Shown in pieces: positions 1 to 47,659 of a stretch of 47,659 nt of DNA (the first letter of the stretch is position 1; each line of letters begins with the position of its first letter). The notes beneath the pieces were generated by a model. The model saw nothing but the letters and a program-made list of their open reading frames with translations. It was not told where the DNA came from and did not search any database. The position numbers and the translations under genes are program-made. Origin of the DNA: a bacterium (GTDB lineage: Bacteria > Patescibacteriota > Saccharimonadia > Saccharimonadales > SZUA-47); NCBI GenBank assembly GCA_030427365.1, contig JAUHWW010000005.1:1-47659 (forward strand). The letters run 5' to 3'.

Positions 1-302
1 TGTAGAAGAGTCAAAAACGCAGCCACGCTTAATTGTTTGAGAGATTTAAATGACAACCAATTGAATAGACCAATACACAGCGCCATGAATACTAGCTGAA
101 ACAGTAGTTTCGCAGTAATATCAGCTTTGACGTCACCAAGTGCAAGACCGACAATAATGCCTAGAGGCACGACGCCAAGTATATAAGATAGAGCCGGCGT
201 CACTTTGTCATGCAGCTTATTCTTCTGCGAAAAGTATCTTCGCCATAAATTAAGCGATACTGATGTCGCAAAAAACAACACGAGGCTTACCTGCCACGTC
301 AT
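1..302 (-). CDS. DMT/EamA-like membrane permease, N-terminal part
   Basis: A reverse-strand reading frame opens with ATG at 302-300, eight bases after the glyS stop, and runs off the left edge after about 100 residues. The visible part is strongly hydrophobic, with likely membrane segments near residues 3-19, 35-56, 65-82 and from 90 onward. This resembles the first half of a 10-segment drug/metabolite transporter (EamA type). An AAGG-like site lies a few bases before the ATG, and the spacing suggests cotranscription with glyS. That it is a membrane protein is well supported; the EamA assignment is a guess from the pattern, since the rest of the protein is missing. Confidence 0.55.
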   Translation of the reverse strand, partial: MTWQVSLVLFFATSVSLNLWRRYFSQKNKLHDKVTPALSYILGVVPLGIIVGLALGDVKADITAKLLFQLVFMALCIGLFNWLSFKSLKQLSVAAFLTLL

Positions 303-310
303 GACGCCTT

Positions 311-1684
311 TTAGACAAGCTCCGATATGTTAACACGCTTTTGCTTAGTCGTATCTCTGTCGCGGATGGTGACAGTGTCGTCCACAAGCGTGTCGAAGTC
401 GATAACGATGCATTCTGGTGTGCCGATTTCGTCTTGGCGACGATAGCGCTTGCCGATGTTGCCATTATCATCAAATTCACACACATAATTTTCAGAAAGT
501 TTCTTGTATACTTCCCTCGCCTTTTCGACGAGTTCAGGCTTGTTTTTGAGGAGCGGGAATACCGCATAGCGCACTGGCGCAAGTTCAGGCTTCAACTTCA
601 AGACAGTTCTTGAAGACCCGTCCTCAAGCTCCTCAACAGTGTAAGCGTCTGACACCACCGCCATAAAGATTCGACCCATTCCCATTGATGTCTCTAATAC
701 CCATGGTATGTACTTTTCATTCGTTTGCGGATCTCTATAGTGCAGATCTGTCTCCGAAAATTCTGTATGTTGTGTCAAATCATAGTCTGTACGGTCGTGT
801 ATGCCTTCGACTTCATCAAATCCAAGCGATGGATAATCATACTCTATGTCCCAAGCGTCTGCCGCATAAAAGACAAGGTTATCGTGCTGACTCCAGCGAA
901 GTTTTGATTCACTGATACCTAGATCACTCACGTACCAATCCCAACGATCTTTCTTTACCTCTTCGTACTTCTCCTTGTTCTCATTTGGACGTACGAAGTA
1001 CTGCGTATCTGCCTGTTCCATTTCACGCGTGCGGAACAGGAAGTTGCGAGGGCTTATCTCATTTCGGAAGGCCTTGCCAATTTGCGCGATGCCAAATGGT
1101 ATCTTCATGCGCGTTGTATCAACGACGTTCTTAAAGTTTAAATAAATTCCCTGACAAGCTTCTCCTGGCAGATAAACAGGCCTTTCATCGTCGCCGGTGA
1201 AATCACCCAAATTCGATTTCACAAGTAAATTAAAAGCACGTACGGGGCCAAAATTCTTCTTGCCGCAATTCGGACACTTCAGTTTGTCCTTATTTTCATC
1301 AAACAACTTTTGCAGTTCAGCTTCCGTCATCTTCTCATCAGCTGTAACGCCAATTACGGCAAGTTCCTTATCGACGCGGATCCGATTGTTACACTCTTTA
1401 CACTCTGCTAAAGGATCAGAGAAGCCCCCTACGTGACCAGACGCCTCCCAGACGCGAGGATGCTTGAACATAGCGCTATCGATACCAACTATGTCGTCGC
1501 GCAAATGGACATTTCTGCGCCACCACGAACGCTTAATATTGTTGAGCAGCTCTACTCCATAAGGGCCATAATCATACAAACCGGCTTCACCGCCATAAAT
1601 TTCGCTGCCTGGATATACAAACCCACGACGTTTACATAAACTAACGATGTCTTCGAGTGAGACATCAGATTTCTTATCACTCAT
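311..1684 (-). CDS. glyS: Glycyl-tRNA synthetase, homodimeric class II type
   Basis: Charges tRNA-Gly with glycine in the cytoplasm. The 457-residue protein opens with the signature of the single-subunit (alpha2) GlyRS shared with eukaryotes, archaea and many Gram-positives (RRGFVYPGSEIYGG near residues 19-32), not the alpha2-beta2 bacterial form. Class II motifs are visible: motif 2 as FRNEISPRN (about 207-215) and motif 3 as GMGRIFMA (about 335-342). A four-cysteine knuckle (CKECN near 95 and CPNC near 137) looks able to bind zinc. The C-terminal anticodon domain ends normally. The start is ATG 1684, with a TATACT hexamer (1693-1698) ending eight bases upstream and no Shine-Dalgarno site, so the mRNA should be leaderless. 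Confidence 0.96.
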   Translation of the reverse strand: MSDKKSDVSLEDIVSLCKRRGFVYPGSEIYGGEAGLYDYGPYGVELLNNIKRSWWRRNVHLRDDIVGIDSAMFKHPRVWEASGHVGGFSDPLAECKECNNRIRVDKELAVIGVTADEKMTEAELQKLFDENKDKLKCPNCGKKNFGPVRAFNLLVKSNLGDFTGDDERPVYLPGEACQGIYLNFKNVVDTTRMKIPFGIAQIGKAFRNEISPRNFLFRTREMEQADTQYFVRPNENKEKYEEVKKDRWDWYVSDLGISESKLRWSQHDNLVFYAADAWDIEYDYPSLGFDEVEGIHDRTDYDLTQHTEFSETDLHYRDPQTNEKYIPWVLETSMGMGRIFMAVVSDAYTVEELEDGSSRTVLKLKPELAPVRYAVFPLLKNKPELVEKAREVYKKLSENYVCEFDDNGNIGKRYRRQDEIGTPECIVIDFDTLVDDTVTIRDRDTTKQKRVNISELV

Positions 1685-1779
1685 TGGTGACTAGTATACG
1701 TGAGAATATAAGCGTTTTCTAGGATACAGCACTTCTATAATCTTTTAACAAGACTACAATCACAAAAGCCAACGGCAGT

Positions 1780-1992
1780 TTATTTAAGTAAACGGCTTTC
1801 AGGAGGGATCATTTTTCGAACTATTCGCTCGCCCATACCCTGCTGGATTGACGGAGGAACAGGCTTCGGTGATGTATCGATTGTGACAATTTCTCTTGGA
1901 ACTGTTGCGTGCGAAACTGTGTGAATGTCAGCAACGTCCACTTCGATAGGAGTGGCGTTTGGTACATCTATTAAACGTGGGTCTAGTATCAT
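1780..1992 (-). CDS. Small hypothetical protein, third gene of a three-gene unit
   Basis: Encodes 70 residues that I do not recognise. There is no membrane segment or signal peptide. The middle is rich in Val, Thr and Pro and the C-terminus is basic (ERIVRKMIPPESRLLK). It starts nine bases after the stop of the preceding small gene in the same direction and most likely shares its promoter at 2547-2575. No neighbour suggests a function. The reading frame is supported by the operon-like arrangement rather than by homology. Confidence 0.5.
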   Translation of the reverse strand: MILDPRLIDVPNATPIEVDVADIHTVSHATVPREIVTIDTSPKPVPPSIQQGMGERIVRKMIPPESRLLK

Positions 1993-2001
1993 GGTGCCTT
2001 C

Positions 2002-2322
2002 CTAAGCCGTCTTCTTGTCCTGCTGCGGATCACCGTGACGTCTCTCTCGATGTTTACCAGTTCGATCATCTTCTATACTGACTGCGCGCACGACTCGACT
2101 GCCAATGTCCCCAGCTCTATCAAGTATGCGACCAATATCGTGTTCGGCAACAGCTCTATCTCCGTCGGTATCGCTGATTGCTTGCCTAACGTCATTCCCT
2201 GAAGGTCTCGGGATAGTACCCACTGGGTCATGGACGCCAGTATCAACGACGTGGTGCAAACCATCATTTACTGCTGGGTCTATAAACGGGCTCTCATCTG
2301 GTCTTTCGCCTGGTACTGTCAT
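2002..2322 (-). CDS. Small hydrophilic hypothetical protein
   Basis: Encodes 106 residues, very rich in Asp, Arg and Gly with few large hydrophobics in the second half, so probably disordered or nucleic-acid associated (inference). No recognised domain, cysteine motif or membrane segment. Its start overlaps the stop of the upstream small gene by four bases (ATGA type), typical of translational coupling. It sits in the middle of a three-gene unit of unknown purpose between glyS and recO. Confidence 0.5.
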   Translation of the reverse strand: MTVPGERPDESPFIDPAVNDGLHHVVDTGVHDPVGTIPRPSGNDVRQAISDTDGDRAVAEHDIGRILDRAGDIGSRVVRAVSIEDDRTGKHRERRHGDPQQDKKTA

Positions 2323-2537
2323 CGGTATGTCTCCTTTGGTGGTTGTGGTAATTCGTCGCCTCGTGGTGGTAACTCGCCTACTCCGAAAGAATTAGCTAGA
2401 TCGACCGCATCTCCAATTGAAACATCTGGGTGAGGGCGTTCTGCGTATTGTTTACGGTGAGCTGGATCTACATCTAGCCTTTGTTGATGCGTAACTGCTT
2501 GATGTGGCTGACTTGTTATTATTTTTGATGTTAGCAT
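2319..2537 (-). CDS. Small hypothetical protein, first gene of a three-gene unit
   Basis: Encodes 72 residues, polar and His/Pro/Gln-rich, not recognised. It is the promoter-proximal gene of three tiny same-strand genes. A consensus promoter (TTGACA, 17-base spacer, TATAAT; 2575-2547) ends nine bases before ATG 2537, so the predicted mRNA has almost no leader, and no other in-frame ATG exists. A promoter this strong before such a small gene argues that the unit is expressed. Confidence 0.55.
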   Translation of the reverse strand: MLTSKIITSQPHQAVTHQQRLDVDPAHRKQYAERPHPDVSIGDAVDLANSFGVGELPPRGDELPQPPKETYR

Positions 2538-2546
2538 TACCTCTAT

Positions 2547-2575
2547 ATTATAGCAAGCATTAGCATTATTGTCAA
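2547..2575 (-). promoter_or_regulatory. Consensus sigma-70-type promoter for the small-gene unit
   Basis: On the reverse strand TTGACA (2575-2570) is separated by 17 bases from TATAAT (2552-2547). The start codon begins nine bases further on. The -35 box overlaps the recO stop codon (2572-2574). Confidence 0.85.
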
Positions 2576-3258
2576 CTATTTATTCTGTGTGCGGCGCTAA
2601 GAAGCTGAACGACGCTTGGGAGCAGTCCTTCAATGCCCTGCACCTTCAGTACGTTTTGCGGGCTAGAGGCGCGGGAAAGAAGGCGCATAAATTTGATATG
2701 CTGCGGCGAAAAGTTGCCGGACCGCGCAGCCCGAAAAGCCATATGTTCATAGTCGAATTCATATGATGTGTCTTCGGTGAAAGGCTTCCCGTCTGCATCA
2801 GCTTCCAGAGACACGCCCTCACCAGACGCGATCAACAGCTGCAAGCGAAACCACGCGTTTGTCAGCTGCATAGGGATGTCAAAATCATGAAGTGATGCAA
2901 GTCCTGCGGCAAGCAGGTCAAAATACTGCTCCTCGGCCTCGTCCTCAGTTGCTTTGTGTGAGAGCTTCAGGAATTCATACGCCAGCATCGTCCGCTCAAC
3001 ATCCGCGATGATGTGATCGTAAAACTGCTTGAGCTGCGTGCCGACAACGGTCTTGAGGTCACTTCTGCCGTCGATATAGCTAATCGAAGTGACCGAAAAC
3101 AGCTCCAGGCCACCGGCAAGTTTACTCTTGCTGCGACGCACGCCTTTCGCGAGCAGGCTTAGCTTGCCCTTGTCGCTCGTCAGAACTGTCAAAATACGAT
3201 CTGCTTCGCCGTAGTCGATGCGCTTGAGAATAATGGCATCCGTAACGATCGTCTTCAT
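2572..3258 (-). CDS. recO: DNA repair protein RecO
   Basis: RecO mediates RecA loading and strand annealing in the RecFOR recombination-repair pathway. The N-terminal OB fold is clear (VTDAIILKRIDYGEADRILT, residues 5-24, then LLAKGVRRSKSKLAGGLELF), followed by the helical C-terminal domain. The length of 228 is usual. The C-terminal zinc-finger cysteines found in some RecO proteins are absent. ATG 3258 overlaps the stop of the upstream receiver-like gene by four bases, so recO is translationally coupled to a degenerate two-component pair, an unusual partnership. Confidence 0.9.
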   Translation of the reverse strand: MKTIVTDAIILKRIDYGEADRILTVLTSDKGKLSLLAKGVRRSKSKLAGGLELFSVTSISYIDGRSDLKTVVGTQLKQFYDHIIADVERTMLAYEFLKLSHKATEDEAEEQYFDLLAAGLASLHDFDIPMQLTNAWFRLQLLIASGEGVSLEADADGKPFTEDTSYEFDYEHMAFRAARSGNFSPQHIKFMRLLSRASSPQNVLKVQGIEGLLPSVVQLLSAAHRINS

Positions 3259-3620
3259 TGACTGTGAATCTCTTTCTCGACCATGTTGCGCAAGCCAGCA
3301 AGAGAAACCTCCGGCTGATAGGCATAACGAGCCTTCAGCGAAGTAAAGGCACGCGACTGCAGCGTCTCGTCGCTCAAACGAATCCGTGAATAGATAATCA
3401 CTGGAATATCGCTCCAGTCAGCATAGCTACGGAACTCATACAGGAATTCAAAGCCGCTATGGCCAGCGAGCGATAGCTCCATAACAACTGCGTCAAACGA
3501 GCTTTCGAGTGCAATCGCCTCCCCTGCAGTCGAAGCAGTAAGCACCTTGTAGCCATCAAAAGCTGTCGCAATCGTCGTAGCGGTTACAGCATCCGGCATA
3601 AGGAGAAGTAGCGTTTTCAT
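3255..3620 (-). CDS. Degenerate receiver (pseudo-response regulator) with Glu at the phosphoacceptor position
   Basis: About 121 residues with the CheY alpha/beta pattern but without its chemistry. The acidic pair after beta-1 is replaced (LLLLMPDAV). The phosphoacceptor Asp aligns with Glu48 in VVMELSLAGHSG. The conserved Lys before Pro in beta-5 appears to be Gln (YAYQP). A Glu at this site often mimics constitutive phosphorylation, so a fixed-state scaffold is plausible (inference). I prefer ATG 3620; an in-frame GTG at 3626 directly follows the stop of the kinase-like gene. It lies between the kinase-like gene and recO in one operon. Confidence 0.75.
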   Translation of the reverse strand: MKTLLLLMPDAVTATTIATAFDGYKVLTASTAGEAIALESSFDAVVMELSLAGHSGFEFLYEFRSYADWSDIPVIIYSRIRLSDETLQSRAFTSLKARYAYQPEVSLAGLRNMVEKEIHSQ

Positions 3621-3626
3621 GGGCAC

Positions 3627-4295
3627 CTATACCAAAGAGAGCTGACTGCTTTTTGGAAGCAACACACCGATGCTGCGCTTTGATGTCGTCAGTTTTGTAC
3701 CGAGAAGTTCTGCCAGCTGCGTGGCTGCGAGGAAGTCCCCGCCACTACCAGCCAGATCTTTGAGTGGCTGAGCTGATTGCGGCGATATACGTGGGGCGTT
3801 CAATCCATCAAGCTGCGCCTCTGGCGAAGAGATCGCCACGCGAATACCGCCCTTATAGCCCTTAGCGGTGAATGTCACGTTCGCAGCGCTGCCAACAGAC
3901 GAAAGCATAATCTGCCACAAACTCGTTAAGATGCTGCTCACAACGCGTTTATCAGTATCAATCAGAGCCAATCCTCGCCGCAGTGATAGCTCGGCATCTA
4001 TTGAGCGTTGTTTTAGAGCGGGCGCTAATCGTTGCTGCACGTCGACCATAACTGATCCTATGTGGAGTGGCTGCAGATCGAGCTCGACTTGCCCGCTTGC
4101 AAGTTGTTCACCAAGAATAATCGCGTCGAGCGTCCGCAAAGCTCGCTCTGCCTGCAGACGGGCTGCCTCGTGATCATGTTGTTCGCTGGCATGCGCAATC
4201 GCAATCAAGGGTTGCTTCAACTCTTCAGCAAGTAAAAACAAGCTGTCGACGCCAACAGTCGACCGTGGCTGACTACCCTCTTGCCTGCTTTTCAT
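3627..4295 (-). CDS. Degenerate sensor histidine kinase-like protein without the phosphoacceptor His
   Basis: The 222-residue protein has the layout of a HisKA plus HATPase core without sensor or membrane segments. In the dimerisation helix the usual S-H-E-L-R-T-P-L reads AEELKQPL (23-30), so the phosphorylated His is Glu24. In the ATP-binding half the N-box Asn is not evident (SLWQIMLSSVG) and the D-x-G-x-G box is missing, though the overall order including a late GSGGDFLAATQLAELLG segment remains. It is probably catalytically inactive (inference). TATACT (4302-4307) ends six bases before ATG 4295, making this the leaderless head of the operon with the pseudo-receiver and recO. Confidence 0.7.
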   Translation of the reverse strand: MKSRQEGSQPRSTVGVDSLFLLAEELKQPLIAIAHASEQHDHEAARLQAERALRTLDAIILGEQLASGQVELDLQPLHIGSVMVDVQQRLAPALKQRSIDAELSLRRGLALIDTDKRVVSSILTSLWQIMLSSVGSAANVTFTAKGYKGGIRVAISSPEAQLDGLNAPRISPQSAQPLKDLAGSGGDFLAATQLAELLGTKLTTSKRSIGVLLPKSSQLSLV

Positions 4296-4329
4296 ACTTA
4301 AAGTATAGCGCCGGCTCAGTCAAAACGTA

Positions 4330-4365
4330 AACGCCCATGGTTATTTAGTGTTGTAGTTTTACTAC
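4330..4365 (-). terminator. Possible hairpin at the end of the PsbP-like gene
   Basis: GTAGT and ACTAC arms with flanking GTG/CAC pairing form a short stem-loop overlapping the stop codon of the gene at 4362-5039. No clear T-tract follows, so termination is only suggested. Confidence 0.3.
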
Positions 4366-5039
4366 GGCACAAAGGTGATAGATTGGACAGTTTTTATAAA
4401 ATCTTTCTCGTAATCAAGTGACTCTGTGAAGAAGCGAAACGTCTTGTCGCGCTGAGGAAGCAGCACAAGTATTCCGGTCTTTTTCGATTCAATTTCGCCT
4501 CGGATGACCGCTCCGAGTACCTCAGGTACCTCCTGAGGGCGGAATGCTTCAATCGTGACGTCGCCACTCTCTGCGTCTCTTTCGTACCCTTCAAGCTCAT
4601 CGTCGTAGGTGTTGTCCACAATCTGCACACGCAAGCCAAAGTTCGTATCTTTGAGGCCAGGAATGACGTCAGGGTGGGCATAGAAATCAAGTGGGGTCTT
4701 GTCGCTAGAGCTGTCGACGAGAACGCTCCAGCTTTTTGGATACTTGAACGTTAGCGAACCAAAGGTCGATGGCCCAGTATAAGACTCAAACGGATCTTTT
4801 AACTCCTCTTTAAACTCAGCGTCCTTGGCCTCGTTCGCTTCCTTTACCGCAACAGCGTTTGCTGCCGCAATCTTTGCATCGAGGTTTGTTTGCGCTTCAT
4901 TTTGACCGATAAATGCAGCGATGGCTGCTCCTGATGCAATCACGAAAAGCACGGTCATCAGGATAGCAACAAAGAAGCTTCGGTTTCGCTGCCGAGCAGT
5001 GTGTGCATTAATTGGCGGGAAGTCTTGTGGCTGAACCAT
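4362..5039 (-). CDS. Single-pass membrane protein with PsbP/MOG1-like extracytoplasmic domain
   Basis: 225 residues. A short cytoplasmic N-terminus is followed by one membrane helix (about 24-46, FFVAILMTVLFVIASGAA), an Ala/Glu-rich linker and a domain from about 90 that begins FGSLTFKYPKSWSVLVD, the pattern of PsbP-like domains. Exact function is unknown. A second protein of the same design lies at 25586-26263, so this is a small paralogous family in the organism. TATCAT (5047-5052) ends seven bases before ATG 5039, but the gene also follows the methyltransferase stop by only 26 bases, so it may have both an own promoter and operon read-through. Confidence 0.65.
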   Translation of the reverse strand: MVQPQDFPPINAHTARQRNRSFFVAILMTVLFVIASGAAIAAFIGQNEAQTNLDAKIAAANAVAVKEANEAKDAEFKEELKDPFESYTGPSTFGSLTFKYPKSWSVLVDSSSDKTPLDFYAHPDVIPGLKDTNFGLRVQIVDNTYDDELEGYERDAESGDVTIEAFRPQEVPEVLGAVIRGEIESKKTGILVLLPQRDKTFRFFTESLDYEKDFIKTVQSITFVP

Positions 5040-5065
5040 AAGCTCAATGATACTACAGGTGTTTC

Positions 5066-5548
5066 TTATTTGTACAGGTAGAGATAGAAGTTACGCTGGC
5101 TTTTTGCGTGTTTCTTTTCTTTTATACGAAATGAATGACTGACGAGGCGGTAGGATTTTCCCTCTCGATAGCCCTCGATTTGCGCGTGTAATTTGCTCAT
5201 GTAGTTGTCAAGTAAAAACACATACATGCCGTCAGATTGTGGCCAGGTTTTTGACCAATAGTCGCCCCAGATAATCTGCACGCCTGGATACTTGCGGCAA
5301 CGAAATCGAGATGCGAGCACCAGTAGCGGGTTGAGCTCATAGCCAATGACTTTCAGCCCGCGTTTCGCAGCAGCTTTTGCGACCACTCCGTCACCGCTCC
5401 CAAGCTCCAGCATCGTCTGGCCTGGCTTTAGATCAAGTAAATCAAGTGCGACTTCAACGTCTCGACGCATGGTCGGCAAGTATGGCGCGCCGCGCAGCAC
5501 TGCCACCCCGAACAATAGCGCCAAAACGATAAATAGCCAGAGAAGCAT
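5066..5548 (-). CDS. Membrane-anchored class I SAM-dependent methyltransferase
   Basis: 160 residues: an N-terminal hydrophobic anchor (about 2-20), RGAPYLPT, then a Rossmann-type SAM-binding motif (MLELGSGDGVVAKAAAKRG, about 46-64) and the acidic strand-2 end GYELNPL. The layout resembles FAM173/ATPSC-KMT-type lysine methyltransferases. The substrate cannot be read from sequence. The usual catalytic N-P-P-Y motif is absent, which fits a protein methyltransferase. The start ATG overlaps the xseB stop (TAATG), so it is coupled to exonuclease VII genes. Confidence 0.75.
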   Translation of the reverse strand: MLLWLFIVLALLFGVAVLRGAPYLPTMRRDVEVALDLLDLKPGQTMLELGSGDGVVAKAAAKRGLKVIGYELNPLLVLASRFRCRKYPGVQIIWGDYWSKTWPQSDGMYVFLLDNYMSKLHAQIEGYREGKSYRLVSHSFRIKEKKHAKSQRNFYLYLYK

Positions 5549-5730
5549 TAGTCTCCTTTGAGTTTCTTTTCAGCGGCTGTTAACTGCGTCTCGAGCTGTT
5601 TGATAATTTTGAGCGCCTCATCGTAATCTTTCAGCATGGCGTCAACGTCATCATGAGCTGCCGTTTCAAAGGACGTTAGTAATTCATCCAATTCGGCTTT
5701 CAGTTGTTTGTACGATTTTTTTGCCGTCAT
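5548..5730 (-). CDS. xseB: Exodeoxyribonuclease VII small subunit
   Basis: XseB packs several copies onto XseA to form exonuclease VII, which degrades single-stranded DNA from both ends. The 60-residue, all-helical, acidic protein shows the family pattern (SYKQLKAELDELL, then ALKIIKQLETQLTAAEKKL). Length is slightly shorter than the usual 70-80. Its ATG overlaps the xseA stop by four bases, as expected for stoichiometric coupling. Confidence 0.9.
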   Translation of the reverse strand: MTAKKSYKQLKAELDELLTSFETAAHDDVDAMLKDYDEALKIIKQLETQLTAAEKKLKGD

Positions 5731-6836
5731 GTTCTTGTCTCCTTTACTACCGCGCTGGCAGTCTGCTTTGCGCGCTCTATTTCAATTGTATCGCCTACTC
5801 GCAGCTTTTCCGCAGCTTTTAGCATTTTGCCGTTCCGATGCACGAGCGCGTATCCGCGGGCGAGCGTATGTTTCGGGTGATAACTATCGAGTCGTCTTAG
5901 GGCATGTGTCGTCTCAGTTTGCTCCTGCTGCACCCAACGGGCTGCTAGTTCACTCACTCTATCGCGTATGGCTTCAAGTTCATTCGATTCGTCTTGCAAC
6001 ATCGCAGTCGCGTAGCCTTGCAACGCAGCTCGCCTGTCCTTCAATGTGCGTAGCACTTCACGTCTATCAGGCAGCAGTAATTCTGCCGCGTTACTTGGTG
6101 TACTTGCTGCCATATCAGCCGCACGCTCGGCTAAGCTTATGTCGATTTCGTGGCCGATTGCCACAACACTCGGCAGTCGACTGGCAGCAACTGCCCTGAC
6201 CACGCGCTCATCGCTAAATGCGGCTAGATCATCGGCCGAACCGCCGCCGCGGATGAGCACCACAACATCTGCGCTGCTTTCGTTCGCCCTATGCAGTGCT
6301 TGCACGATTTCCTCCGGCGCCTGATTCCCCTGCACACTGGTTTGATAAAACGTAATTGATGCCAAAGGCCACCGTGCTGCCGCAATCTTCATAAAATCGG
6401 CTTGCGCTGCTGACCTGTCGGCAGTCACGAGGGCAATTGTCTCGGGCGGATACGGCACCGGACGTTTGCGTTCTTCCGCAAACAACCCTTCTTTGGTAAG
6501 TTTTGCCTCTAGCTTGTCGGCCGCTTTTTTCAGACTACCTTCGCCAACCGGCCTGATCGACTGCAAGTTCAAGCTGAAGCCAAACTGCGGGTGCACACGC
6601 GGCTCAGCGGTAATCTCAACCATCATGCCATCCTCAAGCGGACCCGGCAGCTGATAGACGGTGCCAAACAGCCGCAACTTTGCGTATTCGTCTTTCAGAT
6701 CGGCGTAGACCCACCTGCCTTTCGCAACTTTAAAGGAGTCGAGTTCACCAACAATCGTCATGCTCGGGTAGACCGTCGACAAAGTTTGATTCAAAACGGC
6801 AACGGCATCAACTACGGAGAAAATTGGAGCATGCAT
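5727..6836 (-). CDS. xseA: Exodeoxyribonuclease VII large subunit
   Basis: Catalytic subunit of exonuclease VII. An N-terminal OB fold (about 1-95, FSVVDAVAVLNQTL, GRWVYADLKDEYAKLRL) is followed by the nuclease domain with GxGRG-like LIRGGGSADDLAAFSDERVVRA and the GHEIDISLAERAADMAASTPSNAAE segment typical of the family. Then comes a coiled coil and a C-terminal LARGYALVHRNGKM. The 369-residue length is at the short end. A longer in-frame TTG start at 6854 is possible, but TATACT (6843-6848) ends exactly six bases before ATG 6836, so the shorter leaderless start is better. Confidence 0.93.
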   Translation of the reverse strand: MHAPIFSVVDAVAVLNQTLSTVYPSMTIVGELDSFKVAKGRWVYADLKDEYAKLRLFGTVYQLPGPLEDGMMVEITAEPRVHPQFGFSLNLQSIRPVGEGSLKKAADKLEAKLTKEGLFAEERKRPVPYPPETIALVTADRSAAQADFMKIAAARWPLASITFYQTSVQGNQAPEEIVQALHRANESSADVVVLIRGGGSADDLAAFSDERVVRAVAASRLPSVVAIGHEIDISLAERAADMAASTPSNAAELLLPDRREVLRTLKDRRAALQGYATAMLQDESNELEAIRDRVSELAARWVQQEQTETTHALRRLDSYHPKHTLARGYALVHRNGKMLKAAEKLRVGDTIEIERAKQTASAVVKETRT

Positions 6837-6873
6837 AGTTTTAGTATAGTGCAAGACGTGCTACATTCTGTTT

Positions 6874-7380
6874 ATGCAATCTATTGGCCAGTTTGCCTCA
6901 TGCTTTGAGCCTTTCTCACAAAAAGATAGGCTGTTTGTATATCTAGTGGGTATTATCATTGCGCTCGTTATTTTTACGCTGCTCCACACATTGTTTTACA
7001 AAAACCTTAAAAAGGCACACTCCGAAAATCGCATCATGCTACAACTTTTTGCAGTAAGCGCGGTTTCTACGATTGTTTTCGCTGTGATTGCATTCATGCT
7101 TGCATCAAACGAGATTAAAGGAAAAGAATGCGGTGCGATTGCTGTTGAAAATGAGCTTTCAAACTCTCTACTGACATTCGGAATTATTTTCTTAACCAGC
7201 TCAGGAATCACGACTTTTCTACAGCCTGCAGGTAGTGTTATAGCCAAAAACTCAAATTCTGCGATGACAAGTTTCTTGGGTGTAAGCAGGCTACAAAAAC
7301 TAGTTATAATACTTGTGGTAGTAGCTGCAGTCTTAGCTGCACTTCTTTTATGGAATCAGTCGATCAGTTTAAATAACTAG
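6874..7380 (+). CDS. Multi-pass membrane protein of unknown function
   Basis: 168 residues with about four hydrophobic segments (near 21-42, 55-77, 97-118 and 143-162) and a short charged loop after the first. I do not recognise a family. It is divergent from xseA: TACATT (6862-6867) ends six bases before ATG 6874 while the xseA start lies 37 bases away on the other strand, so the two leaderless promoters share a very short region. It converges with the downstream flippase-like gene with a three-base gap. Confidence 0.6.
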   Translation: MQSIGQFASCFEPFSQKDRLFVYLVGIIIALVIFTLLHTLFYKNLKKAHSENRIMLQLFAVSAVSTIVFAVIAFMLASNEIKGKECGAIAVENELSNSLLTFGIIFLTSSGITTFLQPAGSVIAKNSNSAMTSFLGVSRLQKLVIILVVVAAVLAALLLWNQSISLNN

Positions 7381-7383
7381 ATA

Positions 7384-8445
7384 CTAGTCATCTTCTTCGC
7401 CGATGCCTTCGATTTCGTCAGGATCTAATCCATCGTCGGCTAAAGCTCGCTGGTACAGAATGTAGCCAATCGGCAGGAAGAGGCTCATGTTGAACACGCG
7501 GTACACCAAGGTAGCAGATAGCGCCAAGGCTTTGTTAACGCCAGCCGATGCCATGACCGCTGTCATCAATCCTTCATAAATGCCGACGCCGCCAGGCAGC
7601 ACCGCGACAAGACCAGCAACGTTCGCGACGGCATAGGAAATGATAATTGCGCCAGGGTTCACAATCTCGCCGAAAGATAAGTACACAACAAAAATCGTGA
7701 GGATCTCAGTAAAGTTCATGAGCATGGTCCAGAAAAACGGCCAGCGTAAATCACGCCAATTTTTACGCACTTTCTTGTAGTCTTCGTGTAAATCTCCAAA
7801 CAATGCTTCAATCTTCTTGATGTTGATTGGGCGCTTATTCTTGCGATGAAAAGTCTGTATGACCGAATTGAGCAGGCGCGGCAACGCAGCAGTCGTGCTC
7901 TTCACTCGTTTTTCATCACTGATAATGAAAATCAGAACCGCTGTCGCGAACACGATAAACATGGACAGCATGCTCGCAATAAGGATAATAAGCCGACTTG
8001 CCGAGCCAAAAACTGATAGTAATACTAGCGCAATCATTAGGTAGACAATAAATGATAGAAACGTCAGAAAATGACGCGAGGTTTGCAGCAGCGTCGTTTT
8101 CGAGCCGCGGACGCCAAGTTTTTTCAGCCGAACGCCGAGGTACCCAAACCCGCTCACACCACCTGATGGAAAGACGTTGTTCACAAAGTTCATTTCTAGG
8201 CTGACTTTAAACAGTTCACGGGTTTTGATCTTCTCACTCATTGTTTTCAGATAGCTCTGGTAAAACTTGGCGACAGCAAAGTGATTACCCAGCTGCAGAG
8301 GAATAACGAGCACCAGCCAGAACAGATTCAAGTCGGCAAATGTCCGGAATGCCTCCGCAATCTGCTCGCGGGCAAACACAACCAAGAGCAGCATAGCCGC
8401 AATGGTGATGGCATTAATCCAGAACTTAAATGACTTAAAATTCAC
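7384..8445 (-). CDS. Lysylphosphatidylglycerol synthase/flippase-like (UPF0104, AglD-type) membrane protein
   Basis: 353 residues with about eight membrane helices. The family signature is visible: FPSGGVSGFGYLGVRLKKLG near 92-111 and PGGVGIYEGLMTAVMASAGV near 284-303. Such proteins are the transmembrane half of MprF or stand-alone lipid or glycolipid translocation proteins. No C-terminal aminoacyl-transfer domain is present, so a flippase-type role is more likely than lysyl-lipid synthesis. The acidic C-terminus (DDGLDPDEIEGIGEEDD) is cytoplasmic. The start is GTG 8445 with TATTAT (8459-8454) ending eight bases upstream. Confidence 0.8.
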   Translation of the reverse strand: MNFKSFKFWINAITIAAMLLLVVFAREQIAEAFRTFADLNLFWLVLVIPLQLGNHFAVAKFYQSYLKTMSEKIKTRELFKVSLEMNFVNNVFPSGGVSGFGYLGVRLKKLGVRGSKTTLLQTSRHFLTFLSFIVYLMIALVLLSVFGSASRLIILIASMLSMFIVFATAVLIFIISDEKRVKSTTAALPRLLNSVIQTFHRKNKRPINIKKIEALFGDLHEDYKKVRKNWRDLRWPFFWTMLMNFTEILTIFVVYLSFGEIVNPGAIIISYAVANVAGLVAVLPGGVGIYEGLMTAVMASAGVNKALALSATLVYRVFNMSLFLPIGYILYQRALADDGLDPDEIEGIGEEDD

Positions 8446-8452
8446 TTAGCTA

Positions 8453-8459
8453 TATAATA
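8453..8459. promoter_or_regulatory. Shared -10 region of two divergent leaderless genes
   Basis: TATAAT (8453-8458) ends eight bases before ATG 8467 on the plus strand. Its overlapping reverse complement reads TATTAT (8459-8454) and ends eight bases before GTG 8445 on the minus strand. One near-symmetrical AT box therefore serves both directions, so only one polymerase could occupy it at a time. Confidence 0.7.
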
Positions 8460-8466
8460 GCAGCTA

Positions 8467-9660
8467 ATGTTTGAAAGTGTTTTTATCCTCGGTCGGCAGC
8501 CAGCACTCGGCATTGCTGAACTTGAAAGTTTATTTGGCGCAGATAGCCTAGAGCCTTTTGGGAGTCAGGCGTGCTTTGTTGACGTTGACGCGCACGAGGT
8601 CGACTTCAAAAGAATTGGCGGCAGTACCCGCGTAGCCAAAGTTTTGACAGAACTTCCATCCACAAAATGGCGCGATATTGAGAAGTATTTGTTCGACACA
8701 ACGCCCGAGCATGCAACGTTCATCGATGGCAAACTGAAGCTCGGTATCAGCACGTTCGGCGTAAAGCTGTCAAAAAAGGATCTACAGCGCTCTGCCCTGT
8801 CAATTAAAAAAGCTATAAAGAGTGCAGGTATGTCAGTGCGAGTTGTGCCTCATGAGGGCTTAGAGCTCAATGCTGCCTCGGTGCTCAACAACAAGTTGAC
8901 GGCGGAAAATGGCTGGGAGCTGCTCATCATATCTGATGGAAAGAAAGCCTACCTCGCGCAAACCGTCTCCATCCAGGACATCGATGCCTACGCAGCGCGT
9001 GACCGCGAGCGCCCAATGCGTGATGCCAAAGTCGGCATGTTGCCGCCGAAACTCGCACAAGTAATTATTAATCTAGCTAGAAACGACGAAAGAATAAATC
9101 CGCAATCTGAACACCATTTGCTTGATCCATTTTGTGGAACTGGAGTGCTGGTACAGGAAGCTCTGCTTATGGGTTACTTTGTTCACGCTACTGACATAGA
9201 TAGCCGGATGATAGCCTATACACAAGACAACATCACTTGGCTTAGCGAAAACTATCACTACCCTGGCACACTTCTATCAGTACGAACTGCCGACGCAACA
9301 GATTTTCAGTGGATCGAAGCAAATATTCTTGATTCTGTGGCTTGCGAAACATACCTAGGTAAGCCTCTCTCTGCCCTTCCACCATCTGACCAGCTAGCAA
9401 AAATCATGCAGGAAGCCAACGAAATAAACCACAAATTCCTGCAAAATATCGCGCCGCAGCTCAAGGCTGGGACGAGGCTCTGCGTGGCTGTTCCGACGTG
9501 GCGCGGAAAGAGAGAGTTTTTACACCTCTCAGCGCTTGATTTCCTTAGCGAAATGGGCTATACTCGAAAGTCATTCAAATACGCAACGAATGATGACTTG
9601 ATTTATCACCGTGAAGGTCAGGTTGTCGGACGAGAATTAGTAGTTTTAGAGAAGGAGTAG
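8467..9660 (+). CDS. THUMP-domain RNA methyltransferase of the TrmG10/Trm11 type
   Basis: 397 residues. The N-terminal half (to about 180) has a ferredoxin-like plus THUMP arrangement (LKLGISTFGVKLSKKDLQRSALSIKKAIK). RPMRDAKVGMLPPKLAQVIINLA introduces the methyltransferase half with the SAM motif LLDPFCGTGVLVQEALLMG and the acidic ATDIDSR. This fits tRNA guanine-N2 methyltransferases of COG1041. The catalytic D-P-P-Y is not present; the equivalent position reads VACETYLGKPL. Substrate is therefore inferred only by family. The gene leads a two-gene unit with rpmA. Confidence 0.8.
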   Translation: MFESVFILGRQPALGIAELESLFGADSLEPFGSQACFVDVDAHEVDFKRIGGSTRVAKVLTELPSTKWRDIEKYLFDTTPEHATFIDGKLKLGISTFGVKLSKKDLQRSALSIKKAIKSAGMSVRVVPHEGLELNAASVLNNKLTAENGWELLIISDGKKAYLAQTVSIQDIDAYAARDRERPMRDAKVGMLPPKLAQVIINLARNDERINPQSEHHLLDPFCGTGVLVQEALLMGYFVHATDIDSRMIAYTQDNITWLSENYHYPGTLLSVRTADATDFQWIEANILDSVACETYLGKPLSALPPSDQLAKIMQEANEINHKFLQNIAPQLKAGTRLCVAVPTWRGKREFLHLSALDFLSEMGYTRKSFKYATNDDLIYHREGQVVGRELVVLEKE

Positions 9661-9665
9661 TCTGA

Positions 9666-9938
9666 ATGTCACATGTGAAAGCTGGAGGAACCAGCAAGAA
9701 TGTCCACGACAGTCCCGGCCAGCGGCTTGGGTTAAAGCGCTCAGGTGGGCAAAAAGTTCGTAAAGGTGAAGTACTCGTTCGCCAAGTTGGCATGAGTAAG
9801 CTTGCCGGCAAAGGCACCTACCTTGCGCGTAACTACACGATTCATGCAGCAAAAGACGGCGTTGTTAACTTTATCAGCCGCCGCAAGAAAACCTACACCG
9901 GCAAAACCGTCCCCCGTACCGAAGTCACAGTCGAATAA
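9666..9938 (+). CDS. rpmA: 50S ribosomal protein L27
   Basis: 90 residues with the L27 signature DSPGQRLGLKRSGGQKVRKGEVLVRQ. L27 lines the peptidyl-transferase centre. The N-terminus reads MSHVKAGGTSKN, without the long cleaved extension seen in Firmicutes. GGAG lies seven bases before ATG 9666, a good Shine-Dalgarno site, and the gene begins five bases after the stop of the upstream methyltransferase. The usual partner rplU is not adjacent. Confidence 0.95.
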   Translation: MSHVKAGGTSKNVHDSPGQRLGLKRSGGQKVRKGEVLVRQVGMSKLAGKGTYLARNYTIHAAKDGVVNFISRRKKTYTGKTVPRTEVTVE

Positions 9939-10001
9939 TCCTAGAACCCGCCCAAAGAACCAGAACTAGGAATTTCTGGTCGATACTAATCTTCTATTAG
10001 T
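9939..10001. terminator. Cluster of short inverted repeats between convergent genes
   Basis: Three small inverted repeats follow rpmA: TCCTAG/CTAGGA (9939-9944, 9966-9971), CCAGAA/TTCTGG (9960-9965, 9974-9979) and ACTAAT/ATTAGT (9985-9990, 9996-10001). The first two are mutually exclusive. None has a clear T-tract, so a bidirectional terminator is plausible but unproven. Confidence 0.35.
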
Positions 10002-10476
10002 CGTCAAACGGATTAGAGCTACCGTAGTCTTTTTTGAAATCCTCTGGAGTTGTTGTAGTCGCTGGAGGTAACGTTGTGGTGGTTTCTGAGGTTGGTGGGA
10101 TCGTTGTGGTGGTTTCTGAGGTTGGTGGGATCGTTGTGGTGGTTGTAGAAGTACGAGGTGGCTCTGTCGTTTCAGGAGTTGTAGTCGTAGGCTGGAGATT
10201 AGTGTTGCCTACTACGGCAGCCATTGCTGCTCTATCGGCTTCTGTCATTGTGGCTTTAGCTCCTTGTAGAGTCGAAGCTCCGAGTGCTCTTTCTGTCGTT
10301 TCTTGAGGTTCGCCAAGACGACCTCCATCTTCTGGAGCCTTCCAGCTTCCCTGTGGTTTGTCAGCAGGCAGAGGTTCACCGATTGCATCCCGTGGTATGC
10401 CATCTAAATCTCGCGCAAACTTTGATACTGGGCTACCATCGGTTAGTGGATCAAACTTTGGTGCTTCATTATTCAT
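9997..10476 (-). CDS. Low-complexity Thr/Pro-repeat protein
   Basis: 159 residues without signal peptide or membrane helix. The N-terminal 90 residues are polar and Gly/Pro-rich. The C-terminal part is built of Thr runs in a PPTSETTTTI-type repeat and ends in an acidic tail (SSNPFDD). Such Thr/Pro tracts are common in surface or linker regions, but no export signal is visible. No family is recognised. It has its own strong promoter at 10520-10548 with a leader of about 37 bases, unlike most genes here. Confidence 0.65.
   Translation of the reverse strand: MNNEAPKFDPLTDGSPVSKFARDLDGIPRDAIGEPLPADKPQGSWKAPEDGGRLGEPQETTERALGASTLQGAKATMTEADRAAMAAVVGNTNLQPTTTTPETTEPPRTSTTTTTIPPTSETTTTIPPTSETTTTLPPATTTTPEDFKKDYGSSNPFDD
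10081..10140 (-). repeat. Two perfect 30-bp tandem repeats
   Basis: Two identical in-frame 30-bp units (10081-10110 and 10111-10140) flanked by partial copies encode the PPTSETTTTI-type repeat. Perfect identity suggests recent slippage and a likely variable copy number. Confidence 0.9.
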
Positions 10477-10519
10477 TTTTTATAGTTCTTTCTTTTTTGT
10501 TTTGCTTAACAATAGTTTG

Positions 10520-10548
10520 ATTATAGCAAAAAGTAGCTTAAAAGTCAA
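10520..10548 (-). promoter_or_regulatory. Sigma-70-type promoter of the Thr/Pro-repeat gene
   Basis: TTGACT (10548-10543), a 17-base spacer, then TATAAT (10525-10520), both on the reverse strand. The predicted start near 10513 leaves a leader of about 37 bases before ATG 10476. Between this promoter and the folded region beginning at 10604 I see nothing else of note. Confidence 0.8.
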
Positions 10549-10603
10549 TAAGCTTATGCTCTTCATAATCCTCTAGTCTCAGATTTCGAGCTTACTACCA
10601 CGC

Positions 10604-10773
10604 CTAGCACATTGGCTTGAGCGCAGCTTGGACTTTCTTCGTTCGCGCGCGGAGCGAGCCGTATTTACTACGGTGAAGTGAGTACGATGGACGAAAAAGT
10701 TCAAGATGTGCCAAGAAGAAAACTGGCGCGGCTGACGCAGTCAGTCGGCAGAGCTTTCTGGCCAATGAGCTAG
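10604..10773. ncRNA. Candidate structured RNA, copy 1 (three-way junction)
   Basis: In plus-strand coordinates a 13-position closing helix pairs 10604-10616 with 10761-10773 (one A-A mismatch). Inside it lies unpaired TTGAGC (10617-10622), an arm pairing 10630-10644 with 10689-10702 (14 pairs, one bulge) that carries a CCGTA/TACGG hairpin with a five-base loop (659-673 of the 10 kb block), then GCCAAGAAGA (10710-10719), a second arm around GGCTGAC-GCA-GTCAGTC (10730-10746), and CTG before the closing helix. The element starts directly after the receiver gene stop (10776) when read on the minus strand. A similar fold occurs at 15821-15986. Strand and function are unknown. Confidence 0.5.
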
Positions 10774-10775
10774 CG

Positions 10776-11159
10776 TTAGACGCCGAGAATGTCTTTCACG
10801 CGCTGCACCACGTCCGAAATCACCACCTGTGACTTCACTAAATAGTCATCAACGCCGTATTCTTTGGCCTTCTCCTTGTCAGCTTCTTGGCTGAGAGCGG
10901 TGAGCATAATGATCTTTGTATTGGCTGTTTCTGGCGTGTTTCGCAAGATATCGAGGACGTCGAAGCCAGAGACTTTCGGCATCATAATATCGAGGAGAAT
11001 AATGTCCGGACGAAACGACACTGCTGCAGCGAGCGCTTCTTCCCCGTTTGGTACGCGTTGCACGCTGAAGCCTTCAGCTTCAAGGCGCATCTGATAGACG
11101 CTTGCGAGAGCGTCATCGTCTTCTACTAATAAAACTTTCTTTTGTGTATTTTGATCCAT
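10776..11159 (-). CDS. Stand-alone CheY-like response regulator
   Basis: 127 residues forming a single intact receiver domain. The acidic pocket (VEDDD, 12-16), the phosphoacceptor Asp57 (ILLDIMMP), the Thr/Ser switch (MLTALS) and the conserved Lys (YLVKSQ) are all present. No output domain follows, so it must act through protein contacts. No kinase with intact catalytic residues is in the window. TATGCT (11174-11169) with TTGCGC 18 bases upstream ends nine bases before ATG 11159. Confidence 0.9.
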   Translation of the reverse strand: MDQNTQKKVLLVEDDDALASVYQMRLEAEGFSVQRVPNGEEALAAAVSFRPDIILLDIMMPKVSGFDVLDILRNTPETANTKIIMLTALSQEADKEKAKEYGVDDYLVKSQVVISDVVQRVKDILGV

Positions 11160-11203
11160 AATAGCTTAAGCATACGCTACAGCGTAGGGTAAGCGCAAGC
11201 GTT

Positions 11204-12799
11204 TTACTTCTTAGCGGCTTCTATGAATCCTTTGAAGAATGGCCACGGGCGATTCGGACGAGAGTTAAACTCCGGATGAGCCTGCGAACACAGGAAAAAT
11301 GGATGATCGATAGCGTCAATCATCTCTACCAAACTACCATCTGGCGACAGCCCCGCAACTCGAATACCCCAGTCTTCGTAACTGTCTCGAAAGTCGTTGT
11401 TACATTCATAGCGGTGACGGTGGCGCTCTTGTACAGACGAGGCTTTATATACATCTGCTGCCGTCGTGCCCTTCTGGATGATCGCTTCGTAATTACCCAG
11501 ACGCATCGTGCCGCCAGTTGCTTCCTTACCCTTCTGATCTTCCATAGTGCTGATCACAGGGCTTGCGGTTTTACTATCAATCTCAGTGGAATTTGCATCT
11601 GTCAGCCCTGCAGCTCTCGCAGCAGCGATCACAGCCACCTGCAACCCAAGGCAAATACCTAAATATGGTTTTTTCTGCTTCAATGCATAATCGGCCGCAA
11701 TTACCATGCCCTCAACGCCACGTTCACCAAACCCGCCAGGAACAACAATGCCGTCCGTCTTATCCAGAACAGACTCGACATTTTCTTTGGTTATTTCCTC
11801 AGCGTCAACCCACTCTAGGTCAACCTGAACACCCTGATCCCAACCCGCTGCATTCAAGGCTTCAAACACTGACATATACGTGTCCTCATTATTGAGGTAT
11901 TTTGCAACGACGCCGACATGAACGACTGGTTTGCTCTGGTCGGTGGCGTGCTCTACCATAGTCTGCCACTCGGAAAGGTTAGCTTTTGGCGTTTCCAAAT
12001 TAAGTCTGTCTGCAAGTACCTGGCCAATGCCACGTTTTTGCAGTGTCAGAGGTACTTCGTAGATAGAGCTGGCATTTGGCAGACTAATGATTGCCTGCTC
12101 AGGTACGCCAGCGAACAGACTCAGCTTCGAAATAATATCTTCATCTGCATCTTCTTCGCTGCGTGCGACCAGCACATCAGGTACGATACCAAGGCCGCGT
12201 AAATCTTTCACTGCATTCTGAGCTGGTTTTGACTTCAACTCCTTGCTGGCTCCAAGATATGGCAAATACACAACATGGACAAAAGCCGCATTTTCACGGC
12301 CAACCTGCACGCTGAGCTCACGAATGGCTTCGATAAACGCGAGCCCTTCGTAATCTCCGACCGTGCCGCCAATCTCGACAATATGCACGTCAAATCCCTC
12401 AGCAGCTTTGGTAATGCGATCAATGATAACGTTTGTCACGTGCGGAATAATTTGCACCGTTTTGCCGAGATACTTACCGGCGCGCTCGTCAGCGATGACT
12501 TCACTCATGACACTACCGCTAATAACTGCACTCGACCGCTTTAATTCAATATCCATGAAGCGCTCGTAGTGGCCAAGATCGAGGTCAGTCTCAGCGCCGT
12601 CTACCGTGACAAAACACTCGCCATGCTCTCCAGGGTTCAACGTACCTGCGTCGACATTCAAATACGGATCGCATTTCTGGATGTTGACTTTAAGGCCGCG
12701 AGCTTTAAGAATATTGCCAATTGAGGCGGCCGTAATACCCTTTCCAACTCCGGAAAGCACGCCACCAACAACAAAAATATACTTCACTGGCTTGGCCAT
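11204..12799 (-). CDS. pyrG: CTP synthase
   Basis: Converts UTP to CTP using glutamine and ATP. The N-terminal synthase domain has YIFVVGGVLSGVGKG and DGAETDLDLGHYERF; the C-terminal glutaminase has the nucleophile Cys in GICLGLQVA and the His/Glu in HPEFNSRP. The canonical S-S-L-G-K-G loop reads SGVGKG and the following strand reads KCDPYLNVDAG, a variant of the usual KLDPYINVDPG. I choose ATG 12799 (531 residues, MAKPVKYIF). An in-frame GTG at 12832 would add 11 residues. A TATCAT hexamer and an AGAG-like site precede the ATG, so this gene probably has a short leader. Confidence 0.95.
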   Translation of the reverse strand: MAKPVKYIFVVGGVLSGVGKGITAASIGNILKARGLKVNIQKCDPYLNVDAGTLNPGEHGECFVTVDGAETDLDLGHYERFMDIELKRSSAVISGSVMSEVIADERAGKYLGKTVQIIPHVTNVIIDRITKAAEGFDVHIVEIGGTVGDYEGLAFIEAIRELSVQVGRENAAFVHVVYLPYLGASKELKSKPAQNAVKDLRGLGIVPDVLVARSEEDADEDIISKLSLFAGVPEQAIISLPNASSIYEVPLTLQKRGIGQVLADRLNLETPKANLSEWQTMVEHATDQSKPVVHVGVVAKYLNNEDTYMSVFEALNAAGWDQGVQVDLEWVDAEEITKENVESVLDKTDGIVVPGGFGERGVEGMVIAADYALKQKKPYLGICLGLQVAVIAAARAAGLTDANSTEIDSKTASPVISTMEDQKGKEATGGTMRLGNYEAIIQKGTTAADVYKASSVQERHRHRYECNNDFRDSYEDWGIRVAGLSPDGSLVEMIDAIDHPFFLCSQAHPEFNSRPNRPWPFFKGFIEAAKK

Positions 12800-12864
12800 C
12801 GTGTTCTCTTGCACCTCTAACTTAAACACCAATGATACGGTATATCGTCGCTGCAGGCAAGCGG

Positions 12865-14100
12865 CTACTGCGTGAGAAGCACTCGCGCGCGATCTGCTTG
12901 CGGATCACGCTCAGCTTCACGATCGTCATTTGTCAGCTCAACTGACTCGTCTGGTTCTATACCTTCTTTATCGATATTTTTTCCGGCAGGCGTGAACCAG
13001 CGTGCTATCGTCACTTTCAATGCACCGCCATCTTGCAATGGAATAAGTTGCTGCACACTGCCTTTTCCAAAGCTAGTTTGTCCGACTAGAGATGCCCTGT
13101 TGTTGTCCTTTAGCGCTCCGGCGACAATTTCACTAGCACTCGCACTTCCTTCGTTGATGAGCACCACAACATCTTCATCGGCTAGTATTGGCGCGTTTGC
13201 TGAAGTAAATGATTTTACAACCACGTCTTCCTTTTTCTCTTCGAGTATGGTTGCGCCTTTATCGAGAAATACATCGGCCACGCCAACTGCGGCATCAAGC
13301 AACCCACCCGGGTTACCGCGCATGTCGAGGATGATATCGTTGATACCTGCGTCACTAAACTCTTTCGCTGCTTGTCTGGTTAATTCGACCGTGTCGTCAC
13401 CAAAACGGCCAATCGTGATGACCCCCACACCATCTTGCACTTCCCACTCGACACTTGGTATGTCGATCGTGTCACGAGTGATGGTAGTTTCGACCCGCTC
13501 TCCGTCTCTGAGCAAGGTCAAGGTGACGTCTGTCCCCTTTTCGCCGCGGATTCGCTGCACAGCCTCTGATATCGTGATGTCAGCAGCATCCTCACCCTCA
13601 ATCTCTAAGATGACGTCTAGCGGCTGCACTCCAGCCGCTTCTGCTGGCGCGCCTTTAATTGGCGAAACGATAACGACGAAGTTGCCTTCCTTGCCAAGCT
13701 CAGCGCCAATGCCTTCAAACGTTCCATTCAGGCTAGCGTTAAACTCGGAGGTTTCTTCCGGGCTAAGATATTCGGTGTAGGTATCACCGACAGCAGCAAC
13801 AAAGCCTCGCTTCAGGCCTTCTTCGAGATCATTGACGTCGAACTCACCGTCGTAATTTTCTACCAGTTTATTGTAGATTTCCTGAAGGTCAGCAGTCGAG
13901 AACTCATCGCCAGCCTCTTCGCTAAAGTCAATCGTTGGCGCTTTGTTAAAACTGATTCTACCATCGCCGAGTAAGTAGCCCAGGCCGAACATCACCACGA
14001 GTGCGAAGCTAACGACAGCAACCTTTGTAAACCCGCTGCGATTCCCTTTACTCACACTTTCACGCTCCATTTGATTATCTCGTTGCTGATTATTTTCCAC
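12865..14100 (-). CDS. S41 C-terminal processing peptidase
   Basis: 411 residues: cytoplasmic N-terminus, one membrane helix (about 26-46), a PDZ domain (GIGAELGKEGNFVVIVSPIKG onward, about 120-205) and the S41 protease fold. The catalytic Ser lies in NEGSASASEIVAGAL and the Lys in SFGKGSVQ. The protein is anchored with its active site outside the membrane. In other bacteria CtpA/Prc proteases trim cell-wall hydrolases and their regulators; its place directly after the M23 hydrolase suggests that role. The start is GTG 14100 with a GAGAG-type site before it. Confidence 0.93.
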   Translation of the reverse strand: MENNQQRDNQMERESVSKGNRSGFTKVAVVSFALVVMFGLGYLLGDGRISFNKAPTIDFSEEAGDEFSTADLQEIYNKLVENYDGEFDVNDLEEGLKRGFVAAVGDTYTEYLSPEETSEFNASLNGTFEGIGAELGKEGNFVVIVSPIKGAPAEAAGVQPLDVILEIEGEDAADITISEAVQRIRGEKGTDVTLTLLRDGERVETTITRDTIDIPSVEWEVQDGVGVITIGRFGDDTVELTRQAAKEFSDAGINDIILDMRGNPGGLLDAAVGVADVFLDKGATILEEKKEDVVVKSFTSANAPILADEDVVVLINEGSASASEIVAGALKDNNRASLVGQTSFGKGSVQQLIPLQDGGALKVTIARWFTPAGKNIDKEGIEPDESVELTNDDREAERDPQADRARVLLTQ

Positions 14101-14127
14101 CCTGACTCTCTTTCTTTGGCTTTGGGA

Positions 14128-15255
14128 TTAACCCCAATAAGTATTGTAATTACACGCAGCTGGTCCGCCCGACATGTGCGCATAGACGCTGATGTGTCCC
14201 GCTGGGTGCTGGACAATTGCAACATAGCCGTAGGCGTTATTTGACGTGCCGAGTAATTCATTTGAGCACCCGCGGTATAAATAGCCCGAATCAATCGCAT
14301 AAATTGCACCGCCACCCGGATAGTAGTCAATGCCTGGGTGATAGCCCGAGTAATAAATCGGGTTAGCGACACCATAGCCTTGGCTTACATACGTTGGGTC
14401 GACTGGTTGCGTCTGAATATACGGTGTTGGATTAGTCACGGCACCGCCGAGACGAACTTCCAGGTGCAAGTGCGGTCCTGTTGACAATCCTGTATTACCG
14501 ACAGCACCAACAATGTCGCCAGCCACGACCGGTCCGACTGGTGATGTTTTGAAGCTTCCACTTGATAGCGCCGCAGCCAATGCTTGTTCAGCCTCTTCGA
14601 GCTGTGCAAGTCTATCGCGCACTATCTCTTTATACTCAGCTTCTTGTCCTTGGGTACGCTCGAGAATGACTTGCTGTTCTTGGCGTTTATCAGCTAACAC
14701 CTCGCGTTGTTGCTCTTGCTTCGCAAGTAGCTCCTCTTGCTCATCTTGCTCCTGCTGAATCTGCAAGCGAAGGGCAACCACACGATCTGCCGATTCTTTC
14801 ACCGCAGATTGTAGTCGTTCGAGATATTCTTGTTCATTAATGAAGTCAGCGAAGCTATCACTGGCAATCAGCAGCTCAACGGTTGAGGCGTCTCGACGTG
14901 CATACAATGCTCTGAGAGCGGCCTTTAGTAAGCCTTTCTGTCTCTCGAGTTCGGCTTCTGCTTCCTTGAGTCGTTTCCCTAGTTCATCAAGCCGGACTTC
15001 TGTGAGCTCAATTTCTGTATTCGCCTGAGAAATCTCTGCGTTTAGTTGAGCCACCTTTCCCTCAAGCGTGTCAATTTGAGCAGCTAAATCTTCGATTTTT
15101 GCTTCATTCTGACTGATTTCTGCTTGCAGCTGGTTTGCTTTGTTTCGAAGTTCATCAATCGTCGCCGCCCCTGCTTGCCCAAACGTCAAAAGGCTCGCTA
15201 AAACAACCGTAAAGGCCAAAAAGAATGCTTTCTGAAGTGTTTGTTTCAGCGCCAT
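14128..15255 (-). CDS. Coiled-coil M23 peptidoglycan endopeptidase with circularly permuted LytM domain
   Basis: 375 residues. A signal peptide (1-30, ending AGA-A) precedes a long coiled coil (about 33-235), as in EnvC/PcsB-type division hydrolases activated by FtsEX. The LytM motifs then appear in reversed order: the normally C-terminal GNTGLSTGPHLHLEV (His262, His264) comes first and the normally N-terminal YHPGIDYYP (His306, Asp310), DSGYLYRG and VYAHMSGG (His360) come last. All zinc and catalytic residues are present, so it should be active. TATAAT (15268-15263) ends seven bases before ATG 15255; longer in-frame starts upstream are less likely. Confidence 0.88.
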   Translation of the reverse strand: MALKQTLQKAFFLAFTVVLASLLTFGQAGAATIDELRNKANQLQAEISQNEAKIEDLAAQIDTLEGKVAQLNAEISQANTEIELTEVRLDELGKRLKEAEAELERQKGLLKAALRALYARRDASTVELLIASDSFADFINEQEYLERLQSAVKESADRVVALRLQIQQEQDEQEELLAKQEQQREVLADKRQEQQVILERTQGQEAEYKEIVRDRLAQLEEAEQALAAALSSGSFKTSPVGPVVAGDIVGAVGNTGLSTGPHLHLEVRLGGAVTNPTPYIQTQPVDPTYVSQGYGVANPIYYSGYHPGIDYYPGGGAIYAIDSGYLYRGCSNELLGTSNNAYGYVAIVQHPAGHISVYAHMSGGPAACNYNTYWG

Positions 15256-15289
15256 AAGCATAATTATACCATAAGTAGCTTGCTTATTT

Positions 15290-15766
15290 TCATAAGCTCG
15301 GGGGAGGTAAGCTAGAGTCTGAAGGAATGTGCGCATCTAATTTCGCTAAGAAATCCCAATCTGGCGGCTCATTGCCCATTTGAGGCAAAAGCGACGTGGG
15401 CTGCTCGATTGAAAATGTCGCTGTTCCATCCTGCAACGACTGCATACCTAGCTCGCTAAATCCAACGCTCGTCCCTGTTATCTCACCATCTAGTCTTTGA
15501 ATCCTCACGTCCAGAGCTTCGGCTGGAATCTCACCGTTTATAAGAAACAAGCTAAACCCGCTCCCTCTAAATGTCATTCCCTTTATTACAGATGCTAGCT
15601 CTCCTTCGTTCATCCCATCAGCAACTAACTTAGACAGTCCTTCATTAGTAACACCGGACTCCAGCGCTTTACTAACTAACTGAACCTGTCTCTGCTCAAT
15701 ACTTTGCATGCGCTCTCTCAATAACTCTGCGTATGGTTTATTTTCGGTATTTATTTTTTCTATCAC
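15290..15766 (-). CDS. Hypothetical cytoplasmic protein
   Basis: 158 residues, soluble, no signal peptide, not recognised. A helical N-terminus (ENKPYAELLRERMQSIEQRQVQLVSKALESG-like region, about 8-40) is followed by a mixed domain and a Pro-rich tail (PSDSSLPPPSL). GTG 15766 is the start: TTGCTT, 17 bases, TATTAT (15778-15773) ends six bases before it, making a leaderless GTG gene. It lies between the M23 gene and the folded region at 15821-15986 and does not obviously belong to the division genes. Confidence 0.6.
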   Translation of the reverse strand: MIEKINTENKPYAELLRERMQSIEQRQVQLVSKALESGVTNEGLSKLVADGMNEGELASVIKGMTFRGSGFSLFLINGEIPAEALDVRIQRLDGEITGTSVGFSELGMQSLQDGTATFSIEQPTSLLPQMGNEPPDWDFLAKLDAHIPSDSSLPPPSL

Positions 15767-15820
15767 AAAAGTATAATATCAAATTTTAGTAAAAAAAGCA
15801 ATATTGTTCTTTGAGAACTA

Positions 15821-15986
15821 TCGTGCTCTAGGCTTGAGCTGTTTTTTATATTTTTGTATGAATTGCAAGCGAGGCGTATCAGGCATACGTTAAAGCGCGA
15901 CTCGCAGGCAAAAAGACGGAAAAGAGCCAAGAGATCAGCGGCGCAGCAAGCATGCTTGCTGGCAGGCTGACTGGCCTAGAGTGCGA
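15821..15986. ncRNA. Candidate structured RNA, copy 2 (three-way junction)
   Basis: In plus-strand coordinates 15821-15833 pairs with 15974-15986 over 13 positions (two G-T wobbles), with a different sequence from copy 1 except the inner GGC/GCC. The same unpaired TTGAGC (15834-15839), GCCAAGAGA (15926-15934) and CTG before the closing helix recur. The first arm contains GCGAG/CTCGC (15869-15873, 15901-15905) and a CGTAT/ATACG hairpin with a five-base loop (15875-15889). The second contains TCAGC/GCTGA around the perfect palindrome 15944-15961. Read on the minus strand it begins five bases after the ftsX stop. Confidence 0.5.
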
Positions 15987-15990
15987 GGTT

Positions 15991-16941
15991 TTACCAATGT
16001 TTTAGCTTGAGGTACTTCTCCATCGCAAGCATCGACGACACTGCACCGATAAGAATACCGAGTAAGATTAATGAAGCAAGCATAACGGTCACAATTCCTG
16101 TTTCTGTAAAGAAGGCATACGTCTGTGCAAACTCTTTCTGATTGGACACTTGCCCACCGAGAGAATAAATCAGTGAGTAAACGCCTACTGTCGAGATAAT
16201 GCCTGCAAACACACCGTACAGCGAGGCTTCAACTAAGAAAGGGCCTCGAATATAGCTTGGCGTCGCACCTATCAATTTCATGATGCGTATTTCGTCTCGA
16301 CGAGTGTAGATTGCCATCCGTATCGTGTTGAAGATGATCATGATTGACACAGCCGATAATGTTAATGCAGCCACAATGCTCGCTGTATTAATAAAAGTCT
16401 GCGCTGAAGCGGCTTTATCAATCGTGGCTTGTGCGTCGGTCTGACCAAGTGAAACGCTGTCGATGAACACAGCGTTTTCCTCACGCGCAGCAAAATCACC
16501 AATTTCTGGCATGCGCTCCAGATCACTTACGGTGATGCGCAAACTCGCCGGCAGTACATCATTCCCCGCCAGGGCCAAGGCCTGCAAGATATCATCGTCA
16601 TTCTGAAAATCACCTGCTAAATCAACCCGCGCCTGATCTTGCGTGATGTAGTCGATACTTTCAACAAAATCGAGTGCCAATATACGGCTCTGCAGCAGAT
16701 TTCGCTCTGTGTCGCTAACGTCATCAACAAGATAGATAGATGCTTTCAGGTCGCGAGCAAGCTCATCGATAGCGTTATTCGCCGTTACGTTGAGCACAAC
16801 GGCAATAGCAATAATCGTCAAAGCAACAATCATCACCGCGGTTGCAGCGATGGTCAACCACGCGTTACGAAACAGATTGAGAAAGCCGGTTTTAATAATA
16901 CGGCGGGTCGTATTAATTTGCCGCGCTGTCATCCCTGCCAT
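15991..16941 (-). CDS. ftsX: Cell-division ABC transporter permease FtsX
   Basis: 316 residues with the FtsX layout: an N-terminal helix (about 27-49), a large extracytoplasmic domain (about 50-190, RDLKASIYLVDDVSDTERN onward) and three C-terminal helices ending near LKLKHW. FtsX passes ATP-driven signals from FtsE to outside hydrolases with coiled coils, such as the M23 protein encoded about 700 bases downstream. Its start overlaps the ftsE stop (TAATG). Confidence 0.92.
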   Translation of the reverse strand: MAGMTARQINTTRRIIKTGFLNLFRNAWLTIAATAVMIVALTIIAIAVVLNVTANNAIDELARDLKASIYLVDDVSDTERNLLQSRILALDFVESIDYITQDQARVDLAGDFQNDDDILQALALAGNDVLPASLRITVSDLERMPEIGDFAAREENAVFIDSVSLGQTDAQATIDKAASAQTFINTASIVAALTLSAVSIMIIFNTIRMAIYTRRDEIRIMKLIGATPSYIRGPFLVEASLYGVFAGIISTVGVYSLIYSLGGQVSNQKEFAQTYAFFTETGIVTVMLASLILLGILIGAVSSMLAMEKYLKLKHW

Positions 16942-17621
16942 TACGAGTACACCGACCTTGCTTTATCACCGACAACCTTGCCGTCTTTTATCGTTACGAC
17001 GCGGCGTTTCAGTTTATCGACAATCTCTTTGTTATGCGTCGTTAAAATAACCGTTGTACCGTATTTGTTAATCTTTTCGAGGACGCGGATAACATCCCAG
17101 GCATGCTTTGGATCAAGGTTTCCGGTCGGCTCATCGGCAATGAGGATTTTTGGCTGGCGGACAATGGCACGCGCAATCGCCACGCGTTGGCGTTCACCGC
17201 CTGATAGCTCTATCGGATAGCTTTGACCTTTGCCTTTTAGGCCGACGATATCGAGCACCTTCGGAACCGTGTGCTTAATTTCTTTGTTGCCCATTCCGAC
17301 AATTTCGAGAGCAAAGGCAACATTCTCAAATACTGTTCGGTTCGGCAACAACTTAAAATCCTGAAACACAACGCCGATTTTACGTCGTAAGTATGGAATG
17401 TCCTTATCACGCAAGCGTTCATAATCGATGCCGCCGACGACAATTTTGCCGCTGGTGGGCTTTTCTTCACGGGTAAGTAATTTCAGAAGTGTTGATTTTC
17501 CCGCCCCTGATGGACCGACAATCACAACGAACTCTTTTGATTCCACATGAAGATTGATGCGCTCAATCGCGACACCACTCTTTTTCTTATACTTTTTCGT
17601 TACCCTGTCTAATAAGATCAT
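16941..17621 (-). CDS. ftsE: Cell-division ABC transporter ATPase FtsE
   Basis: 226 residues. Walker A VGPSGAGKSTLLKLL (34-48), signature LSGGERQRVAIARA and Walker B ILIADEPTGNLD are all intact. QDFKLLPNRTVFENVAF is characteristic of FtsE. It forms the FtsEX complex, which couples ATP hydrolysis to septal peptidoglycan cutting rather than to transport. TATAAT (17636-17631) ends nine bases before ATG 17621, leaving little or no leader. Confidence 0.95.
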   Translation of the reverse strand: MILLDRVTKKYKKKSGVAIERINLHVESKEFVVIVGPSGAGKSTLLKLLTREEKPTSGKIVVGGIDYERLRDKDIPYLRRKIGVVFQDFKLLPNRTVFENVAFALEIVGMGNKEIKHTVPKVLDIVGLKGKGQSYPIELSGGERQRVAIARAIVRQPKILIADEPTGNLDPKHAWDVIRVLEKINKYGTTVILTTHNKEIVDKLKRRVVTIKDGKVVGDKARSVYS

Positions 17622-17640
17622 TCGGGTTTAATTATACCAC

Positions 17641-18726
17641 TTATGCTGTTAGCTGCGATTCAAGAAATGCATCAATAAATACACTGATGTCGCCATCAAG
17701 TACAGCAGCAGCATCAGTCGTCTCGGCCTTTGTCCGCGTATCTTTGACCATCGTATACGGGTGCAGAACGTAGTTACGGATCTGGTTACCCCATGCCGCC
17801 TGCTCGTTCGGTCCTTTGAGTTCGCTGATTTTATCCTTGTGCTGCTCTAGCTGTAGTTGTGCCAAACGCGATCGTAAAATTGTCATGGCCGTTTCTTTGT
17901 TTTGCAACTGGCTACGTTCGTTCTGGATTGCGACGACAATACCTGTTGGCAGATGCGTTATGCGAACCGCAGAATCGGTCGTATTGACTGACTGACCGCC
18001 CTTCCCGCCGCTTCGATACACATCTATCTTTAGCTCACTTTCGTCGATCTCGACTTCGTTTGGTGAGTCGATTTTTGGCATGATTTCAACGCGTGCAAAG
18101 CTTGTTTGCCGCAGATTGTCAGCGTTGAACGGGCTAAGCCGGACCAGGCGGTGGACGCCGTTTTCACCTTTCAATCGACCGTAGACGAAACTGCCACCTG
18201 AAAGTGCAATCGTGGCGCTCTTTATGCCTGCTTCGTCACCGGCTGAACTATCGATTATTTCGACCTTTAGATCTTCTTGTTCTGACCATCGAGTGTACAT
18301 TCGTAGCAGCATCTCAGCCCAGTCCTGGGCATCCGTGCCACCTGCCCCAGCGAATATGCTGAGTACCACATCATTGTCATCATACGGGCCGCTAAATTGC
18401 AGCTCACGGCGAGCCTTTTCGTATCGCTGCTGCACGCCTACATGCTGAGTATGAATATCTCCATCAAGTGACGTGTCATCGAGTTCGGCGAGTTCTTTGA
18501 CATCTTTGGCGTCATGTTCGAGTGCACGCCAAAACGTCACACGTTTTTCAAGCTTCGCAGCCTTTTTACTGACGTTCTGCGCATTTGCTTGATCATTCCA
18601 GAAATCAGGAGCTTGCATATCAGCCGTAAGCGATTCGAGCTCTTTCTCCTGTGCAGAAATGTCGAGCTGCTCAATTGCCAGTCGAATATCATGCAGCAGT
18701 TCATCTATTGGCCGAACATCATTCAT
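17641..18726 (-). CDS. prfB: Peptide chain release factor 2
   Basis: Recognises UAA and UGA and triggers peptide release. The 361-residue protein has the RF2 anticodon-like SPF (198-200), not the P-x-T of RF1, and the catalytic GGQ (243-245). The autoregulatory +1 frameshift found early in many prfB genes is absent: the frame is continuous through AIEQLDISAQEK (codon run CTC-GAC). The gene shows that UGA is a stop in this organism. TATACT (18739-18734) ends seven bases before ATG 18726. Confidence 0.96.
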   Translation of the reverse strand: MNDVRPIDELLHDIRLAIEQLDISAQEKELESLTADMQAPDFWNDQANAQNVSKKAAKLEKRVTFWRALEHDAKDVKELAELDDTSLDGDIHTQHVGVQQRYEKARRELQFSGPYDDNDVVLSIFAGAGGTDAQDWAEMLLRMYTRWSEQEDLKVEIIDSSAGDEAGIKSATIALSGGSFVYGRLKGENGVHRLVRLSPFNADNLRQTSFARVEIMPKIDSPNEVEIDESELKIDVYRSGGKGGQSVNTTDSAVRITHLPTGIVVAIQNERSQLQNKETAMTILRSRLAQLQLEQHKDKISELKGPNEQAAWGNQIRNYVLHPYTMVKDTRTKAETTDAAAVLDGDISVFIDAFLESQLTA

Positions 18727-18744
18727 AGCCAGTAGTATACCCGC

Positions 18745-20040
18745 TTACTTTTCCGAGCTAAAAATTTCGCTCGCGTAATCGTAGAGTTTGCTTGCTGGCT
18801 TCGTCGATGTCGATCCAAGTACACCCAGTGCCCATGCGTTCGCATCAATAATTTCGTTGAAGACTTTGACGCAGCGGGCTGGCGTCACCTTCTCTAGTGT
18901 GTGGGTTAGTTTGTTTATTTCCGGGACTTCATCGTCCTGATAATAACGTGCGTAGGCCTGCAACAAACTACCAGCGGTTTGACCTGAACGCATTGTGCGG
19001 CCGAGCAGGTGCTTCTTTGCCGCTTCAAACTCAGCCTCATCAATCTCACCATTTTTTAGCCGTAAACATTCATCGCGAATAAGCCGCATAAACGCTTCAC
19101 TGTTTGATTTGCTAACTTGCGCACCAATCCACCAACCACTTGCACTGCCAACTCTATCAGCTCCTGACGCGGTGTGATAGACAATTCCCCGCTCACGTCC
19201 CGTTCCGAAAATACGAGAATCCCATGTATCAGTCAGCATGGTCGAAATGATGTGCAGCGCTGCCATATCTGGCTGATCAAACAGTCGATCGGCGTACATG
19301 TCAAGATACATGAATACATTTGGCACGCTCGGCTTGCGCAACACGAGTGCTTCGCCCGGACTTACAGGCATTTCATCTGGCATTGCTATGCGCTTGCTCG
19401 CTTTCGGCAGCTGCAGACGATCTTCTAGCAATGTAGTGACTTCGTCATAATTCCCGCCAAAATGTCCAGCAATAATAAAGCGAGCATTCGCAAGGGTATG
19501 TGTCTCTGCGTAATGTTTACGCAAATCATCGCGTGTCACTTGCTGCATAAATTCCAGTCGCTCGTTATCCGTTAGCGAACGCAAACCCATAGCTTGACGC
19601 AATGCGAGAGAAAGGTGGCGGAAGTGATTATTTGAGCGACTAATAAGCTCCTCACGTACACTACTGAACTCGGCATCAAACTCTTCCTGCAAAAACAGTG
19701 GCGTGGAAATACCATCAAACAACAGTCCCAATACGCGCTGCCACTCAAAATCGGCCGCCTCCGCTTCATAGGTAATGTCATAGACACTGGTCGAGGCGTT
19801 GTGTGTCGCACCATTCTGCTCAATCGCCGCCTGAAAATCACGAGCCTTTTTATAGTACTTGTTCGCTCCAAGCAGAATGTGCTCCATCAAGTGAGCTGTT
19901 TCCCATTTTTCATCGCTAAGCAAAAATTCACCGGCGCGAAAACTGACTTCACAGGCAACAACGCCAGTTTTTGGCGTATCAATTATTAAGCCTTTTAACC
20001 CTGAAGCGAGTGTAATTTCGTGGACACTATGCTTTAGCAT
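18745..20040 (-). CDS. M16 family zinc metallopeptidase
   Basis: 431 residues with the inverted zinc motif HLMEH (His50, Glu53, His54) and a third-ligand region VREELISRSNN (Glu130 or 131), followed by the second, inactive M16 half. Compared with typical members the motif H-F-L-E-H reads HLMEH but all catalytic positions are kept. There is no signal peptide. It begins immediately after the secA stop (TAA then ATG), so it is cotranscribed with secA and may process exported or signal peptides (inference). Confidence 0.88.
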   Translation of the reverse strand: MLKHSVHEITLASGLKGLIIDTPKTGVVACEVSFRAGEFLLSDEKWETAHLMEHILLGANKYYKKARDFQAAIEQNGATHNASTSVYDITYEAEAADFEWQRVLGLLFDGISTPLFLQEEFDAEFSSVREELISRSNNHFRHLSLALRQAMGLRSLTDNERLEFMQQVTRDDLRKHYAETHTLANARFIIAGHFGGNYDEVTTLLEDRLQLPKASKRIAMPDEMPVSPGEALVLRKPSVPNVFMYLDMYADRLFDQPDMAALHIISTMLTDTWDSRIFGTGRERGIVYHTASGADRVGSASGWWIGAQVSKSNSEAFMRLIRDECLRLKNGEIDEAEFEAAKKHLLGRTMRSGQTAGSLLQAYARYYQDDEVPEINKLTHTLEKVTPARCVKVFNEIIDANAWALGVLGSTSTKPASKLYDYASEIFSSEK

Positions 20041-22647
20041 TTACTTTCGATTTTTCTTTCGATTTTGCCGCTGCGTTTTCTTCTTTTTCTTGGCTGCGGC
20101 CTTCTTTTTTGCAGATCCGACCTGTACTGTTTTCACAACCTTGAAATCATCTTCACTTAATTCATCACCCGTTTCAACAATCTTATCAGCGTTATCAACT
20201 GAAGCGCGTGCCGCACGTGTTAGTTCAGTCTCAACTGATGCATCAAGCTGACTCTCGCTTACCGGGCGTGCATGGAAAAGGGCCTTCAGCACGTCCTCAC
20301 GAAGCGTGCGTTGCATATCCTCAAAAATAACCTTACTTTGGCGACGATATTCGACAAGTGGGTCACGTTGACCTACAGAGTTCCAGTGAATTCCCTGACG
20401 CAAATGATCCATGTTCTCGAGATGCTGCATCCACAGATTATCCATGACTTGCAGATAGATATCTCTTTCAACCTTGCCCATAATTTCTTCACCAAAGTCT
20501 TCCGTCTGCGTTTTGTAACGGTTAATGACGGTTTTCTTTAGTTCAGCCTCGAATTTATCGGCTTCTGTTTCAAACAGTTTATCGAGCTCTTCCTCGTGCA
20601 AACCAAACACCTGATGTAGTTGATTCTCGAATTCATCCGAATAGGAATCAGGAGATGTCACCATCTCTTTGATTTGCTCGTTAATAAAGTCTTTTATTTT
20701 GCCGGTGACGTTTGTTTGCTTTAATACTTCACGGCGAATCTTATAGATCGCCACGCGGTGACGGTTCATGACATCGTCATACTGCACAACATTTTTACGC
20801 TGATCAAAGTTAAAGCCTTCGACTCGCTTTTGTGCCGCCTCTAACGAGCGGGAGATAACGCGATTTTGAATCGGCGTTTCGTCATCGATATTAAGCCGTT
20901 GCATGACTGATTTGATACGATCACCGCCAAACACGCGCATAAGATCATCTTCGGTGCTGACATAGAATTGCGTCTCACCAGGGTCACCTTGACGACCGGC
21001 ACGACCACGCAGCTGGTTATCGATACGCCGCGATTCATGTCGTTCTGAGCCGATAACATACAAACCGCCGAGGTCTTTTACCCCTTCACCAAGAACAATG
21101 TCAGTACCACGACCGGCGATGTTGGTCGCGAGTGTCACTGCGCCCTGCTGTCCGGCACGTTCGACAATCTGCGCTTCACGCTCGTTGTTTTTCGCGTTCA
21201 AAATCTCGTGTTTGATGCCTTTTTTCTTCAGCAAGCGACCAATCTCTTCGTTATGCTCAATGGCACTGGTGCCGATCAAGACTGGCTGCCCTTTTTCTTG
21301 CAACTCTTTCACCTGCGAGGCGATTGCTTCATATTTGCCCTTTTTCGTGCGGTAGATTTTGTCAGCTTTGTCATCACGTGCGATCGGTTTGTTTGGTGGA
21401 ATTTCAACGACATCTAGCTTATAAATCTGATGAAACTCTTCTTCTTCCGTCTTAGCCGTTCCTGTCATACCCGACAGCTTGTCGTACAAGCGGAAGTAGT
21501 TCTGGAATGAAATCGTCGCAAGTGTCATTGATTCTTCCTGAATCTCGACGTGTTCCTTGGCTTCAATTGCTTGGTGCAGGCCCTCGTTGTAACGTCGACC
21601 CTTGAGCATACGACCAGTGAATTGATCAACAATCACGACTTCTCCGTCCTTGGAGACAACATAATCTTTGTCGCGTTTGAAGAGCGCCTCTGCGCGCAAA
21701 GCCTGGTCAAGGTGATAGATCGTTCGAATGTGGTCGGTTGCGTAGAGGTTATCAATACCAAGCGCTTTTTCAACGTAGTCAATGCCCTCGTCGGTCAGCG
21801 TGACAGTTCGGCGTTTTTCATCAACATCAAAGTGTTTTTCGGGCTTAAGCTGACGTGCAAGCTTCGAGAACTGTTCGTAAGCCGCTCCGCTCGTTGCAGA
21901 CGGTGCGGAAATAATCAGCGGCGTACGCGCTTCGTCAATAAGAATTGAGTCGACTTCGTCAACGATCGCATAGTTGAGTTCGCGCTGCCGAAGCTGAGAT
22001 ACCTCGCGCACCATGTTGTCACGTAAGTAATCAAACCCAAACTCATTGTTCGTGCCATAGGTAATGTCGGCGGCATAGGCTTCTTGGCGCGTTGCTGGCC
22101 GCAAGTGTTTGAAGCGCGGATCAGTGTGTTCTTCATTCGAATACTCAGGGTCAAAGATGAACGAGTGGTCAGGAATAATAACGCCGACGCTGAGTCCAAG
22201 TGCGGTGTAAACTTGACCCATCCAACCAGCATCACGCTGCGCAAGGTAATCGTTTACGGTCACCACGTGCACACCCTTGCCGCTCAAACCATTGAGATAT
22301 ACCGGCAGCGTTGCAACCAGCGTTTTACCCTCACCGGTCTTCATTTCTGCAACTGTGCCTTCATGCAGAACCATACCACCAATCAGCTGGACATCGTAAT
22401 GCCTCTGGCCAAGTGTTCGGCTCGCCATTTCCCGTACTGTCGCAAAAGCATCAGGCAGGATATCGTCGAGCGTGGTTCCCTTTTTCTCTAGTTGCTTTTT
22501 AAATTCGTCCGTTTTCGCCTTCAGTTTACTATCGGACAGTTTTTTATACTCATCCTCTAGGGCATTGATTACTTTGACCTTTTTACTTAGGCGTTTGATT
22601 GTCTTGGCTTGCGGGTCGCCAAGAATTTTCTTTGCTAATTTCTTCAT
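20041..22647 (-). CDS. secA: Preprotein translocase ATPase SecA
   Basis: 868 residues; drives protein export through SecYEG. Walker A is MKTGEGKT (about 102-109), the DEAD-like box is VDEVDSILIDEARTPLIIS, and helicase motif VI is visible as QLRGRAGRQGDPGE. The C-terminal SecB/zinc-binding cysteine motif is absent; instead the protein ends in a lysine-rich tail (KKKAAAKKKKKTQRQ). TAAACT (22661-22656) ends eight bases before ATG 22647. Confidence 0.97.
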   Translation of the reverse strand: MKKLAKKILGDPQAKTIKRLSKKVKVINALEDEYKKLSDSKLKAKTDEFKKQLEKKGTTLDDILPDAFATVREMASRTLGQRHYDVQLIGGMVLHEGTVAEMKTGEGKTLVATLPVYLNGLSGKGVHVVTVNDYLAQRDAGWMGQVYTALGLSVGVIIPDHSFIFDPEYSNEEHTDPRFKHLRPATRQEAYAADITYGTNNEFGFDYLRDNMVREVSQLRQRELNYAIVDEVDSILIDEARTPLIISAPSATSGAAYEQFSKLARQLKPEKHFDVDEKRRTVTLTDEGIDYVEKALGIDNLYATDHIRTIYHLDQALRAEALFKRDKDYVVSKDGEVVIVDQFTGRMLKGRRYNEGLHQAIEAKEHVEIQEESMTLATISFQNYFRLYDKLSGMTGTAKTEEEEFHQIYKLDVVEIPPNKPIARDDKADKIYRTKKGKYEAIASQVKELQEKGQPVLIGTSAIEHNEEIGRLLKKKGIKHEILNAKNNEREAQIVERAGQQGAVTLATNIAGRGTDIVLGEGVKDLGGLYVIGSERHESRRIDNQLRGRAGRQGDPGETQFYVSTEDDLMRVFGGDRIKSVMQRLNIDDETPIQNRVISRSLEAAQKRVEGFNFDQRKNVVQYDDVMNRHRVAIYKIRREVLKQTNVTGKIKDFINEQIKEMVTSPDSYSDEFENQLHQVFGLHEEELDKLFETEADKFEAELKKTVINRYKTQTEDFGEEIMGKVERDIYLQVMDNLWMQHLENMDHLRQGIHWNSVGQRDPLVEYRRQSKVIFEDMQRTLREDVLKALFHARPVSESQLDASVETELTRAARASVDNADKIVETGDELSEDDFKVVKTVQVGSAKKKAAAKKKKKTQRQNRKKNRK

Positions 22648-22763
22648 TACTGATTAGTTTACCCTTCTTGTTTTGCAGATTCTTGCGAGAATTTCCTCGC
22701 CCACCCAATGCAAAAAACTTTGGGCTCATTATACCTCACCACCTCAAGTAATGGCGAATGGAT
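22648..22763. other. Left part of the secA-hpf intergenic region
   Basis: Holds the secA -10 hexamer (22656-22661) and otherwise AT/GC-mixed sequence without an open frame I can support. Confidence 0.5.
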
Positions 22764-22818
22764 TTAGCGTTTTTTGAACAACCGTCCAAGTGCTCTGCGT
22801 GCGCCGTTGTTTTTGCGC
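22764..22818 (-). pseudogene. Remnant duplicate of the hpf 3' end
   Basis: Reading on the minus strand, this stretch encodes RKNNGARRALGRLFKKR followed by a stop, nearly the same as the end of the intact hpf gene (RKNNGARRALGRIFKRR). Thirty bases (22789-22818) are identical to 22985-23014, 196 bases away; the last codons differ mostly at synonymous positions. No start codon precedes it in frame, so it is a relic rather than a gene. Confidence 0.75.
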
Positions 22819-22836
22819 CTGAAAGGCTTTAAGGCT

Positions 22837-22869
22837 GGGAAACCGGCGTTATGAAACGCTGGGTTTCCC
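22837..22869. repeat. Inverted repeat 1 in the hpf 3' region
   Basis: GGGAAACC (22837-22844) pairs with 22862-22869 and GCGTT (22846-22850) with AACGC (22855-22859) around an ATGA loop, giving a 13-pair hairpin. Confidence 0.8.
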
Positions 22870-22881
22870 CTCCTTAGACGC

Positions 22882-22906
22882 GGGCAAAATCTCTATGATT
22901 TTGTCC
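22882..22906. repeat. Inverted repeat 2 in the hpf 3' region
   Basis: GGGCAAAATC (22882-22891) pairs with GATTTTGTCC (22897-22906) over ten positions with one G-T, loop TCTAT. Confidence 0.8.
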
Positions 22907-22928
22907 GGTGATCCAACCCCTTCTTTGC

Positions 22929-22963
22929 ATAATTTTTCTCACAATAAATGTGAGAAAAATTAT
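22929..22963. repeat. Inverted repeat 3, perfect 15-bp stem at the hpf stop codon
   Basis: ATAATTTTTCTCACA (22929-22943) is the exact reverse complement of 22949-22963, with a five-base loop. The distal arm contains the hpf stop codon (22960-22962). It may end or stabilise the hpf transcript, though no T-tract follows on either strand. Confidence 0.85.
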
Positions 22964-23343
22964 CGTCGTTTAAAAATTCTACCGAGTGCTCTGCGTGCGC
23001 CGTTGTTTTTGCGCTTGTCACGACTTTGAGAATGTTTTTCTTTGTGCTTTTTGAGCTGATTTTGCAATTTCGTTTCGACAATATCAACTGCCGCGTGCAT
23101 ATTCACCGTTGATTCAACTGCCGTCAACTTATAGTCTGGCGTATGCAAGATAACTTCGGCACTGCATTTCTTTCCGCCCTTGCCAGTGCTTTCCTTTAGC
23201 TTGACCTCGGCGCGGGCTTCGCGGCGATTCTCGCGCTTCATATGTCGATCAAGCTTGCCGATTTTTTTCTGTACATAGCGCTCAAGTTCAGGCGTGATTT
23301 TGTAACTTTTTTGCGGCGCAGAAATATCAATGTTAGTAATCAT
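22960..23343 (-). CDS. hpf: Ribosome hibernation promoting factor (HPF/YfiA family), short form
   Basis: 127 residues with the beta-alpha-beta-beta-beta-alpha HPF domain: ITPELERYVQKKIGKLDRHM, EVILHTPDYKLTAVESTVNMHAAVDIVETKLQNQLKKHKEKH. It binds the 30S tRNA channel and silences ribosomes. The C-terminal dimerisation domain of long HPF is missing and is replaced by a basic tail (KRKNNGARRALGRIFKRR). ATG 23343 overlaps the serS stop (ATGA) with AAGGA four bases upstream. The 3' end is duplicated and followed by three hairpins. Confidence 0.92.
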   Translation of the reverse strand: MITNIDISAPQKSYKITPELERYVQKKIGKLDRHMKRENRREARAEVKLKESTGKGGKKCSAEVILHTPDYKLTAVESTVNMHAAVDIVETKLQNQLKKHKEKHSQSRDKRKNNGARRALGRIFKRR

Positions 23344-24602
23344 AATTCCTTTTTCCCTCCCATGTATTTTTGTAGAACATCTGGTACACGTAACTTTCCT
23401 TCAACCGTCTGGTAATGCTCAAGTATCGCGACAAGTGAACGAGCATGTGCAATCGCCGTGCCATTCAATGTATGAAGATACTCAACGGTTCCGTCACCTC
23501 TGCGCACGCGGATATTCGCATTACGCGACTGGAAATCAGTGCAGTTCGATGTACTCGTCAGCTCGCGAAAATCGCCATCGACTTTTGACCAGTATTCAAT
23601 GTCATATTTCTTTGCTGCGGGCGCACCGAGATCGCCGCTCGGTATGTTTACCACGCGATACGGAATACCGATTGCCTGCCATATCTCTTGCTCAATTGCG
23701 AGCAGTTTTTCATGCATATCTCGGCTAAGCTCTGGCACGCAAAAGATATACATTTCTACTTTGTTGAACTGGTGAACACGAAATAGACCTCGCGTATGTT
23801 TGCCGTAAGTTCCGGCCTCTTTACGGTAACACGCACTGTAGCCGGAATACGTCAGCGGTAATTGCGCTTCATCAATTATTTCATCAGCATGATAGCCGGT
23901 TAGTGACATTTCCGACGTTGCAATCAGCGATAGATCCTCACCGTCGATGTAGTACTCATCACTCTGCTCATCACTCCGCGGCGCAAAGCCGGTCGCCTCA
24001 GCTACTGAGCTGTTCACGAGGTGCGGGACAGTCATGTAGGTGAAATCATGTTTCTGCATGACTTCTAATGCAAATTGCGTTAAGGCGTTTTCTAAAAGTG
24101 CTAAGTCGCCTTTCAGGAAATAGAATTTGCTGCCAGCAACTTTTGCCCCGCGCTCAAAATCCACCCAATCGCGCTGAGAAGCAAAGTCGAGATGGTCCAC
24201 CGCCCCTGTTGTTTCGCAGTCACCAAATGTCTCAACCGTTTCCCCTTCACCCTCCACACCAACCGGCACGTCGTCAAAATGCGGATTAGGGATCTTGCTG
24301 AATTCTGCATTGAACGATTCTTCTGCAGTACGTAACTCGTCTTCACGCGACTGAAGCTCATCTTTTATCTGCTTGCCTTGAGCTATTAAGGAGTCGTCCG
24401 GCTTGCCTCCACCGGTTGTGGCGGACTTCATTTGTTCGCTTATTTCGTTGCGCTTCTGACGCAACGCTTCGACTTGCTGTAATACCGCACGTCGCCGTTC
24501 ATCAAATTCGAGCACCTTCTGCACATCGACATCGACATTTTTTTCTTTTGATTTACGCGCGACTAGTTCAGGCTCATCACGCAAAAGTTGTATATCAATC
24601 AT
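23340..24602 (-). CDS. serS: Seryl-tRNA synthetase
   Basis: 420 residues. An N-terminal antiparallel coiled coil (about 30-110) that holds the tRNA-Ser variable arm is followed by the class II core with motif 2 (SACYRKEAGTYGKHTRGLFRVHQFNKVE) and motif 3 (LNGTAIAHARSLVAILEHYQ). Length is normal. It ends in TGA overlapping hpf. TATACT (24616-24611) ends eight bases before ATG 24602. Confidence 0.97.
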   Translation of the reverse strand: MIDIQLLRDEPELVARKSKEKNVDVDVQKVLEFDERRRAVLQQVEALRQKRNEISEQMKSATTGGGKPDDSLIAQGKQIKDELQSREDELRTAEESFNAEFSKIPNPHFDDVPVGVEGEGETVETFGDCETTGAVDHLDFASQRDWVDFERGAKVAGSKFYFLKGDLALLENALTQFALEVMQKHDFTYMTVPHLVNSSVAEATGFAPRSDEQSDEYYIDGEDLSLIATSEMSLTGYHADEIIDEAQLPLTYSGYSACYRKEAGTYGKHTRGLFRVHQFNKVEMYIFCVPELSRDMHEKLLAIEQEIWQAIGIPYRVVNIPSGDLGAPAAKKYDIEYWSKVDGDFRELTSTSNCTDFQSRNANIRVRRGDGTVEYLHTLNGTAIAHARSLVAILEHYQTVEGKLRVPDVLQKYMGGKKEL

Positions 24603-24619
24603 TGTCTTCTAGTATACAG

Positions 24620-25402
24620 CTACTTCTTCAGCGCTTTCAATGTCAGCTGCGTGCGGGCTTTTGCATACTCGCAGTGTTCACATGGACCGCCCATCGCAGC
24701 GGTGCCGACCGGTGGCATCTTGTCGCTATCCATGACTTTTTTCATATCTTGAAGAGTTGGCTCAACCCATTTATCACTGCCGGTGTGCGGAAATACGTGA
24801 GTATCGAATTCAACAACATTGTTGAACCCGTCGCGATCTTGGGTGCCCGTCGCATAGACAAAATAGCCGGTGTCACTCACCTCGAATCCGTTCTGCCGCA
24901 AAAGCCACTGGTACACTTCCATTTGCCGGCGATACATGTCTTGCCATCCGCCGACCGGACCAAGCTTTTTTACCGGCGTGTCCTTGGCGGTTGCTTTATA
25001 GTCAACGACAATTAAGTTGCCTTGGGGATCAACCCAGACATCATCAACCGCACCAAATACGTGCAGGTTTGTCGGCTCATGCACGTGGACCACCCCAACA
25101 AAGTTCTCACGCCACTCATCCATTTTTTCGTGCTTGAACGGCACCGCTTTGATCTGATTGTCCTTGATTAATGGGTGCGGTTCACCCTTTTCACGGTAGA
25201 CGTCAAATTCTTTCTTGAACAGCTCATCAATCGCCTTATTGATGTTAAATGGCGGTGAGCTTGGACGCTTTATTTTCAGGCGAACATCCAGCCAGAAGCA
25301 GCGCGGACATTGCATGAACAGCTCAATTTTGGAGCGTGAAACCTTGAAGGGTTCTGTTTGCCCCGGCTGATATGGCTTGTTGCGTTCTTTCCAGTAACTC
25401 AT
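24620..25402 (-). CDS. PD-(D/E)XK nuclease of the RecB/Cas4 type
   Basis: 260 residues from ATG 25402. The nuclease motifs are GAVDDVWVD (Asp near 120), VVDYKAT (Asp134, Lys136) and QMEVYQWLL (Gln160, Tyr164). Cysteine pairs CPRC (32, 35) and CEHC (241, 244) bracket the core, the arrangement that holds an Fe-S cluster in Cas4/AddB-type nucleases. No CRISPR array or cas gene is in the window, so a repair role is more likely than adaptation. An in-frame TTG at 25429 is a less likely start. The ATG overlaps the stop of a 56-residue gene. Confidence 0.82.
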   Translation of the reverse strand: MSYWKERNKPYQPGQTEPFKVSRSKIELFMQCPRCFWLDVRLKIKRPSSPPFNINKAIDELFKKEFDVYREKGEPHPLIKDNQIKAVPFKHEKMDEWRENFVGVVHVHEPTNLHVFGAVDDVWVDPQGNLIVVDYKATAKDTPVKKLGPVGGWQDMYRRQMEVYQWLLRQNGFEVSDTGYFVYATGTQDRDGFNNVVEFDTHVFPHTGSDKWVEPTLQDMKKVMDSDKMPPVGTAAMGGPCEHCEYAKARTQLTLKALKK

Positions 25403-25569
25403 GAACAACACACCCTCTCTTTCTGGCAATCAACCAAGTTGATTGCACCAAAGAGAGTCTTGGCGCCAAGCACGATTTTTTCCTGTGCTACTCCCTTCAA
25501 CGTATGTCTATACGTTTCGGTCTGTTGCTCGAAAAGAAATCGCACCTGACACTCAAGTGTGTCACTCAT
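25399..25569 (-). CDS. 56-residue hypothetical protein coupled to the nuclease gene
   Basis: A continuous frame from ATG 25569 to TGA 25401-25399 encodes 56 residues (beginning MSDTLECQVRFLFEQQ, ending KERVCCS). It lies 16 bases after the stop of the PsbP-like gene and its stop overlaps the nuclease ATG (ATGA), the exact arrangement of a coupled operon gene. It has four cysteines, two adjacent near the C-terminus. No homology is recognised. Confidence 0.6.
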   Translation of the reverse strand: MSDTLECQVRFLFEQQTETYRHTLKGVAQEKIVLGAKTLFGAINLVDCQKERVCCS

Positions 25570-25585
25570 ATTTTGCATACCTGTC

Positions 25586-26263
25586 TTAATTTGCTGGTTT
25601 TAGGCTATTCATGATAGCCGCCATTGCTTCGCTGGATTTCTCCCACGTCTCATCAAGAGCAACGACTGCCATTATGTGCAAGTCCTCGTTATCGACGCCA
25701 ATGACCATCTTGATTGTTGCCGTTGCAGCTGGTCGGTCTTTCAGCTCCGTGCAGCGTCCTTCGACAGCATACGCTGCATCATAGCCGTCACGCTGAACAA
25801 CTTCGGCTTTCACATTCTCGACTGTAATACATGTCTCGTTCTGGAGCTGCGTTGGGTTTGAAAACTGAGATTCAAACTGGCTGTTGAATAGTTCTTTCTG
25901 CGCATCGGTCAGCGTATTGTAGTCGATGCCGAGTGGCTCAAGTGCAAGAATAATTCCCTGATCTGTCTCATCAAGTGTTTTACCGCCTTCACTAAAAGCA
26001 ATATCAACGCCGTCATCCTCTACTACAACTCGCTCCCAGCCAGTTGGCCGTTTTAGCGCGATGGACTCATATGTCTCATCCACCAGATCATCGACAGCAA
26101 TGTTGCTGCCGCTAAATGTTGCGTCTTTGATTAGCGTGTAGCCTCCGGCCGCTACTGCTGCGATAACGAGTACGATAATAACTCGCACAATAACGTTGCT
26201 ATTCTTCTTTTTTGATTCCGCTGGCTTTTCCGCCGGCTGCGTGTTTGCTGTTTCTTCAGCCAT
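25586..26263 (-). CDS. Single-pass membrane protein with PsbP-like extracytoplasmic domain
   Basis: 225 residues. An acidic/Lys-rich N-terminus (NTQPAEKPAESKKK), one membrane helix (about 25-45, VRVIIVLVIAAVAAGGYTL) and an outside domain beginning TYESIALKRPTGWERVVVEDD, the same plan as the gene at 4362-5039. Two cysteines (in ETCITVEN and EGRCTEL) could form a disulphide. GGAG lies seven bases before ATG 26263, so this transcript has a leader. It heads the operon with the 56-residue protein and the nuclease. Confidence 0.65.
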   Translation of the reverse strand: MAEETANTQPAEKPAESKKKNSNVIVRVIIVLVIAAVAAGGYTLIKDATFSGSNIAVDDLVDETYESIALKRPTGWERVVVEDDGVDIAFSEGGKTLDETDQGIILALEPLGIDYNTLTDAQKELFNSQFESQFSNPTQLQNETCITVENVKAEVVQRDGYDAAYAVEGRCTELKDRPAATATIKMVIGVDNEDLHIMAVVALDETWEKSSEAMAAIMNSLKPAN

Positions 26264-26329
26264 TTTCTCACTCCCTCTTTATCCGACCAGTGTAGCATCA
26301 AATCACACGAGGATTCGCTGTAAAAATGT

Positions 26330-27022
26330 CTAAGAGTCTCGCTGTGCTAGCGCTGCAGCCGCTATTGCGGCGGTTTCAGCACGCAAGGTGAAGCTGCTTA
26401 ATGAAACATGTGGGATGCGTTTTTCGACAAAGTATGCTTTTTCTTCGTCGCTCCAGCCCCCTTCAGGACCGGTCATAATTGCAAGTTTTTTGCAATTAGC
26501 TATCAATTCAAGGTGTTTTTCCCCTCGTTCAGCAATAAATATGTCTACTTCATCACCCAGCTCGTTAATGAGAGTTTGCGGCGTAATTGGCTCGCGCAGC
26601 CTAGGGATATCAGAGCGACCACACTGCTCTGCTGCCTCGGTAACTATTTTCTGTGCGCGTTCGTGATTCCAGCCAGTTTTCTCAGTGCGATCACACATTA
26701 GCGGTACAAAATGACTGACGCCGAGCTCAGTCCCTTTCTGTAGCACCCAGTCGATTTTATCTTTTTTCAGCAAACTAAAACAGAGATAGATGTCTTTTTC
26801 AGGCAGTGATGGCTCCATTTCGGTCACGAGCTTAAGGTGTATCGCGTCGTTGCCGATTTTTTCAATCTGATACAGCCGAGTCTCGCGCTCAGCGTTGAAC
26901 AGAACCACTTCCCGGCCCTCCTGGAAACGCATCACCCGTGTCCACTGATGGAATAGCTCTTTGTCATCCGTCCAAAAATCGTGAACAAGGTCACGGTCCA
27001 AGTAAAATCTATGGAGTTTCAT
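26330..27022 (-). CDS. rsmE: 16S rRNA (uracil-1498-N3)-methyltransferase RsmE
   Basis: 230 residues. N-terminal PUA-like domain (MKLHRFYLDRD onward) and C-terminal SPOUT knot with LMCDRTEKTGWNHERAQKIVTEAAEQCGR, MTGPEGGWSDEE and LSSFTLRAETAAIAA, all diagnostic of RsmE. It methylates U1498 in the decoding region. ATG 27022 overlaps the stop of the upstream RNA methyltransferase (ATGA), so two rRNA/tRNA modification genes are coupled. Confidence 0.95.
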   Translation of the reverse strand: MKLHRFYLDRDLVHDFWTDDKELFHQWTRVMRFQEGREVVLFNAERETRLYQIEKIGNDAIHLKLVTEMEPSLPEKDIYLCFSLLKKDKIDWVLQKGTELGVSHFVPLMCDRTEKTGWNHERAQKIVTEAAEQCGRSDIPRLREPITPQTLINELGDEVDIFIAERGEKHLELIANCKKLAIMTGPEGGWSDEEKAYFVEKRIPHVSLSSFTLRAETAAIAAAALAQRDS

Positions 27023-28254
27023 CGTCTTTCTAATACTATCAGAGATTCGATGTGTGGGGTGCGCGGAAAGAAGTTGAATCCTTTGGCAAACACGATAGAA
27101 TAATTTTCTGCTAACAATTTTATATCTCTGGCCTGCGTACTTGGATTGCAGCTAAGATAGATGACCTTCGGCGGATTTACCTCAATAATCCGCTCAATCA
27201 AATCGCTGTGCAGCCCTGCCCGCGGCGGATCTACAATAAGGATTCGCTTTGAGTCAATGTAATGGAGTGCTTTTTCTGATTTCGACAGCGTCGCAAGCGA
27301 ATGACCTGATACGTTACTGTTGAGATGGCAGTAGTTATTGTCGTCAGACTCAATCAGCTCTTCTGACTCTACTGCCACGCCGATAGAACCGACACCCGAA
27401 TACATGTCGATGGACGGTCCATCTACGTGTTGTTTCATCGCTGTTAAAGCTTGTTCAAAAACAGGCACATTCACTTGAAAGAATGACAATACGTCATATG
27501 TGAGATTTTTGCTATGTATGCTATCGCTGAGTGTTATATCACCGAATGAATAAAGTTTCTTGGTTGGCACGCTGGCCGGGCTTTTTGGGTCCGAGTAATA
27601 GATATCAAGACCTTTTACCTGTTCTGGGAGCGTAAAGCTGCCCAAATCAAGCTCTTTCTTTACAAACAGAGCAGCTACTGCCTCCCCTGCCTGGTTGCAG
27701 CGCAAGATAAGTGTCTTGAGATCCCCTGCCCAGAGATCAAAAGTGCGCAATTCATCACGCAGAGCAATCATTGCATCGTTCAAGGGCTGCATCGCGAGCG
27801 CATTTGACGCTACTTTCTGTTTGCCGTGCGAGGCACGGACATAGTGAGCAAGGTGCAGTCCATCATCATCGCCCCAGAAACCTATCTCAAGCTTATTGCG
27901 GTAGCCATACTGACTATCAGCAGCATAAAATTCCTGCCACGTCATACCCTCTATGCCTTCTCTCAGAAATGTTTCCTCAAGAATCGCTTGCTTGGCAGCG
28001 TTTTCTGCTGCGAAAGTCATAATCTGCCACGGGCTCGTCGAAAGATAACTCAGTGGCTCTTTGGGCTCTACTCTGTCAGTTGATGCCTCGTGCACCTTTG
28101 AAACAATGCCTTCAAGGTGCGAACGCTTTTTCTTCGTAATCCGCACATCGACGAGCTCTCCCGGCAAACCGCCCCATACAAACAGTGGCTTATCATCAAC
28201 ATGAGCCAAACACTGCCCTCCATGGACAAGCTTATCTAATCGTATGTTTTCCAT
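27019..28254 (-). CDS. TrmA/RlmD-family RNA (uracil-5-)-methyltransferase
   Basis: 411 residues from ATG 28254. A TRAM domain (IRLDKLVHGGQCLAHVDDKPLFVWGGLPGELVDV) is followed by a class I methyltransferase: FFQVNVPVFEQALTAM, DMYSGVGSIGVAV, VDPPRAGLHSDLIERI, and the catalytic Cys in YLSCNPST. The four-cysteine Fe-S motif of RlmD is missing (the region reads YLSTSPWQIM), as in RlmCD-like proteins of Gram-positives. Target could be 23S rRNA or tRNA U54. An in-frame ATG at 28272 touches the previous stop; the later start fits the TRAM boundary better. Confidence 0.85.
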   Translation of the reverse strand: MENIRLDKLVHGGQCLAHVDDKPLFVWGGLPGELVDVRITKKKRSHLEGIVSKVHEASTDRVEPKEPLSYLSTSPWQIMTFAAENAAKQAILEETFLREGIEGMTWQEFYAADSQYGYRNKLEIGFWGDDDGLHLAHYVRASHGKQKVASNALAMQPLNDAMIALRDELRTFDLWAGDLKTLILRCNQAGEAVAALFVKKELDLGSFTLPEQVKGLDIYYSDPKSPASVPTKKLYSFGDITLSDSIHSKNLTYDVLSFFQVNVPVFEQALTAMKQHVDGPSIDMYSGVGSIGVAVESEELIESDDNNYCHLNSNVSGHSLATLSKSEKALHYIDSKRILIVDPPRAGLHSDLIERIIEVNPPKVIYLSCNPSTQARDIKLLAENYSIVFAKGFNFFPRTPHIESLIVLERR

Positions 28255-28272
28255 TATTCTCTGCTGTCTCAT

Positions 28273-28596
28273 CTATGAAAAATAGAACCTGTCGTAGAAA
28301 AAGATCGTAGCGACCAATAACAGTGGGAACAATGCAAGTATCAACACTGCACGCCGATCACCCGACGTTATTCTTGCACCCTTTAACAAGCCTATGACGA
28401 TATAGATGACACCGAAAAGCACTGCGAGCACACTGTAACTTCCTGTAAGAACAGCCAAAATCAGTTCACCGAAATCATCAAATCCATCAGACTCAACGAT
28501 ATATGCTGCATATAACAGCATTTGACTTATAACGAATGATACCCCCGAGGAGTAGACAAGAAAACGAAAGAACTTATCTGGAATTAACTTGTCCAT
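28273..28596 (-). CDS. Small three-helix membrane protein
   Basis: 107 residues with hydrophobic segments near 11-33, 45-69 and 82-102 and a basic loop (GARITSGDRR) between the last two. Not recognised. TAAACT (28609-28604) ends seven bases before ATG 28596, so it opens a unit with the TrmA-like methyltransferase and rsmE. Confidence 0.6.
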   Translation of the reverse strand: MDKLIPDKFFRFLVYSSGVSFVISQMLLYAAYIVESDGFDDFGELILAVLTGSYSVLAVLFGVIYIVIGLLKGARITSGDRRAVLILALFPLLLVATIFFYDRFYFS

Positions 28597-28645
28597 ACAA
28601 CCAAGTTTATCAGTTTGTTGTTTCTGATGATACTTTTAAGACTAC

Positions 28646-28939
28646 TTATAAGATCGCTTTGGCAACCGTATAAACAAGAGTCATGACGGTTATCCAGATG
28701 AGTATAACTTCAATTTTTTCAACACTACTAGAGGGCTTGTATTTGAGTAAAAAGTACGAAATGAGAACGGTAAAATGACCGACAACCACTGTCGGATAGC
28801 TCAGAAAGGCAAGGCCAATAAATCCAAAAGCCGGCTCTGTCACGACAATATACACGCTGTAAAATGTTCCTACAGACACTAGCAAAAACCCTAGCCAATG
28901 CAAAACAGCTGCTAGTCTGGTTTTTGTTACTCCAATCAT
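28646..28939 (-). CDS. Small three-helix membrane protein following heliorhodopsin
   Basis: 97 residues from ATG 28939 (MIGVTKTRLAAVLHW). Three hydrophobic helices (about 8-28, 34-60 and 72-92). It starts four bases after the heliorhodopsin stop and is therefore very likely cotranscribed with it. A longer frame from 28999 would overlap the heliorhodopsin by 56 bases and is less likely. No family recognised; a heliorhodopsin accessory or partner role is only a guess from position. Confidence 0.6.
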   Translation of the reverse strand: MIGVTKTRLAAVLHWLGFLLVSVGTFYSVYIVVTEPAFGFIGLAFLSYPTVVVGHFTVLISYFLLKYKPSSSVEKIEVILIWITVMTLVYTVAKAIL

Positions 28940-28943
28940 TGCT

Positions 28944-29894
28944 TTACGGCCGTAGTGTGCCAGCAAAGATTTGCCATGCAAGCGCTGATTTCGCGACAAG
29001 CGAGAGAATCATGTATACCTTTTCACCGTAGAGATAGTCGCTCCAGCGACCTTTACCGCGGTATTGCAGCACCATGTTCACTGCAAAGCTACTGAAGAAG
29101 ACGAAGATACTGCCGTAAATCCAGTACACAAACGTTGGGATATCGCCTGATCCGTACTGGTTCGCACCCCAGAAATAGATGCCGACGACGAGCCACGGCA
29201 ACAGACCTGAGATGGTGCCGACAATGTAGCTGAGCCAGTTCGTCTTTTTCGTCGTCTGATTGTGCACTTCCATGACGAGGCCACACAGATTCATAACGGC
29301 TGTTGCACCAAAAATGAGCACGAGTGTTGATAGATCGCTGACGCCAGAAAGCATCGCAATAGCGACCATCATAACGCTGGCGCTAAGTGCATACTCGTAC
29401 CAACGAGCTTTGTTCATACCGCTTGATAGCTGCGCTTCATAGCGCTTGCGGCCAATCGTTGCAATGTAGAGGTGCGCCAGTGATGAAAGGAAAAAGAACG
29501 CTGCCACCAAATACGCGAGGTTCACGTCAAAAAGGTTACGCTGCGCTTCAACGAGCACTGGCATACCCTCACTCGAAGCGAGTGCATCTTGCGTAATATA
29601 GCTTGTATTTACCGGGAACAAACTGTCACTGCGACTGAGAATAATCACAGCTGCGCCTTGAATCGCGTGCAACGCTGCCATCGCCCAGTTCCATAGATTA
29701 AGCCGGTCGAACTTCTTATCTGTTGACTTTGCAGCCGGCGCGGCCTTTGCTGTTGATTTCTTCGTTACTTTTTTCGTTGTCGACTTTGCCGTTGTTTTTG
29801 CACTTGAGGTGCGCTTTGTCGCCTTGGTCGATTTCTTTGCAGCACTCTTTGTTGTCTTCTTGGAAGCTCCACGCTTCGATGTTGTTGTAGCCAT
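28944..29894 (-). CDS. Heliorhodopsin with lysine-rich N-terminal extension
   Basis: 316 residues with seven helices from about residue 65. Hallmarks of heliorhodopsin are present: His76 in helix 1 (ALHAIQG), His141 in helix 2 (LAHLYIAT), Glu167 counterion in helix 3 (WYEYALS), Lys302 for retinal in helix 7 (SLVAKSALAWQ) and GRWSDYLYGEKVY before it. Their spacing matches HeR 48C12 (H23, H80, E107, K241). Residues 1-61 add a histone-H1-like tail with 20 Lys/Arg and one Asp. Heliorhodopsins place the N-terminus in the cytoplasm, so the tail would face nucleic acids or acidic partners. No retinal-synthesis gene is in the window. The start is ATG 29894 with an extended -10. Confidence 0.93.
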   Translation of the reverse strand: MATTTSKRGASKKTTKSAAKKSTKATKRTSSAKTTAKSTTKKVTKKSTAKAAPAAKSTDKKFDRLNLWNWAMAALHAIQGAAVIILSRSDSLFPVNTSYITQDALASSEGMPVLVEAQRNLFDVNLAYLVAAFFFLSSLAHLYIATIGRKRYEAQLSSGMNKARWYEYALSASVMMVAIAMLSGVSDLSTLVLIFGATAVMNLCGLVMEVHNQTTKKTNWLSYIVGTISGLLPWLVVGIYFWGANQYGSGDIPTFVYWIYGSIFVFFSSFAVNMVLQYRGKGRWSDYLYGEKVYMILSLVAKSALAWQIFAGTLRP

Positions 29895-29901
29895 AGAATA
29901 G

Positions 29902-29910
29902 ATGATATCA
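29902..29910 (-). promoter_or_regulatory. Extended -10 promoter of heliorhodopsin
   Basis: On the minus strand TGATATCAT (29910-29902) is a TGn extended -10 ending seven bases before the ATG. A good -35 box is not seen, as expected for an extended -10. Confidence 0.65.
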
Positions 29911-29936
29911 CATCTCGGATATCCCCGGGTAACAAG

Positions 29937-31160
29937 CTAGAAGTTAATTTCTTGGTCAATCACCTCTTGAAGCAACTCAACTATCTCGTCCGCACCTGCC
30001 GCCAAAGAAGTAGAAATAAAGCGTCTCGGCAAAATACCATTGCCTTCTGGATCGCCCGAATTGGCGTCAATGGCACCGTTCCAGTTACCTCCCGGTGATG
30101 CAATTGCGGCGGAAATGGCTGGAGCATTTGGGTCGTCGTCATTGATGCTTAAAACAGTAAATTGTGATGTCAAACCGGGGTACCCATCACCAGCAAATAC
30201 TGTACCGTCTTTTAATTGATTGTACTCACCGTAGCCATCAAGTACTGAGAATCCTGAGCCGTTGCCGTCCGTCCAGAACGAAGGCTGAGATGACGTCTTT
30301 TTCAGGACAGAGCAGCACTGATTCTGATAGGGATAGCTGAAGCCTGTCCCCCATGCATCAGTGAAAAACACGTATTGAATATCAGTTGCGCCAACAAGAT
30401 CAAGAGCGTCACCCGGACCATACACTGATTCAAGTCGCATGCGCGCTAAGCTACCGGGCAAATGATCCTGATAATCTTGCGGAGAAGGGCTGCTTGTCCC
30501 GTATCGTCGATCCCACGTTGTGGCTGTTACCGGATCATCAGTAAATGGAACTGTAATATCATATTTGTGTTGCTGACTACTGTTGTTCGTACCGTACTGC
30601 ACGACGGCAACCTGTGAAGAGGTTGAGTTATTCAGCACGTACGTAATTGCGGCATCTACCGTACTCTTACTATCGAGCCATTCTTGCGTCGTCATTGATC
30701 CAGAGTTATCAATGATAAAAATAAAGCGTGCACTACCTACCTCAGCTGTTGTATTAGTCACCTTACCCTGAATCTCGCGGACATATAACGGCGTTGCACT
30801 GCCGTTTTCATACACCCGCCCAAATCCTTGGATATCCTGCTGCGTGTTGGTTGCGTTGCTATAGCCCTTACTAATCACTTCAAACGTCACTCTGTAGACA
30901 CCGTCATCGTAGAGTGTTGTCTCTGGTGTGCCACTGTAGTTAAGATCTAGTTCGTACTGCTCTTTGGCGTAGTCCATCGCGCTCGCAGCCGCCAACTGAG
31001 TTTGGCGAATAAGCTCTTGCTGGGTCGTCGTACGATAGGCCTGCAAGGCAACCGAGATAACAATACTCGTCAGAATCACAATTACCGGCAAGAAGATCAT
31101 GAGCGTTGCTAGGATTATTCCCTGCTCCTTCTTCTTGGCTTCTACTCTCTGACGTCTCAT
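29937..31160 (-). CDS. Pilin-like protein with von Willebrand A domain
   Basis: 407 residues. A PilX/TadE-like N-terminal helix (14-40, GIILATLMIFLPVIVILTS) anchors a large outside part. A vWA domain begins near 144 with the metal-binding motif DNSGSM (Asp151, Ser153, Ser155) and continues to about 390, including TDAWGTG. vWA domains bind ligands through the metal ion, and PilY1 and related pilus-tip adhesins carry one. Third gene of the pilin operon, three bases after the previous stop. Confidence 0.82.
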   Translation of the reverse strand: MRRQRVEAKKKEQGIILATLMIFLPVIVILTSIVISVALQAYRTTTQQELIRQTQLAAASAMDYAKEQYELDLNYSGTPETTLYDDGVYRVTFEVISKGYSNATNTQQDIQGFGRVYENGSATPLYVREIQGKVTNTTAEVGSARFIFIIDNSGSMTTQEWLDSKSTVDAAITYVLNNSTSSQVAVVQYGTNNSSQQHKYDITVPFTDDPVTATTWDRRYGTSSPSPQDYQDHLPGSLARMRLESVYGPGDALDLVGATDIQYVFFTDAWGTGFSYPYQNQCCSVLKKTSSQPSFWTDGNGSGFSVLDGYGEYNQLKDGTVFAGDGYPGLTSQFTVLSINDDDPNAPAISAAIASPGGNWNGAIDANSGDPEGNGILPRRFISTSLAAGADEIVELLQEVIDQEINF

Positions 31161-31163
31161 GCG

Positions 31164-31970
31164 CTAATTTATCTTTCTTATTGTATGCTTTACTTCTGTC
31201 TCGATAGTCTGCCCATAAATCTTATCGCCCATCGTGAGTGTCACTTCTATCTTATCGGCGTCGGCAGGTATGGACGTTTCGGCATTTCCCTCTGAGAAAT
31301 AAGCTATCTCCATATCAATAACGTTCTCACTGAGAATACTATCCGCTCTTGTACAATTTCCGGAGCCGACGTTTGCAGCCGGACAGCTCGTTTCACGCTC
31401 TATCGTGCGACATGTCGCTGTCACCGGCGTACACGGATCGCCTGTGCTCGTGTCGATGCTACATGTGGCATATGTCGGGGTCAACGTCCGCTTCACCAAC
31501 CGACCATACAGATCGCCTGGATCTTTCTCAATGAAGTAAATGATATTGTTCAGCGCGACTGGGTTCGACGTAAGAGGCGATGTTTCGCAGTTATTGAATC
31601 TCCGGCGAACAATATTTCGCGTGTCGTCCTGGCGAGTTGAATCAAGAGCAACCTCATTAATAATAAGCGTCTGAGGAGTAGTGTCGTACGTCCAGCCACC
31701 TGTTGGTCCATATGGGTCAGTCAAGTTATCGTCTAGCTCTTCACCCCACGCGATAGTAAAGAGTAGTTCATCTTGCAGGTTAATAAGCAGCCGCTGTCCA
31801 TCGGTGCGCAGTGCCGAGCGCGACGATTCTGCCAGTACTTCAGTGTATTGCAAGAATAAAGCACCAAGTAAGGTAATGAGAATCAACGATACGATTGGCA
31901 AGGCAATCATGATCTCGGTTATCGTGAATCCAGACTCGTTTTTTTGAGAGGAGCGTTGCAATCGTTTCAT
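31164..31970 (-). CDS. PilW-like minor pilin with type IV prepilin signal
   Basis: 268 residues. The leader ends with SG|FTITEIMIALPIVSLILIT, where prepilin peptidase cuts after Gly and Glu5 is present. The outside domain carries cysteines (near 129, 170-205) likely to form disulphides, and has the length of PilW/PilJ minor pilins. AGGAG lies six bases before ATG 31970 inside the upstream coding region, whose stop directly touches the ATG. Confidence 0.85.
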   Translation of the reverse strand: MKRLQRSSQKNESGFTITEIMIALPIVSLILITLLGALFLQYTEVLAESSRSALRTDGQRLLINLQDELLFTIAWGEELDDNLTDPYGPTGGWTYDTTPQTLIINEVALDSTRQDDTRNIVRRRFNNCETSPLTSNPVALNNIIYFIEKDPGDLYGRLVKRTLTPTYATCSIDTSTGDPCTPVTATCRTIERETSCPAANVGSGNCTRADSILSENVIDMEIAYFSEGNAETSIPADADKIEVTLTMGDKIYGQTIETEVKHTIRKIN

Positions 31971-33527
31971 CTAATCTCCTAATCCAAATTTACGTATAAA
32001 ACTCTGCTGTCGAACAGTGCTACGTTGACCAAACGCATCGTACTCGATAATGGTCGTCACTCGCAGGAGCGTTGGGTTATCCGCATCACCGTCACTGTCG
32101 TTATCCACATAGGTACCCCCTGTTGTCGTTTGTTCAACTCCCCACTCAATCACCAACTGAGGAGCAGGATCGCGTTCTGCGACGCGCTTGGACCCGCCCG
32201 ACACATACACCACGCCAAACGCCATGTCGTTACCACTCGCCCATCCAGGCCGCTCCACAATTTCCTGTACGATATCAGTGACATCGACCTGCGTATCTGC
32301 CCCATTCTCTCCAGCTGTCCAGTCACCTGGAAACCAGGTTGTTGACGCACTGGTACCAACGCGGCCATCACTGTTATCAGCATCAATGGCGTTATCAACA
32401 GCATAATTTCCGCTCCACGGGCTAGCATTATCCTCATCCACACCCCTCACTCGCAGTTCTACGAGACCGCTGTCGCTTTCATCGGCCGTGAATGAGATGT
32501 AGGCATTGGTAATCGTTGCATCTTGAGCAGTATCTACACCGTCGAAAATAATGCCAACTGACTGCTGCCCTGCACTGCCGTTTTCTGACATTTCCAAATC
32601 GCTCCCACTAAAGAGCAGTTCACCAGGGTTGCTGCTTGCATCGCTACCTCGCTGTTCCACAATGTCACCAGGACTACCAGATGAGTACGCCTCAAGCTCC
32701 GTAAATACGTTGAAGTTACTGTCTTTTGAATCAATAATAAACAGTCGCCAATGCTGATAGGCTGTTGTGTTGCTACTCACATCAATATCTTGTGGCCTGG
32801 TACTGCCTCCACACGACGTCCCATTATCATTCAGCCCAGAAACAATCGTCGTCCAGCCACTATTGCTATTTGCGTTGCCATTCTTTGCCTCCACTCGGAA
32901 ATTATTCGCGCCATACTGACAGTTTGGCCACCAATACACTCGGAGCGTATCAACAACCTGAGGAGAGTTCAGATTAATCGAAGGAGAGGCCATGTTATCA
33001 GGGTTTGACGAGTAGGCGCTGTAGGTATATGCATCGGGCTGATCATCAGCGATGCGCCATTCCCGCCAGTAATCCCCCGTTGCATCATTATAATTATCAG
33101 TCTCGATCTCTGACCCTGCAATAAACGTCGCATCGGCGGTGACAGTCTGATTAAAATTAATTGTTTGCGTCGTGGTGGTTGTGTCTACAACGCTTTCAGG
33201 CTCAACATACACTTTCGCACTTGGGTTATCTAGGCCAACCGCAATGGCCTCAGCAGAAAAGTCTTCCACCTCATATGAAAACCCGTTTGTCCCAATTGGG
33301 ATATCGTCAAAATCGAGGTTAATGTAGTCTTGAATTTTCTTGAATGCCAGTGACCCTGCTTCAGAGCGAAGCTGAGTCCGCGAGTTCACCGTCGAAGCGT
33401 TAATTACCACTGAATACACGACACCAATCAGCATCGATACGACGAATAAGGAGATGAGCAGCTCAATAATGCTGAAGCCCAGCTGATTACTCGATTGCTG
33501 ATTTTTTGTTTGGATTCTTTTGCCCAC
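31971..33527 (-). CDS. Large minor pilin carrying discoidin-like and second beta-sandwich domains
   Basis: 518 residues. The prepilin leader ends LG|FSIIELLISLFVVSM with Glu5. Beyond the pilin helix lie two added modules: a discoidin/F5-8 type C-like fold at about 130-282 (DTLRVYWWPNCQYGANNFRVEA, YQHWRLFIIDSKDSNFNVFTELEAY) and a second beta-sandwich at about 303-463 (ATITNAYISFTADE, DIVQEIVERPGWASGND). A DNDSDGDADNP stretch near 475 looks able to bind calcium. Discoidin folds usually bind glycans or surfaces. The start is GTG 33527 with AAGGGG seven bases upstream and a promoter at 33561-33588. Confidence 0.82.
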   Translation of the reverse strand: MGKRIQTKNQQSSNQLGFSIIELLISLFVVSMLIGVVYSVVINASTVNSRTQLRSEAGSLAFKKIQDYINLDFDDIPIGTNGFSYEVEDFSAEAIAVGLDNPSAKVYVEPESVVDTTTTTQTINFNQTVTADATFIAGSEIETDNYNDATGDYWREWRIADDQPDAYTYSAYSSNPDNMASPSINLNSPQVVDTLRVYWWPNCQYGANNFRVEAKNGNANSNSGWTTIVSGLNDNGTSCGGSTRPQDIDVSSNTTAYQHWRLFIIDSKDSNFNVFTELEAYSSGSPGDIVEQRGSDASSNPGELLFSGSDLEMSENGSAGQQSVGIIFDGVDTAQDATITNAYISFTADESDSGLVELRVRGVDEDNASPWSGNYAVDNAIDADNSDGRVGTSASTTWFPGDWTAGENGADTQVDVTDIVQEIVERPGWASGNDMAFGVVYVSGGSKRVAERDPAPQLVIEWGVEQTTTGGTYVDNDSDGDADNPTLLRVTTIIEYDAFGQRSTVRQQSFIRKFGLGD

Positions 33528-33560
33528 CGGCGCGCCCCTTAGATTGTGCTCAAAGCCATA

Positions 33561-33588
33561 AGCATAATGACAGATAAAAGTATCTCAA
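33561..33588 (-). promoter_or_regulatory. Promoter of the pilin operon
   Basis: TTGAGA (33588-33583), a 16-base spacer and TATGCT (33566-33561) on the minus strand. The predicted transcript has a leader of about 26 bases with AAGGGG, one of the few leadered units. Confidence 0.65.
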
Positions 33589-33616
33589 GAACGACGGTGA
33601 AATACAAGGGAGTCGG

Positions 33617-35005
33617 CTATTCGGTGCGCAAAGCTTCGACCGGATCAAGCTTCGCCGCTTTACGTGCTGGAAGCAGTCCTGCCAACACCGCGATCGCCAT
33701 GAGACCAAGTAGCAAGCCTACAAGCTGCAGCGGTTCAAACACAATAAGGTTGTCTTCGATACCAAGCTGATCATTTATCACCGGATTGAGTAACATACCG
33801 ACAATCGCAGCAACAATGATTCCGATTGCGCCACCGATAAAACCAATCCACGCAGCCTCATACGTGAACAGCCGACTCACCTGCCGCCGGCTCATACCGA
33901 GCGCTTTCATAAGCCCAATCTCACGCGTTCGCTCGAGCACGCTAATATACTGGGTATTCACAATGCCGAATGTCGAGGCAATCAATGTCACCGCACCGAG
34001 GGCAAACACCATACCGGTGAGGATATCCACAAATTGATTGAGCGCCGCCTGTACATCATCAGATGTCAGGACATAGAATCCATCTGCCTCTAGCTTTTCT
34101 TTGACAGCAGTCCTAGTCATCTCATCTTCGCCGCCCTGCACTTTTACAGTGACATAGATAAATTGGTCGAAATTACTACTGCCCTCGTAAGCAAATTCAT
34201 ACAGCTCTCTTGCATCACTGCCCCCGACCACGATTGGCAAGACGCCGAATGCAAAGCTCGTTGCTGGCCGCGTGATAACGCCGCCAACCGTGTACGTGAA
34301 TTGTTTCTCCTGTTGCGACAGACCTTCACCGGATGCAAATACAGATGGATCGATACTTTCTAGTCCGCCAGCTAGCAGATCTTGCAATGCATCGAGCGAG
34401 AACTCTTTGGCGATCGCTATTGAGACGTTTTCACCAAGCGCCGCCTCTGCAGAATCGAATCCAAATAACTCGAGATAGCTTTCTGGTAATAACAATGAAC
34501 CTGCCTGTAAATCACGCTCATTAGGCAAAGAGCCAGCGACCAGCTCAGGCTTTTGACCTGGGTTGTATGGCTGAAGCGAGCCGGTGTATTGCTTCTGCCC
34601 CTCACGGGTTATATAGCGCATTGGAATGGTGAAGTACGGACGTACTTGTTCGATTTCTTCATACGCTTCAAGTATCTCGATGTCGCTGCGAGTGACTTGT
34701 TTTATCTGCAAACTACCGCCATCTCCAACTTGTAAATCTCCAATTGTTGGGTCGTACTCTTGCGGCGTGTCAGACGGGCCGCCGCCAGTGTTTACAATTT
34801 CTGGATCACGACCGACCGTTAGCTCTGCGGGGTCAAAGTTATTCGCAACTAGATCATCTGTGTAGTTACGAACCCCGTTGCTTGCACTGAGGGTCAAGGC
34901 CAACGTGAAACCACCAACAGAGATTGCTAGTGCTGTGAGTAGCGTCCGTAGTTTCGCTGACTTTAAGCCCCTTGCTGCTCGTTTAATCAAATCGCGGCGT
35001 GACAT
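33617..35005 (-). CDS. MacB-type ABC exporter permease (FtsX-like)
   Basis: 462 residues with the MacB/LolC layout: helix 1 (about 20-40), a large outside domain (about 41-330) and three C-terminal helices with ISVLERTREIGLMKALGMSRRQV between helices 2 and 3, plus LAGLLPARKAAKLDPVEALRTE at the end. Such mechanotransmission transporters move lipoproteins, peptides or antimicrobials. The partner ATPase is encoded directly upstream with overlapping stop and start. Confidence 0.9.
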   Translation of the reverse strand: MSRRDLIKRAARGLKSAKLRTLLTALAISVGGFTLALTLSASNGVRNYTDDLVANNFDPAELTVGRDPEIVNTGGGPSDTPQEYDPTIGDLQVGDGGSLQIKQVTRSDIEILEAYEEIEQVRPYFTIPMRYITREGQKQYTGSLQPYNPGQKPELVAGSLPNERDLQAGSLLLPESYLELFGFDSAEAALGENVSIAIAKEFSLDALQDLLAGGLESIDPSVFASGEGLSQQEKQFTYTVGGVITRPATSFAFGVLPIVVGGSDARELYEFAYEGSSNFDQFIYVTVKVQGGEDEMTRTAVKEKLEADGFYVLTSDDVQAALNQFVDILTGMVFALGAVTLIASTFGIVNTQYISVLERTREIGLMKALGMSRRQVSRLFTYEAAWIGFIGGAIGIIVAAIVGMLLNPVINDQLGIEDNLIVFEPLQLVGLLLGLMAIAVLAGLLPARKAAKLDPVEALRTE

Positions 35006-35706
35006 TACTTCTTGCCTCTTTTCTGCTTTTTCGGCTGCTCGATTTTTTCAATCTCGCCGTCTTTCAGATGAATTTGCATGTCACACTTTGCTGCAAGCTC
35101 TTTATCATGAGTCACGATAACGAGCGTCGAACCGAGCCGTTTGCTAATACTGAATAGCAGCTTCTCGATAGTATCACTCGTATGTGAGTCCAGGTTTCCG
35201 GTTGGCTCATCAGCAAATAATAATTTTGGATCGTTTACAATCGCACGTGCAATCGCCAGGCGCTGCTTCTGTCCACCTGATAGATTCCGCGCTTTTTCAT
35301 CGCGTTTATCGAGCAGGTCCACTGCTTTGAGCGCTTTTTCGGCCTTTTGTACCCGTTTTTTACGCGCAGATTTACTAATTTCGAGCGGCAGCATCACGTT
35401 ATCAAGAGCAGAGCGATTTGCCTCGACAAAAAACGATTGAAAAATAAAGCTCATTTCTCGGGCGCGAAATGCATCTGCTTGCTTCGGACTCAACTTTGTT
35501 ATGTCTCGACCGTTAAAAATCACACTCCCGCTAGTAGTATGATCGAGTCCGCTCATCACGTGCATGAGTGTGCTCTTGCCTGACCCACTTTTCCCGATAA
35601 TCGCTACTGAGGCATTGTCCGGGATTTCTGCAGACACGTTCTTGAGGGCATGAAAGGCAGTCTCGCCTTTACCAAAAACTTTACTGACGTTTTTTACCTC
35701 AAGCAT
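35005..35706 (-). CDS. MacB/LolD-type ABC transporter ATPase
   Basis: 233 residues from ATG 35706. Walker A GKSGSGKSTLMHVMSG, signature LSGGQKQRLAIARA, Walker B LLFADEPTGNLD and the switch His in VIVTHD are intact. The C-terminus is lysine-rich (IEQPKKQKRGKK). TAGAAT (35718-35713) ends six bases before the ATG, so a TTG three bases further upstream is not needed. Confidence 0.93.
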   Translation of the reverse strand: MLEVKNVSKVFGKGETAFHALKNVSAEIPDNASVAIIGKSGSGKSTLMHVMSGLDHTTSGSVIFNGRDITKLSPKQADAFRAREMSFIFQSFFVEANRSALDNVMLPLEISKSARKKRVQKAEKALKAVDLLDKRDEKARNLSGGQKQRLAIARAIVNDPKLLFADEPTGNLDSHTSDTIEKLLFSISKRLGSTLVIVTHDKELAAKCDMQIHLKDGEIEKIEQPKKQKRGKK

Positions 35707-35752
35707 CAACTCATTCTAGCAAATAATACTCGATTCATATATGATCATGGTT

Positions 35753-36310
35753 ATGGCAAAAGCAAAAAAATCCCTTAACATTGATTCGCTATACGTCACT
35801 CGGATAACACGCACGCTGTTCTTTTTTTGTGGACTGCTCGCTCTCAGTATTGTCGTGTTCGATAGCGGCAACCTGATCACGCGCGAAGCAGTGATTGACC
35901 GCTGGCTACTCACAAGTGGGCTGTTTGTCGCAACATCTCTCGCCTGGTTTGTCGCTGGCGTGCGCAAGTCCGGATCGCCTCGAGTTACTATTGGGCTTCT
36001 GGCGATTGTGCTTCTCATTACAGCTGGATATATGACGTACTGGGAGCGCGGCATGGCGAGCACCTCGACAATCTTCTATGTTCTTCCTCTGCTCGTTGTT
36101 GCGACGCTAAAAAACCGACATGCACTCATGGCGATGGCAGCATTATCAGCTGGTACTTATGCTCTGTCATGCGTTCTGTATTTCAACACGTTCTTCAACG
36201 AAGGCTACAGAATCCAGTTGTGGGGCAGCATTCTGCTCTACTCAGGCACAATTTTTGTCAGTGCATGGCTTATTATGATCGTCGCTGGACTCAGAAAAGA
36301 CAGTCTCTAG
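35753..36310 (+). CDS. Multi-pass membrane protein of unknown function
   Basis: 185 residues from ATG 35753 with about six hydrophobic helices and a basic N-terminus (MAKAKKS). Not recognised. In-frame ATGs at 35741 and 35747 exist, but TATGAT (35740-35745) ends seven bases before ATG 35753, matching the spacing of other leaderless genes here. Divergent from the ABC ATPase gene; the short region between them holds both promoters. Confidence 0.6.
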   Translation: MAKAKKSLNIDSLYVTRITRTLFFFCGLLALSIVVFDSGNLITREAVIDRWLLTSGLFVATSLAWFVAGVRKSGSPRVTIGLLAIVLLITAGYMTYWERGMASTSTIFYVLPLLVVATLKNRHALMAMAALSAGTYALSCVLYFNTFFNEGYRIQLWGSILLYSGTIFVSAWLIMIVAGLRKDSL

Positions 36311-36343
36311 CCAAAGAGCTTGGGTGCAGCGTAGCTTAATTTG

Positions 36344-37873
36344 TTATTTTTCTAGTTTCAATCGGGCAATAAGCCAGTCACGGTTGAGTGTGCTTAGGAA
36401 CCAACCGGCTCGCGGGCCTGAATCTTTTGCAATGATGAGCTGATACAGCGACTGAAACAGCTCTTTTGGCTGCATATTGACCTCATCACGAAGACCATAG
36501 ACCGCTTTATGAAACCACTCACCATCAGCATCATCTGGCGCCTGTTCAATAATCGCGGCTAAGCGAGAAAAATACTTTTTTTGCTGATCACTAAATGTGT
36601 TCAGGTCGACCGTCTGCTGCACGGTAAATACAGAGTCTTCGTCGGCCCACTCGTTCAACCAATTGTCGATGAATGCGAGCTCCCTGGACACAATATCGGC
36701 ATCCTCGCGGGCTGCTCGGGCATATTCGGTGCGCTCGATGACGTCAATCGTCTTTGCCTCATCACGCAGCGAGGACTGGTAGCTTACCTGCAAGTGCGTA
36801 AACGGAACCCGGCTGACGGTCGGCTGCTCTATACCCACCATACATAGTTCGATGAGCTGTTTTTCCTCTTCAGTTTTTTCATCTTTTGCGAGCAGTGCGC
36901 TAAATTCGTCGAACAGCTTAATCAATGTTTCACCCGTGTCGAAAAACAATAGTTTTGATGGCGGAAAGCGAAGAATAAAGTACCATATCAGCTCAGGCGG
37001 CAAAATTTTAAGCAAATCAACCGCTGTCAACGTATCGCCGGCGCTTTTGCTCATTTTTTTTGTCTCACCTGTTTTGTTGATGAAATCATATGGCACCGGA
37101 AGTGGCGCCTCCCCGTCGTAGACTTTTTCAACCAACTCTTTGCCTGTGTCGTATGAACCACCCTTGGTCGCATGATCACGGCCAAACGGCTCAGCTGCAA
37201 CGTCGAGCAACGCCCAGCGCGCTGGCCAATCAAGCCGCCAGTTCAGCTTTACGCGGCCGTCAGTGTAGGAAATAACCTCGTTCTCACCCGCTGCATTTTT
37301 ATAGGTGATGGTTTGCGCGTCAGTATCGATAGAGACAACTTCACGGTTTTTTAGTCGGCCATCTTCAATCACCTGCACCGGCGACCACTGCGGATCGAGT
37401 TTGCGTCCAGATACAGCCGTGATAATGTCTTTTGCCTCATCGAGTTTCGCAAAGGTCTGCTCGATAACACCGGTGAAGAATCCTGCTCGGTACTTCTCAT
37501 GCGCTCGCAACACTTCCATGTCGAGATGGAGGCCTTCAGCCGCAACCAGTAAATCTTTGAGGAAATAATCGGCGTAGCTACCTTCTCCATTCGGTGATGG
37601 CACATCACATAGCGGCTTCCCAAGATGTTCTGAGAACGATTCCGGCACATCGACTGGTACTTTACGAAATACATCGAGATCGTCTGAGAGATGAATATGT
37701 CTTGCAGCGTAACCACGGCGGCGTAGTTCACGAGCGATAGCTTCAGCTGTCATAACCTCGCGCAGCGTACCCAAGTGATACGTCCCTGAGGGCGACACAC
37801 CAGAAGACAGGACAATTTCATTATCGCCATGCTCAGCAATCAGCCGATCAGCAATGTCATTAAGCCATTTCAT
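36344..37873 (-). CDS. lysS: Lysyl-tRNA synthetase, class I
   Basis: 509 residues. The class I signatures are GTYHLGTLREV (HIGH-like) and KKMSKSAG (KMSKS), and the anticodon-binding part has the alpha-helical cage. This is the archaeal-type LysRS1, unrelated to the usual bacterial class II LysRS; it occurs in some bacteria such as spirochaetes. TAAAAT (37886-37881) ends seven bases before ATG 37873. No class II lysS is in this window. Confidence 0.94.
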   Translation of the reverse strand: MKWLNDIADRLIAEHGDNEIVLSSGVSPSGTYHLGTLREVMTAEAIARELRRRGYAARHIHLSDDLDVFRKVPVDVPESFSEHLGKPLCDVPSPNGEGSYADYFLKDLLVAAEGLHLDMEVLRAHEKYRAGFFTGVIEQTFAKLDEAKDIITAVSGRKLDPQWSPVQVIEDGRLKNREVVSIDTDAQTITYKNAAGENEVISYTDGRVKLNWRLDWPARWALLDVAAEPFGRDHATKGGSYDTGKELVEKVYDGEAPLPVPYDFINKTGETKKMSKSAGDTLTAVDLLKILPPELIWYFILRFPPSKLLFFDTGETLIKLFDEFSALLAKDEKTEEEKQLIELCMVGIEQPTVSRVPFTHLQVSYQSSLRDEAKTIDVIERTEYARAAREDADIVSRELAFIDNWLNEWADEDSVFTVQQTVDLNTFSDQQKKYFSRLAAIIEQAPDDADGEWFHKAVYGLRDEVNMQPKELFQSLYQLIIAKDSGPRAGWFLSTLNRDWLIARLKLEK

Positions 37874-37904
37874 TGGAGATATTTTACCTTATAGAGACAA
37901 TTTC

Positions 37905-38654
37905 CTATAGCTCAACCTCTTTGCCCCTTAGCCATAAGGCTTCAAAGTAAGCGAGAAATAGCTGGAGAACACTGGTATTACTAGTAACAATACTAATACG
38001 GTCATCGGTATTCTCAGGATTGCTAAAAGTTATAATAATGATACGCTTATCAAAAATGGAAATATGAAACCCACGATCTGCTTTAACATGGCGCATTTTT
38101 AGTCCCAGCTCTTTCCATTTGTGCAGTATATGAAAATTCTCCGGACGATATTGCTGGAACACAAACCGAAACTCTACACCGCGTTTCATAGTTGATTTGA
38201 TGACGTTATACATTTCATCAGAGTAGGCGATACCAATACTGTGGTCGACAATCTCCTTTTCTGCCTTCGATGTCTCGACCATGAACCGCTCATATTGCGG
38301 CTGGCGACCAATAATGATTTCTGCTGGTGCACTGCTACCGCTGGAACCCTGCTGTTGTAAACTCTCTATCTGGCGCAAAAGATTTTGACGTATGATCTCC
38401 ACACTTCGCGGTAGCGCCTCGTGTGGCAGCAACGCAGTGTATGCCTTCGGCCTCACCGCTGTTTGCTGCACTAACTTTAGCTCTTCGAGCGCATAAAACA
38501 GCCTGTAGACAGCCGAGGGAAAGAGTGAAAGCTTAGTGGCAACGTCCTGTGCAGTCATAGAGTTACCTTCATATAACATTACATCGTAAAGTCGAACCTC
38601 ATCTTGACTCAAGCCTGCTATGTCTAAGAAAGAAATAATGTCATGATTCAACAC
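37905..38654 (-). CDS. TrmB-family transcriptional regulator
   Basis: 249 residues from GTG 38654. A winged helix-turn-helix (FLDIAGLSQDEVRLYDVMLYEGNSMTAQDVATKL, then FPSAVYRLFYALEELKLV) is followed by a PLD-like effector domain (IIIGRQPQYERFMVETSKAEKEI to ALWLRGKEVEL), the TrmB layout used for sugar or stress sensing. The frame is open further upstream (ATG 38771 would add 39 residues), but GGAGGG lies six bases before GTG 38654 and the domain begins there. It faces the gene at 38867 across a palindrome. Confidence 0.8.
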   Translation of the reverse strand: MLNHDIISFLDIAGLSQDEVRLYDVMLYEGNSMTAQDVATKLSLFPSAVYRLFYALEELKLVQQTAVRPKAYTALLPHEALPRSVEIIRQNLLRQIESLQQQGSSGSSAPAEIIIGRQPQYERFMVETSKAEKEIVDHSIGIAYSDEMYNVIKSTMKRGVEFRFVFQQYRPENFHILHKWKELGLKMRHVKADRGFHISIFDKRIIIITFSNPENTDDRISIVTSNTSVLQLFLAYFEALWLRGKEVEL

Positions 38655-38817
38655 AACATACCCTCCCTGCTTTCTGCAAGATTGGGCATAAGTTGTATCG
38701 ATAATCTTGTATGGAGTACGTGACTCTGCCCGATTTTTCCTATACTTCTTGTCGCTGTGTGTTGTTTTCATAAATAATACTCTGATCAATATTTTAACAA
38801 ATTTTTATTAAAAACAC

Positions 38818-38837
38818 TAATATAACTATTTATATTA
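38818..38837. promoter_or_regulatory. Palindromic operator candidate
   Basis: TAATATAA (38818-38825), a four-base spacer, and TTATATTA (38830-38837): a perfect 8-bp inverted repeat in the AT-rich divergent region, 14 bases before the -10 hexamer of the gene at 38867. It is the likely binding site of the adjacent TrmB-like regulator (inference). Confidence 0.55.
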
Positions 38838-38866
38838 TTAAGCAAAAGTATTATTATGTAAGCATT

Positions 38867-39466
38867 ATGAAACATACGCAAGAATCGAACCCAGAACAAT
38901 TATTACATCTAGCAGCAAGTCCACAGCCGCGACACTCTGCCCGACTTGCTCCTTTTATTCAGGAACGCTTTCGTCAGTCGAGAGCTGAATTAGAAGATAA
39001 AACTCAACGAGCTTTTGATTTTATTACAGCAGGAATAGGAGAACGCGCGCAATACCCTCAGATTGTCGACCAGTCAGCAGTTCGAACCGGTGATACGTTA
39101 ATGATCCTAGACGGCGTTGAAGGGTTTGAGCGGTTTGTACTCGAAATAACAGATCTAGAGGTTGACCCTTCCGTGACAGCTCCGAATGGACTTGCTGATA
39201 TAGTACTCTCCACTAAAAAATACGAACCCCACACATACCACGCAGGTCGACGTGGAATGCTGCGTGCTTGCGATACAGAATACCCAGTTATGCAGGGCAC
39301 TCAAGTCGGGCTTCGACCATTAACTCAAGATGGCAGCAATCAAGGAGATGATTTTTCTTATTTAAATGCTTGCTTAATTGCTTTTGCTGGTATGGATCAA
39401 AGCTCTGGAGAGAAAAGTCCTGAAGCTCATTTCGAGCGCACTGGCCACTACCCTATTGGGTTTTAA
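38867..39466 (+). CDS. Hypothetical cytoplasmic protein divergent from the TrmB-like regulator
   Basis: 199 residues, soluble, not recognised. A helical N-terminus (about 20-60, FIQERFRQSRAELEDKTQRAFDFI) and a mixed alpha/beta remainder with GLADIVLSTKKYEPHTYHAGRRGM and two cysteines. TATTAT (38852-38857) ends nine bases before ATG 38867. The divergent regulator and the palindrome suggest it is the regulated target. It converges with greA with a four-base gap. Confidence 0.6.
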   Translation: MKHTQESNPEQLLHLAASPQPRHSARLAPFIQERFRQSRAELEDKTQRAFDFITAGIGERAQYPQIVDQSAVRTGDTLMILDGVEGFERFVLEITDLEVDPSVTAPNGLADIVLSTKKYEPHTYHAGRRGMLRACDTEYPVMQGTQVGLRPLTQDGSNQGDDFSYLNACLIAFAGMDQSSGEKSPEAHFERTGHYPIGF

Positions 39467-39470
39467 CGAA

Positions 39471-39929
39471 CTAATTAACCGACTTAATGGTGTAGGTGAT
39501 TGTTTTTGCAGGGAGTTTGATTTCGACTTTTTCGCCGACTTTTTTGCCCAGGAGAGCTTCACCAATTGGTGATTCGTTTGAGACTTTGCCATTGAGCGGG
39601 TCGGCTTCGACTGATCCGACAACGGTGAATTTCTTCACGCCGCCATCGCCTTTTAGCTCGACTTCGTTACCGAGCTCAACAACATCTTTCTTCTTAGGCT
39701 GCTTAATAATCTCTGCGTTCTTCAGCACATGGTCGATTTCGGCTATGCGGGCTTCCGTCTTTTCCTGTTCCTGACGTGCCGCGCTGTACTCGGCATTTTC
39801 AGATAAATCACCAAATTCACGTGCAGTTTTAATTCGCTCAGCGATTGGACCGCGCTTTGCGACCAATTCTGCCTGCTCAGTTTCTAATTCTTTGATGCCC
39901 TCTGCTGTGAGCTGAAATTGCTTTTTCAT
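39471..39929 (-). CDS. greA: Transcription elongation factor GreA
   Basis: 152 residues. The N-terminal coiled coil with the acidic tip (REFGDLSENAEYSAARQEQ, about 37-55) enters the RNA polymerase channel and rescues backtracked complexes. The C-terminal FKBP-like domain follows (VVGSVEADPLNGKVSNESPIGEALLGKKVGE). A GGGA-type site sits close to ATG 39929. The upstream gap to proS holds a folded leader. Confidence 0.95.
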   Translation of the reverse strand: MKKQFQLTAEGIKELETEQAELVAKRGPIAERIKTAREFGDLSENAEYSAARQEQEKTEARIAEIDHVLKNAEIIKQPKKKDVVELGNEVELKGDGGVKKFTVVGSVEADPLNGKVSNESPIGEALLGKKVGEKVEIKLPAKTITYTIKSVN

Positions 39930-39988
39930 AGTCCCTTTAAGTGTCCTTTTCGTTATCAGTGTGATATCAGAACGACTACGCGCCCAGC

Positions 39989-40022
39989 GGTAGTTGGTAG
40001 ACTATAGCAAACCACCTCTACC
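39989..40022 (-). promoter_or_regulatory. Hairpin and extended -10 in the greA leader
   Basis: On the minus strand GGTAG and TGGT pair with ACCA and CTACC (40022-39989). TGCTATAGT in the loop resembles an extended -10 promoter for greA, so the structure could instead end proS transcription. The following bases are GC-rich rather than a T-tract. Confidence 0.35.
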
Positions 40023-40027
40023 TTTGG

Positions 40028-41284
40028 CTAGTCTTGTTTTAACAAAGATTTTATCGTATCGACAGCTTTTTGACGTGACACAAGCTGCGCATTTTCCTCT
40101 GTGCGTGATTTCACTTCTATTTCAGTGTTTTTCAACGTCTTTTCGCTGATAACAACACGAATTGGCAATCCCATGAGGTCGGCATCAGCAAACTTGCTCC
40201 CTGGCCGCTCATCACGGTCATCATGTAAAACTTCAATACCAGCAGCTTCAAGTTCTCTGACAAGCTCTTCAGCCTCTGTATCAACATCGCCAATACTAAC
40301 AAGATAGACGTGGTACGGTGCAATATTCGCTGGCCACACTAAGCCCTTATCATCTGCCATTGTTTCCACAATCACGCCCATCGTGCGGCCTGGCCCAATG
40401 CCGTAACTTCCCATAAAGACCGGCTGACGCTCACCGTGCTCGTCGGTGTAGTGCAGATCAACTGCCTCGGCGTATTTTGTCCCAAGGGTGAAGATGTTAC
40501 CGACTTCTGCTGTTTTCACCTTTTCGAGCTTTGCTTTGTCGAGGCCAAGCTCAGCAAGAACTTCATCAGTGTAGACCTCTTCATTTACGGCGAGATTCTT
40601 CTCTCTGTCGAGGTACACAATATCCTCACCGGCATCACAAATCGTCTGGTACTCATGGCTGAACTTTGAAAAGCTGCCACCACTGGCGAAAGTGAGAAAC
40701 GTACTGTTGCCGATACCGAGACGCTGGAATACGCGTTCATACGCCTGCTGGCTGAGTTCATAGAACTTTTCATGTTCTTCCCTGTCTTTTGATAATGAGT
40801 ACAGGTCCTTCATGACAAATTCTCTACCGCGCATGATGCCACTCTTGCTGCGCAGCTCATTGCGGAATTTCTTTTGGAACTGATAAACATATGCAGGAAG
40901 ATCCTTATACGATTGCACGTGTTGCCGCATCATATCTGCAATTGGCTCTTCATGAGTCGTCCCCAGGCCAACTGTTTGTCCTGTCGCTAGCTCGGTCTTA
41001 AACCATACGTCAACCACACCTTCATCCCACCGACCGCTCGCCTGCCACGGCTCAGGACGCTGCAGCGCCGTCATCTCAAGTTCATTTCCACCAATGGCGT
41101 CCATCTCTTCACGGATAATCTGCACGATTTTATTAAAGGTGCGCAAACCAAGGGGTAAATAGTCATAGGCTCCAGCCATTTCCTTGTGTACAAACCCAGC
41201 TTTGATGAGCAGCTGGGCGTTTTTCGATACCTCATCAGCAGGTGCATCTTTTTGCGTTTTTACGAATAGTTGTGAGCGTTTCAT
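40028..41284 (-). CDS. proS: Prolyl-tRNA synthetase lacking the editing insertion
   Basis: 418 residues from ATG 41284. Class II motifs: motif 2 KFRNELRSKSGIMRGREFVMKDLYSL and motif 3 SYGIGPGRTMGVIVE, then the anticodon domain. The roughly 180-residue INS editing domain between motifs 2 and 3 of typical bacterial ProRS is missing, so mischarged Ala-tRNA-Pro would need a separate enzyme. TAGACT (41297-41292) ends seven bases before the ATG; the open frame extends upstream but has no other support. Confidence 0.95.
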   Translation of the reverse strand: MKRSQLFVKTQKDAPADEVSKNAQLLIKAGFVHKEMAGAYDYLPLGLRTFNKIVQIIREEMDAIGGNELEMTALQRPEPWQASGRWDEGVVDVWFKTELATGQTVGLGTTHEEPIADMMRQHVQSYKDLPAYVYQFQKKFRNELRSKSGIMRGREFVMKDLYSLSKDREEHEKFYELSQQAYERVFQRLGIGNSTFLTFASGGSFSKFSHEYQTICDAGEDIVYLDREKNLAVNEEVYTDEVLAELGLDKAKLEKVKTAEVGNIFTLGTKYAEAVDLHYTDEHGERQPVFMGSYGIGPGRTMGVIVETMADDKGLVWPANIAPYHVYLVSIGDVDTEAEELVRELEAAGIEVLHDDRDERPGSKFADADLMGLPIRVVISEKTLKNTEIEVKSRTEENAQLVSRQKAVDTIKSLLKQD

Positions 41285-41318
41285 GCCTAACAGTCTACAG
41301 GAGAGTATGGGTTTACTG

Positions 41319-42080
41319 CTAGACGATAACAAACAAAGCGATGAAAGCGATGCCATTTTTTAGCGCGTGCAGAGCAATTGCACTGTAGAGCGACTGGTGT
41401 TTTTCGTAGACGTAGATGAGGAACCCAGAAAATATCAGTGTGTCTATTGCGGCTATGAAGTTCAAATTATCAAACTCAAGGTGGGCGGCGCCAAAAAGCA
41501 AACAGACGATAATATAGCCGGCGATACGACCAGAGACATGCTTTATTGAGCGAAACAGCACGCCCCTGAATAACACCTCTTCAATGATCGGTGCGATGAT
41601 AACGAGACTTACGAACGTCATGACGAGGCCCCAGCCCTCGCGTGCAACCGCCCCAAGATCTTGTGATTGGTTTACGTCGACGGTTGTCGTTTGACTCACG
41701 ACTACCGTTGCAATAATCAAGACGATAAAATACACGCCATACATCAGCACCACTTCGCCAAGCTGACCAAGCTTCGGCGCTGTTTGCAAGCGCAGATACT
41801 GCAGCGGCGCTATCTTCCGCCAGCGAAGTAGTTGGCGCAACACCAATAACAACAAAGCTGCAGCGATAAGTGAATACAAGAACTGTACGCCAGCATTCTC
41901 GCTTACGAGGTCTTGAATCTGTTCGCTGTTATTTCCAGCAAGAGACAGTGCAGTGATAATCAGAATCGAGACAAACAGCTGCAAACCATAAAACAGCACA
42001 ATAGATCCGAGCACAATTGCGGAGGTGTACACCACTTTTTCGAGTAGTGTTTTTGGCTTTGCGATAAGCTCTTTTGTCAT
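41319..42080 (-). CDS. CPBP (ABI) family intramembrane metalloprotease
   Basis: 253 residues from ATG 42080 with about eight membrane helices. The protease motifs are EEVLFRG (E-E-x-x-x-R), FGAAHLEF and ALHALKNG (H-x-x-x-N). Members include Rce1-like CAAX proteases and bacteriocin-immunity proteins. It begins two bases after the rseP stop, so two membrane proteases share one operon. The frame is open to 42197 but would overlap rseP. Confidence 0.88.
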   Translation of the reverse strand: MTKELIAKPKTLLEKVVYTSAIVLGSIVLFYGLQLFVSILIITALSLAGNNSEQIQDLVSENAGVQFLYSLIAAALLLLVLRQLLRWRKIAPLQYLRLQTAPKLGQLGEVVLMYGVYFIVLIIATVVVSQTTTVDVNQSQDLGAVAREGWGLVMTFVSLVIIAPIIEEVLFRGVLFRSIKHVSGRIAGYIIVCLLFGAAHLEFDNLNFIAAIDTLIFSGFLIYVYEKHQSLYSAIALHALKNGIAFIALFVIV

Positions 42081-42082
42081 GA

Positions 42083-43246
42083 TTAATCGCCTATGATGCG
42101 TTGAATGTCGACGATGGTCACAAGTACAAACAGCAGCATGAGCATTGCGAATCCAGTGCCATGAATACGTTCCTCGCGCTCTTTCGTGAGGCGCCAACGA
42201 AAAGAACGAAACAGTAGTGTCACAAATAATCGACCCCCATCGAGAGCTGGTATGGGTAAGCTGTTCATGATGGCCAGTGATAACGAAATTAATGCCACCA
42301 GCAGCATGACCGACTTAAACCCTTGCTCCGCGAGCTGGCCGAGCACATCACCAATGCCGACAACGCCCGTCACATTTTCTTTCGCCGTGCTAGTGTCACC
42401 CTGGAATAAATCACCGATGACGTCACCGAAGACGTTAAATGTCTCTAGCGTCACCTGCCCTGCGAAAGCAACGCCGACAATCGGCGCCGACCACGTCGCA
42501 CGCAGTTCTTGGTATTCGTATGGCACGACACCGAGATAGCCTTTCGGCTCATCTGTGTTTCGACTTGCTTCGACTTCTTCAGTAGTCAGGAGTGTAACAG
42601 ACGCTGTTTTTGTAGTGCCTTCAGACTCGTCATAAAACACAAGCTCTTGAGAGGTTCCAGCAAAAAATTGTGTTGTTTTTCTCAGTTGTTCCTCTGTATT
42701 AAGGCTGATGGGTATCGGCTCGCAAGGATAGCTAACACATATACTCGGTTCTTTTTCCTCGAACTCAATTAGTGAGTCACCCTGCTCTACACCTGCTCTC
42801 GCAGCTGGAGACCCCACAGCGACATCAGCGACCAATACTTCCTGAGTCGAAACCTCTGTGTCTGATGCTACCGTAAACTGATTTTCGAAGACTTTTGGCA
42901 GTCCGGCAAGTGCGATAAGGCTGAATAAAATAACTGCAATGGCAAAGTTAATAGCGACACCGGCCAGCATAATTTTTACTTTTTGCCATAGCGTGGCGGA
43001 ACCGTACGACCCTTCGCGAGTGTCTGCATCATGCTCACCAAACAAGCGCACAAAACCGCCCAGCGGCAGCCAGTTTAACGTGTATTCAGTGCCATCTTTA
43101 ACCGTTAGCGTCTTTGCCTTCGGCGGGAACCCGATGCCGAATTCTTCAACCTTCACACCTGCCCTGCGGGCGGCAATAAAATGACCAAGCTCGTGCAACA
43201 CGACCAGGCCAATCAGCATCAAAACGCCAAGGATAATAAGTACCAT
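42083..43246 (-). CDS. rseP: Site-2 protease RseP (M50)
   Basis: 387 residues. Zinc motif HELGH (18-22) in helix 1, a PDZ domain in the middle (EVLVADVAVGSPAARAGVEQGDSL) and the third ligand in SLPIPALDGGRLF. The enzyme cuts anti-sigma factors or signal-peptide remnants within the membrane. No sigma/anti-sigma pair lies nearby. TATACT (43260-43255) ends eight bases before ATG 43246. Confidence 0.94.
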   Translation of the reverse strand: MVLIILGVLMLIGLVVLHELGHFIAARRAGVKVEEFGIGFPPKAKTLTVKDGTEYTLNWLPLGGFVRLFGEHDADTREGSYGSATLWQKVKIMLAGVAINFAIAVILFSLIALAGLPKVFENQFTVASDTEVSTQEVLVADVAVGSPAARAGVEQGDSLIEFEEKEPSICVSYPCEPIPISLNTEEQLRKTTQFFAGTSQELVFYDESEGTTKTASVTLLTTEEVEASRNTDEPKGYLGVVPYEYQELRATWSAPIVGVAFAGQVTLETFNVFGDVIGDLFQGDTSTAKENVTGVVGIGDVLGQLAEQGFKSVMLLVALISLSLAIMNSLPIPALDGGRLFVTLLFRSFRWRLTKEREERIHGTGFAMLMLLFVLVTIVDIQRIIGD

Positions 43247-43273
43247 TAGCTTTTAGTATAACCGGGGCGAGCG

Positions 43274-43972
43274 TTACTTCCCAAACCTTCGTTGGCGATT
43301 AGCATAGTCATCCAATGCTTTGTCGAGTTCTTCAGGGGTAAAAGCCGGCCAATGGACGTCAGCGTAGTAAAACTCGCTGTAAGCGGCTCGCCACAGCATA
43401 AAGTTGCTGAGCCGCATCTCACCAGACGTGCGAATAATAAGATCAACATCAGGCACGCTCGGTTCATAGAGGTGTCGCTTTATATCTTCGGGCGTCGCGA
43501 TATCGACACTTTCATCTGCTTTCAGGCTATTGAACGCATCGGCAAGCTCTTGCCAGCCGCCATAGTTAAAGCAAAGGCACAGATGAGCGTCATCAAAATC
43601 TTTTGTTTGCTCAAGCGCCTTTTCAATAAGTTTTATCATTTTTGGCGACAAATTCTCAGTTGTGCCGAGCCAATGCAGTCGCACCTTTTTCTTTACAAGT
43701 TCTTTAATGTAACGCTTAAAGACCAGCGACACCAAATCCATGAGATAGCTGACTTCTTCTTTCGAGCGGTTCCAATTCTCAGTCGAGAAAATATAGGCGG
43801 AAACGTATTTCACGCCGCGATCATGTGCAGCATCGGCGATGGTTTTTAAGTTTTCATACCCAGCTCGGTGACCGTCAAGCGTCGGCAAACCCTTGCTCTT
43901 CGCCCAACGCCTGTTGCCGTCAAGTATCAGGCCAATATGCTGCGGAACTGCGCTGCCTGTTGAATCAGCCAT
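43274..43972 (-). CDS. uppS: Undecaprenyl diphosphate synthase
   Basis: 232 residues. Makes the C55 lipid carrier for peptidoglycan. Motifs: LILDGNRRWAKSKG (Asp18) for diphosphate binding, GHRAGYENL, FSTENWNRSKEEV, and the C-terminal DLIIRTSGEMRLSNFMLW. The usual R-I-S-N-F-L-L-W-Q reads MRLSNFMLWRA. It starts eight bases after the frr stop. Confidence 0.95.
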   Translation of the reverse strand: MADSTGSAVPQHIGLILDGNRRWAKSKGLPTLDGHRAGYENLKTIADAAHDRGVKYVSAYIFSTENWNRSKEEVSYLMDLVSLVFKRYIKELVKKKVRLHWLGTTENLSPKMIKLIEKALEQTKDFDDAHLCLCFNYGGWQELADAFNSLKADESVDIATPEDIKRHLYEPSVPDVDLIIRTSGEMRLSNFMLWRAAYSEFYYADVHWPAFTPEELDKALDDYANRQRRFGK

Positions 43973-43980
43973 GGTTTCAG

Positions 43981-44541
43981 CTACACCGTCATAATTTCTT
44001 GTTCTTTGATTTTGGCGGTCTCTTCAATGTCTTTTTTGGCATCGTTAACGGCTTCATCAACTTGCTTTTCGATACGATTGGCATCATCCTCGCCGATGTC
44101 TTTGTCTTTTTTCGCTTTGTTCACAGTGTCCATTGCCTCATGGCGGGCTTTGCGCAGGGAAATCATAGCGTCTTCTTGCTTTTCGCCAAGCTGTTTGACG
44201 ATCAATAGGCGACGTTCTTCGGTCAGCTGCGGCACCTGAATGCGGACGATGTTGCCGTCATCTGTAGGGTTGAGACCAAGACTCTGATTATTGCGGATGC
44301 TCGTCGCAACCGCTGCGACTTGCGACGGATCAAAGACAGATATCTGGATAAGCCGCGGTTCCGGCGTCGTAATCGTTGCGAGGGTTTTCAGCGGCATGGC
44401 TTGCCCGTACGCATCAACCATGACATCTTCAACCATGCTTGGATGCGCACGACCAGTACGCAGCTTCGTCAGCTCACCCTGAAAGTGCGCTTTTGCGTTC
44501 TCGATACTTTTCTGCAGTTCTTTTACGACGTCTTGGTCCAT
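43981..44541 (-). CDS. frr: Ribosome recycling factor
   Basis: 186 residues. Splits post-termination ribosomes with EF-G. The L-shaped protein is recognised by LTKLRTGRAHPSMVEDVMVDAYG and VQIPQLTEERR-like VPQLTEERRLLIVKQLG. AGGA lies five bases before ATG 44541, and a TATACT (44577-44572) about 31 bases upstream gives a short leader, so it is not leaderless. Confidence 0.96.
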   Translation of the reverse strand: MDQDVVKELQKSIENAKAHFQGELTKLRTGRAHPSMVEDVMVDAYGQAMPLKTLATITTPEPRLIQISVFDPSQVAAVATSIRNNQSLGLNPTDDGNIVRIQVPQLTEERRLLIVKQLGEKQEDAMISLRKARHEAMDTVNKAKKDKDIGEDDANRIEKQVDEAVNDAKKDIEETAKIKEQEIMTV

Positions 44542-44581
44542 GTTGTTCCTTTCGGTGAGCTAACAGTACATAGTATACAGC

Positions 44582-44923
44582 TCACAGCTTTTTAATTAAG
44601 CCGTGAACCATTTTTTGTAATTCTTCTACACTTTCATTTAGTTCAGAAACTTCTAGCGAGTAAATTTCACCAGCTAAAAGTAGTTGTGTTGACAGTTCAG
44701 CAAGTGAGCCTTTGGTAATCAACAAGAACCTTTTGAATTCCTTGTCACTACCACGTTGCTGACCTTCTGCAATATTTGATGGAACAGATACAGCCGACCT
44801 TTGGATTTGCGACACTAAGCCATACTTTTCATCACTGGGGAGCAGCTTACAGAATGCGTAGACTTTCTTCGCTAGGGAGAAGGACTTTTTCCAAATATCT
44901 AGATCTCGATATGATTTACTCAT
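44582..44923 (-). CDS. Four-helix-bundle protein (23S rRNA intervening-sequence type)
   Basis: 113 residues from ATG 44923 (MSKSYRDLDIWKKS). The family pattern is clear: DLDIWKKSFSLAKKVYAFCKLLPSDEKYGLVSQIQRSAVSVPSNIAEG. Such S23-like bundles were first found in 23S rRNA insertions but occur widely as stand-alone genes, often in diversity-generating or mobile contexts. Here it sits between tsf and frr, where pyrH is often found. The role is unknown. Confidence 0.9.
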   Translation of the reverse strand: MSKSYRDLDIWKKSFSLAKKVYAFCKLLPSDEKYGLVSQIQRSAVSVPSNIAEGQQRGSDKEFKRFLLITKGSLAELSTQLLLAGEIYSLEVSELNESVEELQKMVHGLIKKL

Positions 44924-44949
44924 AGCTGTCATCTGTTTTCTGTCGACTT

Positions 44950-45543
44950 TTAGCTTACTTCGCCGAGTTGGATGCGTGAGAATCGTTTCACGACAATGTT
45001 CTCACCAAGTTGCGCGTTGGCTTCTTTTACCAATTCACCGACGGTTTGGTCGGGGTTCTTAATAAATGGCTGCTCAAGCAAACACTGTTCAGCAAAGTAT
45101 TTACTAACCTGGCCACCAACAATCTTTTCAACCATGTCAGCTGGCTTGCCATCTGCTTTCGCTTTTTCGGTAAATTCAGCGGTTTTCGCCTCTTTGACAT
45201 CAGCTGGAATGTCTTCTTCGCTAACGTAGAGCGGCGAACTCGCTGCAATGTGCATAGCGACGTCTTTCACGAGGTCTTCAAACTTCTCGTTCTTCGCAAC
45301 AAAGTCGGTCTCGCAGTTCACTTCCACCAATACGCCGATGCGGTTGTCATGGACGTATGAGCCAACACGGCCCTCACGCGCTTCACGCTCACCACGCTTT
45401 TCGGCCTTGGTCATGCCTTTTTTACGCATCGCCTCGAGTGCTTTATCAAAGTCACCATCAGCCTCTTGCAAAGCCGCCTTGGCATCAGTCAGTCCAACGC
45501 CGGTCAGGTCTTTGAGTCGCTTAATATCTTCAATACTTGCCAT
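44950..45543 (-). CDS. tsf: Elongation factor Ts
   Basis: 197 residues, the short form with one core subdomain. The N-terminal UBA-like start IKRLKDLTGVGLTDAKAALQEADGDFDKALEAMRKKG and the EF-Tu-contacting TDFVAKNEKF region (in VEVNCETDFVAKN) are present. It recharges EF-Tu with GTP. ATG overlaps the rpsB stop (TAATG), the usual rpsB-tsf pairing. Confidence 0.96.
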   Translation of the reverse strand: MASIEDIKRLKDLTGVGLTDAKAALQEADGDFDKALEAMRKKGMTKAEKRGEREAREGRVGSYVHDNRIGVLVEVNCETDFVAKNEKFEDLVKDVAMHIAASSPLYVSEEDIPADVKEAKTAEFTEKAKADGKPADMVEKIVGGQVSKYFAEQCLLEQPFIKNPDQTVGELVKEANAQLGENIVVKRFSRIQLGEVS

Positions 45544-46322
45544 TAGTTCGTCTCCTTCGCTGGTTCCTTTTTCGCTTTTACGGCAGGAGGTGTATCTGCA
45601 TTATTTTTATCAGGAGCTGGAGCGGCTTTCCGCTGCGCCTTTCCTGCTTCAATTGCCTGCTTGATGTAATCAAGGATGAGGTCAATCGACTTTAGCGCGT
45701 CATCATTACATGGCACTGGGTATGTCACATCACGCGGATCAACATTGGTATCAGCAAGTCCAACAACTGGGATCTTCAGCTTGTTTGCTTCAGCGACGGC
45801 ATTCTTGTCATGTTGCAAATCAATAACGACAACCATGGCAGGTTTTGCAGGCATTTCCTTGATGCCGCCGTATAGCTCGTTCATCTCATCGATTTCTTCT
45901 TGGAAGCGTTGCACTTCGAGCTTGCTATATTTTGCCGCCAGCTCACCAGATGCCATACGCTCTTCGAGGCGCTTCAGGTGCTTCACGCGGCCCTGAATGG
46001 TTGTCGCGTTCGTCAGCATGCCGCCGAGCCAACGATTCGTCACATACGGCATGTTGGTGCTTTCAGCAATTTCCTTAACGCGATCCTGCGCTTGGCGCTT
46101 CGTCGATGTCAACAATACCGTGCCGCCGTCTGCAACAATTTTTGTGACTGCTGCGAGAGCTTCTTCAAGCATAGCTGCTGTTTTTGTGAGGTCGATGATA
46201 TGCGTATCGCCCCTTTTACTATGGATGTACTGGCGCATCGCTGGGTGCCAGCGACTTGTTTTGTGGCCGAAGTGTGCTCCGGCTTCTAATAATTTCTTAG
46301 CATCAACGGTTATTCCCGCCAT
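45543..46322 (-). CDS. rpsB: 30S ribosomal protein S2
   Basis: 259 residues. S2 signatures LLEAGAHFGHKTSRWHP, YVTNRWLGGMLTNATTI and PVVGLADTNVDP are intact. The C-terminus is a Lys/Ala/Pro tail (KAKKEPAKETN). I choose ATG 46322 (MAGITVDAKK), with AAGGA nine bases upstream; the open frame extends 11 codons further. The leader of about 90 bases could hold autoregulation, as S2 leaders do in other bacteria. Confidence 0.95.
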   Translation of the reverse strand: MAGITVDAKKLLEAGAHFGHKTSRWHPAMRQYIHSKRGDTHIIDLTKTAAMLEEALAAVTKIVADGGTVLLTSTKRQAQDRVKEIAESTNMPYVTNRWLGGMLTNATTIQGRVKHLKRLEERMASGELAAKYSKLEVQRFQEEIDEMNELYGGIKEMPAKPAMVVVIDLQHDKNAVAEANKLKIPVVGLADTNVDPRDVTYPVPCNDDALKSIDLILDYIKQAIEAGKAQRKAAPAPDKNNADTPPAVKAKKEPAKETN

Positions 46323-46472
46323 AGTGCTAATCCTTTCTTCTTCACTGAGAGCCAACCTTGGGGCACAATGCCGCCTCGGAGGATTAACTACTCACAGTTG
46401 TTTAATTACTTTCACGTTTAATTTTAACAGATGGCTTGAAATGATGCAACAGATAGCGTATAGTAGAGCTTC
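46323..46472. promoter_or_regulatory. Interleaved divergent promoters of rpsB and rpmE
   Basis: For rpsB (minus): TTGCAT (46449-46444), 17 bases, TAAAAT (46426-46421), then a leader of about 90 bases to ATG 46322. For rpmE (plus): TTGAAA (46436-46441), 17 bases, TATAGT (46459-46464), eight bases before ATG 46473. The rpmE -35 lies inside the rpsB spacer, so the two ribosomal-protein promoters compete for polymerase. Confidence 0.75.
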
Positions 46473-46808
46473 ATGAAAAAAGACATACACCCTACTAACT
46501 ACCGCTTGGTCGTGTTTGAGGACCTCAACGACGGCTCACGTATCCTTACTCGCTCAACTGTCGCTTCAGACGAAACGACAAAGTGGGAAGATGGCAATGA
46601 GTATCCACTAGTGAAAGTGCATATCTCGAGCAGCTCTCACCCGTTCTATACTGGCCAAGAGAAGCTGGTTGACATCGAAGGTCGCGTTGATAAGTTCAAA
46701 GCTCGCCGTGAAGCAGCCGCACAAGCGCGCAAGGCAAAAGCTGATAAAGCGAAGCCTGCAAAAACTGAAGCTAAAGAGGAAAAAGAAGCCCCACAAAAAA
46801 TCGGTTAG
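46473..46808 (+). CDS. rpmE: 50S ribosomal protein L31, cysteine-free type, with Lys/Ala tail
   Basis: 111 residues. [30 protein letters not shown] and [20 protein letters not shown] identify L31. The zinc cysteines are absent, as in the C-minus form used in zinc shortage, here probably the only form. The last 35 residues are a Lys/Ala/Glu extension. The mRNA is predicted leaderless (TATAGT ending eight bases before the ATG). Confidence 0.92.
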
Positions 46809-46820
46809 CTACTCGATACG

Positions 46821-46860
46821 AAAAGCTCTAGAGCTAATTAGCTTTGGAGCTTTTTTATTT
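46821..46860 (+). terminator. Rho-independent terminator after rpmE
   Basis: AAAAGCTC (46821-46828) pairs with GAGCTTTT (46847-46854) around an inner AGCTAATTAGCT palindrome, followed by a T-rich tract ending TTTTTTATTT. This is the best canonical terminator in the window. Confidence 0.85.
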
Positions 46861-46882
46861 GTACACTACACGTTAGGTAATT

Positions 46883-47659
46883 ATGGACACAGCAGCATAC
46901 AACAAAGAGTTAGAAGAGTTGAAAGCAAAACTTGGTGATCCGAGCTATTTTTCGACCAAGGAATACCCGAAAACAGCTAAGCGCATTGCGGAAATCGAAG
47001 AATTGCTGAAACTAGACGAAGACATCGCAACAAATGAAAAGCGTCTGGCTGATGCAAAAAAACTTGCAGGCGGATCGGATGAGCTTGCGGAACTAGCCGC
47101 TATGGAGGTCGATGAACTTACCGCATCATTAGAAGAGCTGCAAACGAAGCTGCAAGAAAAGCTTATCCCGAAAGATCCAAACGCAGATAAAGATTGCATC
47201 TTTGAAATCCGAGCTGGAGCCGGCGGTGACGAGTCTTCACTGTTTGCCGGCGAACTTTACCGAATGTACGCTCGGCAGGCCGAAATTGCCGGTTATAAAA
47301 CTGAATTACTTGGTGAAAGCCCATCGGACGTCGGTGGGTTTAAAGAAATTTCATTTGCGGTGCGTGGACCGGGTGCGTACGCTCATTTCAAACTTGAAGC
47401 TGGCGTGCACCGCGTGCAACGAGTGCCAGAAACCGAGAGTCAAGGTCGGGTGCATACCTCAACCGTCACCGTCGCGGTACTCCCAGAAGCCGAAGAAGCT
47501 GATATCGACATTGATCAAAACGATCTAAAAATTGATACCTACCGGGCGAGTGGGCACGGCGGTCAATCCGTCAACACCACTGACTCGGCAGTACGCATAA
47601 CACATTTACCGACCGGTATTGTCGTCACCATGCAGGATGAAAAGTCGCAGATAAAGAAC
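46883..47659 (+). CDS. prfA: Peptide chain release factor 1, truncated by the window edge
   Basis: The frame opens with ATG 46883 ([20 protein letters not shown]) and runs off the right edge after about 259 residues. The RF1 discriminator RVPETE (P-x-T) and the catalytic [14 protein letters not shown] are visible, so it reads UAA and UAG. The N-terminal helical domain is normal. An AGG lies seven bases before the ATG. The gene may be read from its own weak TACACT or by leakage through the rpmE terminator. Confidence 0.95.

Follow-up and report, generated by a model that had tools for sequence, protein, structure and literature searches.

A large family of dispersed elements with a conserved RNA-type fold in Patescibacteria

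The window, which is the whole stretch of 47,659 nucleotides analysed here from a bacterium of the Saccharimonadales, contains two intergenic regions that were proposed to fold into the same structured RNA. The locus raises the question of whether these regions are copies of a conventional noncoding RNA gene, one of them associated with a receiver gene, or members of another kind of element.

Three copies of one fold in the window

The original prediction described a three-way junction with the same layout and different helix sequences at both places, and this layout is present at both. The stretch 10604-10773 folds on the + strand with an energy of -77.5 kcal/mol (z -5.8; 0 of 200 shuffles were as good), and the stretch 15821-15986 folds on the + strand with -68.1 kcal/mol (z -3.9). 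The minus-strand folds are weaker, with z-scores of -4.3 and -2.8, respectively. Homologues were searched for in 149 relatives with the motif pair GCTTGAG...GCCAAGA, which returned many matches with the same layout and a common central hairpin, GCCGTAC...GTACGG. A covariance model, R1, was built from 19 homologues. The motif GCTTGAG-N75..105-GCCAAGA has exactly 2 matches in the window compared to 0.02 expected, and R1 detects a total of three copies: copy 1 (10607..10770, + strand; 103.7 bits, E 1e-26), copy 2 (15824..15983, + strand; about 78 bits, E 9e-20) and copy 3 (25404..25566, - strand; 113.7 bits, E 2e-29). Copy 3 was absent from the original prediction and has the top score.

All three copies feature one architecture, which consists of a variable closing helix (P1) made by the arms of the element, a CTTGAG/GCCAAGA junction, a long arm that ends in a GUA:UAC hairpin, and an optional third arm. 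The element is about 115-175 bp long, and many family members lack the third arm and are ~115 bases long. In copy 1, the CTTGAG at the base of the long arm (10616..10621, + strand) and the GCCAAGA at the junction (10710..10716, + strand) are both invariant in the 19 aligned homologues. The apical hairpin of the long arm (10659..10673, + strand) is of the CCGTA-tttac-TACGG type, in which GUA/UAC is nearly invariant and the outer pairs covary; this hairpin may resemble domain V of group II introns. The third arm, P3 (10717..10759, + strand), shows changes on both sides at 15 of its 16 pairs. The junction letters TTGAGC and GCCAAGA had been predicted to be unpaired. CTTG probably pairs with CAAG around a bulged A, so that the junction letters would be partly paired. 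Covariation is silent on this pairing because the CTTG/CAAG letters never vary.

The difference in helix sequence between copies was taken as a sign of covariation, and the alignments agree. In the alignment of 19 homologues 44 of the 56 pairs change on both sides and 87.9% of cells are paired, giving a covariation score of 0.632 versus 0.233 (sd 0.014) for shuffled alignments and at most 0.14 when the partners are slid. A wider alignment of 79 sequences contains 405 G-U pairs versus 77 A-C mismatches, which shows that the strand folded originally is the structured strand. This ratio is 143:25 in copies that are antisense to both neighbours and 103:18 in sense copies, so the strand signature is a property of the element that does not depend on a host transcript. 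The element is like Rfam families (riboswitches, 6S, SRP RNA, RNase P and tmRNA) in having a conserved RNA secondary structure; as had been suspected, it has no match among them, since neither the window nor 20 further loci gave a match at the gathering score. Two focused searches at relaxed E-values gave only chance-level matches, none below E 0.5. The conserved RNA-type structure with strong covariation is genuine, and its many homologues are found in Patescibacteria.

Genomic distribution and gene boundaries

The genome from which the window was taken (0.94 Mb) contains 13 R1 matches at E<=1, 11 of which are strong. Other genomes carry 19 (G107), 29 (G075) and 38 (G042) copies, the 38 being found in a 0.9-Mb genome. 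Of the 149 relatives, 80 have matches. A sample of 287 genomes from across the phylum includes 29 with matches, and several of these have ten or more. The element is distributed patchily and is missing from many complete genomes. The named records that contain the strict motif are from Saccharibacteria, apart from two that carry the labels Patescibacteria and Parcubacteria, and viral contigs gave no match to the exact pattern. Literature searches on Saccharibacteria and Patescibacteria gave no description of the element. The element family is large and dispersed, and it is described neither in the literature searched nor in Rfam.

Genes were called by a simple hexamer-based script, and gene starts are therefore approximate. 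Copy 1 is antisense to both neighbour genes and its right end lies 5 bases from the stop codon of a receiver-domain (CheY-like) gene (10776..11159, - strand; Pfam PF00072, 8e-25). Copy 2 is also antisense to both neighbours, and its right end lies 7 bases from the stop codon of ftsX (15991..16941, - strand; Pfam PF02687 and PF18075). These two copies were reported to follow minus-strand stop codons directly; they do adjoin them, but with the 5 and 7 intervening bases. The left-hand neighbours (9997-10476 and 15290-15766) have no Pfam match, consistent with their description as small orphan genes. The orphan gene at 9997-10476 features near-perfect direct repeats of ~36 bases (gttgtggtggtttctgaggttggtgggatc...) at about 10066-10145. 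Copy 3 is in the sense orientation between two codirectional genes, starting 19 bases past one stop codon and ending 1 base ahead of the next start codon.

Intergenic copies of the family occur in both orientations and beside unrelated genes, and they are antisense to both neighbours in 36 contexts; in G075 they are mostly antisense to the local gene majority. The right end of most intergenic copies is located 0-7 bases from a start codon, the stop codon of a convergent gene, a 5S rRNA or a tRNA-Met, and P1 usually extends past the model and in many cases reaches into the gene boundary. Copies in the 23S-5S spacer, 3-5 bases before the 5S rRNA, are found in the window's own genome on C33 (L094) and C32 (L095) and also in G032, with L063 likewise listed. 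An additional copy stands before a tRNA-Met gene. Three copies, L113 (gltX), L291 and L289, are located at the very start of a gene, where in-frame starts are seemingly found only within or beside the element, resulting in N-terminal extensions.

The proposed tie between the RNA and the receiver gene is not upheld by these contexts, since copies adjoin unrelated genes and are also found inside essential ones. A riboswitch or leader RNA does not fit the occurrence of both orientations, the unrelated neighbour genes and the copies within genes. Promoters are not in excess upstream of the copies, nor are T-runs beside them on either strand. An intrinsic terminator was rejected for want of a flanking T-run.

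Copies inside protein genes

At least 25 copies are in frame inside conserved genes. Of these, 24 distinct copies are sense and 1, in tgt of G042, is antisense. The host genes include those for GlmS, MutM, LeuRS, PrmC, PcrA and MurC. In alignments to solved structures, the GlmS insert falls between E. coli residues 59 and 67. The LeuRS insert is at position 237 in the T. thermophilus enzyme, and that of PrmC is bounded by HemK/PrmC residues 118 and 123. The MutM insert precedes the LFFNDQRKFG strand. As judged from sequence, the in-gene inserts sit at tolerated loops of conserved proteins.

The in-gene copies retain 91% of their pairs. The host frame is open in every in-gene copy detected, with detection itself favouring open frames, compared to only ~15% of sense frames for non-gene copies; the non-gene copies (n = 94) contain 41 open sense frames versus 117 open antisense frames. 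No gene was seen to be interrupted by a copy containing a stop codon. The median GRAVY is -0.70 for sense peptides, which are hydrophilic, and +0.16 for antisense peptides. This difference between strands means that tolerance at the protein level can account for the orientation bias with no need for RNA, and RNA-level selection was set aside as the cause of sense-only insertion.

Several individual copies have unusual contexts. The copy L107 (G075 C2:35194) lies within the leader of a type IV pilin, ahead of GGFTIIELMIA. The type IV pilin leader is normally cleaved off, and the insert would go with it. In L109, ~150 residues of LeuRS (residues 414-568) are unaligned to the T. thermophilus enzyme and may be a second insert or a lineage domain. 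Two successive copies, one in a methyltransferase gene and one between this gene and rpmA, occur at L042 (G075) and at L270/L272 (G042), and this double-copy arrangement is the same in two families.

Ends, persistence and the nature of the element

The ends of the element are sharp in G407, which belongs to a distant part of the phylum and carries 7 near-identical copies of 169-170 bp with unrelated flanks. The G407 copies are bounded as TA|GGACTTACG...CGTAAGTCC|TA, with inverted repeats in 7/7 copies and TA, a candidate target-site duplication, on both sides in 7/7. Elsewhere, the terminal arms vary in sequence but stay paired. Copy 1 of the window also has a TA on its left (10605..10606) with a counterpart on the right (10771-10772). 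These bases form part of the 13-bp closing helix, and they may be due to chance because self-complementary dinucleotides are common at helix ends. At the ends of the Saccharibacteria elements TA pairs are 5.8-fold and CG pairs 6.7-fold over independence. This TA excess does not point to a target duplication in Saccharibacteria, because the CG excess is larger and P1 pairing accounts for it. No autonomous partner or transposase was seen, and a terminal-repeat scan of the 92%-complete G407 assembly gave none.

Comparison of related genomes provides evidence for both turnover and persistence. In a 20-kb stretch of G107, 4/4 element sites are empty in the congener G094, and sites 2-4 are also empty in G046. 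A different genus has an element at site 2, and some of the empty sites may therefore reflect loss rather than gain. The closest copies within a genome are ~80% identical in Saccharibacteria, which argues against a recent burst in the order. A copy located 5' of rpmA is common to three genomes of two families with 75-81% identity, compared to a median of 64% and a 99th percentile of 76% for random pairs. Sites in a methyltransferase gene, MutM, MurC and PcrA are also shared across families, with a similarity that mostly does not exceed that of random pairs. At the orthologous rpmA sites there are 10 compensatory double changes versus 5 broken pairs, and the outer part of P1 differs in sequence yet remains paired. 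The MutM copies of G082 and G113 feature 11 compensatory double changes versus 8 broken pairs, although their unpaired positions are 91% identical.

Taken as a whole, the family is probably a non-autonomous, dispersed palindromic element of the MITE type, like the Rickettsia palindromic elements (RPE), with an unusually conserved RNA-type fold. Copies would be spread in trans by a transposase and would survive where they are least harmful, at gene boundaries and beside 5S rRNA and tRNA genes. Inside genes, survival may be limited to cases in which translation of the sense strand would give a hydrophilic peptide resembling a linker. The folded strand may be what mobility or host machinery recognises, either as RNA or as single-stranded DNA, and the independence of the strand signature from the direction of the neighbouring genes favours recognition of a folded strand. 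Several points stand against the mobile-element reading: no transposase or autonomous partner was seen, TA flanks are not specially enriched in Saccharibacteria, the copies there show no recent burst, and part of the empty sites may be due to loss. The long persistence with compensatory change at some sites also exceeds the expectation for a plain parasite. A phylum-wide mobile RNA element, in which the folded transcript is selected besides the DNA in all copies, including those in essential genes across family-level divergence, is possible but doubtful. If true, it would imply that these ultra-small bacteria contain protein or RNA machinery that recognises the fold, and such machinery would serve RNA-intermediate mobility or gene-boundary handling.

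The location of the copies at gene boundaries allows for a cis-acting regulatory or processing RNA, in which P1 overlaps start or stop codons, the Shine-Dalgarno sequence or the 5' end of the 5S rRNA and would govern translation, decay or processing for the gene next to it, with mobility being secondary. The short distance between the right end and the boundary in most intergenic copies, the extension of P1 into the boundary with an outer part that varies yet stays paired 5' of rpmA, and the retention of the rpmA copy between families with compensatory changes in place are all consistent with this role. However, the neighbours are unrelated, the strand signature is undiminished in the 36 contexts that are antisense to both of them, copies also occur within coding sequence, and many complete genomes have no copy, which makes a cis-acting role unlikely. 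An element that acts as folded single-stranded DNA, like attC sites or the ends of IS200/IS605, on which a recombinase or Y1 transposase would act, would account for a structure that is kept while the sequence is free, for a strand signature that is independent of transcription with no promoter driving the folded strand, and for the antisense bias of the intergenic copies in G075. The symmetrical TA-flanked ends in G407 better fit a cut-and-paste transposase, and the conserved internal loops and optional third arm are not attC features; we consider this explanation rather improbable.

The strong covariation and the strand signature are also what a family of conventional, independently transcribed noncoding RNA genes, as implied by the original prediction, would show. 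Such a family is very unlikely, since there are tens of copies per genome, with up to 38 in a 0.9-Mb genome, many relatives are without the element, some loci are empty in congeners, and copies reside inside coding genes. The missing promoter excess and the lack of a terminator-like T-run at the ends also argue against independent transcription. The in-gene copies, which are almost all sense and have a closing helix that joins the flanks, could be viewed as intervening sequences that are spliced or bypassed in translation. This interpretation is hardly credible and is rejected because the frames stay open in all in-gene copies detected versus ~15% in non-gene sense frames; additionally, the insertions are located in protein loops, which is what translation would lead one to expect.

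The preferred reading, a mobile palindromic element, can be compared to several known repeats. Rickettsia palindromic elements and the protein-coding palindromes of Wolbachia are about 100-150 bp long with palindromic ends, and they are found in intergenic regions, in frame in conserved protein genes, and also in or beside RNA genes (PMC2229807, PMC10969869). The present element has a similar size, palindromic ends and dispersed copies, and it too resides in frame in conserved genes, a likeness of kind that is drawn from descriptions of those elements. It is unlike RPE in its branched core, invariant junction letters, phylum-wide covariation, strand signature, use of several reading frames and occurrence in a different phylum. 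For RUP of pneumococcus, an IS630-type transposase is the presumed mover (PMC2229807). The element resembles such IS630-type MITEs in being short and non-autonomous, with inverted repeats and TA at the ends of the G407 copies, but no transposase partner was found here. ERIC/RU-1, NEMIS/Correia, YPAL and BOX are likewise small and dispersed, and their transcripts adopt a stable secondary structure; intragenic in-frame cases are reported for ERIC-type repeats (PMC2759123, PMC2229807). Most of these repeats are long stem-loops or mosaics that belong to a single genus or family, unlike the present element with its covariance-supported junction fold across a phylum. On this comparison the nearest kind would be the protein-coding palindromic elements of Rickettsia and Wolbachia together with bacterial MITEs, and the element appears to be a member of no named family.

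Streamlining is expected in genomes of less than 1 Mb, yet up to 38 copies of an element of ~160 bases are present in some of those examined here. The family would be a phylum-scale counterpart of the Rickettsia palindromic elements, with a structural signature that is far stronger, and many annotated proteins of environmental Patescibacteria gain in-frame inserts from it. The question of what recognises the fold is thereby made testable.
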